This document shows, piece by piece, positions 1-49,248 of a stretch of 49,248 bases of DNA; positions within the stretch are counted from its first letter, which is position 1; each line of letters opens with the position of its first letter. This stretch comes from Breznakibacter sp. (lineage in GTDB: Bacteria; Bacteroidota; Bacteroidia; Bacteroidales; Marinilabiliaceae), in NCBI GenBank assembly GCA_018055415.1, contig JAGPHP010000002.1:1-49248 (forward strand), given 5' to 3'. A model generated the notes under the pieces. The model ran no database searches. It saw nothing but the letters and a program-made list of their open reading frames with translations, and was not told the DNA's origin. The translations under genes and the position numbers were made by a program.

Positions 1-561
1 TAGTTGAAAAATACCTTTGCCTTCATCTCTTACATAAAGTTTGTTATGTGCAACGTAGGCTCTTTCAAAAAATGTGTGCGGTTCGATGGCAGTAATAGTG
101 TTATCTTTTAAAACAAAAAGCGCCTCAAAAGAGCAAAAAACAATGGACGAGTCTATGTAATAGGTTGCCCATACATCTTTAAAATCAATTTTTTTATCTA
201 AAAGATGAATGAGTGATTTATACGTTAAAAATCCTAACGAGTCGGGGCTCAGATAGCCAAATTCCCCTCTACCACCACAATAAATAGTTCCGCGGGTATC
301 TTTTGCAAAGGATATTCCGCTTGATCCATTTGGGAAATAGATATTTCGCCACTCGTTACCATCAAATTCCAGAATTCCCCACAAATTACCGAAAAACATA
401 AAGCCGCGATCATCTTCAATGGCTGCAAAGTTATCGGGCTGACCGCTGTAATCTTTTGTAGTATAATTCTTTACGTAGGGTAACGACATCTCCTGATACT
501 GCGCACAAAGTTCAGTAATAGTTAAAATAGAAAATAGTAGAAATCCTATTATTTTACTCAT
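1..561 (-). CDS. Two-component-type beta-propeller sensor, N-terminal part (runs off window)
   Basis: The frame is open from an ATG at 559-561 to the first base of the window, giving the first 187 residues of a longer protein. Residues 1-20 form a signal peptide (MSKIIGFLLFSILTITELCA). The rest shows blades of the two-component regulator propeller type, for example AIEDDRGFMFFGNLWGILEFDG and AKDTRGTIYCGGRGEFGYLS, each with the recurrent D-x-x-G...G-N/R-x-x-G...Y/F-D pattern. In Bacteroidota such periplasmic propellers form the sensor half of hybrid two-component systems or of membrane-bound LuxR/AraC-type regulators and usually detect glycan fragments. Its position just downstream of two GH16 genes on the same strand fits a glycan sensor, but the output domain lies outside the window, so the exact class is not known. 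Confidence 0.75.
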   Translation of the reverse strand, partial: MSKIIGFLLFSILTITELCAQYQEMSLPYVKNYTTKDYSGQPDNFAAIEDDRGFMFFGNLWGILEFDGNEWRNIYFPNGSSGISFAKDTRGTIYCGGRGEFGYLSPDSLGFLTYKSLIHLLDKKIDFKDVWATYYIDSSIVFCSFEALFVLKDNTITAIEPHTFFERAYVAHNKLYVRDEGKGIFQL

Positions 562-673
562 CAGAAGTTATTTACGATAGAATGATTCTTTAATCAAAAC
601 TCTTTAGTGCAATCAGATATAAATATAAGTTAATTGATATGAAATACGAATTGATTTTGGATCCAAATTGCGA

Positions 674-704
674 AATGACCTTAGAAAAAGCTCCTAAGGT
701 CATT
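674..704 (-). terminator. Hairpin downstream of GH16 gene 1
   Basis: An 11-bp perfect stem (AATGACCTTAG at 674-684 pairs with 694-704) with a 9-base loop sits 37 bases after the stop codon of the GH16 gene at 741. There is no clear U-run after it on the minus strand, so termination is inferred from position and stem strength. Confidence 0.5.
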
Positions 705-740
705 ATCGAGAATTAATAAAACAGAGTATTTTAGATTAAA

Positions 741-1640
741 TTATTTGAGAGTACGTTTGTTTACGGTAACATAATCTACCCACATCATTGTTTTGGTAAA
801 AACGTTAATAGAGTTATTATTAAATGCGTTCCAAGAAGTACAGCCCACATTCAAATTTAAAATGATATTATGAGGCCCAAAATTTTGAAGCTTTAGGTTT
901 GGATTTGAGGCGTTTGAATAGCTTGAAACTTCAACATCATCTACTTTAATAGTAATTGTTACTACACCATTCTCATTTTTCCAGTATTGTTCATATAAAT
1001 GCCATCCTTCGGTAACGGTGTATGCTTTTTCGCATGTTGTTCCAAGTAGATTACTATTTGCAGCTGTTCCATAAAATAGATTGCTGGCAAATTTTGTTGT
1101 TCCCCCAAACGAATAACCCTCCATGATATCCATCTCCCCATTTACTGGCCAATTAGTCTCTTGAACAGTCCAAAACGCTGGCCATAAGCCATAAGTATTT
1201 GCAAAATTTGTGTAGGTTGAGCCATTTAACGCAATGAGTTTTATATAAGCAGATGTTTTATACTCGGTGTTATTGCTCGGTTTAAAGCTAAAATTTGATT
1301 TTACGTGTCCCGATTTCCAAATGCTACCACTTTTAACGGCTGTTAACACAAGGCAACTCTTATTTTCGTAAGTCGCCACTGTAGAATTGGCTGGCACATA
1401 AGAGCATAGCGAAGAATTGTAATCATATCGTTCTGTTCGTGCCCAGTTGTTCAGGCTTGCACCACTGCTAAATTCATCCGTAAAAACTCGAGTCCAAATT
1501 GAGTCTGTTGCAATTGGTGGCTCTGTAGGAGTTGTAATCGTTGGGATAATTTCAGGGCTCTCATCATTAGAACATTGGCTAAATAAAACAATTGATGCAA
1601 TAGAAAATAGGAGCAGTGGTTTTAGAAAATAGATTTTCAT
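741..1640 (-). CDS. GH16-family beta-glucanase-like surface lipoprotein (copy 1)
   Basis: A 299-residue lipoprotein. Residues 1-22 are a hydrophobic signal ending in LFSQC, with Cys23 as the lipidated residue; the following SNDES is acidic, like the export signals that send Bacteroidota lipoproteins to the cell surface. A short Pro/Thr linker (about 28-45) leads to a glycoside hydrolase family 16 domain. The catalytic signature is GEMDIMEG: Glu169 nucleophile, Asp171, Glu174 acid/base. WPAFW at about 153-157 is also typical of the jelly-roll fold. GH16 enzymes cut beta-1,3/1,4-glucans or marine galactans; the substrate cannot be read from the sequence. It is highly similar to the next gene along its whole length and shares its upstream control region. 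The ATG at 1638-1640 directly precedes the signal peptide. Confidence 0.85.
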   Translation of the reverse strand: MKIYFLKPLLLFSIASIVLFSQCSNDESPEIIPTITTPTEPPIATDSIWTRVFTDEFSSGASLNNWARTERYDYNSSLCSYVPANSTVATYENKSCLVLTAVKSGSIWKSGHVKSNFSFKPSNNTEYKTSAYIKLIALNGSTYTNFANTYGLWPAFWTVQETNWPVNGEMDIMEGYSFGGTTKFASNLFYGTAANSNLLGTTCEKAYTVTEGWHLYEQYWKNENGVVTITIKVDDVEVSSYSNASNPNLKLQNFGPHNIILNLNVGCTSWNAFNNNSINVFTKTMMWVDYVTVNKRTLK

Positions 1641-1691
1641 AAGATATCTTTTTAGAAATTTGAGAGTGAACTCTTAATATTACCTGTTCAA

Positions 1692-1773
1692 CAATTGTGA
1701 ATTATTAATGATGCAATTTTTCTAAAAAATATCAACAAAACCAATTTTTCGATATGGACAAAGTATGGACAAT
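1692..1773 (-). promoter_or_regulatory. Upstream control region of GH16 copy 1 with an 11-bp-period direct repeat
   Basis: Two copies of ATGGACAA (plus strand 1754-1761 and 1765-1772) lie exactly 11 bp apart, one helical turn; read on the gene's strand this is TTGTCCAT twice. Between repeat and gene lies an AT-rich block (GATGCAATTTTTCTAAAAAA, starting at 1710) that is nearly identical to the one in front of GH16 copy 2. The same arrangement in two paralogues suggests a regulator site plus promoter. I could not place a convincing TAnnTTTG box. Confidence 0.5.
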
Positions 1774-1839
1774 ATCGGAAACAGCCGCAAATAGAGCCTT
1801 CTTGAGATATTGTTTTTTTGCTTAATACTCTATTGTTAA

Positions 1840-1874
1840 ACAAAACAGAGCCTAGAAAATCACATTCTAAGCCC
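1840..1874 (-). terminator. Terminator of GH16 gene 2
   Basis: A 10-bp stem with two G-U pairs (1848-1857 with 1865-1874, loop of 7) begins 33 bases after the stop codon at 1907. On the minus strand it is followed by the T-rich run TGTTTTGTTT. Confidence 0.6.
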
Positions 1875-1906
1875 TGCTTGTCGCAATGTTTAATCTCAGA
1901 AGTTAA

Positions 1907-2794
1907 TTAGAGAGTTCTTCTATCAACCGTTACATAGTCAATCCACATCATCGTTTTTGAAAATACATTAATCCTACTATTGTCGAATGCATTCCAAGAG
2001 GTACATCCCACGTTTAAATTGAAGATAATATTATGTGGACCAAAATTTTGTAATTTGAGGTTTGAGTTTGAAGTGTTGGTATAGGTTGCCACTGTTCTTC
2101 CATCTAGCTGGATGGTTATAGTTACGGTTCCATTTACATTTTTCCAATACTGATCATAAAGGTGCCAGCCTTCGCCAACCGAATAATTTTTCTCGCACGA
2201 TGTGCCCAACAGATTATTATTTGCTGATGAGCCATAGAAAAGATTACTCGTAAATCGGGTACTGCCACCAAATGAGTATCCCTCCATTATATCCATCTCA
2301 CCATTAACAGGCCAATTCGACTCTTGAACCGTCCAAAATGCTGGCCACACACCATACGTGCTTGAAAAACCCGTGTACGATGAACCATTTAAAGCTACTA
2401 ACTTAATATAGGCCGACGTGCGATATTCGGTATTGTTAGATGGCTTAAAACTAAAATTTGATTTGACATGACCAGAATTCCAAATGCTTCCATTTTTCAC
2501 AGCACTCAGTACCAAGCAAGTACGACTATCGTAGGTAGCAATTTGAGGGTTGGATGATAGATAGCTACAAAGTTTTGAGTTATAATCTAATCGCTGAGTG
2601 CGTGCCCAATTATTCCAGCTTCCTGTGTTGGTAAAGTTATCGGTAAAAACTCGAGACCACGCCGAAGCGGCTTTTAGGGTGGAAGGGGTTTCGGGTGTTG
2701 GTAACTCTTGTTCAATACTACTTTCGCTACAGCTAAATAACGCAACAGTTGCAAACATCATAAAGATGGCACTCTTTAGTAAGTTCATTTTCAT
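1907..2794 (-). CDS. GH16-family beta-glucanase-like lipoprotein (copy 2)
   Basis: A 295-residue paralogue of the preceding gene. Signal peptide 1-21 ends in LFSC with Cys22 lipidated, then an acidic/Pro linker. The GH16 catalytic motif GEMDIMEG gives Glu166, Asp168 and Glu171; WPAFWTVQ, GHVKSNFSFKPSNNTEY and the C-terminal MMW-DYVTV strand match copy 1 almost residue for residue. I placed the start at the ATG 2792-2794 (MKMNLLKS); a TTG two codons upstream is possible but unnecessary, and ATG 2786-2788 is an alternative. The two genes lie head to tail on one strand, each with its own upstream region and 3' hairpin, so they look like a tandem duplication transcribed separately rather than an operon. 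Confidence 0.85.
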   Translation of the reverse strand: MKMNLLKSAIFMMFATVALFSCSESSIEQELPTPETPSTLKAASAWSRVFTDNFTNTGSWNNWARTQRLDYNSKLCSYLSSNPQIATYDSRTCLVLSAVKNGSIWNSGHVKSNFSFKPSNNTEYRTSAYIKLVALNGSSYTGFSSTYGVWPAFWTVQESNWPVNGEMDIMEGYSFGGSTRFTSNLFYGSSANNNLLGTSCEKNYSVGEGWHLYDQYWKNVNGTVTITIQLDGRTVATYTNTSNSNLKLQNFGPHNIIFNLNVGCTSWNAFDNSRINVFSKTMMWIDYVTVDRRTL

Positions 2795-3146
2795 AATCAA
2801 TAAATTTTAAATAAATAATTAAACTAAAAATGGTTAAATACAATCTTTGTCAATTTTGAGTAGTCATCCCATTGAGGTTTATTACTCTTTTTAACAAATG
2901 AATTATTTTAATGCAATTTTTGTTAAAAAATTTAAAAATCTGATTTTTTATGTATAGACAAACTATTCACAAGTGTCATTGTGGGGGATGGACAAATGAT
3001 GGACGAATAATGTAAAGTGTTGTATTTTAGAAAATTACAACCTTGTTGTAGAAGCGGTCTTAAGTAAAATGGAGTATCGTTCTTAATTTTTCAATAGAGG
3101 TACACCTAGAGAATTGGATTTATATAAGGATACTTAAGCGTTAGCA
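2795..3146 (-). promoter_or_regulatory. Long upstream region of GH16 copy 2 with two direct-repeat pairs
   Basis: This stretch holds no gene. Two repeat pairs are seen on the plus strand: ATAGACAA/ATTCACAA at 2954-2961 and 2965-2972, and ATGGACAA/ATGGACGA at 2988-2995 and 2999-3006. Within each pair the spacing is 11 bp; the pairs are 34 bp apart, about three turns. The first pair aligns with the single pair in front of GH16 copy 1, including the AT-rich block around 2910-2930. The second, closer to consensus, is extra. This looks like a regulator binding region, possibly for an AraC-type output domain. The part from about 3010 to 3146 shows nothing further. Confidence 0.5.
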
Positions 3147-3178
3147 GAAAAAAAGAGGAGCTTTAATGCCCCCCTCTT
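3147..3178 (-). terminator. Rho-independent terminator of the DEAD-box helicase gene
   Basis: A stem (3153-3160 with 3171-3178, one G-U pair) begins 7 bases past the helicase stop codon and is followed on the minus strand by seven Ts. A textbook intrinsic terminator. Confidence 0.8.
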
Positions 3179-3185
3179 ATAAAAT

Positions 3186-4307
3186 TTATTTCACCTTAAC
3201 CCTATCAATCGATAACCCTAACGCTTTTTCGATAAATTTAAAACTCTTCATCTCTCCTTCGGTAATAAATGCAATCGAGAGGCCTTTCATTCCGGCACGT
3301 CCGGTTCGCCCGCTACGATGAATGTAATATTCTGCTTTATCAGGAATTTGGTAATGAACAACATAAGCTAAGCCAGCTACGTCTATTCCGCGAGCTGCTA
3401 AATCGGTAGCAACTAATATTTTAAGTTTTTCGCCTTTAAAAGCACGCATCACCTTGTTGCGTTCAATTTGAAGCAAATCACCATGGATGGCATCTGCCGA
3501 AATCTTTTTAGCTTTTAATTGTTCTGTTAGTTGCTTAGTGGCCTCTTTGGTTTTGCAAAAGATAACGCCACGATTTGCTCCTTGACCATTTAAAAAATGT
3601 AGTAGAAATGGAAATTTCTCCTGCTCAGTACAAACTAAGTATTGGTGTGTAATATCTTTATTACTGCGAGTTTTGTGTATTATCTCAACCTTCATTGCCT
3701 TAGGCGAAAGGTTTTTCTTGATGATGGCTTTAATATCATCGGGCATGGTGGCTGAAAAAAGCCATGTTTTTGCGTTGTTTTTACTCGTTAGTTTTAAGAT
3801 ATTATCCAGATCTTTTTTAAATCCAAGAGATAACATCTCATCTGCTTCGTCTAAAACAACTTTTGCTACATCCTCGAGCGATACAATTCCTTTTTCAACC
3901 AATTCAAGTAGTCGACCAGGAGTGGCAACTAAAATGTGTGTGGTGCGTCGTAGTCGACTGGTCTGCAGCTCAATATTTTCGCCACCATAAACGGCCTCAA
4001 CAAATATCTTTTCAGAATATTTAGTGTAATGAAATAGCTGTTTAGCAATCTGTTGCCCTAGTTCACGTGTAGGACAAAGAATAAGTGCTTGTATTTTTGG
4101 TACTTTGTGATTTACAAAATTTAGCAATGGTAATCCAAAGGCTGCTGTTTTGCCTGTACCTGTTGGTGCCTGACCAATAAAATCGCTACCAATGCTAAGT
4201 AAATAGGGGATAGATTTCTCTTGTATTTCGGTTGGCACTAATATCTTTTTGTCTGTTAATGCCTTAATAAACTGAGGGGCAACGCCCAATTCGGAAAAAT
4301 TCTTCAA
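3186..4307 (-). CDS. DEAD-box ATP-dependent RNA helicase
   Basis: The 373-residue protein is essentially a bare two-domain helicase core with almost no C-terminal tail. Motifs in order: PTEIQ (Q motif), APTGTGKTAA (I), PTRELGQQ (Ia), TPGRLLEL (Ib), DEADEMLSLGF (II), SATMP (III), GVIFCKTKEA (IV), ATDLAARGIDV (V) and HRSGRTGRAG (VI). It unwinds short RNA duplexes in RNA turnover or ribosome assembly; the substrate is not evident. The start is a TTG at 4305-4307: an in-frame stop lies five codons upstream, there is no ATG near, and the residues KNFSELGVAP fit the usual beginning of the family. DUF2442 lies 25 bp upstream on the same strand and may be cotranscribed. Confidence 0.92.
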   Translation of the reverse strand: MKNFSELGVAPQFIKALTDKKILVPTEIQEKSIPYLLSIGSDFIGQAPTGTGKTAAFGLPLLNFVNHKVPKIQALILCPTRELGQQIAKQLFHYTKYSEKIFVEAVYGGENIELQTSRLRRTTHILVATPGRLLELVEKGIVSLEDVAKVVLDEADEMLSLGFKKDLDNILKLTSKNNAKTWLFSATMPDDIKAIIKKNLSPKAMKVEIIHKTRSNKDITHQYLVCTEQEKFPFLLHFLNGQGANRGVIFCKTKEATKQLTEQLKAKKISADAIHGDLLQIERNKVMRAFKGEKLKILVATDLAARGIDVAGLAYVVHYQIPDKAEYYIHRSGRTGRAGMKGLSIAFITEGEMKSFKFIEKALGLSIDRVKVK

Positions 4308-4332
4308 ATTGTAATTTATTTATTGTAATTAG

Positions 4333-4593
4333 TTAAATATTACCCTCGTGTAAATCCCAAATTGGGAAACAGAGCTCATAATCATTCCAGATGATATCGC
4401 CATATTCAATTGTAAATTTTTGAAATAGGGCTTTGTCAAGATATTTCTTGCTCATTGGATTTTGTGCTTTTGATAGAAATCCATTAAAATCAATAATTCG
4501 AGAGGTCTCATCTGAGAATTGAAATTTGATTTTGTAGTCTCCGAGATATTCTGCATTGATAATTGAAATAACCATGGTTATTATCTTTTTCAT
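4333..4593 (-). CDS. DUF2442 protein
   Basis: An 86-residue protein with the DUF2442 pattern: a beta-rich N-terminus (AEYLGDYKIKFQFSDETSRI, then DFNGFL), and the closing block F-x-x-F-x-I-E-Y-G-D-I-I-W-N-D-Y-E-L-C-F-P-I-W-D-L-H. Members are often encoded beside DUF4160 and have been considered as possible antitoxin-like partners, but no DUF4160 gene is present here, so this copy is an orphan. The ATG at 4591-4593 is used; the ATG six codons in (MVISIINAEY) is equally possible and would fit the family length better. Function unknown. Confidence 0.75.
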   Translation of the reverse strand: MKKIITMVISIINAEYLGDYKIKFQFSDETSRIIDFNGFLSKAQNPMSKKYLDKALFQKFTIEYGDIIWNDYELCFPIWDLHEGNI

Positions 4594-4634
4594 GTTTTAG
4601 AATATATGAATATTGCTAAATCTTTCAGTGGCAA

Positions 4635-4672
4635 AGTCCCTCTCCTTTGGAGAGGGATTTAGGGTGAGGTCA
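4635..4672. repeat. REP-like palindromic intergenic element
   Basis: CCCTCTCC (4638-4645) and GGAGAGGG (4649-4656) form a perfect 8-bp stem with a three-base loop, followed by ATTTAGGGTGAGG. This sequence is much more GC-rich than its surroundings and resembles the short palindromic elements scattered in many copies between genes in Bacteroidota. Only one copy is in the window. Confidence 0.6.
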
Positions 4673-4715
4673 AATATTAAATTATGACCATTTTGCTATC
4701 CTAATACTTTGATTA

Positions 4716-4745
4716 AAATAAAAGGGAAATTAATCCCTTTTATTT
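4716..4745 (-). terminator. Terminator overlapping the stop codon of the 35-residue peptide gene
   Basis: AAAGGGA (4721-4727) pairs with TCCCTTT (4734-4740), extended by five A-T pairs on the outside to a 12-bp stem with a six-base loop. The stop codon of the small gene (4730-4732) lies in the loop. A/T-rich flanks on both sides would allow action in both directions. Confidence 0.7.
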
Positions 4746-4837
4746 GCTGCTTTCTCTTTCTTAGCGGCTCTTTTTTCTTTCAGAGACTTTTCAGGCTCTT
4801 TTTTTGCCTCTTTGGTAGGCGATTTCTCTTTAGCCAT
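4730..4837 (-). CDS. Small lysine-rich basic peptide (35 aa)
   Basis: Reading ATG 4835-4837 to TAA 4730-4732 gives a 35-residue peptide that begins MAKEKSPTKEAKKEPEKSLK and ends KKEKAANKRD. About 40 percent of residues are lysine or arginine and a quarter are acidic; there is no hydrophobic segment. Such charged, low-complexity peptides are known as short hypothetical proteins in Bacteroidota; a ribosome- or nucleic-acid-binding role is only a guess from the charge. Support for a real gene: a good promoter (4867-4898) lies 30 bp upstream and an intrinsic terminator closes the frame exactly. It stands alone between the SDR gene and DUF2442. Confidence 0.7.
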   Translation of the reverse strand: MAKEKSPTKEAKKEPEKSLKEKRAAKKEKAANKRD

Positions 4838-4866
4838 GATTCTATGTTTTTAAGTTATAATCTACT

Positions 4867-4898
4867 CAAAGATAACAATTGTATCGTAAAAATGCAAT
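4867..4898 (-). promoter_or_regulatory. Promoter of the 35-residue peptide gene
   Basis: On the minus strand the -7 box TATCTTTG (4874 down to 4867) matches TAnnTTTG perfectly, and ATTG (4898-4895) stands 20 bp upstream at the position of the TTTG -33 box. The predicted leader is about 26 bases. Confidence 0.6.
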
Positions 4899-4899
4899 A

Positions 4900-6444
4900 T
4901 TACCAATCAATCGGAAAATAGTCTTTTAAGAATTGTCCACACCAGTGTTTGCCTGTCAAAATGCCGTCAAATAGAGGGTCGAGAATACGTGCTGCGCCAT
5001 CTACAATATCCAAAGGTGGTTGAAAATCGTGCACCTCTTCTTTGTATTGCGAAAGCTGAGCTGGGTCTTCATCGGTAACCCAACCAGTATCCACAGCATT
5101 CATATAGATGCCATCTTTGGCAAAATCACTTGCACTCGTATGAGTCATCATGTTCAAGGCAGCTTTTGCCATGTTGGTGTGTGGATGTCTATCCTCTTTT
5201 CTAAAACGGAAGAATTTACCCTCAATGGCCGATACGTTTACAATATGCTTTTTGCCCGTAAAATCTTTACGCATCAGGCCTATTAATCTGTTTATCAGCA
5301 CAAATGGTGCCACCGAGTTTACCAACTGAACCTCAATAACCTCCACTGCCGGAACTTCACCTAAACGTAAGCGCCAGCTATTGGTTGTTCGCAAATCCAC
5401 TTGCTGTAAATCAGCATCAAGTTTACCTTGTGGAAAAACCTCCTCTGCAACTATTGAGTTGTCAAAACTATATGGTATTTGTGACAGTTGTGCTGATGCT
5501 CTAATTCCAATTCCTGTTTGATTCCCGTGCCATGCCACTGGCAAGTTTTTTGCCTGCTCCGATGTTAAATGATCAAAGCCTTGAAGCTGCGTAATGCATT
5601 TATAATGACTCTTTAACAGATGTCTTGCCTTTTCAGGAATATCCTCCATGCTCTTGGTTTCGTTCTCCATCATGTGGGTGTAAAAACCCGATGGGCGACG
5701 AACCGTTTGAGCTGCATTGTTTATTATTACATCTAATCTGTCGTAGTTTTGCTCCACGTAGGTGGCAAAAATCTCCACACTCGGAATATGGCGCAAATCC
5801 AATCCGTAGATATGCAATCTATCTTTCCATGTTTCGTAATCAGGCTCAGCGCTGTATCTTATGGCCGAATCTACCGGAAACCGCGTGGTTGCAATCACAG
5901 TAGCTCCCGAGCGTAAAAGCAACATAGTAGCCTGATAACCAATTTTTAAGCGCGATCCAGTCATTAAAACCACCTGTCCGTCCATCGGAGCCACCACAAA
6001 GCGTTTTGCGTAGTTAAAATCGCCACACTTTTTGCACATGCAATCGTAAAAGTGGTGAAGTGTAGTAAACTCCTCTTTGCAAACATAGCAGTTGCGTGGT
6101 GAGCTTAATACATTCTCGGCTTTGGAAATAATTGTCTCCTCTAAAAGAGCCGTTGGAGCAACAAAAACCTTTGCTTCACGCGCCGATCGAATACCCGACA
6201 ATGCTCTCGCCTTTCTATCAGCCTCAACCCTCGTCTCTCTCTCGACTTTTACCTTTGCTTTTTTTCGTTCGCGAAGCTCCTTTTTGTCGGGATGCGAGAG
6301 CCTACCCGCTAGAGTGAAAAGTTCAATCCTTCGCTCTTCGGTCATCTTGTATAGCTCGCCAGGGTTCTCTACGAGCTCCCTGAGTATCTCTACAGCCACC
6401 TGAAATCTATCCTCAGTCATCTCTTCTATGTTGTTGTTTTTCAT
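4900..6444 (-). CDS. Zinc-ribbon / short-chain dehydrogenase (SDR) fusion lacking the catalytic Tyr
   Basis: A 514-residue protein. An N-terminal charged helical part (1-100) is followed by a four-cysteine zinc ribbon (CYVC at about 119-122, CKKC at 137-140) and then an SDR Rossmann domain. The nucleotide loop reads TGSRLKIG instead of TGxxxGIG, NNAA replaces NNAG, and the catalytic serine is kept in NVSAIEG. The YxxxK motif reads TNMAK, so the lysine is present but the tyrosine is a threonine. About 110 extra residues are inserted between NNAA and the NSVAPF helix. This may be a nucleotide-binding protein with altered chemistry; substrate unknown. The start is ATG 6442-6444, because the TTG at 6463-6465 falls inside the promoter box. 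Confidence 0.8.
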
Positions 6445-6462
6445 GATATTAAAAAGGGAGTG

Positions 6463-6470
6463 CAAAGGTA
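6463..6470 (-). promoter_or_regulatory. -7 box of the zinc-ribbon SDR gene
   Basis: TACCTTTG on the minus strand fits TAnnTTTG. It ends 18 bases before the ATG at 6444, giving a leader of about 15 bases. No clear -33 box is seen. Confidence 0.45.
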
Positions 6471-6522
6471 ATCATTTTTTATCTCCTTGCTTTTGAAATT
6501 AGTTATTGTTAAGATATTATAT

Positions 6523-6562
6523 AAAACAACAAAGGAGCTAGAAATAGCCCCTTTGTTGTTTT
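6523..6562 (-). terminator. Terminator of gyrB
   Basis: A long imperfect hairpin: AACAACAAAGG (6525-6535) pairs with 6550-6560, an A-C mismatch follows, then four more pairs close a GAAA loop. T-rich sequence follows on both strands. It starts 14 bases beyond the gyrB stop codon. Confidence 0.8.
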
Positions 6563-6576
6563 TGTGTTTTTAAATA

Positions 6577-8556
<1,980 letters not shown>

Positions 8557-8655
8557 TTAATAACAATCTATATCTCTCAATCGTCTTATTTTCCGTTGCG
8601 TCATCATTTTTAATCAATGATTTACAAAACTTTTAGCAACTTAAAAATGAGGATA

Positions 8656-8663
8656 CAAATATA
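8656..8663 (-). promoter_or_regulatory. Possible -7 box of gyrB
   Basis: TATATTTG on the minus strand matches TAnnTTTG, 115 bp before the gyrB ATG. The nearest TTTG upstream is only 14 bp away instead of about 20, so the assignment is tentative. Confidence 0.35.
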
Positions 8664-8710
8664 AAAAAATAGTAGTACAAAAGTTGGTTTTTTTGAATCA
8701 AAAGCCACTA

Positions 8711-9313
8711 TTATTTTCGCCCAAAATCAGCGGGAATTTCGCCCCAAGCAGCTGTATCCCATTTTTCTATTTGGGTTGGTAACGGATTGTTTTTAAGCCA
8801 TATTTCGGCTCTAGTTACCAAATCTTGCAACGGGTTATTAGTGAGATCCATCTTGGTTTTACATTTTTTATCTCTTACCCAAGCCAGCGCGGTCATAGAA
8901 TCTGTGTAGATGTGGTAATCCCATCCATTTTGCTTTACGAGAGCAAGAGCGTGAACTAGTGCCAGAAACTCGCCAATATTATTAGTACCTAAAGTAAATT
9001 TTTTGTGAAATATGAGCTGTTTAGATTGTGTGAAAACGCCCTGATACTCCATTACTCCTGGGTTTCCGCTACATGCAGCATCAACAGAGATGCTCTCTAC
9101 TGTAGGGCGGCTTGAAATTCTATTTGTACCCGTTTGTTTGAATTTAATGGAGCCTCGATTAGTACTTTTAAAAGCTTCTTCTGCCTCTTGTAGTGTTGGG
9201 TATGACTTGTATTTTGCATTGTCAAAACCAAAAATTTGCTCTTTGCAGATATCCCAATTATCATAAACCCCGGGTTTACGACCTTGCCAAACTACATAAT
9301 ATTTTTTTTTCAC
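8711..9313 (-). CDS. Ribonuclease H (viroplasmin domain + RNase HI)
   Basis: The 200-residue protein cuts the RNA strand of RNA/DNA hybrids. Residues 1-60 form a caulimovirus-viroplasmin/RNase H1 N-terminal domain (YYVVWQGRKPGVYDNWDICK, then YKSYPTLQEAEEAF), which binds the hybrid. The RNase HI domain follows with the acidic residues in SVDAACSGNPG, GEFLALVHAL and YTDSMTALAWV, and a last Asp in EIPADFGRK. The start is a GTG at 9311-9313; no ATG is available before the conserved YYVVW strand. It is the last gene of an operon with the MarC-family gene (11 bp upstream) and the S46 peptidase. Confidence 0.9.
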   Translation of the reverse strand: MKKKYYVVWQGRKPGVYDNWDICKEQIFGFDNAKYKSYPTLQEAEEAFKSTNRGSIKFKQTGTNRISSRPTVESISVDAACSGNPGVMEYQGVFTQSKQLIFHKKFTLGTNNIGEFLALVHALALVKQNGWDYHIYTDSMTALAWVRDKKCKTKMDLTNNPLQDLVTRAEIWLKNNPLPTQIEKWDTAAWGEIPADFGRK

Positions 9314-9324
9314 TTGTAAGTATT

Positions 9325-9927
9325 CTACGGGTTTAATCTTTCCATAAATTGAACCGCTAAGTTACCTAAATTGGTGATAAAAAGTTTAACCGACATCGCC
9401 ATTAATATAATTCCAAAGAATTTTTTCAATACATAGATGCCTCCGTTACCAATAATTCGTTCGATTATGTGAGTTGATTTTAGCACAAAATAGACAAACA
9501 AAATATTTAACAGCAACGCAATCAGTATATTAATCATTTGATATTCTGCACGTAATGATAGTAGGGTTGTGAAGGATCCTGCTCCTGCAATGAGCGGAAA
9601 CGCTATTGGGACAATCGTTGCACCATTGGGCGAGTCGCCGTGTTTGAATATTTCAATACCTAATATCATTTCAAACGCCATGATCATGAGCACAAATGAA
9701 CCTGCAATAGCAAATGAGGAGATATCAACATTAAACAGACCTAAAAGAGCCTCCCCAATAAACAGGAATAGAATTAGGATGAGAAATGAGATGGAGGTTG
9801 CTTTAAAAGGACTGAATTTTGTCCCTTTCTTTTTGATATCTAAGATGATGGGAACCGATCCTAGAATGTCGATCACTGCAAATAAGACGATAAATGCTGA
9901 TACTATCTCTACAAAATGAAGATTCAT
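9325..9927 (-). CDS. MarC-family integral membrane protein
   Basis: The 200-residue protein has six hydrophobic segments and the MarC/NAAT pattern: the N-terminal FVEIVSAFIVLFAVIDILGS with the conserved D-x-x-G-S-x-P, the middle MAFEMILGIEIFKHGDSP, and the ATIVPIAFPLIAGAGSFTTL loop that follows. Members sit in the inner membrane; despite the old name there is no firm role in antibiotic resistance, and a transport or export function is unproven. The gene lies 16 bp after the S46 peptidase and 11 bp before RNase H on the same strand, so it is very likely the middle gene of that operon. Confidence 0.88.
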   Translation of the reverse strand: MNLHFVEIVSAFIVLFAVIDILGSVPIILDIKKKGTKFSPFKATSISFLILILFLFIGEALLGLFNVDISSFAIAGSFVLMIMAFEMILGIEIFKHGDSPNGATIVPIAFPLIAGAGSFTTLLSLRAEYQMINILIALLLNILFVYFVLKSTHIIERIIGNGGIYVLKKFFGIILMAMSVKLFITNLGNLAVQFMERLNP

Positions 9928-9943
9928 ATAATTTGATGTTTTG

Positions 9944-12100
9944 TTATTTGATAATAGTCATCTCTTCAATCAAGTTTGTTGCCCCTGCATATTTTTCGAT
10001 AATGAAGAGTACGTATCTAATATCAACACTTATTGTTTTTTGCAACTCGGGTTCAAATGCGATGTCACCACTCATAGCTTCCCAATTGCCATCGAAAGCA
10101 AGACCAAAAAGTTCACCATTTTTATTTAAAACTGGACTACCTGAATTTCCCCCCGTTATGTCGTTATTCGATGTGAAACAGACATGCACTTTGCCATCTG
10201 GCGCACTGTAATCGCCAAAATTTTTACTCTGATATAAATCTTTAAGCTTTTGTGGAACGGAAAACTCATAACTATTTGGAATCTCTTTTTCAATGATTCC
10301 CTCGAGCGTAGTGAAATGTTTATAAATTACTCCATCTTTTGGTTGGTAATCTCCAACAACACCGTAACTTAATCGCATGGTTGAATTGGCATCGGGATAA
10401 AATGTCTTATCTGGACTCATCTCCATCATTGCAGCCGTGAATAGTCGCAAATTTTTGTCAATATTATAGTAGCTAGGTGATGATTTTGTTCCCATCTCTT
10501 TGTAATAATCGTAAATCTGCTTCGACTCAATATATGCAGGATCTTTGGCCAAATCTAATAGGTTGTTATTAGAGTTTTGTAAGAAATTCATGATTTTTGA
10601 CTCATTGGCAAAGAGTGATTTTGAGAATATTTTGTTTGTGTATTTTTCAAACTGTTTTGCATTTTTTCCTCTTAATTCAATTAAATTTGGGGGTAAAGAA
10701 CCAACACTTTCCATTTGTGAGATATAGGTTTGCAAGAGCGAAACCATCACTTTTTTGTCTGTTGACGGACTGTAATCTTTGTAAAATTTGGTGAGTTTCT
10801 CCTTCACCGAAGCAACCATGTTTGTCACGTCGGCTTGACTATTTTGTTGGAGTTTTTCAATTATCTTCTCAATAGAGTTAGCTTGTTTAAATATCTCGAT
10901 TCCATTTATTAAGCACTCGCTTGTAATAATTCTTGATTTTAAATAGACTTCGTATGCAGCATAATCTTGCTCCAGCTCTTGAAGTATTGTTCCGTATTTT
11001 TGGGTTCGGGCAGAATCTTCGTGGATCCATATATCAAGTTTATTCTCAAATTCTCTCTTCTTTTCAATTACGTTTAGTTTCTCAACACCCCTATTCATTC
11101 CAATACTATTTTTCCAATAGTTTGAACTTCGAGCATATTTGGAGGCGTATTGTAGGTCAATTTTTGGATCAGCTTGCATATCAGCCATCCAAATATCTTG
11201 CTTGATACCTCTTATTGAAATTCTGGCTTTGTTTACAATCTCAATTTCTTGTTTTATGCCCCATGAAGGCATATATCTTTCGGTAGATCCTGGAAACCCA
11301 ATTGTCATTGCGAAATCTCCTTTTTCTACGCCTTTAATTGAAATAGGAAGATGCTTTGGGGTACTTAAAGGAGAGTTGTAGGTCGAATAATCGGCTGGAT
11401 TCCCGTCTTTGTCTGCATATACTCTAAACATACTAAAATCACCCGTATGACGAGGCCACATCCAATTATCTGTGTCAAATCCGAATTTTCCAATTGCTGA
11501 TGGTGGAGTGCCCACCATTCGAACATCTTTATATACTTCATAAACCATCTTGTAGTACATATTTCCATTAAAAAATGGTTTAATATCAATACGATAGCTG
11601 TTTCCTTTTGAGGCATCTTTCTTGAGTTGGTCAACTCTAATATTAATGGCTTCAATTCGTTCTGCTACAGAAAGTGTATCGGATATATTGAATAGCACGG
11701 AATCGGTAATATCTTCCATACTTTTTAAAAATGTAACCGTTAATCCAGGTGCTGGGATCTCTTCAGAATAGCTTTTTGCCCAGAATCCATTAGCTAGATA
11801 GTTGTCCTTAATTGTGCTTAAGCTTTGTATTGCATCATATCCACAATGGTGATTTGTTAAGATGAGTCCTTTCTCCGAAATTACCTCACCCGTACACCCA
11901 TTCCCAAAAATAACTACAGCGTCTTTAATACTTTTTTTATCTATACTATATATATCTGAGTCGTTTAATAAGAAGCCCATCTCTTTCATCTGCTCAAAGT
12001 TGTATTGATTGAGTGATGGAAGTACCCACATTCCTTCATCAGCTTTAGAATGAGTTAAAATCAGTGTGCAAAGAGTAAAGAGGATAAGAAGCTTTTTCAT
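9944..12100 (-). CDS. S46-family dipeptidyl peptidase (DPP7/DPP11-like)
   Basis: A 718-residue secreted serine peptidase that removes dipeptides from oligopeptides in the periplasm, feeding amino-acid use. Signal peptide 1-20 (MKKLLILFTLCTLILTHSKA) precedes the mature start DEGMW typical of the family. The catalytic His lies in TNHHCGYD (about 84-85), the Asp region in WMWPRHTGDFSMFR, and the nucleophilic Ser in TGGNSGSPV. Close to the C-terminus, the specificity segment reads FDGNWEAMSGD; as I recall, a Gly at this point marks DPP7 (hydrophobic P1), whereas DPP11 has Arg, so DPP7-like is favoured but not certain. The start at ATG 12098-12100 fits the signal peptide. It is the first gene of a three-gene operon. 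Confidence 0.92.
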   Translation of the reverse strand: MKKLLILFTLCTLILTHSKADEGMWVLPSLNQYNFEQMKEMGFLLNDSDIYSIDKKSIKDAVVIFGNGCTGEVISEKGLILTNHHCGYDAIQSLSTIKDNYLANGFWAKSYSEEIPAPGLTVTFLKSMEDITDSVLFNISDTLSVAERIEAINIRVDQLKKDASKGNSYRIDIKPFFNGNMYYKMVYEVYKDVRMVGTPPSAIGKFGFDTDNWMWPRHTGDFSMFRVYADKDGNPADYSTYNSPLSTPKHLPISIKGVEKGDFAMTIGFPGSTERYMPSWGIKQEIEIVNKARISIRGIKQDIWMADMQADPKIDLQYASKYARSSNYWKNSIGMNRGVEKLNVIEKKREFENKLDIWIHEDSARTQKYGTILQELEQDYAAYEVYLKSRIITSECLINGIEIFKQANSIEKIIEKLQQNSQADVTNMVASVKEKLTKFYKDYSPSTDKKVMVSLLQTYISQMESVGSLPPNLIELRGKNAKQFEKYTNKIFSKSLFANESKIMNFLQNSNNNLLDLAKDPAYIESKQIYDYYKEMGTKSSPSYYNIDKNLRLFTAAMMEMSPDKTFYPDANSTMRLSYGVVGDYQPKDGVIYKHFTTLEGIIEKEIPNSYEFSVPQKLKDLYQSKNFGDYSAPDGKVHVCFTSNNDITGGNSGSPVLNKNGELFGLAFDGNWEAMSGDIAFEPELQKTISVDIRYVLFIIEKYAGATNLIEEMTIIK

Positions 12101-12260
12101 AAATAAAATTTGTAAGTTGAAGCTATTAAATAACAACAATTTGATATTTGAATTTAGTGAATTTTATTAGGATTCAACTCTCAGCAAATGAGATTTTTGT
12201 AACTGAGATTTGTTGGAGTTTAAATCAATAATATGGTTTGTATAAAGATATAGGTTTTAA

Positions 12261-12288
12261 TACGATGAAAAGAATGACTTTTATCGTA
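12261..12288 (-). terminator. Possible terminator of manA
   Basis: TACGAT-AAAAG type arms (12261-12272 with 12278-12288) pair over 11 bp with one bulged base and a five-base loop, 20 bases after the manA stop. Only a weak T-rich tail (TATTAAAA) follows. Confidence 0.45.
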
Positions 12289-12308
12289 CTCTATTTAATT
12301 ATTTATCC

Positions 12309-13307
12309 TTAAAAGGGAATAATTGAGACCTCTAGTAGTTTGAAGTTGTTGCAGCTCGGCTTTAATGCAAAATGAGTGAGCGATGAGGGTATTAAAAGGG
12401 TCTCTCCCAGTGTAATTTTTTGGTAGTCATTATTGAAATTTATCTCACCATTTCCTTCTACACAAATAAAAATAGTAAAGCAATTTCGTTGGGTCGTATC
12501 ATAAGTAATTGTTTCAACAACATCGACTCTTTTAACGTTAAAGAATGGTGTGTTGTATATCGCTTCGTCTTTATGATTTAAGGGCGAAGTTTTGTTGTAA
12601 TCAATTACATCTATAGCCAATTCTGTATGAAGTTCTCTTTTGCAGCCATTTTTATCAACTCTGTCATAATCAAAGATACGGTATGTAATATCAGAGCGTT
12701 GTTGGATCTCAGCAACTATAATTCCTGCACCTAAAGCATGAATTATTCCTGTTGGGATATGATAGATATCGCCTTTGCTAACTGGTATATCATTTAAAAT
12801 TGATAGTAAAGATCCATCATTAAGACGGTTTAAATACTCCTTTTGAGTTACGTTCTGGGAAAATCCATTAATAATTTTACTGTTTGGTTCTGAGTCTAAA
12901 ACATACCAAAGCTCAGTTTTCCCTAGTGAATTATGACGTTTTTGAGCAACATCATCATTAGGATGCACCTGTATAGATAAATTATCTTGTGAGTGAAGAA
13001 ATTTGACAAGCAACGGGAATTCTACGCCAAATCTCACTACACTATTTACGCCTAGAGTTTCTTGTGGCCACTTTGAAATTAGGTCAGAAAGAGATATGCC
13101 GTTGTATTTGCCATTGGAAATGATTGATTGTGAATTCTCAATGGTTGAAATTTCCCAACTCTCGCCAGCTTTGGTAACTCTACCCAAATCTTTATTTAAA
13201 AGAGTGTTCAGTTTTGTTCCACCCCAGATGCGTTCCATCACTAAAGGCGTAAAGCGAATAGGATAGGGTGTAAATTTTTCTATTTGTTGTGACAACTCTT
13301 TTCTCAA
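12309..13307 (-). CDS. manA: Class I mannose-6-phosphate isomerase
   Basis: The 332-residue zinc enzyme interconverts fructose-6-phosphate and mannose-6-phosphate, supplying mannose for GDP-sugars. Motifs: ERIWGGTKL near the N-terminus, GESWEIS, the zinc ligands in QVHPND and KTELWYV, GIIHALGAG with the third His, and EIQQRSDITYRIFDYDR. The start is a TTG at 13305-13307: there is no ATG between the upstream in-frame stop and the conserved YPIRFTPLV strand, so either this TTG or the one four codons later is used. It works with the manC gene at 26.5 kb. It stands alone, 130 bp from ppnP. Confidence 0.9.
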   Translation of the reverse strand: MRKELSQQIEKFTPYPIRFTPLVMERIWGGTKLNTLLNKDLGRVTKAGESWEISTIENSQSIISNGKYNGISLSDLISKWPQETLGVNSVVRFGVEFPLLVKFLHSQDNLSIQVHPNDDVAQKRHNSLGKTELWYVLDSEPNSKIINGFSQNVTQKEYLNRLNDGSLLSILNDIPVSKGDIYHIPTGIIHALGAGIIVAEIQQRSDITYRIFDYDRVDKNGCKRELHTELAIDVIDYNKTSPLNHKDEAIYNTPFFNVKRVDVVETITYDTTQRNCFTIFICVEGNGEINFNNDYQKITLGETLLIPSSLTHFALKPSCNNFKLLEVSIIPF

Positions 13308-13391
13308 AGGATAATCAAGTAAGGTTAATTATTATACAAACGGTTTTCGCAAAGTTTTTATCTATTTAAGATAATCATATTTTTAATAGTG

Positions 13392-13428
13392 GGTGGATCT
13401 AAAGAATTGAGTATTTCTCAGATCCACC
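13392..13428 (-). terminator. Hairpin downstream of ppnP
   Basis: GGTGGATCT (13392-13400) pairs perfectly with AGATCCACC (13420-13428) beginning 10 bases past the ppnP stop. A strong stem but with no T-run, so a terminator or mRNA 3'-end stabiliser. Confidence 0.55.
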
Positions 13429-13437
13429 GAAATGTTC

Positions 13438-13719
13438 TTATTTGTATAAGCATAGATAAGGTGTATCCTCATCTACTTTAACGCCAAATTTCACATCTTT
13501 TTCAACTCTAAAAGAGTCAAATTTTTTAAATGTTTCCCACTCTGTTTCTCCAGGAAATTGGATTTCCATTTTACCTGAAATAACGGTCATAATTTCAACA
13601 CAATTGGTGCCAAAAACATATTCACCTTTTGCCATTACGCCAACAGTTGCTTTGCCTTCGGCTCCATTATGGCTAAGTGAAGCTACTTTGCCATCAAAAT
13701 ATTCATTTTTTGCAAACAT
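13438..13719 (-). CDS. ppnP: Pyrimidine/purine nucleoside phosphorylase (PpnP, former DUF1255)
   Basis: This 93-residue single-cupin protein has the family pattern: F-D-G-K-V-A-S-L at the N-terminus, TVGVMAKGEYVFGT, ISGKMEIQFPGETEWETF and FRVEKDVKFGVKVD with the closing YLCLYK. PpnP splits nucleosides with phosphate to free base and ribose-1-phosphate, broad in substrate. Length matches the E. coli protein. It follows frr by 11 bp on the same strand and so is probably translated from the PBP1A-frr-ppnP transcript or a frr transcript. Confidence 0.9.
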   Translation of the reverse strand: MFAKNEYFDGKVASLSHNGAEGKATVGVMAKGEYVFGTNCVEIMTVISGKMEIQFPGETEWETFKKFDSFRVEKDVKFGVKVDEDTPYLCLYK

Positions 13720-13730
13720 TCCTTTATCTA

Positions 13731-14294
13731 TTAAATTGTTAGAATATCTTTTTCTTTTTTCTCCATAAGTTCATCAATCTTTCTGATACTTTTATCCGTC
13801 ATCTTCTGAACTTTTTCTTCTGCATCTTTTTCCATATCTTCAGAAAGACCCTCTTTTTTCATCTTCTTAAGATCTTCAATCACGTCTCTGCGAGCAGCTC
13901 TAACGCTTATTTTTGCATCTTCAGCCTCTTTTTTAGCTTGTTTTACTAAATCACGACGTCTCTCCTCTGTTAGTGGGGGCACATTTAAACGAATAATATC
14001 ACCATTATTGTCTGGGTTAAGTCCAATATTTGCAGCCATGATGGCTTTTTCAATTAATGGAATCATCTTTTTGTCCCAAGGTGTGATAACAAGCGTTCTT
14101 GGGTCAGGCGTATTTATACTAGCTACCTGGGTGATTGGACTACTCATTCCGTAATTATCAACTCTCACGCTTTCAAGCATTTTAGGGCTAGATTTACCAG
14201 CTCTAATTTTACCAAGCTCAGAGTCTAAATGCTCCAACGATTTATCCATTCGTTCTAGAGCATCTTCTAACAAGATTTGAACATCTTCTATCAT
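13731..14294 (-). CDS. frr: Ribosome recycling factor
   Basis: The 187-residue protein splits the post-termination ribosome together with EF-G. The family pattern is complete: the helix LEDALERMDKSLEHLDSELG, KIRAGKSSPKMLESVRVDNYG, the beta domain SPITQVASINTPDPRTLVI and WDKKMIPLIEKAI, then NIGLNPDNNGDIIRLNVPPLTEERR and the long C-terminal coiled helix. The ATG at 14292-14294 gives the usual MIEDV start. In many bacteria frr follows pyrH; here it lies 90 bp after the PBP1A gene instead. Confidence 0.97.
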   Translation of the reverse strand: MIEDVQILLEDALERMDKSLEHLDSELGKIRAGKSSPKMLESVRVDNYGMSSPITQVASINTPDPRTLVITPWDKKMIPLIEKAIMAANIGLNPDNNGDIIRLNVPPLTEERRRDLVKQAKKEAEDAKISVRAARRDVIEDLKKMKKEGLSEDMEKDAEEKVQKMTDKSIRKIDELMEKKEKDILTI

Positions 14295-14384
14295 AGAATT
14301 CTGTGTTGAATATTTATGTTTTCCTCAAATTTTATGCAAAAATACTTTTTTTCATCAATTATCAAATCGAGGTTTTTATTCGAT

Positions 14385-16763
14385 TTAATAAAACTCACTT
14401 TCTTCTGGCGTTTCTGGCATGATCTCTTCAACTTCTTCACCCTCTTTGTATTTTGCATCATCTGGACAAGAAATATCAAGATTAAAATTTAGAGGTGTGT
14501 CAAAAAGGTCGCCAGATGTTACCCCTATTGCGGGATTTGCATATGCCATTTTCATATATTCAGCCCATATTGGTAAGGCCATGTTTGCCCCTTGTCCAAG
14601 ACTCAGCGCATCGAAGTGAATGGAGCGATCTTCGCCACCCACCCAAACTCCAGACACTAGATTAGGGGTAACTCCAATAAACCATCCATCAGAATTATTT
14701 TGAGTGGTACCAGTTTTTCCACCAATTTCGTTGCGAAGTTCGTATTTCCCTCTAAGACGTCCAGCTGTACCTCGTTCTACAACTCCTTTCAGAAGTTGTA
14801 ACATCTGAAAAGCTGTATTTTCACTAATAACCTCTTTCCCCCTTCCATGAAATTCCGAGATTGGATTTCCACTTTTGTCTGTTATTTTGGTAACTATGAT
14901 TGGATTTATGTAATAGCCTTTATTCGCATAGGTACAATATGAAGCAACCATCTCAATCAGCGAAACATCTGGGGTGCCAAGACAAAGCGCAGGTACGGCT
15001 TCAATGTGGCTTTTAATTCCTAAACTAACAATCATGTTTTTAACAGCCTCGGGCGAATATTGCTTCATTATCCATGCTGTTATATTATTGTTAGAGTTTG
15101 CTAATCCCCATTTCAGTGAAACCATCTCTCCTTCTCTCCCTTTTGAGGTGTTTTTAGGAGTCCAGCTTATGATTGAGTCAGGACCAACAATTACGTCAAA
15201 ACTTTGCGGCACGTTGGGTGCTAAATCGCAAGGAGTATATCCTTCTTGCATTGCAAGGGTGTAAAGGAATGGTTTTATTGTGGAACCAACCTGACGCTTT
15301 CCTTGAGATGCCATATCGTACATAAAGTGTTTGAAATTTGGCCCTCCTACATAGGCTTTGACTTCACCATTATGTGGATTCATCGACACGAAACTAGCAC
15401 GCAAAAAGAATTTGTAGTATTTGATGGAGTCAATAGGTGATAATAGTGTATCCCTCTCTCCATTCCAAGAAAATACCTTCATCGGTACCCTTTTCTTCAT
15501 GACGATATCAATTGAGTCTTCACTCATCCCGCCTCGTTTAAGATGCTTATATCTGTCTGAAGATTTGATACTTCGCTTCATGATCATGTTGAATTGATCT
15601 TGCGATATTTTATTTGAGAAAGGTGCTCTTGCATTATATCTTTTCTCTTTAAAAAATTTAGGTTGAAGTTCGGTTCTTAAGTGGTTTGCAAGTGCCTCTT
15701 CTCCAAATTTTTGTAAACGACTATCAATTGTAGTGTAAATCTTCAACCCTTCGTTGTACAAGTTGTATTTTGTTCCATCGGGTTTTAAATTTTTATTTAT
15801 CCAACCGTAGAGTGGATTTGATAGCCATTCTATACTATCTTCAATAAATTTCTGTTGTAAGTAGCTCGGATAGTTTTCTCGTAATGGTTTAGGTTGCGAC
15901 ATTGTTAATCGAATATATTCTCTAACATATGCCGCTGGCCCCTCTTTGTGATCGGCTCGATTCAATTTAACTTTTAAAGGGATTGACTTGAGTGAGTCAA
16001 ACTCTTTTTTTGTTATATATTCTGCTTTTAACATTTGACCTAGAACGACATTGCGCCTCTCCAATGTGATTTGTGGTCTGCGAATTGGATTATATAACGA
16101 TGGATTTTTTAACATTCCAATGATCATAGCGGCCTCTTCAACTCTTAACGAGTCACAATCCTTACTCCAAAAAGTTAAGGCCGCAGCTTTTATGCCGTAT
16201 GCATCATATATAAAGGGTGCTTTATTTAGATACATAGTTATCAACTCCTCTTTTGAGTAGTTGTGCTCTAACTTAATAGCAATAATCCACTCTTTAAGTT
16301 TTTGCATGCTACGCTCCCATATATTGTCAGCCGCGTCGTGAAAAAGTAGTTTTGCTAATTGTTGAGTAATGGTACTTCCACCTCCAGCATTTTTGTCTCC
16401 CATCAAAACGGTTCGAATTGCTACACGACCAAGTCCTCTAACATCAATTCCAGAGTGCTCGTAAAAGCGTTCATCTTCTGTTGCCACAAGTGCATTAATG
16501 ATATTCGGAGATATCTGTTTGTAAGTAACAGGAGTTCTATTTTCTTGATAAAAGTTTCCTAAAACAATGTTGTCAGATGAGATGACTTCTGTAGCTAAAT
16601 GGTTTTTATGGTTTTCCAAATCTTCAAAACTTGGCATCTCTCCAAATGCACCCCCCGAAATTAAGATAAAGAGTAGTATAACAAATAGTACAGAGCCTCC
16701 AAATATAGACCAAAACCAGATTAGATGTTTTTTAAAGCGATCTTCGAAAAAATAGTGTAGCAT
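14385..16763 (-). CDS. Penicillin-binding protein 1A (bifunctional peptidoglycan synthase)
   Basis: A 792-residue class A PBP. One membrane anchor (about 14-38) is followed by the GT51 glycosyltransferase domain with TEDERFYEHSGID (catalytic Glu96) and GGSTITQQLAKLLF, then the transpeptidase domain with Ser494 in GSTIKPF, SNN at 557-559 and KTGT from Lys683. It polymerises lipid II and cross-links the peptides in the periplasm. A short acidic tail ends the protein. The start is ATG 16761-16763; the TTG six codons upstream overlaps the -7 box (16779-16786), so it cannot be in the message. It is divergent from topA. Confidence 0.95.
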   Translation of the reverse strand: MLHYFFEDRFKKHLIWFWSIFGGSVLFVILLFILISGGAFGEMPSFEDLENHKNHLATEVISSDNIVLGNFYQENRTPVTYKQISPNIINALVATEDERFYEHSGIDVRGLGRVAIRTVLMGDKNAGGGSTITQQLAKLLFHDAADNIWERSMQKLKEWIIAIKLEHNYSKEELITMYLNKAPFIYDAYGIKAAALTFWSKDCDSLRVEEAAMIIGMLKNPSLYNPIRRPQITLERRNVVLGQMLKAEYITKKEFDSLKSIPLKVKLNRADHKEGPAAYVREYIRLTMSQPKPLRENYPSYLQQKFIEDSIEWLSNPLYGWINKNLKPDGTKYNLYNEGLKIYTTIDSRLQKFGEEALANHLRTELQPKFFKEKRYNARAPFSNKISQDQFNMIMKRSIKSSDRYKHLKRGGMSEDSIDIVMKKRVPMKVFSWNGERDTLLSPIDSIKYYKFFLRASFVSMNPHNGEVKAYVGGPNFKHFMYDMASQGKRQVGSTIKPFLYTLAMQEGYTPCDLAPNVPQSFDVIVGPDSIISWTPKNTSKGREGEMVSLKWGLANSNNNITAWIMKQYSPEAVKNMIVSLGIKSHIEAVPALCLGTPDVSLIEMVASYCTYANKGYYINPIIVTKITDKSGNPISEFHGRGKEVISENTAFQMLQLLKGVVERGTAGRLRGKYELRNEIGGKTGTTQNNSDGWFIGVTPNLVSGVWVGGEDRSIHFDALSLGQGANMALPIWAEYMKMAYANPAIGVTSGDLFDTPLNFNLDISCPDDAKYKEGEEVEEIMPETPEESEFY

Positions 16764-16778
16764 TTTATAAATTTTGCT

Positions 16779-16786
16779 CAAAAATA
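16779..16786 (-). promoter_or_regulatory. -7 box of the PBP1A gene
   Basis: TATTTTTG on the minus strand matches TAnnTTTG and ends 15 bases before the ATG at 16763, so the leader is about 12 bases. No TTTG is seen at the -33 position. Confidence 0.45.
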
Positions 16787-16864
16787 GTAATAATTCTTTA
16801 TCGCTATTAACTGATTCATTTTTAATGAATCTCCATTTGTCATTTTATATATTATAAATTGTTA

Positions 16865-16872
16865 TAAATTTG
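16865..16872 (+). promoter_or_regulatory. -7 box of topA
   Basis: TAAATTTG fits TAnnTTTG, with about 57 bases to the ATG at 16930. The nearest TTTG (16836-16839) is 25 bp upstream, longer than the usual 19-21, so the match is partial. The same GTTATAAATTTG string occurs before porP. Confidence 0.4.
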
Positions 16873-16929
16873 CGGCCTCTAGACTCGTTCATGGAGTCTA
16901 TAAATGCATTTAAAATCACACTTGGTCTG

Positions 16930-19320
16930 ATGGAAGAAAATTTGGTTATAGTTGAGTCCCCTGCTAAAGCAAAGACAATAGAGAAGTTTTTAGGTAAAGA
17001 TTTTCTTGTAAAGTCGAGCTATGGGCATATTCGAGATCTACAAAAAAAAGATTTCGGAATTGATATTGAACACAATTTCGAACCGCAATATATTATTTCG
17101 GATGATAAAAAGGAGATTGTTCGTGAACTGAAGAAATTAGCTAAGTCGGCAAAAATGGTGTGGCTCGCTTCCGATGAAGACCGCGAAGGAGAGGCAATTT
17201 CATGGCATTTGTCCGAAGTATTAGAGCTAAATCCAAATAATACGAAACGCATTGTGTTTCATGAGATTACCAAAGGTGCAATTGAAAATGCAGTTAAAAA
17301 TCCTCGTTCAATAGATAAGAATTTGGTAGATGCGCAACAAGCGCGCCGAGTGTTAGATCGTTTAGTTGGTTTTGAACTCTCTCCGGTATTATGGAAAAAG
17401 GTGAAACCGTCGTTGTCTGCTGGTCGAGTTCAATCAGTTGCTGTGAGACTTATTGTTGAACGTGAGCGTGAAATTTTTGCATTTAATGCCGAATCGTCAT
17501 ATAAAGTTACTGCATTTTTCACTTGGGAAGGTGCTAAAGGGAATAAACAAGAGATTAAAGCTGAGTTATCTCATCGTTTTAAAACGCAGAAAGAAGCTAG
17601 CGCATTTCTCGAGCTTTGTGCCAAGGAGCAATTTCTAGTAGAAGATGTTCAAAAGAAGCCTTTCAAAAAATCTCCAGCTGCGCCATTTACCACTTCGACG
17701 TTGCAACAAGAGGCTAGTCGAAAGTTAGGATATTCAGTGGCTCAAACGATGTCTATAGCTCAAAAATTATATGAGAATGGTTTTATTACCTACATGCGTA
17801 CTGATTCGGTAAATCTTTCGCAAACGGCATTAGATCAGGCTTCTAAAGCAATCGTGGGTTCTATGGGTGAAAAATATCTCTCAATTCGTCACTATAAAAC
17901 AAAATCAAAAGGAGCCCAAGAAGCACATGAGGCTATTCGTCCTACTTACCTCGAGAATGAAAAAATCACTGGTTCGGCAACAGAACAGAAGTTATATGAG
18001 TTAATCTGGAAACGTACTATCGCTTCTCAAATGAGCGACGCACAGATTGAAAAGACAACAATTACGATTGGTGCAAACGGTATTTCTCATTCATTTACGG
18101 CAACTGGTGAGGTTATTAAATTTGATGGATTCTTAAAAGTATATCTTGAGTCGCATGATCATGAACTTGATGAAGAGGAAGATAGCGCTCTTTTACCTCC
18201 TGTTCAAGCAAAAGACCCGCTTGCGTTGAAGAATGCTGAGGCTCGTGAAAGATGGAGCCAAAAGCCACCAAGATATACTGAAGCAAGTCTTGTCCGTAAA
18301 ATGGAGGAACTAGGAATAGGACGTCCATCTACTTACGCGCCAACAATATCTACCATTCAACAGCGTGAATATGTCGTTCGTGAAGATAGACCAGGAGTCG
18401 ATCGTGTTTACAACTTAATAACACTCTCAAAGGGTAAGGTTGAAGCATTTACTAAAACTGAGATTACAGGGGCTGAACGCAGCAAACTGTTCCCAACTGA
18501 TATGGGAATGGTGGTTACGGATTTCTTAGTACGCTATTTTGAAAACGTAGTGAGCTACGATTTTACCGCAAAGGTTGAGAAGGAGTTTGATGAAATTGCT
18601 GAAGGAAAGTTGGTCTGGCAAAAGGCCATTCAAGGTTTTTACACCCCTTTCCATACTCAGGTTGTTGATGCAATAAATACAAGTGAGAGAAATAATGGCG
18701 CTAGAGTGCTGGGTGTGGATCCCACTTCGGGACTTCCAATTTCAGTTCGAATTGGTCGTTTCGGGCCAGTCGTTCAGATAGGTGAGGGGGGGGATGATGA
18801 ACCAAAACCTCGTTTTGCGTCGTTAAGACGAGATCAGCATCTAGAAACAATCACAATTGAAGAGGCGCTGGAATTATTTCGTCTTCCTCGGGAAGTTGGA
18901 GTGTTTGAAGATAAGCCAATTACAGTTGCAATAGGTAAGTTTGGGCCTTATGTTAAACATAATTCATTGTTTGTGTCCCTTAAGAAGAGTGATGATCCAT
19001 ATACCATTGATTTAGAGCGATCGATTGAACTAATTGAGGAGAAGCGAGATAGCGATTCAAAAAAGTTAATCGCTAGTTTTAAAGAAGATCCTGATCTAAC
19101 AATTTTAAACGGTAGATGGGGAGCTTATATTCATTATAAAAAGGATAACGTTAAGATTCCTAAAGGAACTGATGTGGAAAAACTCTCATATGTTGATATT
19201 ATGGCTATTGTTGCAAAAGATAGCAAAGTTGCTGCATCTGCCGCTAAAGCAAAAAAAGTTCCTGCAAAAAGTAGTACAAAGACATCAACAAAGGCCAAGG
19301 TTGTAAAAAAGAAAGCTTAA
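16930..19320 (+). CDS. topA: DNA topoisomerase I (type IA)
   Basis: The 796-residue enzyme relaxes negative supercoils, opposing gyrase. The Toprim domain begins with ENLVIVESPAKAKTIEKFLG and has the acidic SDEDREGEA at 81-89; the catalytic tyrosine is Tyr288 in GFITYMRTDSVNLS; HEAIRPT and GIGRPSTYAPTISTIQ follow. The C-terminus has no Cys4 zinc fingers; it carries two Bacteroidota-type repeats (RIGRFGPVVQIG and AIGKFGPYVKH...) and a Lys/Ala-rich basic tail. ATG 16930 gives the canonical MEENLVIVE start; the frame is open further upstream but a -7 box lies there. The arginase-fold gene follows after 1 bp, so they are cotranscribed. Confidence 0.96.
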   Translation: MEENLVIVESPAKAKTIEKFLGKDFLVKSSYGHIRDLQKKDFGIDIEHNFEPQYIISDDKKEIVRELKKLAKSAKMVWLASDEDREGEAISWHLSEVLELNPNNTKRIVFHEITKGAIENAVKNPRSIDKNLVDAQQARRVLDRLVGFELSPVLWKKVKPSLSAGRVQSVAVRLIVEREREIFAFNAESSYKVTAFFTWEGAKGNKQEIKAELSHRFKTQKEASAFLELCAKEQFLVEDVQKKPFKKSPAAPFTTSTLQQEASRKLGYSVAQTMSIAQKLYENGFITYMRTDSVNLSQTALDQASKAIVGSMGEKYLSIRHYKTKSKGAQEAHEAIRPTYLENEKITGSATEQKLYELIWKRTIASQMSDAQIEKTTITIGANGISHSFTATGEVIKFDGFLKVYLESHDHELDEEEDSALLPPVQAKDPLALKNAEARERWSQKPPRYTEASLVRKMEELGIGRPSTYAPTISTIQQREYVVREDRPGVDRVYNLITLSKGKVEAFTKTEITGAERSKLFPTDMGMVVTDFLVRYFENVVSYDFTAKVEKEFDEIAEGKLVWQKAIQGFYTPFHTQVVDAINTSERNNGARVLGVDPTSGLPISVRIGRFGPVVQIGEGGDDEPKPRFASLRRDQHLETITIEEALELFRLPREVGVFEDKPITVAIGKFGPYVKHNSLFVSLKKSDDPYTIDLERSIELIEEKRDSDSKKLIASFKEDPDLTILNGRWGAYIHYKKDNVKIPKGTDVEKLSYVDIMAIVAKDSKVAASAAKAKKVPAKSSTKTSTKAKVVKKKA

Positions 19321-19321
19321 G

Positions 19322-20488
19322 ATGGAATTTAAAGACTTTTGTGTTCCAGCACGCTTTAATAATCTTAACTTCCCTATAAAGAAAGGTAAAGGAGCGCTCT
19401 TAGATGATGTGAAATTCTTTAGTGGTGAGGAGAATTTCTCTTTAGATGGATTTGACCTTGCCATTATTGGAATTGAAGAGGGAGTTTATTTAGACTCTTC
19501 GTTGGATGATATATTGAGTTCAACCTCAAATTTAATGCGATCATATATTTATCATCTAAAATCAATAGACAATGTAAAGATTGTTGACCTTGGCAATTTA
19601 GTTGGAAAGACAAAAGCAGACAATAAGTTTCTTCTTCTAGAAGTCCTTAGTTTTTTGAATACGAAAGGAATTACAGCTATAATTATTGGAGGAACCGACG
19701 AATTTTGTGTGACACAGTGCGAGGCAGTTCGAGAAATTACCTCCGATGAACGCCTTAATTTAACGATTATTGATTCTTGTATAAATGGTGGTTTTGATGT
19801 TGACGAAGATCTGACAAACAATTATTTAACACCAATTATTGATTTAAAAAACTTCGATCTCACACTTTTAGGGATTCAGAACTATTATAATTCAAAAGTT
19901 CAAGATCTTTATGTTGAAAACAAATTTATAGATGTTATTCGATTAAAAGATCTTAGAGATCAAAATATTATAAATGCAGAAGTTCCATTGCGTGACTCAT
20001 CGGTAATTGTTTTTGATCTGCTCGCTTTCTCTTCATCGTCATTGCCAGCAAACAAAGAGCCGAGGCCTAATGGACTTTCTTCGCTTGATGGATGCCAGTT
20101 AGGATGGTATTCTGGTATTTCTGACAAAGTAAAGAGTTTTTCTGTTTGTAATTTTGAACAGAGTTATGATGTTAATAAGCAGAGTGTTGCACTCGTTGGT
20201 CAGATTATTTGGCACTTTATTTCAGGATTTTCAAATAAATCTCACCAAAATTCGTTAAAAGATGTTACAAGCTTTCAAAAATTTAATGTACATTTGGAGA
20301 AGTATGGTGTTTACATTGATTTTTTTAGTTCACCTGATGGATATAGATGGTGGATGGAAGTGATTGACAATGAGAAGTTTTTGATCGTTTCGTGTAATAA
20401 ATCAGATTATTACGAGGCTCTTCAAGGCGAGATGCCAAAAAAGTGGTGGCGCTATTTTATGCGAAATCAATTTTTGGGAAATAGTTAA
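19322..20488 (+). CDS. Arginase/formimidoylglutamase-fold protein without metal ligands
   Basis: A 388-residue protein with the outline of the ureohydrolase superfamily, but its metal sites are gone. The loop normally GGDH reads GGTDEF, DAHxD reads DSCING, and SxDxDxxDP reads VFDLLAFSSS, so at most one of the usual His/Asp ligands of the Mn pair remains. It is therefore probably not an active formimidoylglutamase or arginase. Two tail motifs, YRWWMEVI and PKKWWRYFMR, look specific. It starts 1 bp after topA and lies 148 bp before porP-gldKLMN. From memory, Bacteroidota genomes with gldK often have an arginase-like gene in this position, which suggests a link to type IX secretion, but this is inference. 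Confidence 0.75.
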   Translation: MEFKDFCVPARFNNLNFPIKKGKGALLDDVKFFSGEENFSLDGFDLAIIGIEEGVYLDSSLDDILSSTSNLMRSYIYHLKSIDNVKIVDLGNLVGKTKADNKFLLLEVLSFLNTKGITAIIIGGTDEFCVTQCEAVREITSDERLNLTIIDSCINGGFDVDEDLTNNYLTPIIDLKNFDLTLLGIQNYYNSKVQDLYVENKFIDVIRLKDLRDQNIINAEVPLRDSSVIVFDLLAFSSSSLPANKEPRPNGLSSLDGCQLGWYSGISDKVKSFSVCNFEQSYDVNKQSVALVGQIIWHFISGFSNKSHQNSLKDVTSFQKFNVHLEKYGVYIDFFSSPDGYRWWMEVIDNEKFLIVSCNKSDYYEALQGEMPKKWWRYFMRNQFLGNS

Positions 20489-20506
20489 AATGTTCAGTTT
20501 TTGTTA

Positions 20507-20514
20507 TAAATTTG
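20507..20514 (+). promoter_or_regulatory. Possible -7 box of the porP-gldKLMN operon
   Basis: TAAATTTG within GTTATAAATTTG, identical to the box before topA, 122 bp before the porP ATG. No TTTG at -33. Confidence 0.35.
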
Positions 20515-20636
20515 AAACATTTGAGTTGAAATTGAAGTATATGTACTCACTTTACGTTAAAAGGAATGCTTTGTTTTATCCATCAAAATCAACTTTTTTC
20601 ATAAAAAGGAGTTATTTGTACAATTTGATGGAATAA

Positions 20637-21611
20637 ATGTTAAGAAGTTTACTTTTTTTTATTTTAATTTGTAACTTCACTGTGGTTGTCGCGCAATACG
20701 AACCTCAGTTTAGTCAAAACTCATTCAATCTATTATCTGTTAATCCAGGTTTTGCTGGAAGTTCAGGTAAAGTGAATCTGACTGGCTTATGGCGCAATCA
20801 GTGGATGGGAATAGAGGGCGCACCGAAAACAACGGTTTTTAGTGCTGATATGGGAGTGAAATTTTTGGGGAATGAACATGGGATAGGATTCAATGCCCTA
20901 CGAGATGAAATCGGTGCCTTTGTGAATTTGAGGCTATCTTTAGCCTATTCGTTTAGAATTGATATAGGAGAAGGTTCTTTGGGCAGTGGTATCTCAATGG
21001 GAGTTATAAATCAAGTTTTGGCAGGAGGTGATTTATATACAGATCCTAAAATGAGCGATGAATCAAATATTGCTATTGGTGAAAGTGGTTACCATATTGA
21101 AGATGGGCTGTTGCAATCCATAAGCGGGGAATTAAATGCAAATACTTTCGATTTAGGAATGGGAGTATTTTATAAAGATAAAAGGATGTATAGCGGCATT
21201 TCGGTAATGCATTTACATCAACCAAGTCTAAATTTGAACGAAAATTTAGATATTCAATTGCAGCGCACGTGGTTTATAACTGGTGGTTATTCATTCTCTT
21301 TGATAGATAAACCTATTGATATTGAACCGCAATTTTTCTTAAAAACAGATGAATCAATATATCAATTAGATATTAGTACAATCTGTAAATTTAAGAAGCG
21401 CTATTGGGGCGGATTATCGTATCGATTACAAGATGCAATTGTTTTGCTCGCTGGATTTGAAATGAAAAATGGAATAAAGGTTGGATATAGTTACGACTTT
21501 ACTACTTCTCACCTAGCGGGTTTTCAAACTCACGAGGTGATGTTTTCTTACTCTTTCACAGTTGGTGTAAGTAAGAAAAGTAAGCATTATAGGAGCGTAA
21601 GGTATCTTTAG
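20637..21611 (+). CDS. porP: PorP/SprF family type IX secretion outer-membrane protein
   Basis: A 324-residue outer-membrane beta-barrel protein with signal peptide 1-19 (ending VVVAQ). The family start QYEPQFSQNSFNLLSVNPGF, with A-G-S-S-G, is clear, and so are LTGLWRNQWMGIEGAPKT, HGIGFNALRDEIGAF, LSLAYSFRI and the C-terminal GGLSYRLQDAIVLLAG...GYSYDFTTS. PorP binds the PorK-PorN rings and the surface-protein anchoring machinery. It leads the operon, 32 bp before gldK, the same order as porPKLMN of Porphyromonas. Confidence 0.92.
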   Translation: MLRSLLFFILICNFTVVVAQYEPQFSQNSFNLLSVNPGFAGSSGKVNLTGLWRNQWMGIEGAPKTTVFSADMGVKFLGNEHGIGFNALRDEIGAFVNLRLSLAYSFRIDIGEGSLGSGISMGVINQVLAGGDLYTDPKMSDESNIAIGESGYHIEDGLLQSISGELNANTFDLGMGVFYKDKRMYSGISVMHLHQPSLNLNENLDIQLQRTWFITGGYSFSLIDKPIDIEPQFFLKTDESIYQLDISTICKFKKRYWGGLSYRLQDAIVLLAGFEMKNGIKVGYSYDFTTSHLAGFQTHEVMFSYSFTVGVSKKSKHYRSVRYL

Positions 21612-21643
21612 TGGATATATGAAATATTAGATAATTAGTAATT

Positions 21644-22987
21644 ATGAAAAAAGTTCTTGCTCTGAGCATCTTATTGATCTCAATTTTGATTGGATGCGGC
21701 CAATCTGGTAGTGGAGAATTGGTTGGCGTTGGCCAATCGGGAGTCTTTTTTGAACCAGACCCATTTGGGATGTTGTTTATTAAGTCAGGAAGTTTTGAAA
21801 TGGGTCCTAACGACCAAGATCTAACTTTCGGAAATACAACTCAAACGAAAACGGTTTCGCTTCGTTCTTTTTGGATGGATGAAACAGAGATTACTAACAA
21901 TGAATATCGCCAGTTTGTGTATTGGGTTCGTGATAGTATCGCTCGTCGTGCATTAGGCGATTCTTTTGAGGATTTCTTAATTACAACTGATGAACTCGGC
22001 AACGAAATCAATCCTCCTTTTCTTGATTGGGAAGTGCCTATTGAATGGGATTCTGAAGAGTACGCTGAACTTCTTGAGCCAATGTTCCTTCCTGAAAACG
22101 AACGCTTTTTTAGAAGGAAAGAGATTGATAGCCGCAAGTTAGTCTATGATTATGAATGGGTTGATCTTGTTCAGGCTGCAAAGAAATCAAATCGTGCTCG
22201 TTTTAGTGACGATACTGGTAAATTTGAAGGCTATCAGGGTGAAGTATATAATCGTAAAGGCGAGAAGATTGAAATTAAAGATAGATCGGCTTTTATTATG
22301 AAAGATGCCGTAAATGTATATCCCGATACTCTTTGTTGGATTGCTGATTTCACATACTCGTTTAATGAGCCTTGGACTGAAAAATATTTTTGGCATCCTG
22401 GTTTTGATGAGTATCCAGTTGTGGGAGTTAGTTGGAAGCAAGCGACTGCATTTTCAATTTGGAGAACTCAGTTGTTGAATAATTTCCTTATTTCAAGAGG
22501 TCAGCCTGAAGTTATGCAATATCGTTTACCTACAGAAGCTGAATGGGAATATGCTGCTCGCGGTGGTCTCGCAAATGGTTCTTATCCTTGGGGTGGATAT
22601 TATACTCGTAATAATCAAGGTTGTTTCTTAGCTAACTTTAAACCTTTAAGAGGACGTTATGGCGATGATGGCGCAATGAGTACTGCTGTTGTTGGAACTT
22701 ATGCTCCAAATGATTTTGGACTATACGACATGGCTGGAAACGTAGCTGAGTGGACCTCTGGTGCTTTTGATGAATCAAACTACTCTTTTACCCACGATTT
22801 TAATCCTAATTATAAGTATAATGCATTGCCAGAAGATCCTCATGTTATGAAACGTAAGGTTATTAAAGGTGGTTCGTGGAAAGATATTGCCTACTTTATG
22901 CAATGTGGTTCAAGAACTTATGAGTATCAAGACTCTTCTAAGTCTTACATTGGATTCCGTTGTGTTAGAGATTATCTAGGTGATTAG
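21644..22987 (+). CDS. gldK: Type IX secretion lipoprotein GldK/PorK
   Basis: A 447-residue outer-membrane lipoprotein that forms, with GldN/PorN, the periplasmic ring of the type IX system. Signal peptide ends LIGC with Cys18 lipidated. The rest is a formylglycine-generating-enzyme (sulfatase-modifying) fold: FIKSGSFEMGP, MDETEITNNEYRQFVYWVRD, YRLPTEAEWEYAARGG, FGLYDMAGNVAEWTSG, VIKGGSWKD and SYIGFRCVRD. In this family the fold is structural, without enzyme activity. It has the long insert typical of GldK (roughly 100-210). Spacing to gldL is 60 bp. Confidence 0.95.
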   Translation: MKKVLALSILLISILIGCGQSGSGELVGVGQSGVFFEPDPFGMLFIKSGSFEMGPNDQDLTFGNTTQTKTVSLRSFWMDETEITNNEYRQFVYWVRDSIARRALGDSFEDFLITTDELGNEINPPFLDWEVPIEWDSEEYAELLEPMFLPENERFFRRKEIDSRKLVYDYEWVDLVQAAKKSNRARFSDDTGKFEGYQGEVYNRKGEKIEIKDRSAFIMKDAVNVYPDTLCWIADFTYSFNEPWTEKYFWHPGFDEYPVVGVSWKQATAFSIWRTQLLNNFLISRGQPEVMQYRLPTEAEWEYAARGGLANGSYPWGGYYTRNNQGCFLANFKPLRGRYGDDGAMSTAVVGTYAPNDFGLYDMAGNVAEWTSGAFDESNYSFTHDFNPNYKYNALPEDPHVMKRKVIKGGSWKDIAYFMQCGSRTYEYQDSSKSYIGFRCVRDYLGD

Positions 22988-23047
22988 TATTCACTAGTTA
23001 TAATAGAGGTTATTTAAATATTCTACTGAAAATATAATTTTACAATT

Positions 23048-24031
23048 ATGAGTTTTAGCATTACCGAATTTGTTGAGAGCCCAGCTTACAAAAAAACTAT
23101 GGGCAAGGTTTATGGTTTAGGAGCAGCTGTCGTGATCTTAGGAGCACTTTGGAAAATCCTTCACTTACCTGGTGCAAGCTATATGCTTATTGCTGGTCTT
23201 GGAACTGAGGCGGTTATTTTTGCCCTTTCGGCATTTGAACCACCTCATGCTATGCCAGATTGGACATTGGTTTATCCTGAACTTATAGGTCTTGAATCTA
23301 CTCATGATCGTAAAAGTCACGGTGGTGGCGGAGGCGGCGGAAGTGAATTAGCCGCTTTGATTCAAAGTGGTAAGTTAGATTCCGCTACAGTTGATAAGTT
23401 GTCTGATGGATTAAAAAAGTTGACTCACACAACTGGTCAACTCGCTGATTTGAGTAATGCAACTATTGCTACGGAGAGTTATCTTCAAAATATGCGTAAC
23501 GCTTCTGATAGTGTCGGTCAATTAGCTTCGGTTCAGAATAAGAGTACAAAGGCAATTCAAGACTCTTCACTTGAGTTATCTGAGGCTTACAATAATGTTG
23601 CAAAATCAATTTCTGAGTCTGGAACCTCGGTTGCAAATGATATTTCAAAAAGTGGAAAATTATTTGTTCAATCTATTGAGAGTTCTCGTGAAGGAATGTT
23701 ATCTTCATATCAATCTCTTAACGAGAGTTTGGCTGCTCAGGCTGAACATGTTACAAAGGGAGGTCGTAACTTCTCAGAACAGCTTGATGGGATAGGAAAG
23801 AATTTATCATCAATTAATTCTATCTATGAGTTACAAATCAAAGGTTTAAATAGCCAGTTACATGTAACAGAAGAGTTAAATAAAGGTATCGATGATATCC
23901 GAACTCAGATGGTTGCATCTGTTTCAGATGTTAAGAATTATAGAGAACAAGTAGGCAAGTTAAGTAGTAGTATCTCTGAATTGAATACAATTTATGGAAA
24001 CATGCTTAGTGTTATGAATGTTAGTAAATAA
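23048..24031 (+). CDS. gldL: Type IX secretion motor protein GldL/PorL
   Basis: A 327-residue inner-membrane protein that with GldM forms the proton-driven motor. Two membrane helices lie at about 21-38 and 44-62; the second holds a glutamate in GLGTEAVIFALSAFEPP (Glu54, with Glu64 just after), the kind of membrane carboxylate needed for proton coupling in GldL. Then comes a poly-glycine run (G7 at about 92-98), and a long cytoplasmic coiled-coil region rich in S/N/Q. Lengths of GldL vary much; this one is in the range of PorL (about 310). Confidence 0.95.
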   Translation: MSFSITEFVESPAYKKTMGKVYGLGAAVVILGALWKILHLPGASYMLIAGLGTEAVIFALSAFEPPHAMPDWTLVYPELIGLESTHDRKSHGGGGGGGSELAALIQSGKLDSATVDKLSDGLKKLTHTTGQLADLSNATIATESYLQNMRNASDSVGQLASVQNKSTKAIQDSSLELSEAYNNVAKSISESGTSVANDISKSGKLFVQSIESSREGMLSSYQSLNESLAAQAEHVTKGGRNFSEQLDGIGKNLSSINSIYELQIKGLNSQLHVTEELNKGIDDIRTQMVASVSDVKNYREQVGKLSSSISELNTIYGNMLSVMNVSK

Positions 24032-24051
24032 CCTTTCTTAGATAAACGCAT

Positions 24052-25611
24052 ATGAGTGGTGGTAATTGCCCAGAAACGCCTAGACAGAAGATGATAGGTA
24101 TGATGTACCTATTTTTGACAGCGATGCTAGCGCTTAATGTTTCGGGAGACTTATTGAATGCTTTTGTTCTTGTTGATAATAGCATTAAGGATGCAACACG
24201 TGTTGTAGAAAGTAAGAATAGTATTACTTCTGCAGATTTTGATATGGTGTATAATTCTAATCAGAATAAGTCTAAAGAGAGATATGAGCAGAGTAAGAAA
24301 GTTCAGGTTGCTGCAGACTCTCTTTTTAGCTTAATTCAATCATATAAGAGTTTGGTTGTTAGAAAAGCTGATGGTCCTGGTTTTACACCTGATTCATTTG
24401 CTTCAAAAGATAATCAGGATATTGTTCCTCAGGTGATGTTGGTTGAAGAAGGTGGTGGCCGTAGCGAGAAATTGAAGAAATCGATAGAGGAATATCGATC
24501 TTTACTACTTGGTTTTGTGGATGAAGATGATAAAGTTTTTAAGAAAAATATTGAGTCTATTCTAAATACTGATAATCCGCCTAAGAAAGATGGTGTTAGT
24601 GTTAGTTGGGCAGAACAAAAGTTTTTGCATTTGCCAATGGCTGCGTCAATGGCTCTTTTAAGTAAATTACAGAGTGATGTTAGGAATAGTCAGGCTGATA
24701 TGAATAGATATCTCCTTGGAAAAGTTGATGAGAAATCATTTAAGTTTACTTCTGTAGCACCTCTAGTAATACCTAAATCGCAATATGTTTTAAAGGGAAA
24801 TAAGTACTATGCTGAGATTATGATGGCAGCAACAGATACTACTGCTCCTCCAAAAGTTAATATTCAAGGATCATTATTACCAACAAAAAGCGGAAAGGCA
24901 ATTTATGAGGTTGGAACCCCATCTGTTGGACAAAGAAGTTGGGAAGGTTCTATTACATTTAATGGACCAGATGGCCAACCACAAACTTTAACTATCCCTA
25001 AACAGGAGTATTTTATCATTGAACCAACAGTAGTAATCTCTCCAGTTAAGATGAATGTGTTTTATGAAGGTGTAGATAATCCAGTTCGAGTTTCTGTCCC
25101 AGGGGTTGCACCATCTCAATTACAAATTAGTTGGACTAATGTTTCTGCAAAACCTGATGGTGATCAATGGATTATTAGACCAAATCCTGGTAGTGCTGGT
25201 ATGAAATGTGAAGTTTCGGTGGCTGTAAAACAAGGCTCATCTTTACAGCGTTTAGGAGTCATGGATTTCCGAATCAAACGTGTACCCGATCCGGTGGCTA
25301 AAGTGGCTAAATTACGTGAGGGTAAAATCAAAAAAACTACACTTGTAGCGCAGGCTGGGGTTTTTGCTGAGATGGATCAGTTCGATTTTGAATTAGAGTT
25401 TAAAGTGACTGCTTTTACCGTTTCCACGCTTAGGGGTGGTTATTTAAAGGAGGTACCAACGCAGGGTAATTTGTTCTCAAAAGATCAACAAGAATTAATA
25501 AAGGGTTTGTCACCAGGAGCAAAAGTCTTTTTTGATCAGATTAAGGCTGTAAGTGCCTCTAATTCTGCGGATAGACGATCTTTGGGTGCTATAACTTTAA
25601 CTATTGAATAA
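24052..25611 (+). CDS. gldM: Type IX secretion motor protein GldM/PorM
   Basis: A 519-residue inner-membrane protein that spans the periplasm as a dimer and couples the GldL motor to the GldK-GldN ring. One N-terminal membrane helix (MIGMMYLFLTAMLALNVSGD, about 13-32) after MSGGNCPETPRQK, then a helical bundle and beta-sandwich domains D2-D4 (for example YVLKGNKYYAEIMMAATDTT, VVISPVKMNVFYEGVDNPV). It starts 20 bp after gldL. The family-typical N-terminus MSGGxxxPRQKMIGMMYL makes the assignment very secure. Confidence 0.96.
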   Translation: MSGGNCPETPRQKMIGMMYLFLTAMLALNVSGDLLNAFVLVDNSIKDATRVVESKNSITSADFDMVYNSNQNKSKERYEQSKKVQVAADSLFSLIQSYKSLVVRKADGPGFTPDSFASKDNQDIVPQVMLVEEGGGRSEKLKKSIEEYRSLLLGFVDEDDKVFKKNIESILNTDNPPKKDGVSVSWAEQKFLHLPMAASMALLSKLQSDVRNSQADMNRYLLGKVDEKSFKFTSVAPLVIPKSQYVLKGNKYYAEIMMAATDTTAPPKVNIQGSLLPTKSGKAIYEVGTPSVGQRSWEGSITFNGPDGQPQTLTIPKQEYFIIEPTVVISPVKMNVFYEGVDNPVRVSVPGVAPSQLQISWTNVSAKPDGDQWIIRPNPGSAGMKCEVSVAVKQGSSLQRLGVMDFRIKRVPDPVAKVAKLREGKIKKTTLVAQAGVFAEMDQFDFELEFKVTAFTVSTLRGGYLKEVPTQGNLFSKDQQELIKGLSPGAKVFFDQIKAVSASNSADRRSLGAITLTIE

Positions 25612-25627
25612 TTTAAAATTCACCATA

Positions 25628-26479
25628 ATGAAAAATAGTCGTTTTATTGTCTCGCTTTTATTTTCGCTGTTTGCTATTTCTTTAGTTTTCGGTCAGGATA
25701 AGACTATACTTGATGGTATTTATAAAAAGGAACATACTCCTAATAAAAAGCCAATTCCTTATGCTTATGTGCGTGAAGCCGATGTCTATTGGAGTAAGAA
25801 AGTTTGGCGAATAATTGATCTTCGCGAAAAGATTAATATGCCTATGTATTATCCTTCAAAAGCGATGGATGGTAGAAAGAGTTTGATTGATGTTTTGATA
25901 GATGCAATCAAGTATGAAGGTTTACAAGCCTATTCAGATAATGATGACGAGTTTAAACAAGCCATCAATATTGATCAGGTTAGTCAAGCTATGGGTGCTA
26001 TAAATGATACTACTGATGTTCAGGATCCAAGTACTGGATTATGGAGTAAAAAGGTTGTGTTGGGCGATATTAAATATCATGAGGTAAAACAGGTACTTGT
26101 AAAAGAGATTTGGTTCTTTGATAGAAATTATTCAAAGCTAGATGTTAGAATTATCGGTATATGTCCAATACGTGATATGGTAAAGACAACAGGCGGAGTT
26201 GATGAAATTGTTAAAAAGCAAGTTTTTTGGGTTTATTTCCCTGCTGCTAGAGATGTGTTATCAAGATATGAGGTATTTAATCCCAAAGGTGATTCTCAGA
26301 GATTATCTTATGATGACATTTTCATGAAGCGATATTTTAGTAGCTATATCACTGCGGAGTCTAATGTTTATGACAACAGACCAATTGAGATGTATTCAGT
26401 AGGTATGCAAAGTATGGTGGAATCGGATCGCATAAAGAACGATATTGCCACTTTTGAGCATGATCTGTGGGAGTTTTAA
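25628..26479 (+). CDS. gldN: Type IX secretion protein GldN/PorN
   Basis: A 283-residue periplasmic protein with signal peptide 1-23 (MKNSRFIVSLLFSLFAISLVFG, cleaved before Q). The family features are seen: PYAYVREADVYWSKKVWRIIDLREKINMP, YYPS, SLIDVLIDAI and YKE-type charged strands, then EVKQVLVKEIWFFDRNYS and VRIIGICPIRDM. It completes the ring with GldK. ATG 25628 is chosen because it begins the signal peptide; the ATG-like start at 25604 would overlap gldM and add nothing. It is the last gene of the operon and is followed 4 bases later by the palindromic terminator. Confidence 0.95.
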   Translation: MKNSRFIVSLLFSLFAISLVFGQDKTILDGIYKKEHTPNKKPIPYAYVREADVYWSKKVWRIIDLREKINMPMYYPSKAMDGRKSLIDVLIDAIKYEGLQAYSDNDDEFKQAINIDQVSQAMGAINDTTDVQDPSTGLWSKKVVLGDIKYHEVKQVLVKEIWFFDRNYSKLDVRIIGICPIRDMVKTTGGVDEIVKKQVFWVYFPAARDVLSRYEVFNPKGDSQRLSYDDIFMKRYFSSYITAESNVYDNRPIEMYSVGMQSMVESDRIKNDIATFEHDLWEF

Positions 26480-26483
26480 TTAT

Positions 26484-26533
26484 ATCGACATAAAAAAAGG
26501 GAAGCAATATTGCTTCCCTTTTTTTATGTCGAT
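26484..26533. terminator. Perfect 50-bp palindrome, bidirectional terminator between gldN and manC
   Basis: Both 25-base arms match exactly, centre between 26508 and 26509. Each arm contains AAAAAAAGGGAAGC, so transcripts from either side form a stem followed by a U-run. It lies between the convergent gldN and manC stops. Confidence 0.9.
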
Positions 26534-26540
26534 TCTCTAT

Positions 26541-27617
26541 CTATTTTCCAAATGCAGTTTTTATGTCTGATGAAAATTGTCTGATTTGTTGTTCGTCTTC
26601 TTTTTTGCAAATTAGTATTTCACCTTCCGTCTCAACAACAATATAATTGTTGAGTCCGTGGATTACTGCAATTTTATCGCTTGTAACATTTACGATATTA
26701 TTGGTTGATTCATAAAATAGAACATTCCCTTTTATTTTAGAATTTCCATTTTGATCTTGAGTTGAATGGCTGTAAAGCGAACCCCATGTTCCAAGATCAG
26801 ACCACCCGAATTCTGCAATAAGTACATGTACATTGTTTGCTTTTTCCATAATTCCGTAGTCTATTGATATGCTTTTGCAATCAAAATAGATTTTTTCTAT
26901 GATTTTGGATTCTTCCTCTGTACCAAACTTTGATATATTGTTTGTAAATAGATTTGATACTTCTGGTAGTAGCTCTCTGAAAGCATTGTTTATTGATTTT
27001 AATGACCAAATAAAAATTCCTGAATTCCAGAAAAATTCACCACTCTCTACGAAAACCTTTGCCAACTCGTAGTTAGGCTTTTCTGTGAAAGTCTTTACTT
27101 TGACAATCTCATCTTTTTTTGAAGGTTTTGTCTCTACTTGAATATATCCATATCCTGTCTCAGGATGTGATGGTTTAATTCCAAGTGTAAGTAGTGTATC
27201 TGACTTTGTTACAAAGTTTATCCCCTCTGTTATTACATGTCTGAATTCTTCGTCTTTTTGAACTAGATGATCAGCTGGAGAAACAATAACTTTTGCATTT
27301 GGGTTCTCTTTTTCGATTCGAGTCATTGCATAAGCTATGCAAGGTGCAGTGTTTTTCCTCGATGGTTCACACAGTATATTATTTGGGTTTATTTCTGGTA
27401 ATTGCTCTTGAACTATCTTCTTATAGTCAACACTTGTTACTACATAAAAGTTATTCTCAACACAAATTGGTTTAAAGCGATCAAAGGTTTGTTGTATCAA
27501 ACTTCTTCCCGTTCCAAGCACGTCAATGAACTGTTTTGGGGTTTCTTCTTTACTTAGTGGCCAAAATCGGCTTCCAACACCACCTGCCATTATAACACAA
27601 TACGTTTCGTTTTTCAC
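26541..27617 (-). CDS. manC: Mannose-1-phosphate guanylyltransferase
   Basis: The 358-residue nucleotidyltransferase makes GDP-mannose from mannose-1-phosphate and GTP. Motifs: VIMAGGVGSRFWPLS with KEETPKQF, LCEPSRKNTAPCIAYAMTRI, VSPADHLV, HPETGYGYIQ, FTEKPN, FFWNSGIFIW, and FGWSDLGTWGSLY. It lacks the isomerase domain of the long bifunctional form; the isomerase is encoded separately by manA at 12.3 kb. The start is a GTG at 27615-27617, since the next Met is already inside the first beta strand. Confidence 0.94.
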   Translation of the reverse strand: MKNETYCVIMAGGVGSRFWPLSKEETPKQFIDVLGTGRSLIQQTFDRFKPICVENNFYVVTSVDYKKIVQEQLPEINPNNILCEPSRKNTAPCIAYAMTRIEKENPNAKVIVSPADHLVQKDEEFRHVITEGINFVTKSDTLLTLGIKPSHPETGYGYIQVETKPSKKDEIVKVKTFTEKPNYELAKVFVESGEFFWNSGIFIWSLKSINNAFRELLPEVSNLFTNNISKFGTEEESKIIEKIYFDCKSISIDYGIMEKANNVHVLIAEFGWSDLGTWGSLYSHSTQDQNGNSKIKGNVLFYESTNNIVNVTSDKIAVIHGLNNYIVVETEGEILICKKEDEQQIRQFSSDIKTAFGK

Positions 27618-27678
27618 TTAGATATGTTTTTGATGATTATTTTCGCTAATTTAGTGCATATTTTTCAAATGAGTATTA

Positions 27679-28419
27679 ATGAAAATGTTTTTTCATCTTG
27701 GGCGATACGCTCTATTTATTCGTCAGGTTTTTAGAAGACCAGAGAAGCACTCTATCTTCATGAGAAGCTACTTGCGTAACCTTGATTCACTTGGCGTTAA
27801 TTCTATCGGAATTGTTGCTATTATCTCAATTTTCATGGGCGCTGCAATAACCATTCAAACTGCGTATAATCTTGATATGCCATTTATTCCACGCTCAACG
27901 CTTGGAGTTGCGGCGCGAGATTCTATCATTCTCGAATTTTCATCTACTATAGTTTGTCTTATTTTAGCTGGAAAAGTTGGATCAAATATTGCGTCAGAGA
28001 TTGGGAGTATGCGAGTTTCGGAGCAGATTGATGCTCTTGAAATAATGGGCGTTAATTCGGCTAATTATTTGGTGTTGCCTAAAGTTGCGGCAATGATTAC
28101 GATTACCCCCATTCTTGTACTGATTAGTATGTGTGTTGGAATTTTTGGAGGATGGGCAGCTGGGGTACTTGCGGGTGTAACAACTTCGGGTGATTATATT
28201 TTTGGAATACAGTATTACTTTAAGCCCTTCTATGTTGCCTATTCGCTTATTAAATCTTGTGTTTTTGCGTTTATTATTAGTAGCATTTCATCTTATTGGG
28301 GGTATTATACTCCAAGTGGTTCATTAGAGGTTGGTAAATCTAGCACTAAAGCTGTTGTCGTTAGTAGCATTCAAATTTTGCTATTTAATCTTTTATTAAC
28401 GCAGTTACTTTTAACATGA
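27679..28419 (+). CDS. mlaE: MlaE-family lipid ABC transporter permease
   Basis: The 246-residue membrane protein has five or six hydrophobic segments and the MlaE/YrbE pattern: GVNSIGIVAIISIFMGAAIT, ETT-type core LARDS/ILEFSSTIVCLILAGKVG-NIASEIGSMRVSEQIDALEIMG, then LVLPKVAAMI. It moves phospholipid between inner membrane and a periplasmic MCE protein. It overlaps the ATPase gene by 4 bp (ATGA). No MCE (MlaD) gene is adjacent, so the partner must be elsewhere. Confidence 0.9.
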   Translation: MKMFFHLGRYALFIRQVFRRPEKHSIFMRSYLRNLDSLGVNSIGIVAIISIFMGAAITIQTAYNLDMPFIPRSTLGVAARDSIILEFSSTIVCLILAGKVGSNIASEIGSMRVSEQIDALEIMGVNSANYLVLPKVAAMITITPILVLISMCVGIFGGWAAGVLAGVTTSGDYIFGIQYYFKPFYVAYSLIKSCVFAFIISSISSYWGYYTPSGSLEVGKSSTKAVVVSSIQILLFNLLLTQLLLT

Positions 28420-29168
28420 TAGAAGTTAAGAATGTTGTCAAACAGTTTGATGGAAAAACTGTTTTAAAGGAGATTAGTTGTCTTTTTGAGAAAGGTAAAA
28501 GTAACTTAATAATTGGACAAAGTGGTTCAGGGAAAACGGTATTGTTAAAGTCAATTGTTGGTTTACATACAGTTGATTCGGGCGATATTTTCTATGATAA
28601 TCGGAGTTTTATTAAAATGTCACCTGACGAAAAGAAGGAGATACGGAAAGAGATTGGGATGTTATTTCAAGGCTCTGCACTTTTTGACTCCTTTACCGTT
28701 GAGGAGAATGTGAGGTTTCCATTAGATATGTTTACAACGATGTCAACATTACAAAAGCGAAAGCAAGTGGATTTTTGCTTAAGTAGAGTAGATTTACATA
28801 ATGTCCATAAATTATATCCATCTGAGATCAGTGGCGGAATGCAAAAGCGCGTTGCAATTGCTCGTGCAATCTCCTTAAATCCTCGTTATCTTTTTTGTGA
28901 TGAACCAAATTCTGGCTTAGATCCTAAAACATCTATCATTATTGATGAATTAATTTATGAAATTACAAGAGAGTATCAAATTACTACAGTTATAAATACG
29001 CATGATATGAATAGTGTTTTGGGTATAGGAGAGAAGATAATTTTTATAAATCAAGGTGAGAAATGTTGGGAAGGCACAAATAAAGAGGTCTTTACCACTT
29101 CAAATGAGAAGTTAAATGATTTTATCTTTGCATCTGATTTTGCAAAATTAATCAAAAATCACATTTAG
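28416..29168 (+). CDS. mlaF: MlaF-family ABC transporter ATPase
   Basis: This 250-residue protein powers the permease encoded just upstream. Walker A is GQSGSGKTVLL, the Q-loop GMLFQGSALFDSFTVEENV, the signature EISGGMQKRVAIARA, Walker B YLFCDEPNSGLD, and the switch His is in INTHDMNS. The GSALFDSLTV-type sequence is typical of MlaF. Its stop is 4 bp from the convergent radA stop; no terminator is visible between them. Confidence 0.92.
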   Translation: MIEVKNVVKQFDGKTVLKEISCLFEKGKSNLIIGQSGSGKTVLLKSIVGLHTVDSGDIFYDNRSFIKMSPDEKKEIRKEIGMLFQGSALFDSFTVEENVRFPLDMFTTMSTLQKRKQVDFCLSRVDLHNVHKLYPSEISGGMQKRVAIARAISLNPRYLFCDEPNSGLDPKTSIIIDELIYEITREYQITTVINTHDMNSVLGIGEKIIFINQGEKCWEGTNKEVFTTSNEKLNDFIFASDFAKLIKNHI

Positions 29169-29172
29169 TGTT

Positions 29173-30537
29173 TTAGGTTAATAGGAAGGCAAATGCTTCT
29201 TCAATTTTGCCAACTTCAATAATCTTGATCTCAGATTTTGGAGTTACTATTTTTTTTGATGATTTTGGGATAACAATCCTTTTGAATCCTAATTTTGAGG
29301 CTTCGCCAATTCGTTGTTCGATTCTAGAAATCGGTCTTATTTCACCAGAAAGACCAATTTCACCAGCAACACAAATGTCACTCGGTATTGGTAAGTCTAG
29401 TGATGAAGATAAAATGGAGGCAACCACTGCTAAATCGATGGATGGATCATTGACTTTTAATCCTCCTGCGATATTTAGAAATACATCTTTCGTTGCTAAT
29501 TTAAATCCAGCTCTTTTTTCCAATACTGCTAAGAGCATGTTTAAACGTTTACTATCGAATCCAGTTGATGATCTTTGCGGTGTCCCGTATGCGGCTGTAG
29601 AAGCCAATGCTTGAACTTCTATAAGGAATGGTCGGAGTCCCTCTACGGCTGCTGCAATTGAAATGCCGCTTAGTGATTCGTTATGGTGTGATAATAGTAG
29701 CTCAGATGGGTTTAAGACCTCTTTTAAGCCACTATTTTCCATTTCAAATATTCCAATCTCCGAAGTAGAGCCAAATCGGTTTTTAATGCTGCGTAGTATT
29801 CGGTAGATGTGATTTCTATCTCCTTCGAACTGAAGAACCACATCAACCATGTGCTCTAATACTTTAGGGCCTGCAATTGATCCCTCTTTATTGATATGGC
29901 CAATTAAAATTACAGGAATATTACGCTGTTTTGCTGTAACAAGAATTCGGTTGGTACACTCTCTTATTTGCGAAACACTTCCAACTGCCGATTCAATTGC
30001 AGGATTATTGAGCGTTTGTATAGAGTCGATAATAACAATTTCTGGGATTAGGTTTTCAATATGTATTAATATCTCCTCAAGGTTTGTTTCGCTAACAACA
30101 TAGCAGTTAGTATCTTTAAACCCTAAACGGTCTGCCCTAAGTTTTATTTGTTGTGGGCTCTCCTCGCCAGAAATATATAGAACTTTTTTGTCGTTCAGAT
30201 TTAATGCAACTTGCAGAACGAGAGTCGATTTCCCAATACCAGGTTCCCCACCCACAAGAATAAGTGAGCCAGGAACGATACCTCCGCCCAACACTCTATC
30301 GAATTCCTGACTAGATGTGTGAATTCTGGACACATCCAATGTAGAAACTTGGCTAATAAGCGTAGGCTTTGATGAAAATATAGAGTTTGAAGCTGATAGA
30401 TTTGTATTGGTTTTGGATTTGGATATCAGCTCTTCGACCATTGTGTTCCACTCTCCACAAACAGAACATTTTCCAACCCATTTTGAGGATTCGCTTCCGC
30501 AATTTTGGCAAAAATAGGATGTTCTGGTCTTGGCCAT
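29173..30537 (-). CDS. radA: DNA repair protein RadA/Sms
   Basis: The 454-residue protein processes branched recombination intermediates. It has a four-Cys zinc finger (Cys10, 13, 24, 27), a RecA-like domain with GGEPGIGKSTL (about 97-107), VVIDSIQTL and the RadA-specific KNRFGSTSEIG, and a Lon-like C-terminal domain (IEVQALA...TAAYGTPQRSS, FLNIAGGLKVNDPSIDLAV, GEIGLSGEIRP). The preceding gene for heptose-phosphate adenylyltransferase ends 1 bp before its start region, so the two are in one operon. Confidence 0.97.
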   Translation of the reverse strand: MAKTRTSYFCQNCGSESSKWVGKCSVCGEWNTMVEELISKSKTNTNLSASNSIFSSKPTLISQVSTLDVSRIHTSSQEFDRVLGGGIVPGSLILVGGEPGIGKSTLVLQVALNLNDKKVLYISGEESPQQIKLRADRLGFKDTNCYVVSETNLEEILIHIENLIPEIVIIDSIQTLNNPAIESAVGSVSQIRECTNRILVTAKQRNIPVILIGHINKEGSIAGPKVLEHMVDVVLQFEGDRNHIYRILRSIKNRFGSTSEIGIFEMENSGLKEVLNPSELLLSHHNESLSGISIAAAVEGLRPFLIEVQALASTAAYGTPQRSSTGFDSKRLNMLLAVLEKRAGFKLATKDVFLNIAGGLKVNDPSIDLAVVASILSSSLDLPIPSDICVAGEIGLSGEIRPISRIEQRIGEASKLGFKRIVIPKSSKKIVTPKSEIKIIEVGKIEEAFAFLLT

Positions 30538-30538
30538 T

Positions 30539-31033
30539 TTAATACCCCTTCTTTATTTTTTCAATAAGCGAAGTTGTAGAGAAGCCATCTACAAAGTCGA
30601 TAGTTTCAACTCGTCCTCCTTTTTCTGTTACGATGTCGTAACCTACAATAGATTCAGGTTTGTAGTCACTGCCTTTTACAAGAATATCTGGTTGAATTAA
30701 TTTAATTAATTCGTAAGGAGTTTCTTCATCAAAAAAGACAACTAGATCAATGAATCCCAATGCTGCTAAGAGCACTGCACGTGAATTTTGATCAACAACA
30801 GGGCGAAGCGGACCTTTAATACGACTTACGGAGTTATCAGTATTTAGTCCAAGAACTAATTTGTGACCAAGTGATGCCGCTTTTGCCAAATACTCGACAT
30901 GTCCTCGATGCAGAATATCAAAGCACCCATTGGTGAAAACTATTTCATTATTATTTGATTGCCAAAGAGATACTAATCCTTTTGCAGTATCATGGTTTAC
31001 TATTTTATCGAGAATGTTTTGATAGTGATTCAT
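30539..31033 (-). CDS. rfaE2: D-glycero-beta-D-manno-heptose-1-phosphate adenylyltransferase (RfaE2/HldE C-terminal type)
   Basis: A 164-residue nucleotidyltransferase of the cytidylyltransferase superfamily that makes ADP-heptose for lipopolysaccharide core. Motifs are FTNGCFDILHRGHVEYL (with HxGH), LVLGLNTDNSVSRIKGPLRPV, DQNSRAVLLAALGFID, and ILVKGSDYKPESIVG with DFVDGFSTTSLI. The kinase half of bifunctional HldE is absent. It starts 46 bp after a terminator that separates it from panD. Confidence 0.93.
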   Translation of the reverse strand: MNHYQNILDKIVNHDTAKGLVSLWQSNNNEIVFTNGCFDILHRGHVEYLAKAASLGHKLVLGLNTDNSVSRIKGPLRPVVDQNSRAVLLAALGFIDLVVFFDEETPYELIKLIQPDILVKGSDYKPESIVGYDIVTEKGGRVETIDFVDGFSTTSLIEKIKKGY

Positions 31034-31045
31034 CGTTGCTATTCA

Positions 31046-31073
31046 ATTAAAAACGCCTCCATTGAGAGGCGTT
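31046..31073 (-). terminator. Rho-independent terminator of panD
   Basis: AACGCCTC (31052-31059) pairs with GAGGCGTT (31066-31073), loop of six, GC-rich; on the minus strand it runs into GTTTTTAATT. It starts 7 bases past the panD stop. Confidence 0.9.
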
Positions 31074-31079
31074 ATTTGT

Positions 31080-31430
31080 CTAAACGAGTTTGTTAGTTTG
31101 GGTATCGGGAAAGACAAAAGTTGGTTTAAAACTTTTTGCTTCCTCAAAATCAAGTGATCCATAAGCAATAATAATTACAACATCACCAACTGCTACTTTG
31201 CGTGCAGCAGCACCATTAAGGCAAATTACACCACTGCCACGTTCACCCTTGATAACGTAAGTTTCAAGACGTTCGCCATTATTGTTATTGACCACCTGAA
31301 CCTTTTCGTTTTCAATAATGTTAGCAGCTTCCATTAAGTCTAAATCAATGGTAATACTTCCAACATAATTTAGATTAGCTTCAGTAACTGTTACATTGTG
31401 TAGTTTTGATTTTACAACATCAATTCTCAT
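31080..31430 (-). CDS. panD: Aspartate 1-decarboxylase proenzyme
   Basis: The 116-residue proenzyme makes beta-alanine for pantothenate/CoA. It cleaves itself between Gly24 and Ser25 (NYVGSITID), leaving the pyruvoyl cofactor on Ser25. Other motifs are [32 protein letters not shown] and [20 protein letters not shown]. Length agrees with the family. It follows panC by 63 bp on the same strand, so the last two enzymes of pantothenate synthesis are together. Confidence 0.96.
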
Positions 31431-31493
31431 ACTATAGAAATTATATTCAGCTCTCTGTTCAGATTATATGTAACTATTTATTTATCAATAAGT

Positions 31494-32333
31494 TTAGTAA
31501 GTGATATTATCAATCAATCGAATTTTACCGGCATATACCGCGATACAACCAACAATGTAATCTACATCACTCCAATTTGAGATTGGCATTAGTGTATATC
31601 CATTGCAAATCTCAAAATACTCAACTTTTAGGTCGTTATCTTTTTCAATTGATGTAATTACCCAATTCGTAACATCGCCAACACTTTTTGATTTTGCAAA
31701 GGTACGTGATTCAGATAAAGATTTTGCAATAATTGGAACTATTTTTCGATGTTCAGGTGTTAATAAAAGATTTCGTGAACTCATAGCCAAACCATCCTCT
31801 TCACGAATAATTGGACATCCAATAATTTTTATGGCGTAATTATATTGCGAAGCCATCTGTCTTATTATGGCTAATTGTTGAAAATCCTTCTCTCCAAAAT
31901 AGGCGTTATCAGCTGGAACTAAATCAAAAAGGCGGCTCACAACTTGTGCGACACCATTGAAATGACCTGGTCGAAACTTACCCTCCATGCATTTGTCAAT
32001 ATATCCAAAATCAAAGATTCTATTGTCTGGCTCTGGGTAAATTTCTTCAACCGATGGGTAGAAAAGTATATCGCAACTCGCTGATTTTAATAGCTCAATA
32101 TCTTTTTCAAGTGTTCGAGGATAGCGTTTGAGATCGTCGGGATTATTAAATTGATTTGGATTAACAAATAGGGAGACAACTACGATGTCAACATCTTTTT
32201 TTGCCTGATTGACAAGTGAAATATGACCTAAATGTAAGGCGCCCATCGTTGGTACAAAGCCAACCTTTTGACCTGAAGCCTTAATCTTGATAATTTCATT
32301 TTGAAGATCTTTAGCTTTCTCTATGGTATTCAT
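31494..32333 (-). CDS. panC: Pantothenate synthetase (pantoate-beta-alanine ligase)
   Basis: The 279-residue enzyme joins pantoate and beta-alanine with ATP. Motifs: GFVPTMGALHLGHISLV (HxGH), SLFVNPNQFN, YPRTLEKDIELL, CMEGKFRPGHFNGVAQVVSRLF, AYFGEKDFQQL and REEDGLAMSSRN (KMSKS-like). I chose ATG 32331-32333 (MNTIEKAKDLQNEI), which gives the usual length; an ATG 27 codons upstream is in frame but its extra residues are unlike the family and would reach the divergent promoter. Confidence 0.95.
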   Translation of the reverse strand: MNTIEKAKDLQNEIIKIKASGQKVGFVPTMGALHLGHISLVNQAKKDVDIVVVSLFVNPNQFNNPDDLKRYPRTLEKDIELLKSASCDILFYPSVEEIYPEPDNRIFDFGYIDKCMEGKFRPGHFNGVAQVVSRLFDLVPADNAYFGEKDFQQLAIIRQMASQYNYAIKIIGCPIIREEDGLAMSSRNLLLTPEHRKIVPIIAKSLSESRTFAKSKSVGDVTNWVITSIEKDNDLKVEYFEICNGYTLMPISNWSDVDYIVGCIAVYAGKIRLIDNITY

Positions 32334-32421
32334 ACGCTTATGCTTTTGGGAACTTAAAAAATCAAACGGTTGAAAAAAGTCGTCAATATTAAGATGAATA
32401 TTTTTATCCTGCAAATAACAT

Positions 32422-32452
32422 TTTGACTAACCGCTATTTTTTGTTACTTTTG
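32422..32452 (+). promoter_or_regulatory. Canonical Bacteroidota promoter (TTTG-N19-TACTTTTG)
   Basis: TTTG at 32422-32425 and TACTTTTG at 32445-32452 are both perfect to consensus with 19-bp spacing. The leader to the ATG at 32485 is about 28 bases. It drives the glycogen-synthase-like/DUF4270 genes and is the best promoter in the window. Confidence 0.8.
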
Positions 32453-32484
32453 CATAATTTTTCAACGCACACCTAAAAATCACA

Positions 32485-33294
32485 ATGGAGAAAAGCAAGG
32501 TATTATTTATTTCTCAAGAGATTACACCTTATTTGCCAGAGACCGATATTTCTTTGATCGGAAGGAATTTACCGCAGGGCATACAAGAGAGAAGTAAAGA
32601 GATTAGGACTTTTATGCCACGTTTTGGTTGTATCAATGAGCGCAGAAACCAATTACATGAGGTAATTCGTCTCTCTGGTATGAATTTGATAATAAATGAT
32701 ACAGATCATCCATTATTAATAAAAGTTGCCTCAATTCAAGCTGCACGCATGCAGGTATATTTTATCGACAATGAAGATTTCTTCTATAGAAAGGCAACGC
32801 TGTATGACGCTGATGGTAATGAGTTTGAAGATAATGACGAGAGGATAATCTTTTTTGCTAGAGGTGTTTTAGAAACTACCAAAAAATTACGTTGGAGTCC
32901 TGATCTAGTTCATTGTCAGGGTTGGTTTACTGCTTTAGCACCCCTTTATATTAAGCGAGTGATGAATGAGGATCCACATTTTGCGAATAGCAAAGTTATT
33001 TATACCATCTACAATGACGACTTTAAAAGCGTTTTTACCGACGATTTTAAAGAAAAATTGATACTTCCAGGTGTTTTAAAATCGGATCTTGCGGTTTTAG
33101 ATCGTTGCGATTACGTTAGCTTACAAAAGCTAGCTATTAATTTTGCTGATGGGGTAATTTTTGGAAGCGAGACAATAAATAGCGAGTTAGAAAGTTATGT
33201 GAAAGAGAGTGGAATCCCATTTTTAACATTCCAACATCCTGAGAATTACATTGATAGTTATAATGCTTTTTACGATAGAATTCTTAACAAATAG
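32485..33294 (+). CDS. Glycogen/starch-synthase-like GT5 N-terminal half protein, degenerate
   Basis: A 269-residue protein that resembles only the N-terminal Rossmann domain of GT5 glycogen synthases: VLFISQEITPYLPETDISLIG, then PRFG, DNEDFF, and VHCQGWFTALAPLYIK, ending near HPENYIDSYNAFYDRIL. The second (GT1) nucleotide-sugar domain is missing, the K-T-G-G-L ADP-glucose loop reads ETDIS, and the HAHDW site reads HCQGW. It cannot be a normal glycogen synthase, though databases often call such proteins so. It shares a transcript with the DUF4270 gene, which begins 4 bp later. A regulatory or structural role is possible; function unknown. Confidence 0.75.
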   Translation: MEKSKVLFISQEITPYLPETDISLIGRNLPQGIQERSKEIRTFMPRFGCINERRNQLHEVIRLSGMNLIINDTDHPLLIKVASIQAARMQVYFIDNEDFFYRKATLYDADGNEFEDNDERIIFFARGVLETTKKLRWSPDLVHCQGWFTALAPLYIKRVMNEDPHFANSKVIYTIYNDDFKSVFTDDFKEKLILPGVLKSDLAVLDRCDYVSLQKLAINFADGVIFGSETINSELESYVKESGIPFLTFQHPENYIDSYNAFYDRILNK

Positions 33295-33298
33295 ATTG

Positions 33299-34774
33299 AT
33301 GATCTCGATATTTTCAAATAAAATTTCGCTTTTCCTTTTAGTCGGTTTAACAGCACTTCTGTTCAGTTGTAAAGATGATGCCATGTTGGCTGGTAAAGAT
33401 CTATTACCAGAGGAGTATAACCTTAATGGGTATAGCCGAGAGGTGAGTGGTATTATTGCGGAGAATACAACGCGAGATTCTATAAAAAGTGATCAGGTAA
33501 CTTATGCTATACTGGGTGACTTTACTGATGAAATTTTTGGAAAGTCTGTTGGTGCTTTTGTTGGGCAAGTTTATAAAGGAGCCGTTATTGATTCGATCAG
33601 TTTAAATCGTCCCAAATTTTCGGTGGATTCGATGGTGTTCTTATCTGTGCATAATTATGGTGATTGGTATGGATTGGGAAATGAGTCTCATAGAATAAAA
33701 GTTTATGAACTAACAGAAACACTTAGTAATGGGTTGGATGTTTATTATTCTAACTTCAACATGGAGGGGAAATATGACACTACACCTATTGGCGAAGGTG
33801 AACTAAAAGGAAACTCATTAGATAGTGCTTCATGGGTGTTGAATAAATATGTTGACACGCTACGTGTGAAGATACGACAAGATGTGGCAACTCGTTTTTT
33901 TGAGAATTTTACTCGTGAGATGTCTTCAAATAATTCTCAATTTCTTGATTTTTTTAAAGGAATATATATTACTAGCGAATGGAAAACAGGAGATGGGCAG
34001 GGAAGTTTAGTGAGATGTAGGGTGATGGGAAGTACATTAGGTTTAAAATTATATTACAACTATGATGCAGACCCTAGCGATACCGTTAAAGTTCATTACT
34101 CTCATATATTTCCAATTACACGAGATGGTGTAACTTTTAATAAATACGAGCACACCATAAATCCTAACATTAAATTAGATAATCCAGTAACAGATAATCT
34201 TTATGCTCAAGGTATGGCTGGCAGTTATGTAAAAGTTACTCTTCCTGAAGATGACCTAACGGATTATGGTGATTCGTTGAGTATAAATACACCTGGTGAA
34301 CGGGTTGCTTTTTCAAATGTTACTTTAGAGTTTTTTGTTGATACAGCTGCATCAAAGATATCTAGTTATACACTGCCAGATTCATTAACACTTTATCGTT
34401 TTAATGATTATGAAAAGTCTGATATCAATAACGATTTGAGTAACGATAAGATTGAAGCCCCTTTCTATTATGTAAAGGTTGAAGGAGAAACTCCTGTTAA
34501 GATGTATAAACCTGTTATAGGAGGTGCGTTAAATAAGTCAACTTACTCTTATAAATTTACGATTGACAACGAATTTTTTAAACGTATTGTTACTCGAGAT
34601 GATTTAATTGACAAAGATAATCAGCTAGGATTGGGAAATGAAGATGACTTTAAAGTTTTGTATATAGGCCCTAATAATCCTGTACAAAATTTCAGGAGAG
34701 TCATTCTTTATGGTCAAAATCGTACTGATGGTAAGGTTGGTGTGAAAATGAAGATTAGGACTGTTAAATACTGA
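33299..34774 (+). CDS. DUF4270 lipoprotein
   Basis: A 491-residue secreted lipoprotein; the signal peptide ends ALLFSC with Cys22 followed by KDDAM, an acidic surface-export-type signal. The body is beta-rich with the DUF4270 features: an N-terminal ILGDFTDEIFGKSVGAFVGQ block, SISLNRPKF, VYELTETLSNG, FDLK-type strands and the end LNRSYSFKF-like ALNKSTYSYKFTI with RVILYGQN. Start ATG 33299 fits the signal; longer upstream starts overlap the preceding gene. Function unknown; the constant neighbourhood with the half glycogen-synthase and glmS suggests an envelope role. Confidence 0.8.
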   Translation: MISIFSNKISLFLLVGLTALLFSCKDDAMLAGKDLLPEEYNLNGYSREVSGIIAENTTRDSIKSDQVTYAILGDFTDEIFGKSVGAFVGQVYKGAVIDSISLNRPKFSVDSMVFLSVHNYGDWYGLGNESHRIKVYELTETLSNGLDVYYSNFNMEGKYDTTPIGEGELKGNSLDSASWVLNKYVDTLRVKIRQDVATRFFENFTREMSSNNSQFLDFFKGIYITSEWKTGDGQGSLVRCRVMGSTLGLKLYYNYDADPSDTVKVHYSHIFPITRDGVTFNKYEHTINPNIKLDNPVTDNLYAQGMAGSYVKVTLPEDDLTDYGDSLSINTPGERVAFSNVTLEFFVDTAASKISSYTLPDSLTLYRFNDYEKSDINNDLSNDKIEAPFYYVKVEGETPVKMYKPVIGGALNKSTYSYKFTIDNEFFKRIVTRDDLIDKDNQLGLGNEDDFKVLYIGPNNPVQNFRRVILYGQNRTDGKVGVKMKIRTVKY

Positions 34775-34850
34775 TACAACTTTGGAAAGTAAACTAAAGA
34801 GATTAATTTAGTTCTCTAATTAAATCCAATTTTTTAATTGATTCCCTTGT

Positions 34851-36812
34851 ATGAGTAGTGTTTTTCGTAATTTAACGGTTAGTGAAGTTGAGTCTTTAAA
34901 AGTTAATGGTTGTGATGCTACCGATTGGAGTTTGGTGAAAGTGGCCGATTCATTTAACTCACAATGTATTAGAAATGTACAGTTTGAGGGTGAAGTAAAG
35001 ATTGGGAAATTGGGTGAATCTCTGCGAATAGGGGGAGTTTTAAGACGCTCAGGAATTTATAATTCTATTATTGTTGAGAGTTTTATTGGAGATAAGTGTT
35101 TTATTAACAACGTTACTGGAGGACTTGTTCGAGTTGTAGTTGAAGATGGTGTTGTGATTGACAATTGTTATAGCATCGAATGTGACGGCACAACAACATT
35201 TGGTAATGGCACTAAGGTTGCTGTTCTAAATGAAGCTGGAGGCAGAGAGGTTTTGATATTTGATCGTTTATCTGCACAGCTTTCCTATATTCTTACATTT
35301 TATAGATATCAAACATCTGTAATATCAAAAATTGAAACACTAATATCTAAATATGTTCAGTCAAAGCGTTCTCCTAAATCGCTTATTGAAAAAGGTTCTG
35401 TTTTAACGAACTGTCAGAAAATTAAGAATGTTAATATTGGATCATTTGCAATATTAGATTCGGTTCAGAGTTTAAATAATGGAACAATTGTTAGTACCCT
35501 CAATAGACCAACCAAAATAGGTTGTAATGTTATTGCTAAGGATTTTATCTTTTTAAAAGGATCTGTCGTTGAGGATGGCTCCAATTTATCAAAGTGCTTT
35601 GTTGGAGAGTCCACAATAGTTTCAAAAGGTTATAGTGCCGATAATTCTATCTTCCACGCAAATGGTCAGTTCTACAATGGTGAGGCATGCTCTGTATATG
35701 CTGGGGCACATACGGTAACACATCACAAATCTACATTACTTATTGGTGGAGCTTTCTCATTTTATAATGCAGGTAGTGGAACCAATCAGAGCAATCATAT
35801 GTACAAACTTGGTCCTGTACATCAAGGTGTAACTGAGCGAGGAGTTAAAACAGGAAGCGATTCGTATCTGCTTTGGCCCGCACATGTTGGCTCTTTCTCG
35901 GTTGTCTTAGGAAAGCATTACAACCATCCTGATGTTGCAGATCTTCCATTTTCTTATTTGATTGAGAAGGATGGAGAGAGTGTTTTGTTCCCGGGATTGA
36001 ATTTTAAGACCATTGGCAATTATCGCGATGTGCTAAAGTGGAGAAAGAGAGATCAGCGAGATTCGAGCAGTCTAGATGTGATAGATTATGAATTTCCAAA
36101 TTGGTATATTATAGAGAAGTTGGTTAGAGGATTGGCTATTTTAAAATCGATTCAGGCCTCAAAAGAGTCATCACAATATAACTATAAAGGTGTTACAATT
36201 AGTTCGAGTAGCCTTTCTGGTGGGATAAAAATCTATCAGCAAGCAATTGTCTATTATTTGGGTTTAAAATTTGTAAATATCGAGAATCAGTTTGAACGTT
36301 TACTCCTTGATCCTAAAATTGATCTTTTAAAAGATCTATCTATGCCTGAAGTCATTGATTTAGGCGGAATGTTTGCCGATAAAGGGAAGTTAATAATTCG
36401 TTTGGAAGCAAGTTCTACCTATCGATCGATTGATGAACTATTACTTGAGATTAAAGGTTGTAGATTGACATTTAGCTCATTAGATGAGATTTTCTTTATA
36501 CGAAAGTATATATGGGATACATTTGGGCCAAAGGCAACATGGGAGGTGAAATTGAGCGCTTTTTTAAAAGATTTTATTGCAAGTGTCAAGTCTATTCATT
36601 CTGGAATTGTTGCAGATGCAAAGAAAGAGTTCAACAGTGCATCTCGAATAGGATTTGGCATTGATGGTGATGGAGCTGATGTTGAGAATGATTTTTGCAA
36701 AGTCAGAGGTGTTTTTGACTCGATAGATGAGATTAAAGAATTGAATGATCACGAGGAGCAGCTAATAAAAAGGGCTGAGATTTATTTAGTTTCGGTAAGA
36801 AATAACAATTAA
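34851..36812 (+). CDS. DUF4954 protein with left-handed beta-helix
   Basis: A 653-residue cytoplasmic protein without signal peptide. The N-terminal half contains hexapeptide-like repeats (IYNSIIVESFIGDKCFINNV, VVEDGVVIDNCYSIECDG, TTFGNGTKVAVLNEAGGREV), the pattern of a left-handed beta-helix as in sugar-nucleotide acyl- and uridyltransferases; residues around 280-370 carry the highly conserved GAHTVTHHKSTLLIGG and FYNAGSGTNQSNHMYKLGP. The C-terminal third is helical. The family is Bacteroidota-specific and uncharacterised. Its stop is 3 bp from glmS, so a role beside amino-sugar synthesis is a reasonable but untested idea. Confidence 0.8.
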   Translation: MSSVFRNLTVSEVESLKVNGCDATDWSLVKVADSFNSQCIRNVQFEGEVKIGKLGESLRIGGVLRRSGIYNSIIVESFIGDKCFINNVTGGLVRVVVEDGVVIDNCYSIECDGTTTFGNGTKVAVLNEAGGREVLIFDRLSAQLSYILTFYRYQTSVISKIETLISKYVQSKRSPKSLIEKGSVLTNCQKIKNVNIGSFAILDSVQSLNNGTIVSTLNRPTKIGCNVIAKDFIFLKGSVVEDGSNLSKCFVGESTIVSKGYSADNSIFHANGQFYNGEACSVYAGAHTVTHHKSTLLIGGAFSFYNAGSGTNQSNHMYKLGPVHQGVTERGVKTGSDSYLLWPAHVGSFSVVLGKHYNHPDVADLPFSYLIEKDGESVLFPGLNFKTIGNYRDVLKWRKRDQRDSSSLDVIDYEFPNWYIIEKLVRGLAILKSIQASKESSQYNYKGVTISSSSLSGGIKIYQQAIVYYLGLKFVNIENQFERLLLDPKIDLLKDLSMPEVIDLGGMFADKGKLIIRLEASSTYRSIDELLLEIKGCRLTFSSLDEIFFIRKYIWDTFGPKATWEVKLSAFLKDFIASVKSIHSGIVADAKKEFNSASRIGFGIDGDGADVENDFCKVRGVFDSIDEIKELNDHEEQLIKRAEIYLVSVRNNN

Positions 36813-36815
36813 TAT

Positions 36816-38651
36816 ATGTGTGGAATAGTTGCATATTTAGGCAGTAGAACTGCTTATCCAATTTTAATTAAGGGTTTAAAACGACTAGAATATCGTGGTT
36901 ACGATTCGGCAGGTATTGCTCTGGTCGGATCAGCAATGAATGTTGTTAAATGCAAGGGAAAAGTTTCTGATTTGGAGGCAGCCTCAAAGGGCTTAGATAT
37001 TTCAGGATCAATTGGTATGGGACATACTCGATGGGCTACCCATGGTGTCCCAAACGATGTAAATTCCCATCCGCATGTGTCAATGAATGGAAAGTTTGTT
37101 TTGGTTCATAACGGCATTATTGAAAACTATGCACATTTAAAGAAAGAGCTGCTAACTCGTGGATATACTTTTAAGAGTGAAACTGATACGGAGGTATTGG
37201 TTAATTTTATTGAGAGTATATATTTGGAGAAGAAAGTTTCAGCCGAGTTATCGGTTAGATTAGCTTTGTCTAGAGTGATTGGTGCTTATGGTATAGTTGT
37301 ATATTGTTCCGAAGAGCCAGATGTATTAATTGCCGCGCGCAAAGGGAGCCCTCTGGTTATTGGAGTTGGTGAAAATGAGTATTTTATGGCTTCTGATGCG
37401 TCACCAATTATCGAATATACGGATAAGGTAATTTATATGAATGATGAGGAGATAGCTATTATCTCTAAGGCAGGTATTGAACTCAAGAATATTGATAATA
37501 GTAGTAAATCTCTAAATATTCAGCAGGTCACTCTTGATATAGAGCAGATTGATAAAAATGGATTTGAGCATTTTATGCTTAAAGAGATTTATGAACAGCC
37601 ATCCTCGATTACAGATACGTTTAGAGGGCGAATAGCCATGGATCATTCAAAAATGTTTTTGGGTGGAATTGCTGATGTAATGCCTAAGATACTTGCAGCT
37701 CGACGTATAATAATTGTTGGGTGTGGAACATCTTGGCATGCAGGTTTGGTTGGTGAGTATTTGTTTGAAGAGTATGCTCGAATTCCGGTTGAGGTGGAGT
37801 ATGCCTCTGAATTTAGATATAGAAATCCAGTATTATTTCCTGATGACGTTATTATTGCAGTTTCACAAAGTGGCGAAACAGCTGATACTTTGGCCGCAAT
37901 CAAAGAGGCTAAATTGGTAGGAGCAACCATACTTGGTATTTGCAATGTTGCAGGATCATCAATTCCTCGTGAGACTCACGCAGGAGTATATACGCATGCT
38001 GGAATAGAAATAGGTGTAGCATCAACAAAAGCATTTACTTCTCAAGTAACTGTGCTTACGATGATGGCTTTGCTTGTGGGACGTATGAAGAATACAATTT
38101 CTCAGGAAGATTATGTTGCTCTTGTTGAGGAGTTAACAACCATACCTGCTAAGATTCAAGAGATTTTAATGAATGATAATTATATAAAATCTATTTCATC
38201 GATCTATAAAGATGCTACGAATGCACTATATTTGGGTAGAGGAAATTTGTTCCCAGTGGCTCTAGAAGGTGCTTTAAAATTAAAGGAGATAAGTTATATT
38301 CATGCTGAGGGGTATCCTGCAGCTGAGATGAAACATGGGCCAATTGCTCTTATTGATCAAAATATGCCTGTTTTTGTTTTGGCAACTAGGGATAAGTCTT
38401 ACGAAAAGATTGTAAGTAATATTCAAGAAGTAAAAGCAAGGCACGGACAAGTTATTGCCATTGTCACAAAAGGTGATACTGTAATTAAGAATTTGGCTGA
38501 TCACGTGATTGAAGTTCCAAATTGCCACGAAGCATTAGCGCCATTATTAACGGTTATCCCGCTACAGATGATCTCTTATCATATCGCAGTAATGCGCGGG
38601 TGTAATGTCGATCAGCCCCGAAATTTAGCTAAGTCAGTTACTGTAGAGTAA
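36816..38651 (+). CDS. glmS: Glutamine-fructose-6-phosphate aminotransferase (isomerising)
   Basis: The 611-residue enzyme makes glucosamine-6-phosphate, the first step to UDP-GlcNAc for peptidoglycan and LPS. The glutaminase domain begins MCGIVAYLG with nucleophile Cys2 and has RLEYRGYDSAGIAL, MGHTRWATHGVPNDVNSHPH and HNGIIENY; two SIS domains show VGCGTSWHAGLV, SQSGETADTL, EIGVASTKAFTSQV, EGYPAAEMKHGPIAL and the C-terminal NLAKSVTVE. It is 3 bp after DUF4954 and therefore cotranscribed. Confidence 0.97.
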   Translation: MCGIVAYLGSRTAYPILIKGLKRLEYRGYDSAGIALVGSAMNVVKCKGKVSDLEAASKGLDISGSIGMGHTRWATHGVPNDVNSHPHVSMNGKFVLVHNGIIENYAHLKKELLTRGYTFKSETDTEVLVNFIESIYLEKKVSAELSVRLALSRVIGAYGIVVYCSEEPDVLIAARKGSPLVIGVGENEYFMASDASPIIEYTDKVIYMNDEEIAIISKAGIELKNIDNSSKSLNIQQVTLDIEQIDKNGFEHFMLKEIYEQPSSITDTFRGRIAMDHSKMFLGGIADVMPKILAARRIIIVGCGTSWHAGLVGEYLFEEYARIPVEVEYASEFRYRNPVLFPDDVIIAVSQSGETADTLAAIKEAKLVGATILGICNVAGSSIPRETHAGVYTHAGIEIGVASTKAFTSQVTVLTMMALLVGRMKNTISQEDYVALVEELTTIPAKIQEILMNDNYIKSISSIYKDATNALYLGRGNLFPVALEGALKLKEISYIHAEGYPAAEMKHGPIALIDQNMPVFVLATRDKSYEKIVSNIQEVKARHGQVIAIVTKGDTVIKNLADHVIEVPNCHEALAPLLTVIPLQMISYHIAVMRGCNVDQPRNLAKSVTVE

Positions 38652-38668
38652 AGAATTATCAGATAATA

Positions 38669-38696
38669 AAGAGGCTTGAGTTAAATCAAGCCTCTT
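38669..38696. terminator. Shared terminator hairpin of glmS and galE, spanning the galE stop codon
   Basis: AAGAGGCTTGA (38669-38679) pairs perfectly with 38686-38696, loop of six. The galE stop (38681-38683) is inside the loop. Downstream of glmS the stem runs into GTTTTT. Confidence 0.85.
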
Positions 38697-39703
38697 GTTT
38701 TTCGTTCCCAGTTCCAAGCCGAAAGAAGAGACTCTTCTATCCCAACTTTAGCTTTCCATCCCAATTTTTGAGATGATATTGTTGTGTCGGCCCAAATTTT
38801 CTCGATGTCTCCAGCTCTTCGACCTACAATCTTGTAGTTAAGAGGTTCGTGCGTGGCTTTCATGAAACTCTTGATGAGTTGAAGTACTGAAACCCCTTCA
38901 CCAGTTCCAATATTAAAATATTCGTAGTTCGATTCTTGTTTGTTATTGAGCATGCGTTCAATGGCAACAACATGTGCATCTGCAAGATCCATTACATCAA
39001 TATAATCTCGTATGGCAGTTCCGTCGGGAGTGTTGTAATCATCACCATAGACCGATAGAACTTCGCGAACACCAACAGCTGTTTGCATTAGATATGGAAC
39101 TAAGTTATTCGGAATGCCATTTGGTGTTTCACCGATAAGAGCAGAAGGATGAGCTCCAATTGGATTAAAATACCTTAATGCAATGGCTGATATAGATTGA
39201 GTGCTTTTGCAGGTATCTCTTAAGATATCTTCGCAGATGGATTTTGTGTTTCCATAAGGTGATTCCGCTGGTTTGCGGGGGGTTGACTCCACCACTGGGA
39301 GTTGATCGGGTTGCCCATAAACAGTGCACGATGATGAAAATACGATATTTTTAATACCGTATTTAACCATATTTGAAACTACGTTTAAAAGAGATTCAAT
39401 ATTGTTTTGATAGTATTGAATAGGTTTCTCTACTGATTCTCCTACTGCCTTATGTGCGGCAAAATGAATTATTGCTTTGATATCAGAATTTGATTGAAAA
39501 AATTTTTCAGTCTCAACTGAATCAGATAGATCTAAATTGATAGAAAGAGGTTTAGTTTTAGTAATTTCTTCTATATTGGCTATAACTGATGGGTTTGAAT
39601 TTGCAAAATTATCGACAATTATAGTTTCATATCCAGCTTTTTGTAACTGTACAACTGTATGAGAGCCTATATATCCTGCTCCTCCTGTTACTAGAATTTT
39701 CAT
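38681..39703 (-). CDS. galE: UDP-glucose 4-epimerase
   Basis: The 340-residue extended SDR converts UDP-glucose and UDP-galactose. NAD loop TGGAGYIGSHT, FAAHKAVGES, the catalytic SSSCTVYG and YGNTK (Tyr/Lys pair), RYFNPIGAHPS, PNNLVPYLMQTAVG and DYIDVMDLADAHV. The C-terminus is partly encoded in the terminator hairpin. A -7 box stands 26 bp before the ATG. It is convergent with glmS. Confidence 0.95.
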   Translation of the reverse strand: MKILVTGGAGYIGSHTVVQLQKAGYETIIVDNFANSNPSVIANIEEITKTKPLSINLDLSDSVETEKFFQSNSDIKAIIHFAAHKAVGESVEKPIQYYQNNIESLLNVVSNMVKYGIKNIVFSSSCTVYGQPDQLPVVESTPRKPAESPYGNTKSICEDILRDTCKSTQSISAIALRYFNPIGAHPSALIGETPNGIPNNLVPYLMQTAVGVREVLSVYGDDYNTPDGTAIRDYIDVMDLADAHVVAIERMLNNKQESNYEYFNIGTGEGVSVLQLIKSFMKATHEPLNYKIVGRRAGDIEKIWADTTISSQKLGWKAKVGIEESLLSAWNWERKTRGLI

Positions 39704-39728
39704 AACTATTATAATATTTAAAGATCAG

Positions 39729-39736
39729 CAAATATA
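39729..39736 (-). promoter_or_regulatory. -7 box of galE
   Basis: TATATTTG on the minus strand matches TAnnTTTG, giving a leader of about 22 bases. No TTTG at -33. Confidence 0.45.
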
Positions 39737-39836
39737 TAGCTTTATTGTTAAACTCTATTTTTTCACTGGTTGAAATACAAAATAAATATTTTTCAAAAAT
39801 ATCTGATTCGAACGGATAGGAGTGGTAAAAGTTTAC

Positions 39837-39844
39837 TAATTTTG
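39837..39844 (+). promoter_or_regulatory. -7-like box directly before the HU-CCDC81/SPOR gene
   Basis: TAATTTTG fits TAnnTTTG and ends only four bases before the ATG at 39849, so a transcript from it would be leaderless. No -33 box is seen, so this is weak. Confidence 0.3.
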
Positions 39845-39848
39845 TGGT

Positions 39849-40802
39849 ATGAGTAATTTAGAACAACATATTGCTAGTTTGCTAGTGCAACATAATTGTG
39901 TTATCCTGCCTCGTTTTGGCGGGTTAATTGGTAGTTATCAACCTGCTCAGAAGAGTGAGGAGAGTGGTATGATTGCCCCACCTTATAAGGAGATAATATT
40001 TAATAGATCCTTATCACATAACGACGGGTTATTAATAAAGAGTTATTCGATAGATTATAATTTGAGTTATGTGGAAGCAGAGCGGCAAGTTGTTGCACTT
40101 ATTGATTCTTTACAATCGCGAATTGCGAAGGGAGAGAGTGTAGTTTTTGGTGAAATTGGAGTTTTTAGAATGGATGGCGAAGGAAACATCTATTTTAAGC
40201 AATCTGACACACTTAATTTGTTAGACAGGTCATTTGGTTTTGAGGCCATACAAATGGTTCCGTTGTCTGTGGGTGCAATGGGCGGTTTTAATAGAACTTC
40301 GAAAAGCAAGATATTTGTAAAGTTAGTCTCAAATCGTCGTGTAACCTCAGGAATTGCAGCCTCAATTGCCCTATTTCTCTTTTCAACAAATGTTGCAATT
40401 AAGGAGCTTGAGAATTATAATTATGGTTCCCTTTTTAGTAAAAGTGGCACTAATGAGGTAGTTGCTCAGTTGAGCACGCAAAATGACAACTCTCTTATTG
40501 TAGAGCCGATATCTCCTGCTGTAACTGAGAAGAAAGAAGAACCTAAGGTTGCAGCAGTTGTTTCTGTTGCAGAACGTCAATACCATTTAATTGCCGCTAG
40601 TGTGACCTCTAGTGTGGAGGCAGAAGAAGTAGTACAAAGGTTAAGATTAAAAGGAAAGACTAATGCGCAAGTCGTTAAGGCTGATGGAAGGTATCGAATA
40701 TCCGTAGAACAATTTGAGAGTAAAGACTTAGCCCTAGTTTCGATGAAAAGCTATCGCAAGAATGAACAGTTTAAAAATGTTTGGGTTTATAGAGATAAAT
40801 AG
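39849..40802 (+). CDS. Membrane-anchored HU-CCDC81 / SPOR domain protein
   Basis: A 317-residue protein. Residues 1-80 are an HU-CCDC81 domain (HIASLLVQHNCVILPRFGGL, IGSY, PPYKEIIFNRSLSHNDGLL), followed by a second, HU-like, part (AERQVVALIDSLQSRIAKGE, FGEIGVFRMDGEGNIYF). One membrane helix is at about 165-183 (SGIAASIALFLFSTNVAI); the C-terminal 75 residues are a SPOR domain (YHLIAASVTSSVEAEEVVQR...RYRISVEQFESKDLAL), which binds denuded peptidoglycan at division sites. So the HU-like part is cytoplasmic and SPOR periplasmic. It may connect division or wall state with a cytoplasmic partner; known only as a Bacteroidota domain arrangement. Confidence 0.85.
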   Translation: MSNLEQHIASLLVQHNCVILPRFGGLIGSYQPAQKSEESGMIAPPYKEIIFNRSLSHNDGLLIKSYSIDYNLSYVEAERQVVALIDSLQSRIAKGESVVFGEIGVFRMDGEGNIYFKQSDTLNLLDRSFGFEAIQMVPLSVGAMGGFNRTSKSKIFVKLVSNRRVTSGIAASIALFLFSTNVAIKELENYNYGSLFSKSGTNEVVAQLSTQNDNSLIVEPISPAVTEKKEEPKVAAVVSVAERQYHLIAASVTSSVEAEEVVQRLRLKGKTNAQVVKADGRYRISVEQFESKDLALVSMKSYRKNEQFKNVWVYRDK

Positions 40803-40817
40803 TTTATGCTTTGATAT

Positions 40818-40857
40818 AAAATAAGAAATGCACCCCAAGAGGTGCATTTCTTATTTT
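40818..40857. terminator. Shared terminator of the SPOR gene and NUDIX gene, spanning the NUDIX stop codon
   Basis: A 17-bp perfect stem with a six-base loop (CCAAGA); arms contain AAGAAATGCACC and its complement. The NUDIX stop (40851-40853) is in the stem; A/T runs on both sides allow bidirectional action. Confidence 0.9.
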
Positions 40858-41489
40858 AGGGCATTTAGATTTTCCATTTTCTTCAGAACTTCGCGAATAG
40901 ATGGGTAGGTGTTCTTTAATATATCTTCAAGATCATCTTTTTCAACCCATTTAGCGATGGCAATATCTTCGGATGTTTGAGGTGTAGGTGTTTCATCTCC
41001 CTCATAAAACATTTTGTACCAAAAAGTCTCTTTAATAATCATTTCACCTTTGTGTTGATAGGTATGAAATGTTGAGCATATTGGCGTTTGAATGGCGGGC
41101 TCTTCAATTCCACACTCCTCTTCGACCTCTCTAATAGCGGCAGCAGCTAAATGCTCATCTTTTTCAACCTTTCCTTTTGGTAAATCCCAGCATCCCAAGC
41201 GGTGAATTAACAGATATTGAGCATCACTGTTCTCTACCAATCCTCCAGCTGCTTGAATGTATTTATAGTGCTTTTTAAATCGTCTTAAAAGCTCGTTTAG
41301 CGAATCTTCGAGGCAAATAGAGGCGCTCTGTATTGTGGCGTCGTCATTGAATCTATTGACAAAATTTTTGAACTCCTGTTCCGATGGATTAAGGCATTGG
41401 GTTGAGCTATTCAAAAAAAATGTATCTGATGCGGACTCTGTAAGAAAAAGAGTTCGATCGTTAAAAAAAACTTTATAACTTTGTGCCAT
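40851..41489 (-). CDS. NUDIX hydrolase
   Basis: The 212-residue protein has an N-terminal 75-residue extension of unknown role and a NUDIX domain with the full box GKVEKDEHLAAAAIREVEEECG (G-x5-E-x7-REVxEExG). It hydrolyses a nucleoside diphosphate linked to another group; the substrate is not evident. Upstream it carries LLIHRLGCWDLPKGK, typical of the diadenosine/MutT-like groups. Its ATG (41489-41487) overlaps that of divergent pyrE. The last codons lie in the terminator. Confidence 0.9.
   Translation of the reverse strand: MAQSYKVFFNDRTLFLTESASDTFFLNSSTQCLNPSEQEFKNFVNRFNDDATIQSASICLEDSLNELLRRFKKHYKYIQAAGGLVENSDAQYLLIHRLGCWDLPKGKVEKDEHLAAAAIREVEEECGIEEPAIQTPICSTFHTYQHKGEMIIKETFWYKMFYEGDETPTPQTSEDIAIAKWVEKDDLEDILKNTYPSIREVLKKMENLNALK
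41476..41483 (+). promoter_or_regulatory. -7 box of pyrE, predicting a leaderless or near-leaderless transcript
   Basis: TAACTTTG matches TAnnTTTG and ends four bases before the pyrE ATG; TTCG (41453-41456) stands 19 bp upstream, three of four bases like the -33 box. Both boxes lie inside the NUDIX coding sequence. Confidence 0.5.
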
Positions 41490-42123
41490 GAAAAATGTAT
41501 CTGAAACGGTTGCTAGTCAACTATTACAAATTAAAGCAATAAAATTACAACCTGCAAATCCATTTACATGGGCGTCGGGTTGGATTTCACCAATTTATTG
41601 CGATAATCGCAAGACACTTGCGTTTCCTGAAGTTAGAAATTATATTAAGGATAGCTTTGCTCAATTAGTTCGAGAGATGTACCCACAGGCCGATGTTATT
41701 GCTGGGGTTGCTACTGGAGCTATAGCCCAAGGAGCATTAGTCGCCGATGTCCTGAATAAACCATTCGTCTATGTTCGCTCGGCACCTAAAGGTCATGGGT
41801 TAGAGAACTTAATAGAGGGTGATTTACCAAAGGGGTCTAAAGTAGTTGTTATAGAGGATCTAATCTCAACTGGAGGAAGTAGTTTGAAGGCGGTTGAGGC
41901 TATACGTAATCATGGATGTGAGGTGTTAGGCATGTTAGCCATTTTTACCTATAATTTTAAGACTGCACAAGATAATTTTGAGGCTGCTGATGTGAAGTTA
42001 ACGACCTTAAGTGATTATAACAAACTAATAGAGATGGCTGCTTCAAACGGTGGTGTTTCGAAAGAGGAGATTGCTGCATTAGGGCAGTGGCGTGTTGATC
42101 CAGCAAATTGGAAAGGTCTTTAA
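41488..42123 (+). CDS. pyrE: Orotate phosphoribosyltransferase
   Basis: The 211-residue enzyme makes orotidine-5'-phosphate from orotate and PRPP in pyrimidine synthesis. Motifs: KLQPANPFTWASGWISPIYC, DNRKTLAFPEVRN, VIAGVATGAIAQGALVAD, VRSAPKGHGLENLIEG and the PRPP loop VVVIEDLISTGGSS. The family's N-terminus begins at this ATG. It overlaps the NUDIX start by two bases (CATG). SRPBCC and truncated-haemoglobin genes follow. Confidence 0.96.
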   Translation: MKNVSETVASQLLQIKAIKLQPANPFTWASGWISPIYCDNRKTLAFPEVRNYIKDSFAQLVREMYPQADVIAGVATGAIAQGALVADVLNKPFVYVRSAPKGHGLENLIEGDLPKGSKVVVIEDLISTGGSSLKAVEAIRNHGCEVLGMLAIFTYNFKTAQDNFEAADVKLTTLSDYNKLIEMAASNGGVSKEEIAALGQWRVDPANWKGL

Positions 42124-42148
42124 TAATATAAGTTGAGAATCGAATCTG

Positions 42149-42553
42149 ATGGTTAAATTTGAGAGTGGTATTAAGCCAGTTAATGCTTCGGTAGATCGTG
42201 TGCATCTTTTTTTGACAGATTTTGCGAACTATGAAGCACTAATTCCTAAAGAGAAGATTACCAATTGGAAATGTGATGTGCAAACATGTAGTTTTACAAT
42301 TTCGGGCATTGGAGAAGTAGGGTTGAAAATTGCTGAAACTTCGCCTAATAGTTTTATTAAGTATATATCAAATGGTCGTGTGCCGTTTAATTTTTATCTA
42401 ACAGCTTTTCAGGAACCTGTTTCAGAAAGTAATTCAACATTAAAGTTAGTTGTAGATGCCGATTTGAATCCAATGATGAAGATGATTGCTTCACCCCATT
42501 TGGAGAAATTTATCGATATATTGGCCGAATCTTTTGCAAATTATCCATATTGA
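42149..42553 (+). CDS. SRPBCC-fold protein
   Basis: A 134-residue protein with the START/Bet v1-like outline: an N-terminal strand (KFESGIKPVNASVDRVHLFL), a short helix (TDFANYEALIP), a beta-sheet with FTISGIGEVGLKIAETSPNS and FNFYLTAFQE, then a C-terminal helix (SPHLEKFIDILAESFANYPY). Such domains bind hydrophobic ligands; no substrate is evident. It is 25 bp after pyrE and probably in its transcript; I recall this pairing as common in Bacteroidota. Confidence 0.75.
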   Translation: MVKFESGIKPVNASVDRVHLFLTDFANYEALIPKEKITNWKCDVQTCSFTISGIGEVGLKIAETSPNSFIKYISNGRVPFNFYLTAFQEPVSESNSTLKLVVDADLNPMMKMIASPHLEKFIDILAESFANYPY

Positions 42554-42607
42554 GTTTACTCTGAACTTTTGGCATTTATGGGTGTTTAATAGTAAAAGAT
42601 ACCATTT

Positions 42608-43066
42608 ATGCGTGATATTGAAACAAGAGAGGATTTAGAATTTTTGATATTAGAGTTTTATAAAAAGGTGAGAGCGGATGAGCTTCTAGGCGTTTTTTTT
42701 AACTCTACCTTTACAACAGAAGAGGCTTGGAATCATCATTACCCCATATTGATTGATTTTTGGGAGCAGAATTTATTTGATAAGCAGATTTTTCAGGGTA
42801 ATCCAACAATGGCGCATCATGGTGTTGATAAGCGCTTTAGTTTTGCTATTGGGAAGGAACACTTTGATAGATGGGTTGAACTGTGGATTGAAAATATAGA
42901 TACCCATTTTTCAGGGGTAAAGGTTGAACTCTCCAAGACAAAATTAAGTAGATTACGGGTTGGAATGTACGAGAAGGTGCTTAAAACGCGCGCTCAATTA
43001 GGGAAGCAAGATCTGCCATCTTATTCTATTTTAGGCGCAACCAATAAAGATCGGAAGATAAAGTAA
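42608..43066 (+). CDS. Group III truncated haemoglobin
   Basis: The 152-residue protein has the trHb3 pattern: RDIETREDLEFLILEFYKKV, LLGVFF, PILIDFWEQNLF, the FQGNPTMAHHGVD distal region, and the proximal His in GKEHFDRWVELWIENIDTHF. It binds haem and likely O2/NO; group III members are often linked to nitric-oxide or microaerobic stress. It has a longer C-terminal extension (about 20 residues) than the common 130-residue form. Its stop is 1 bp from the convergent kinase gene's stop, with no terminator between. Confidence 0.88.
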   Translation: MRDIETREDLEFLILEFYKKVRADELLGVFFNSTFTTEEAWNHHYPILIDFWEQNLFDKQIFQGNPTMAHHGVDKRFSFAIGKEHFDRWVELWIENIDTHFSGVKVELSKTKLSRLRVGMYEKVLKTRAQLGKQDLPSYSILGATNKDRKIK

Positions 43067-43067
43067 C

Positions 43068-44993
43068 TTAACCTATAAATTTACTAATTGCCTTTTTTAA
43101 TTCGCATAAATTTATGGGTTTTGGAAGGTAATCGTCAAAAACAATTCCATTAAGTTTACTCTTTTCGTCGTCTGAAAGTTTGTCTGTTTGACCAATAATA
43201 AACAGATCAGGTCGGAATGTTTTGATTTGCTGAGCAGAGGTGCAACCATCGAGATCGGGCATTTCAATATTCATAATAACCAAATCGATTGAAGATTGAT
43301 TGCGACATTTATCAATGGCCTCAATACCATTTTTTACATGAATAATTTTAGGAAGATAGGAGCTAAGAGAACTGACTAATTGTGAATAGTGTTGCATATT
43401 ATTCTCGGCAATTAAGATCGTTTTATTTGCAAGATTTATCTCTTTGTTTTTTAACGAATCGTAATTATTTTCACTAGTATAATTGATAGGGATAGAGAAC
43501 CTTATGGTGGTTCCAAGATTGACAGTTGATTTTAAGCCAATTTTTCCGCCCATAAGCTCAATGTAAGCCTTTGCTATAGATAATCCAATTCCAGGACCTC
43601 CAAATGTTCTGATGGCGCCTCCTTCAGCTTGTCTGAACGGTTCAAAAACTTTTGTTTGCATCTCTTTTGAAATACCAATTCCTGTGTCGGAGACCGAAAA
43701 TTCGATAAAATCGGGATTTGGTTGAGTGCATTCAACAGATACCTCACCTTTGTAGGTGAATTTTAGTGCATTATCTATTAGATGAGAGAGAGTTCGCTTA
43801 AGTTTATAGGTGTCCGTGTGAAGAACTAATAAATTGTCGATTTTAGAGGATATGCTAAATTTAATATCTTTATTGTCGGCAATTTGTTTGAATGCTTTAC
43901 TTTTTTCCTCAAGAACATCTTTTAGAGCCATTTTGTCAATCACGAGTTTTAGTTGGTTTGATTGAACGTGCGAAATATCTATGATATTTGTAATAATGTC
44001 GAGTAGCTTATTGCATGAATCTTCAATAATTCCACGGTACATTTCACGTTTTTCTTGGCTATCGCGTTCTTGGATTAGGAAGTTTGAGAACCCTAATATT
44101 GCGTTCATTGGAGTTCTTAACTCGTGTGAAATATTGTTTAGGAAGGCCGTTTTAAGATTATCTCCCTCTTCGGCTTTCTCCTTTGCAGCAACAAGTTCAA
44201 TTTCGACTCTTTTGCGCTCAGAGATATCTCTTACCGTTGAGATAAGCCCCACTTCATAACCGTCTGTCCCCGTTAACGGAGAGATGGTGAATGATACCCA
44301 GCAATTCTTTTTAGAGTTGCTTACTACAAATGGAAAATCGAGTTCAATAAGTGGTTGATCTCCTTGAAGAACAATTTTTAGAAGCTCCGGAATTCCTAGA
44401 TCTATTAGGAATGGAAAGAAGGTTTCTAATTGTTGACCTTTAATGTCGGAAGCTTTAATCTCTGTGAGGTTTTCGAGGAATGGATTCCAAGATTGAATTT
44501 CAAGGTTATTATTAAATACGATGATACCTTCATTAACATTTTCGATAATCTGGCTGTTTCGGAGATTTGATTCGGCAAGCTCCTTTTCTGTGTCGAGAAG
44601 CTTGCGTTCAATAGATAGCTCTTTACCTATTTTTGACAGGATTAATCCTATCATCTCTAAATAGTTAAAATCTTTGATGATATAGTCTCTTGCTCCTAAT
44701 TTCATCATTTCCACAGCAATTTTCTCATCTCCTTGACCTGTAGCGACAATGAAAGGAGGAATATTTTTGCCGCTATTAAAAAGGTCAATAATAAACTCAT
44801 AGCCGTTCATGTCTGGAAGACTATAATCAAGAAGTATTAAAAATGGTGTGTTTTCATTAAGCCAATTGAGCGCTTTTTGAGCATCGGTAACCCCTTTGGA
44901 GGAGTATCCCAGTTCTTGAATTCGCTCTGTTAGCAGCTCAAGAATTCCTGGATCGTCTTCGATAATTAGAATTGTATTATTTAAGGTATCCAT
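43068..44993 (-). CDS. Hybrid: receiver-PAS-histidine kinase-pseudoreceiver
   Basis: A 641-residue cytoplasmic signalling protein. An N-terminal receiver (IEDDPG, phospho-acceptor Asp56 in LLDYSLPDMNG, Lys in DYIIKDFN) is followed by a PAS domain (150-260), HisKA with His290 (ISHELRTPMNAILGF), a HATPase with N, G1 (DTGIG) and G2 (GGPGIGLSIAK) boxes, and a C-terminal receiver. In the last domain the first acidic pair reads EN and the phospho-acceptor is Asn575 (VIMNIEMPD), although the Thr and Lys are kept; it cannot be phosphorylated in the normal way. It is the last gene of the signalling operon. Confidence 0.88.
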   Translation of the reverse strand: MDTLNNTILIIEDDPGILELLTERIQELGYSSKGVTDAQKALNWLNENTPFLILLDYSLPDMNGYEFIIDLFNSGKNIPPFIVATGQGDEKIAVEMMKLGARDYIIKDFNYLEMIGLILSKIGKELSIERKLLDTEKELAESNLRNSQIIENVNEGIIVFNNNLEIQSWNPFLENLTEIKASDIKGQQLETFFPFLIDLGIPELLKIVLQGDQPLIELDFPFVVSNSKKNCWVSFTISPLTGTDGYEVGLISTVRDISERKRVEIELVAAKEKAEEGDNLKTAFLNNISHELRTPMNAILGFSNFLIQERDSQEKREMYRGIIEDSCNKLLDIITNIIDISHVQSNQLKLVIDKMALKDVLEEKSKAFKQIADNKDIKFSISSKIDNLLVLHTDTYKLKRTLSHLIDNALKFTYKGEVSVECTQPNPDFIEFSVSDTGIGISKEMQTKVFEPFRQAEGGAIRTFGGPGIGLSIAKAYIELMGGKIGLKSTVNLGTTIRFSIPINYTSENNYDSLKNKEINLANKTILIAENNMQHYSQLVSSLSSYLPKIIHVKNGIEAIDKCRNQSSIDLVIMNIEMPDLDGCTSAQQIKTFRPDLFIIGQTDKLSDDEKSKLNGIVFDDYLPKPINLCELKKAISKFIG

Positions 44994-45005
44994 GATTCAG
45001 GTGTT

Positions 45006-45425
45006 TTAAACTTTCACTATTTGTATAAGAAGTCCAATGCGCCTTAATGTTTCGGCGAATTTCATAAAATCGATAGGTTTGGTGATGTATAAGTTACATC
45101 CATATTGGTAGCAAGCTTCCACCTCTTTAGGGTCGTCGGTTGTTGTGAGCATTATGACAGGGATGGTTTTAAGCAGATCATGGGCTTTTATTTTTTTCAA
45201 AACCTCAACGCCATCCATCTTGGGCATATTAATATCTAATAGAAGAAGAAAGTTGTTGTCTGCAAACGTCTGGTTATTAAGAAAGTTCCAAACATCAAGT
45301 CCATTTGAAAATCTGGTTATCTCATTACTGACCCCCACATCCCTAAGTCCCTCTAGAATTAAGTCGGCATGCCCATCGTCATCTTCGGCAATTAATATGG
45401 TAAGATCTTTATATTTTGTTGTCAT
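45006..45425 (-). CDS. Rcp1-type single-domain response regulator
   Basis: A 139-residue CheY-like protein with AEDDDGH, phospho-acceptor Asp64 (LLLLDINMPKMDG), Thr in MLTTTDDPKEV and Lys in YITKPIDFM; the longer loop after the Asp and the LLKTIPVIMLTTT pattern are those of the Rcp1 family, partners of phytochrome-like or PAS kinases. It has no output domain. It lies 12 bp before the hybrid gene and 17 bp after the sensor kinase gene, so it probably relays phosphate between them. Confidence 0.9.
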   Translation of the reverse strand: MTTKYKDLTILIAEDDDGHADLILEGLRDVGVSNEITRFSNGLDVWNFLNNQTFADNNFLLLLDINMPKMDGVEVLKKIKAHDLLKTIPVIMLTTTDDPKEVEACYQYGCNLYITKPIDFMKFAETLRRIGLLIQIVKV

Positions 45426-45442
45426 ATAATAAATATAGTTAA

Positions 45443-48400
45443 TTATTCTGAAAAAATAGTCTTTGGAAGTTCAATAAAAAAAGTAGATCCCTTTCCAACG
45501 GTTGATTCTACCCAAGCTTTGCCTTTATGCTTATCAACAATTCGTTTTACGAGACTTAGTCCAAGGCCTTCGCCAACAAGTTGATTATCAACTCTAAAGA
45601 ATACATCCCAAATCTTGGTTAGGTGTCTTGGTTCAATTCCGATTCCATTATCAGAGATTGCATAAATAACTTTATTATATTTTGTTTTAGCAGTGATGGT
45701 AATTTCGAGATTTCGAGATTCGTCTCTATATTTTATGGCATTGGTTAAAATATTCGAGAATAGTTGATTTAAAAGATGATAATCTCCAAAGCAATTTGGC
45801 AACTCATCTACTAAAACTTTAGCTCCAATTTCGGTTAGTTGAAAGTTTAGAGAGGCGATAATGGTATCGATTATTTGTTTCATCGAAACCTCGTTAATGG
45901 TCATTTTTAGTCGTCCTGCTCTCGAAATTTGAAGCAGTCCGTTTATCAAGGAGTCCATCTTTGTAATATTGGTAAGGATGTATTCTAGAGATTTTGGTAT
46001 AGACTCATCGGTGATTTTTGAAATTTCGTCTCTTTTGGCCGTATCTAACTCACATAAAGCAGCAATCTCTTTTATGGCCGAGGTTTGTTTTTGTAACCTG
46101 AGGCTAAATCCTTGTATGTTAACTAAAGGAGTTCTTAAGTCGTGAGAAGTGATGTATAGATAATTCTCAAGCTCTTTGTTTTTTTCAATAATGGTTTCTT
46201 GAACCAATTTAAGTGAGGTGATGTCTGTTGATATGGTTGCAAAACTATTTTTGTGTGGAGAGACAGCCGAAACCATAAAGTGTCTGTCGAGCTTTGGATC
46301 ATAGATTTGATAATCAAATGGTTCTCCAGTGATGGCAACATTTACTAGATCTTTGAAGTATGGTAAGTTGCTATTTTGGAATATCTCCGATCCTTTTCGA
46401 TTAATAACATCTTCTCTAGAGATTCCCATAATATCAGTAAATGCTTTATTGCAATCTCTTATTTGATAATCTATGGGCTCATTATTCGCATCAAATAGTA
46501 GCTCGTTAAGAAGAACCATTTCAGTCATTGAGCTAAAAAGTGTGCGTAGTTTTCTCTCACTTTCATTGAGTGCTTCGGTAGCTTTTTGGCTAACCATTTC
46601 AGCCGAGATTCGGTCCACAAAGATGTTGAAGAAGGAGGTTAAGTTGTCTGTTTCTACAATGGGTTTTGTGTTTAATCCAACCAAAATTCCAATGACATGA
46701 TCGCTTTTGTCTTTAATAGGAATGCCAACATACCCTTCAATGTCCATTATTTTAAGAAGGTCATCTTTAGGGAACTTCTCTTGCACGCTCTCGAGGAAGT
46801 GACAAATGTTGCTATCTGAGACAATTGCGCAAGGGGTGTTGCTCAAATTGTACTGCATAGCTCCCATTGGCGCTCCTAGGGCGCATCCTCCCAGCACATT
46901 TACTTCATTGGTTTTGTGTATTATTTGTCCAACAAAGACATAATCGAGATTTAGAAGAGAGGAGATGTGGCTACAAACAGCCTCGTAGAAAGGTTTTCCT
47001 GAGAGAGATGCATAATTTGTAGCTAAACTCTTTAATGCAATTTCAGCTTTTTTCCGTTGTGTAATATTTGTGATGATACCATTGTAAATAACCTCCTCTT
47101 TTTCAATTTTAGGATGCGATACAATTTGTATCCAAACAGTTCCGTTAGTTGTAACGATGCGGCCTTCAAAATTCAATTCGCTCCTTTCTAAAATAGTTTT
47201 CTCGCTCGATTTTATATAGGCTTCTTTGTCGTCGGGATGTAATAATTGAGTAAAAACTTCGTCAAAATTAAAGATGTCGATTTTAATACCAATGACCTCT
47301 TCAATTTTTGGACTTATATAGTAATATCCCTTTGTTTTATCGTCACGTACGAAGAGTTGGAAAATAATTCCTGGAACATTGGCGGCCATCTCCATAAAAC
47401 GTGACTCACTTTCTCGAATAATCTCTTCGGCCAATTTCCTGTCTGTAATATCTTCAATAACACCATCGTAGGCGATTAGGTTTTGTTCTGAGTCGTATTT
47501 GAAGATGATAGAATTACTAATCCAACGAATTTGTCCGTTTTTGCATTTTATTCGATGTTCAAAAGGAGATATTAATTTGCCTTGTATGGCTTTAAGCGTT
47601 TTTTCAATTACGTTATCTCTATCCTGTTCTACAACCATTTCAAACCAAAGATTTGGATTTGAAACAAACTCTTCAGGAGTATAACCAGTGATGGCAAGGC
47701 ATGTTTCATTGTGCTTTGTTTCAATGGGTTTCCCATTTTGAATTGTCACGGTATAAACATAATCTGTTACTCCTGCTAGAATACGCTTGTATCTATCTTC
47801 GCTTTCAATAAGTCTGTTTTCGGCATTTTTACGCTCGGTAATATTCGTGATGATGCCATTGTACCTTGTTTCATCTTCAAAGAGAGATGGTCGAGAGTTT
47901 ACTTCAACCCATTGCACTCCTCTAGGGGTTAGAACACGACCTTCAAAATGAAATGTTGCCTGACGAAGGTAAGCGTCGCTCATCTCAAACACAAATCGTT
48001 CTCTATCATCAGGATGAATAATTTGTTCAAGATTCATCTCGGTCCAATGACTTACATTGTTTTGTAGAGCGAGAATCTCTTCTGCTTTTGGGCTGATATA
48101 ATGAAATCCACGAACACCGCTATGTGTAATGTAATATTGATAGATAATGCCCGGAGAGTTCATGACCATGTCGGAGAACATGTCGTTACTATCTTTCAGG
48201 CGTTTTTCAGCTTCAACGCGGGCTGTGATATCTCTTAGTGAGGAGTGTATTTCGCATCGATTATTTGAATTAGGGATCTCAACAATTTTATTGAAGACTT
48301 CAAACCAGCGATAGATCTCATTTTGACTCTCTAATCGAATATTAAAGGATGATGATTCTTGAGCCGTTTTTGGCCAGAATGCATGTTTCGAATCGCTTGG

Positions 48401-49248
48401 ATGAATTAATTCATAAATTGATTTTCCGATCAGATCATCAGGTTGGTATCCCAAAAGCGTTTTGCATGCTGGGGAGACATATAAAAGAGTGTTATCTAAA
48501 GATTGTCTAAGAATGATGTCGGAGGAGTTTTCGGCTAAGAGGCGGAACATGATCTCACTTTTTAGAAGCTCCTCTTTTGCGAAAAATTCAAGCGAGCTGT
48601 AGTGAAATATCGCACGAGAAACAATAATACCACTCAGTAAAATAAGAAGAAACGAGAGTACGATTAATGGATTTTGAAGTGGATTAAAGTCTTGAAATAG
48701 CGCAATGTCGAGGCCAACAAAAATGAGCCAAATTGTAATGGCAACGATGTTCGTATAGAGCAATATTTTTTGATTTTGCTTGTATGCTCTTATTTCTTTC
48801 AGTCCAAGGAGTTTTCTGATAATAGGAACTTTTAAGGAGGTTTCGGCAATAATTGTTAGAAAAATGATGGTGATAACATCTTTAAAAAGAATAGAGTTAA
48901 TTACCTCTTGTGGAAATATGTTTATGGTTTGTGATGTCCAGAAGGCTGGGTTTAATTTGAGCAGAAGGTTTAAAAATAATTTCTCTTGAATGAGAATGGT
49001 TATTGATGAGATTGCGATGGAGTAGATGAGTCGCCTAACAAGTGAAGATTCTATTTTAGTGGCTTTAGGATGATAGAGGAGGCCAACATTATAGAATATT
49101 GCCGTGTACATGAGAGCGTTTCCAATATTGGCATATCCATCTTCTGGCCATAAAAGAAAAGGGGACAGGGCTGCACCCGAGAGGGAGCAAATAATGGCAT
49201 ACCTCCATCCAAAGCCAATACTTAAAATCATTGGAAGAAGTAGTGACC
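45443..49248 (-). CDS. Multi-PAS/GAF membrane sensor histidine kinase, 5' end beyond the window
   Basis: At least 1267 residues are visible; the frame is open past the ATG at 49231 to the window edge (SLLLPMILS...), so the start is outside. An N-terminal multi-helix membrane domain (first about 210 residues; MASE-like, not named with confidence) is followed by four PAS domains with PAC ends (GIITNITERK, YDGVIEDITDRK, GIITNITQRK), a GAF domain (about 735-890), a fifth PAS, HisKA (ITSHDLRTPLVNIQGF) and HATPase (DNGIG, GEGLGLSLVKR). It is likely the main sensor of the operon; the signals are unknown. Confidence 0.88.
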   Translation of the reverse strand, partial: SLLLPMILSIGFGWRYAIICSLSGAALSPFLLWPEDGYANIGNALMYTAIFYNVGLLYHPKATKIESSLVRRLIYSIAISSITILIQEKLFLNLLLKLNPAFWTSQTINIFPQEVINSILFKDVITIIFLTIIAETSLKVPIIRKLLGLKEIRAYKQNQKILLYTNIVAITIWLIFVGLDIALFQDFNPLQNPLIVLSFLLILLSGIIVSRAIFHYSSLEFFAKEELLKSEIMFRLLAENSSDIILRQSLDNTLLYVSPACKTLLGYQPDDLIGKSIYELIHPSDSKHAFWPKTAQESSSFNIRLESQNEIYRWFEVFNKIVEIPNSNNRCEIHSSLRDITARVEAEKRLKDSNDMFSDMVMNSPGIIYQYYITHSGVRGFHYISPKAEEILALQNNVSHWTEMNLEQIIHPDDRERFVFEMSDAYLRQATFHFEGRVLTPRGVQWVEVNSRPSLFEDETRYNGIITNITERKNAENRLIESEDRYKRILAGVTDYVYTVTIQNGKPIETKHNETCLAITGYTPEEFVSNPNLWFEMVVEQDRDNVIEKTLKAIQGKLISPFEHRIKCKNGQIRWISNSIIFKYDSEQNLIAYDGVIEDITDRKLAEEIIRESESRFMEMAANVPGIIFQLFVRDDKTKGYYYISPKIEEVIGIKIDIFNFDEVFTQLLHPDDKEAYIKSSEKTILERSELNFEGRIVTTNGTVWIQIVSHPKIEKEEVIYNGIITNITQRKKAEIALKSLATNYASLSGKPFYEAVCSHISSLLNLDYVFVGQIIHKTNEVNVLGGCALGAPMGAMQYNLSNTPCAIVSDSNICHFLESVQEKFPKDDLLKIMDIEGYVGIPIKDKSDHVIGILVGLNTKPIVETDNLTSFFNIFVDRISAEMVSQKATEALNESERKLRTLFSSMTEMVLLNELLFDANNEPIDYQIRDCNKAFTDIMGISREDVINRKGSEIFQNSNLPYFKDLVNVAITGEPFDYQIYDPKLDRHFMVSAVSPHKNSFATISTDITSLKLVQETIIEKNKELENYLYITSHDLRTPLVNIQGFSLRLQKQTSAIKEIAALCELDTAKRDEISKITDESIPKSLEYILTNITKMDSLINGLLQISRAGRLKMTINEVSMKQIIDTIIASLNFQLTEIGAKVLVDELPNCFGDYHLLNQLFSNILTNAIKYRDESRNLEITITAKTKYNKVIYAISDNGIGIEPRHLTKIWDVFFRVDNQLVGEGLGLSLVKRIVDKHKGKAWVESTVGKGSTFFIELPKTIFSE

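Follow-up and report, generated by a model that had tools for sequence, protein, structure and literature searches.

Between a DNA topoisomerase gene and the type IX secretion motor genes of a Breznakibacter genome lies a gene that an earlier note had read as a catalytically dead arginase-fold paralogue and as a possible component or regulator of secretion. What does this gene encode, and does its place beside the secretion core reflect its function? Both questions were addressed in the window (the whole stretch of DNA analysed, 49,248 nucleotides of contig JAGPHP010000002.1, assembly GCA_018055415.1) and in related genomes.

The topA–ArgL–porP–gldKLMN locus

The open reading frame at 19322..20488 (+ strand, stop included) has an ATG start, encodes 388 residues and is supported by an AlphaFold2 model and by orthologues; we call its product ArgL, a ureohydrolase-fold pseudoenzyme. 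The earlier note had placed it correctly: a single base pair separates its ATG from the stop of the upstream DNA topoisomerase I gene, topA (16870..19320, +; the TTG start was set mechanically and the true start may lie downstream), and 148 bp separate it from a porP/sprF family gene (20637..21611, +; PF11751, 9.9e-61; TIGR03519, over cut-off). The secretion genes follow in order: gldK/porK (21644..22987, +; TIGR03525, 588.8 bits against a cut-off of 350), gldL/porL (23048..24031, +; TIGR03513, 190.4 bits), gldM/porM (24052..25611, +; TIGR03517, 344.4 bits) and gldN/porN (25604..26479, +; TIGR03523, 204.3 bits). The short intergenic spacing suggests that ArgL is cotranscribed with topA. An Rfam search of the window gave no match, and a putative Bacteroidota −7 box precedes porP in 9 of 28 loci, compared with 4.4 expected by shuffling. 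Elsewhere in the window, a starch-synthase-domain frame (32485–33294) and a DUF4270 frame (33251–34774) overlap by 44 bases, the second start perhaps being listed too early; 34851–36812 encodes a strongly matching DUF4954/DUF6819 protein of 653 residues, whose function is not known, and 45443–49231 (−) a histidine kinase of 1262 residues with several PAS domains.

Orthologues of ArgL were found in 31 of 41 relatives, the window genome counted in, and in 141 of 148 genomes sampled across the class Bacteroidia (fragments at contig ends counted). Within the window's order, 119 of 169 genomes carry the gene. It stands directly behind topA in 95 of the 105 order genomes in which both are listed (about 90%), and gldK comes directly after it in 65 of the 115 in which gldK is listed. 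In 77 of 141 carriers across the class (about 55%), gldK follows ArgL within 5 kb, mostly at a distance of about 1.2 kb, the room that one porP gene would take, and the full order topA–ArgL–porP–gldKLMN recurs in many contigs labelled Bacteroidales or Flavobacteriales. Judged from this gene order, the linkage of ArgL to both topA and gldK is real and old. Intergenic distances run from 1 to 184 bp (median 27) on the topA side and from 95 to 435 bp on the porP side; by spacing, ArgL is thus bound more closely to topA than to porP and the genes that follow. The coupling to topA has exceptions: at the Solitalea and Mucilaginibacter loci neither topA nor gldK flanks ArgL. We also looked for a shared alternative neighbour where ArgL stands away from gldK and rejected the idea: the neighbours vary, among them NAD-epimerase and HAD/ACT-domain genes, a histidine kinase, a sigma factor and polysaccharide export genes.

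The tight and frequent coupling to topA would be expected if ArgL served topA, in DNA topology or in expression, and if the porP–gldKLMN neighbourhood were inherited order devoid of functional meaning. Distribution speaks against this: topA is present in 168 of the 169 order genomes, whereas ArgL is absent from 50, and some lineages keep ArgL away from topA. We regard a topA-service role as improbable.

A ureohydrolase fold with an altered metal site

ArgL was modelled with AlphaFold2 from an 80-sequence alignment (pLDDT 86.6, pTM 0.89). The closest structure in the PDB is Trypanosoma cruzi formiminoglutamase (4myn; Z 32.5, rmsd 2.4 Å over 270 residues, model residues 21–307), followed in order by Bacillus subtilis HutG, metformin hydrolase, guanidinase, agmatinases and arginases. 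The window protein alone has no Pfam match, and 79 of the 80 aligned relatives match PF00491 (Arginase), the best at 1.1e-31. ArgL is confidently predicted to belong to the ureohydrolase (arginase) superfamily by fold, a three-layer α/β/α arrangement, which bears out the arginase fold proposed earlier. This domain spans residues of about 21–308 (19382..20245, +), as delimited by alignment of residues 21–307 to 4myn, 4mxr and 2a0m.

The same note had held that the length is kept, which is wrong because a C-terminal domain was added: residues of about 310–388 (20249..20485, +) are modelled as four strands and two helices, the folded part covering about 316–388, and canonical homologues of the same phylum end at about 305–340 residues. 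The added stretch of ~80 residues contains F334, W344 and C358, invariant among ArgL relatives, and the near-invariant R342 and W343. Folded alone, it reached a pLDDT of 79.4. Searches with it returned no convincing sequence match and no PDB or Pfam relative, and Foldseek gave nothing below E 0.001 (the highest VIA Z was 3.7), a result that does not establish a new fold.

All three metal-binding motifs are altered, as had been claimed. Motif 1 (residues 123–127, 19688..19702, +) reads GGTDE where the canonical form is GG[GD]H[DS] (GGDHS or GGGHD) and the ArgL consensus GG[SG]QD; motif 2 (residues 151–155, 19772..19786, +) has changed from DxHxD to DSCIN, and motif 3 (residues 232–234, 20015..20023, +) from FDxD to FDLL. 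Yet the two bridging aspartates, D151 and D232, are kept. In the numbering of rat arginase I, D151 corresponds to D124, D232 to D232 and the position of N155 to D128; the equivalents of rat H126 and D234, the ligands private to metal B, are both lost. Residue 277 (20150..20152, +), the position of the substrate-binding Glu of ureohydrolases (Glu277 in rat arginase I), is Asn in the window protein.

Conservation at these sites was counted over 169 sequences of the ArgL family. The motif-1 His position holds Gln in 154 of them and His in 7; Asp151 is present in 168; the His of DxHxD (H126 equivalent) has become variable and is no longer a conserved ligand; the second Asp of that motif (residue 155) is kept in 154 and replaced by Asn in 15, including the window. 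Asp232 occurs in all 169, and the second Asp of DxD (D234 equivalent) is lost. Of 90 relatives, 72 have Glu at position 277. Compared with this family, the window protein has degenerated further: it carries N155 for D, D126 for Q and N277 for E. Metal A would keep two or three aspartates and metal B would be left with neither private ligand. The binuclear site of active ureohydrolases (H, DxHxD, DxD) is not found in the ArgL clade, and the predicted site does not retain a full manganese centre. The clade-wide loss of the metal-B ligands in an intact fold supports, at the level of sequence, the reading of ArgL as a pseudoenzyme. A change in motif 1 alone would not be diagnostic of inactivity, because formiminoglutamases also do without that His: motif 1 of B. 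subtilis HutG is GGDNS in the profile alignment, and the T. cruzi enzyme has a natural Asn114 (PDB title, 4myn).

Several polar residues of ArgL (R73, D100, D151, Q186, R207, E220, R224 and D232) are invariant or nearly so among relatives, which suggests a retained ligand pocket rather than a bare scaffold; by alignment to the family, these residues would lie in that pocket. The same conservation could be taken to mean that ArgL is an active enzyme of changed chemistry, with one metal ion or none at Asp151/Asp155/Asp232. Most relatives keep D151, D155, D232 and Glu277, an Asp cluster and a Glu that could still support mononuclear catalysis, and formiminoglutamases tolerate the loss of the motif-1 His. 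Both metal-B-only ligands are nevertheless gone throughout the clade, and conserved catalysis fits poorly because the window protein has also lost D155 and E277 while its gene stays intact. We consider an active enzyme rather unlikely.

That ArgL might be a true formimidoylglutamase of histidine breakdown is suggested by its nearest solved structures, which are formiminoglutamases (T. cruzi 4mxr, 4myn and 2a0m; B. subtilis HutG 3m1r; Z 30.6–32.5 over about 270 residues), and by hutG being the best NCBIfam match, below cut-off, in all 80 relatives. HutG enzymes share with ArgL the fold and the missing motif-1 His and are its best sequence-profile match; they keep DxHxD and DxD and end after the ureohydrolase domain, whereas ArgL lacks the metal-B ligands, carries the C-terminal domain and is also found where the Hut pathway is missing. 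The window protein scores 22.3 bits to TIGR01227 (hutG), far below the equivalog cut-off of 229.15, and no urocanase (hutU) turned up in the window genome or in 22 other ArgL carriers of the order (23 of 119), so that occurrence does not follow the histidine-utilisation pathway. With the metal ligands lost, the score below cut-off and no urocanase found, the annotation is untenable for the window, and we hold it to be extremely improbable as a reading of ArgL. Within the order, the urocanase of genome G658 (C52:150131-151738) scores 843 bits where nearly all others score about 380–460, which points to two distinct urocanase types.

Pseudo-ureohydrolases as such are already known. One kind is the MetCb/MefH-β subunit of metformin hydrolase, like ArgL a pseudoenzyme with a degenerate metal site; this subunit has lost four of the six ligands, yet the enzyme needs it to be active (PMC11399263, PMC11271267). 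The best fold matches of ArgL include metformin hydrolase chains, and ArgL might by analogy be the inactive partner of an active ureohydrolase. The active partner of MetCb/MefH-β is encoded alongside, whereas no PF00491 match was found in the window genome, which is 88% complete, and most genomes of the class gave a single match; ArgL also carries its extra domain. Because no other ureohydrolase was found in the window genome, such a partner role is very improbable, and the term paralogue used in the earlier note does not apply there. The other precedent is an arginase-like protein from Trypanosoma brucei that lacks a binuclear manganese cluster (Hai et al. 2015, as cited in PMC11271267 and PMC10820115). 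It shares with ArgL a conserved fold, the loss of metal ligands and the lack of an assigned function; it is one protozoan protein, whereas ArgL forms a bacterial family across the class, with an added domain of its own and a conserved gene order. In the open-licence literature we found no class-wide bacterial pseudo-ureohydrolase family with an added domain heading a secretion-motor cluster, and no paper joining gldK with formimidoylglutamase or formimidoylglutamase with Flavobacterium gliding; matches for gldK with topA, gldK with arginase and type IX secretion with arginase seemed incidental by title and abstract.

The family appears to have a single origin. Fifteen canonical homologues of the same phylum carry motifs of the GG[GS][HN], DxHxD (DTHLN in one) and FDxD type and end with the ureohydrolase domain; in a tree with 29 ArgL sequences, a branch with SH-aLRT 100 sets the latter apart from them. 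In a phylum-wide search, the full-length matches among those listed fall inside the class Bacteroidia, and those from elsewhere end near position 308, like canonical enzymes. Because this supported clade, the motifs and the tail all divide the two groups, loss of metal B and gain of the tail are most simply explained as one event before the class spread. Seven close ArgL pairs with usable dS gave dN/dS values of about 0.03–0.17, indicative of purifying selection.

Distribution across the type IX secretion system

The possibility that ArgL belongs to type IX secretion as a component or as a dedicated regulator, for example as a cytoplasmic partner of the GldL motor, was examined through the distribution of the gene. 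Besides the frequent adjacency of gldK, co-occurrence favours this: all 119 ArgL carriers of the order have GldK and 117 have GldD, and ArgL is absent from all 10 GldK-negative genomes. The outcome that the earlier note had named as refuting its proposal, equal frequency in species lacking the system, thus did not occur. In the class sample GldK scores over its cut-off in 141 genomes; two ArgL carriers lack it, both of them fragmented assemblies.

The converse does not hold. ArgL is missing from 40 of the 159 GldK-positive order genomes, and also from three high-quality genomes of family f29, in which GldL is strong. Relatives from the window's own family (G003, G005, G014, G018 and G023) likewise have GldL and no match to the window protein, an absence that is less sure because these genomes were searched with that single protein rather than with a profile. 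In six of the 40 order genomes topA and gldK are adjacent and no ArgL-family gene was found (loci L173, L175, L180, L194, L196 and L212 in genomes G607, G662, G584, G039, G606 and G680, respectively); judged by spacing, they look about as if ArgL alone were missing, or ArgL and porP in the case of G039. In genome G403 (C1:2263430-2263999), a GldK-like match lies inside an open frame of 2885 residues beside a GldL match; this may be an unusual fusion or a long read-through.

Raw Fisher tests over the order genomes associated ArgL with GldK (p = 2.6e-6), hutU (1.4e-6) and GldD (6.7e-10). Since hutU is as strongly associated as GldK, these values mostly reflect shared ancestry, and we dropped them as support. 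Mapped on a tree of TopA from 81 genomes, the presence of ArgL switches 9 times and that of GldK 5 times, and every genome without GldK also lacks ArgL; tests on independent pairs, controlled for the tree (4–9 contrasts), gave no significant association of ArgL with GldK, hutU or GldD. The idea of a gliding rather than a secretion gene was set aside as well: GldD is found in 117 of 119 carriers but also in 31 non-carriers, and its tree-controlled test was not significant.

The phylogenetic profile against GldK is therefore mixed. Within the order, ArgL is absent where the system is absent and is not present wherever the system is present. The 40 GldK-positive genomes without it, family f29 and the null tree tests together contradict a core role in secretion; the lack of ArgL from all 10 GldK-negative genomes leaves room for an accessory one, so that any link to secretion or gliding is at most accessory. 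The proposal that ArgL belongs to the secretion system could at most survive in that accessory form. As a component or dedicated regulator in the stricter sense, with topA adjacency also more constant than gldK adjacency, we consider ArgL unlikely.

A proposed role for ArgL

The reading we favour, though we give it slightly less than an even chance, is that ArgL is a non-catalytic, ligand-binding adaptor or regulator expressed together with topA, with a possible accessory link to secretion or gliding. The protein has kept the ureohydrolase fold and the two bridging aspartates, has lost the His and the Asp of metal B, and has gained a tail. No signal peptide is apparent by eye, and ArgL would be cytoplasmic. 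It would not hydrolyse guanidino or formimino compounds; the old active-site pocket would instead bind a single metal ion or a small ligand, and the added C-terminal domain would contact a partner protein. Translated with topA, ArgL would act as an adaptor or regulator that senses a ligand. In lineages with ArgL at the head of the secretion-motor cluster, it might, more conjecturally, modulate type IX secretion or gliding without being required for either.

ArgL occurs in almost every Bacteroidia genome, is under strong selection and lies beside topA and the secretion motor genes, and its function is undescribed. Databases would name it an arginase or a formimidoylglutamase, a name that the lost metal ligands contradict. 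The family illustrates clearly how a single, ancient inactivation of an enzyme went along with the gain of a domain, and the genomes in which topA and gldK are neighbours and ArgL is missing provide a ready-made comparison for its function. A bolder proposal, which we think decidedly unlikely as it stands, is that this class-wide cytoplasmic pseudo-ureohydrolase senses a small metabolite in its former active site and uses the added C-terminal domain to adjust the GldLM motor or the expression of that motor; if so, secretion and gliding would respond to metabolism.
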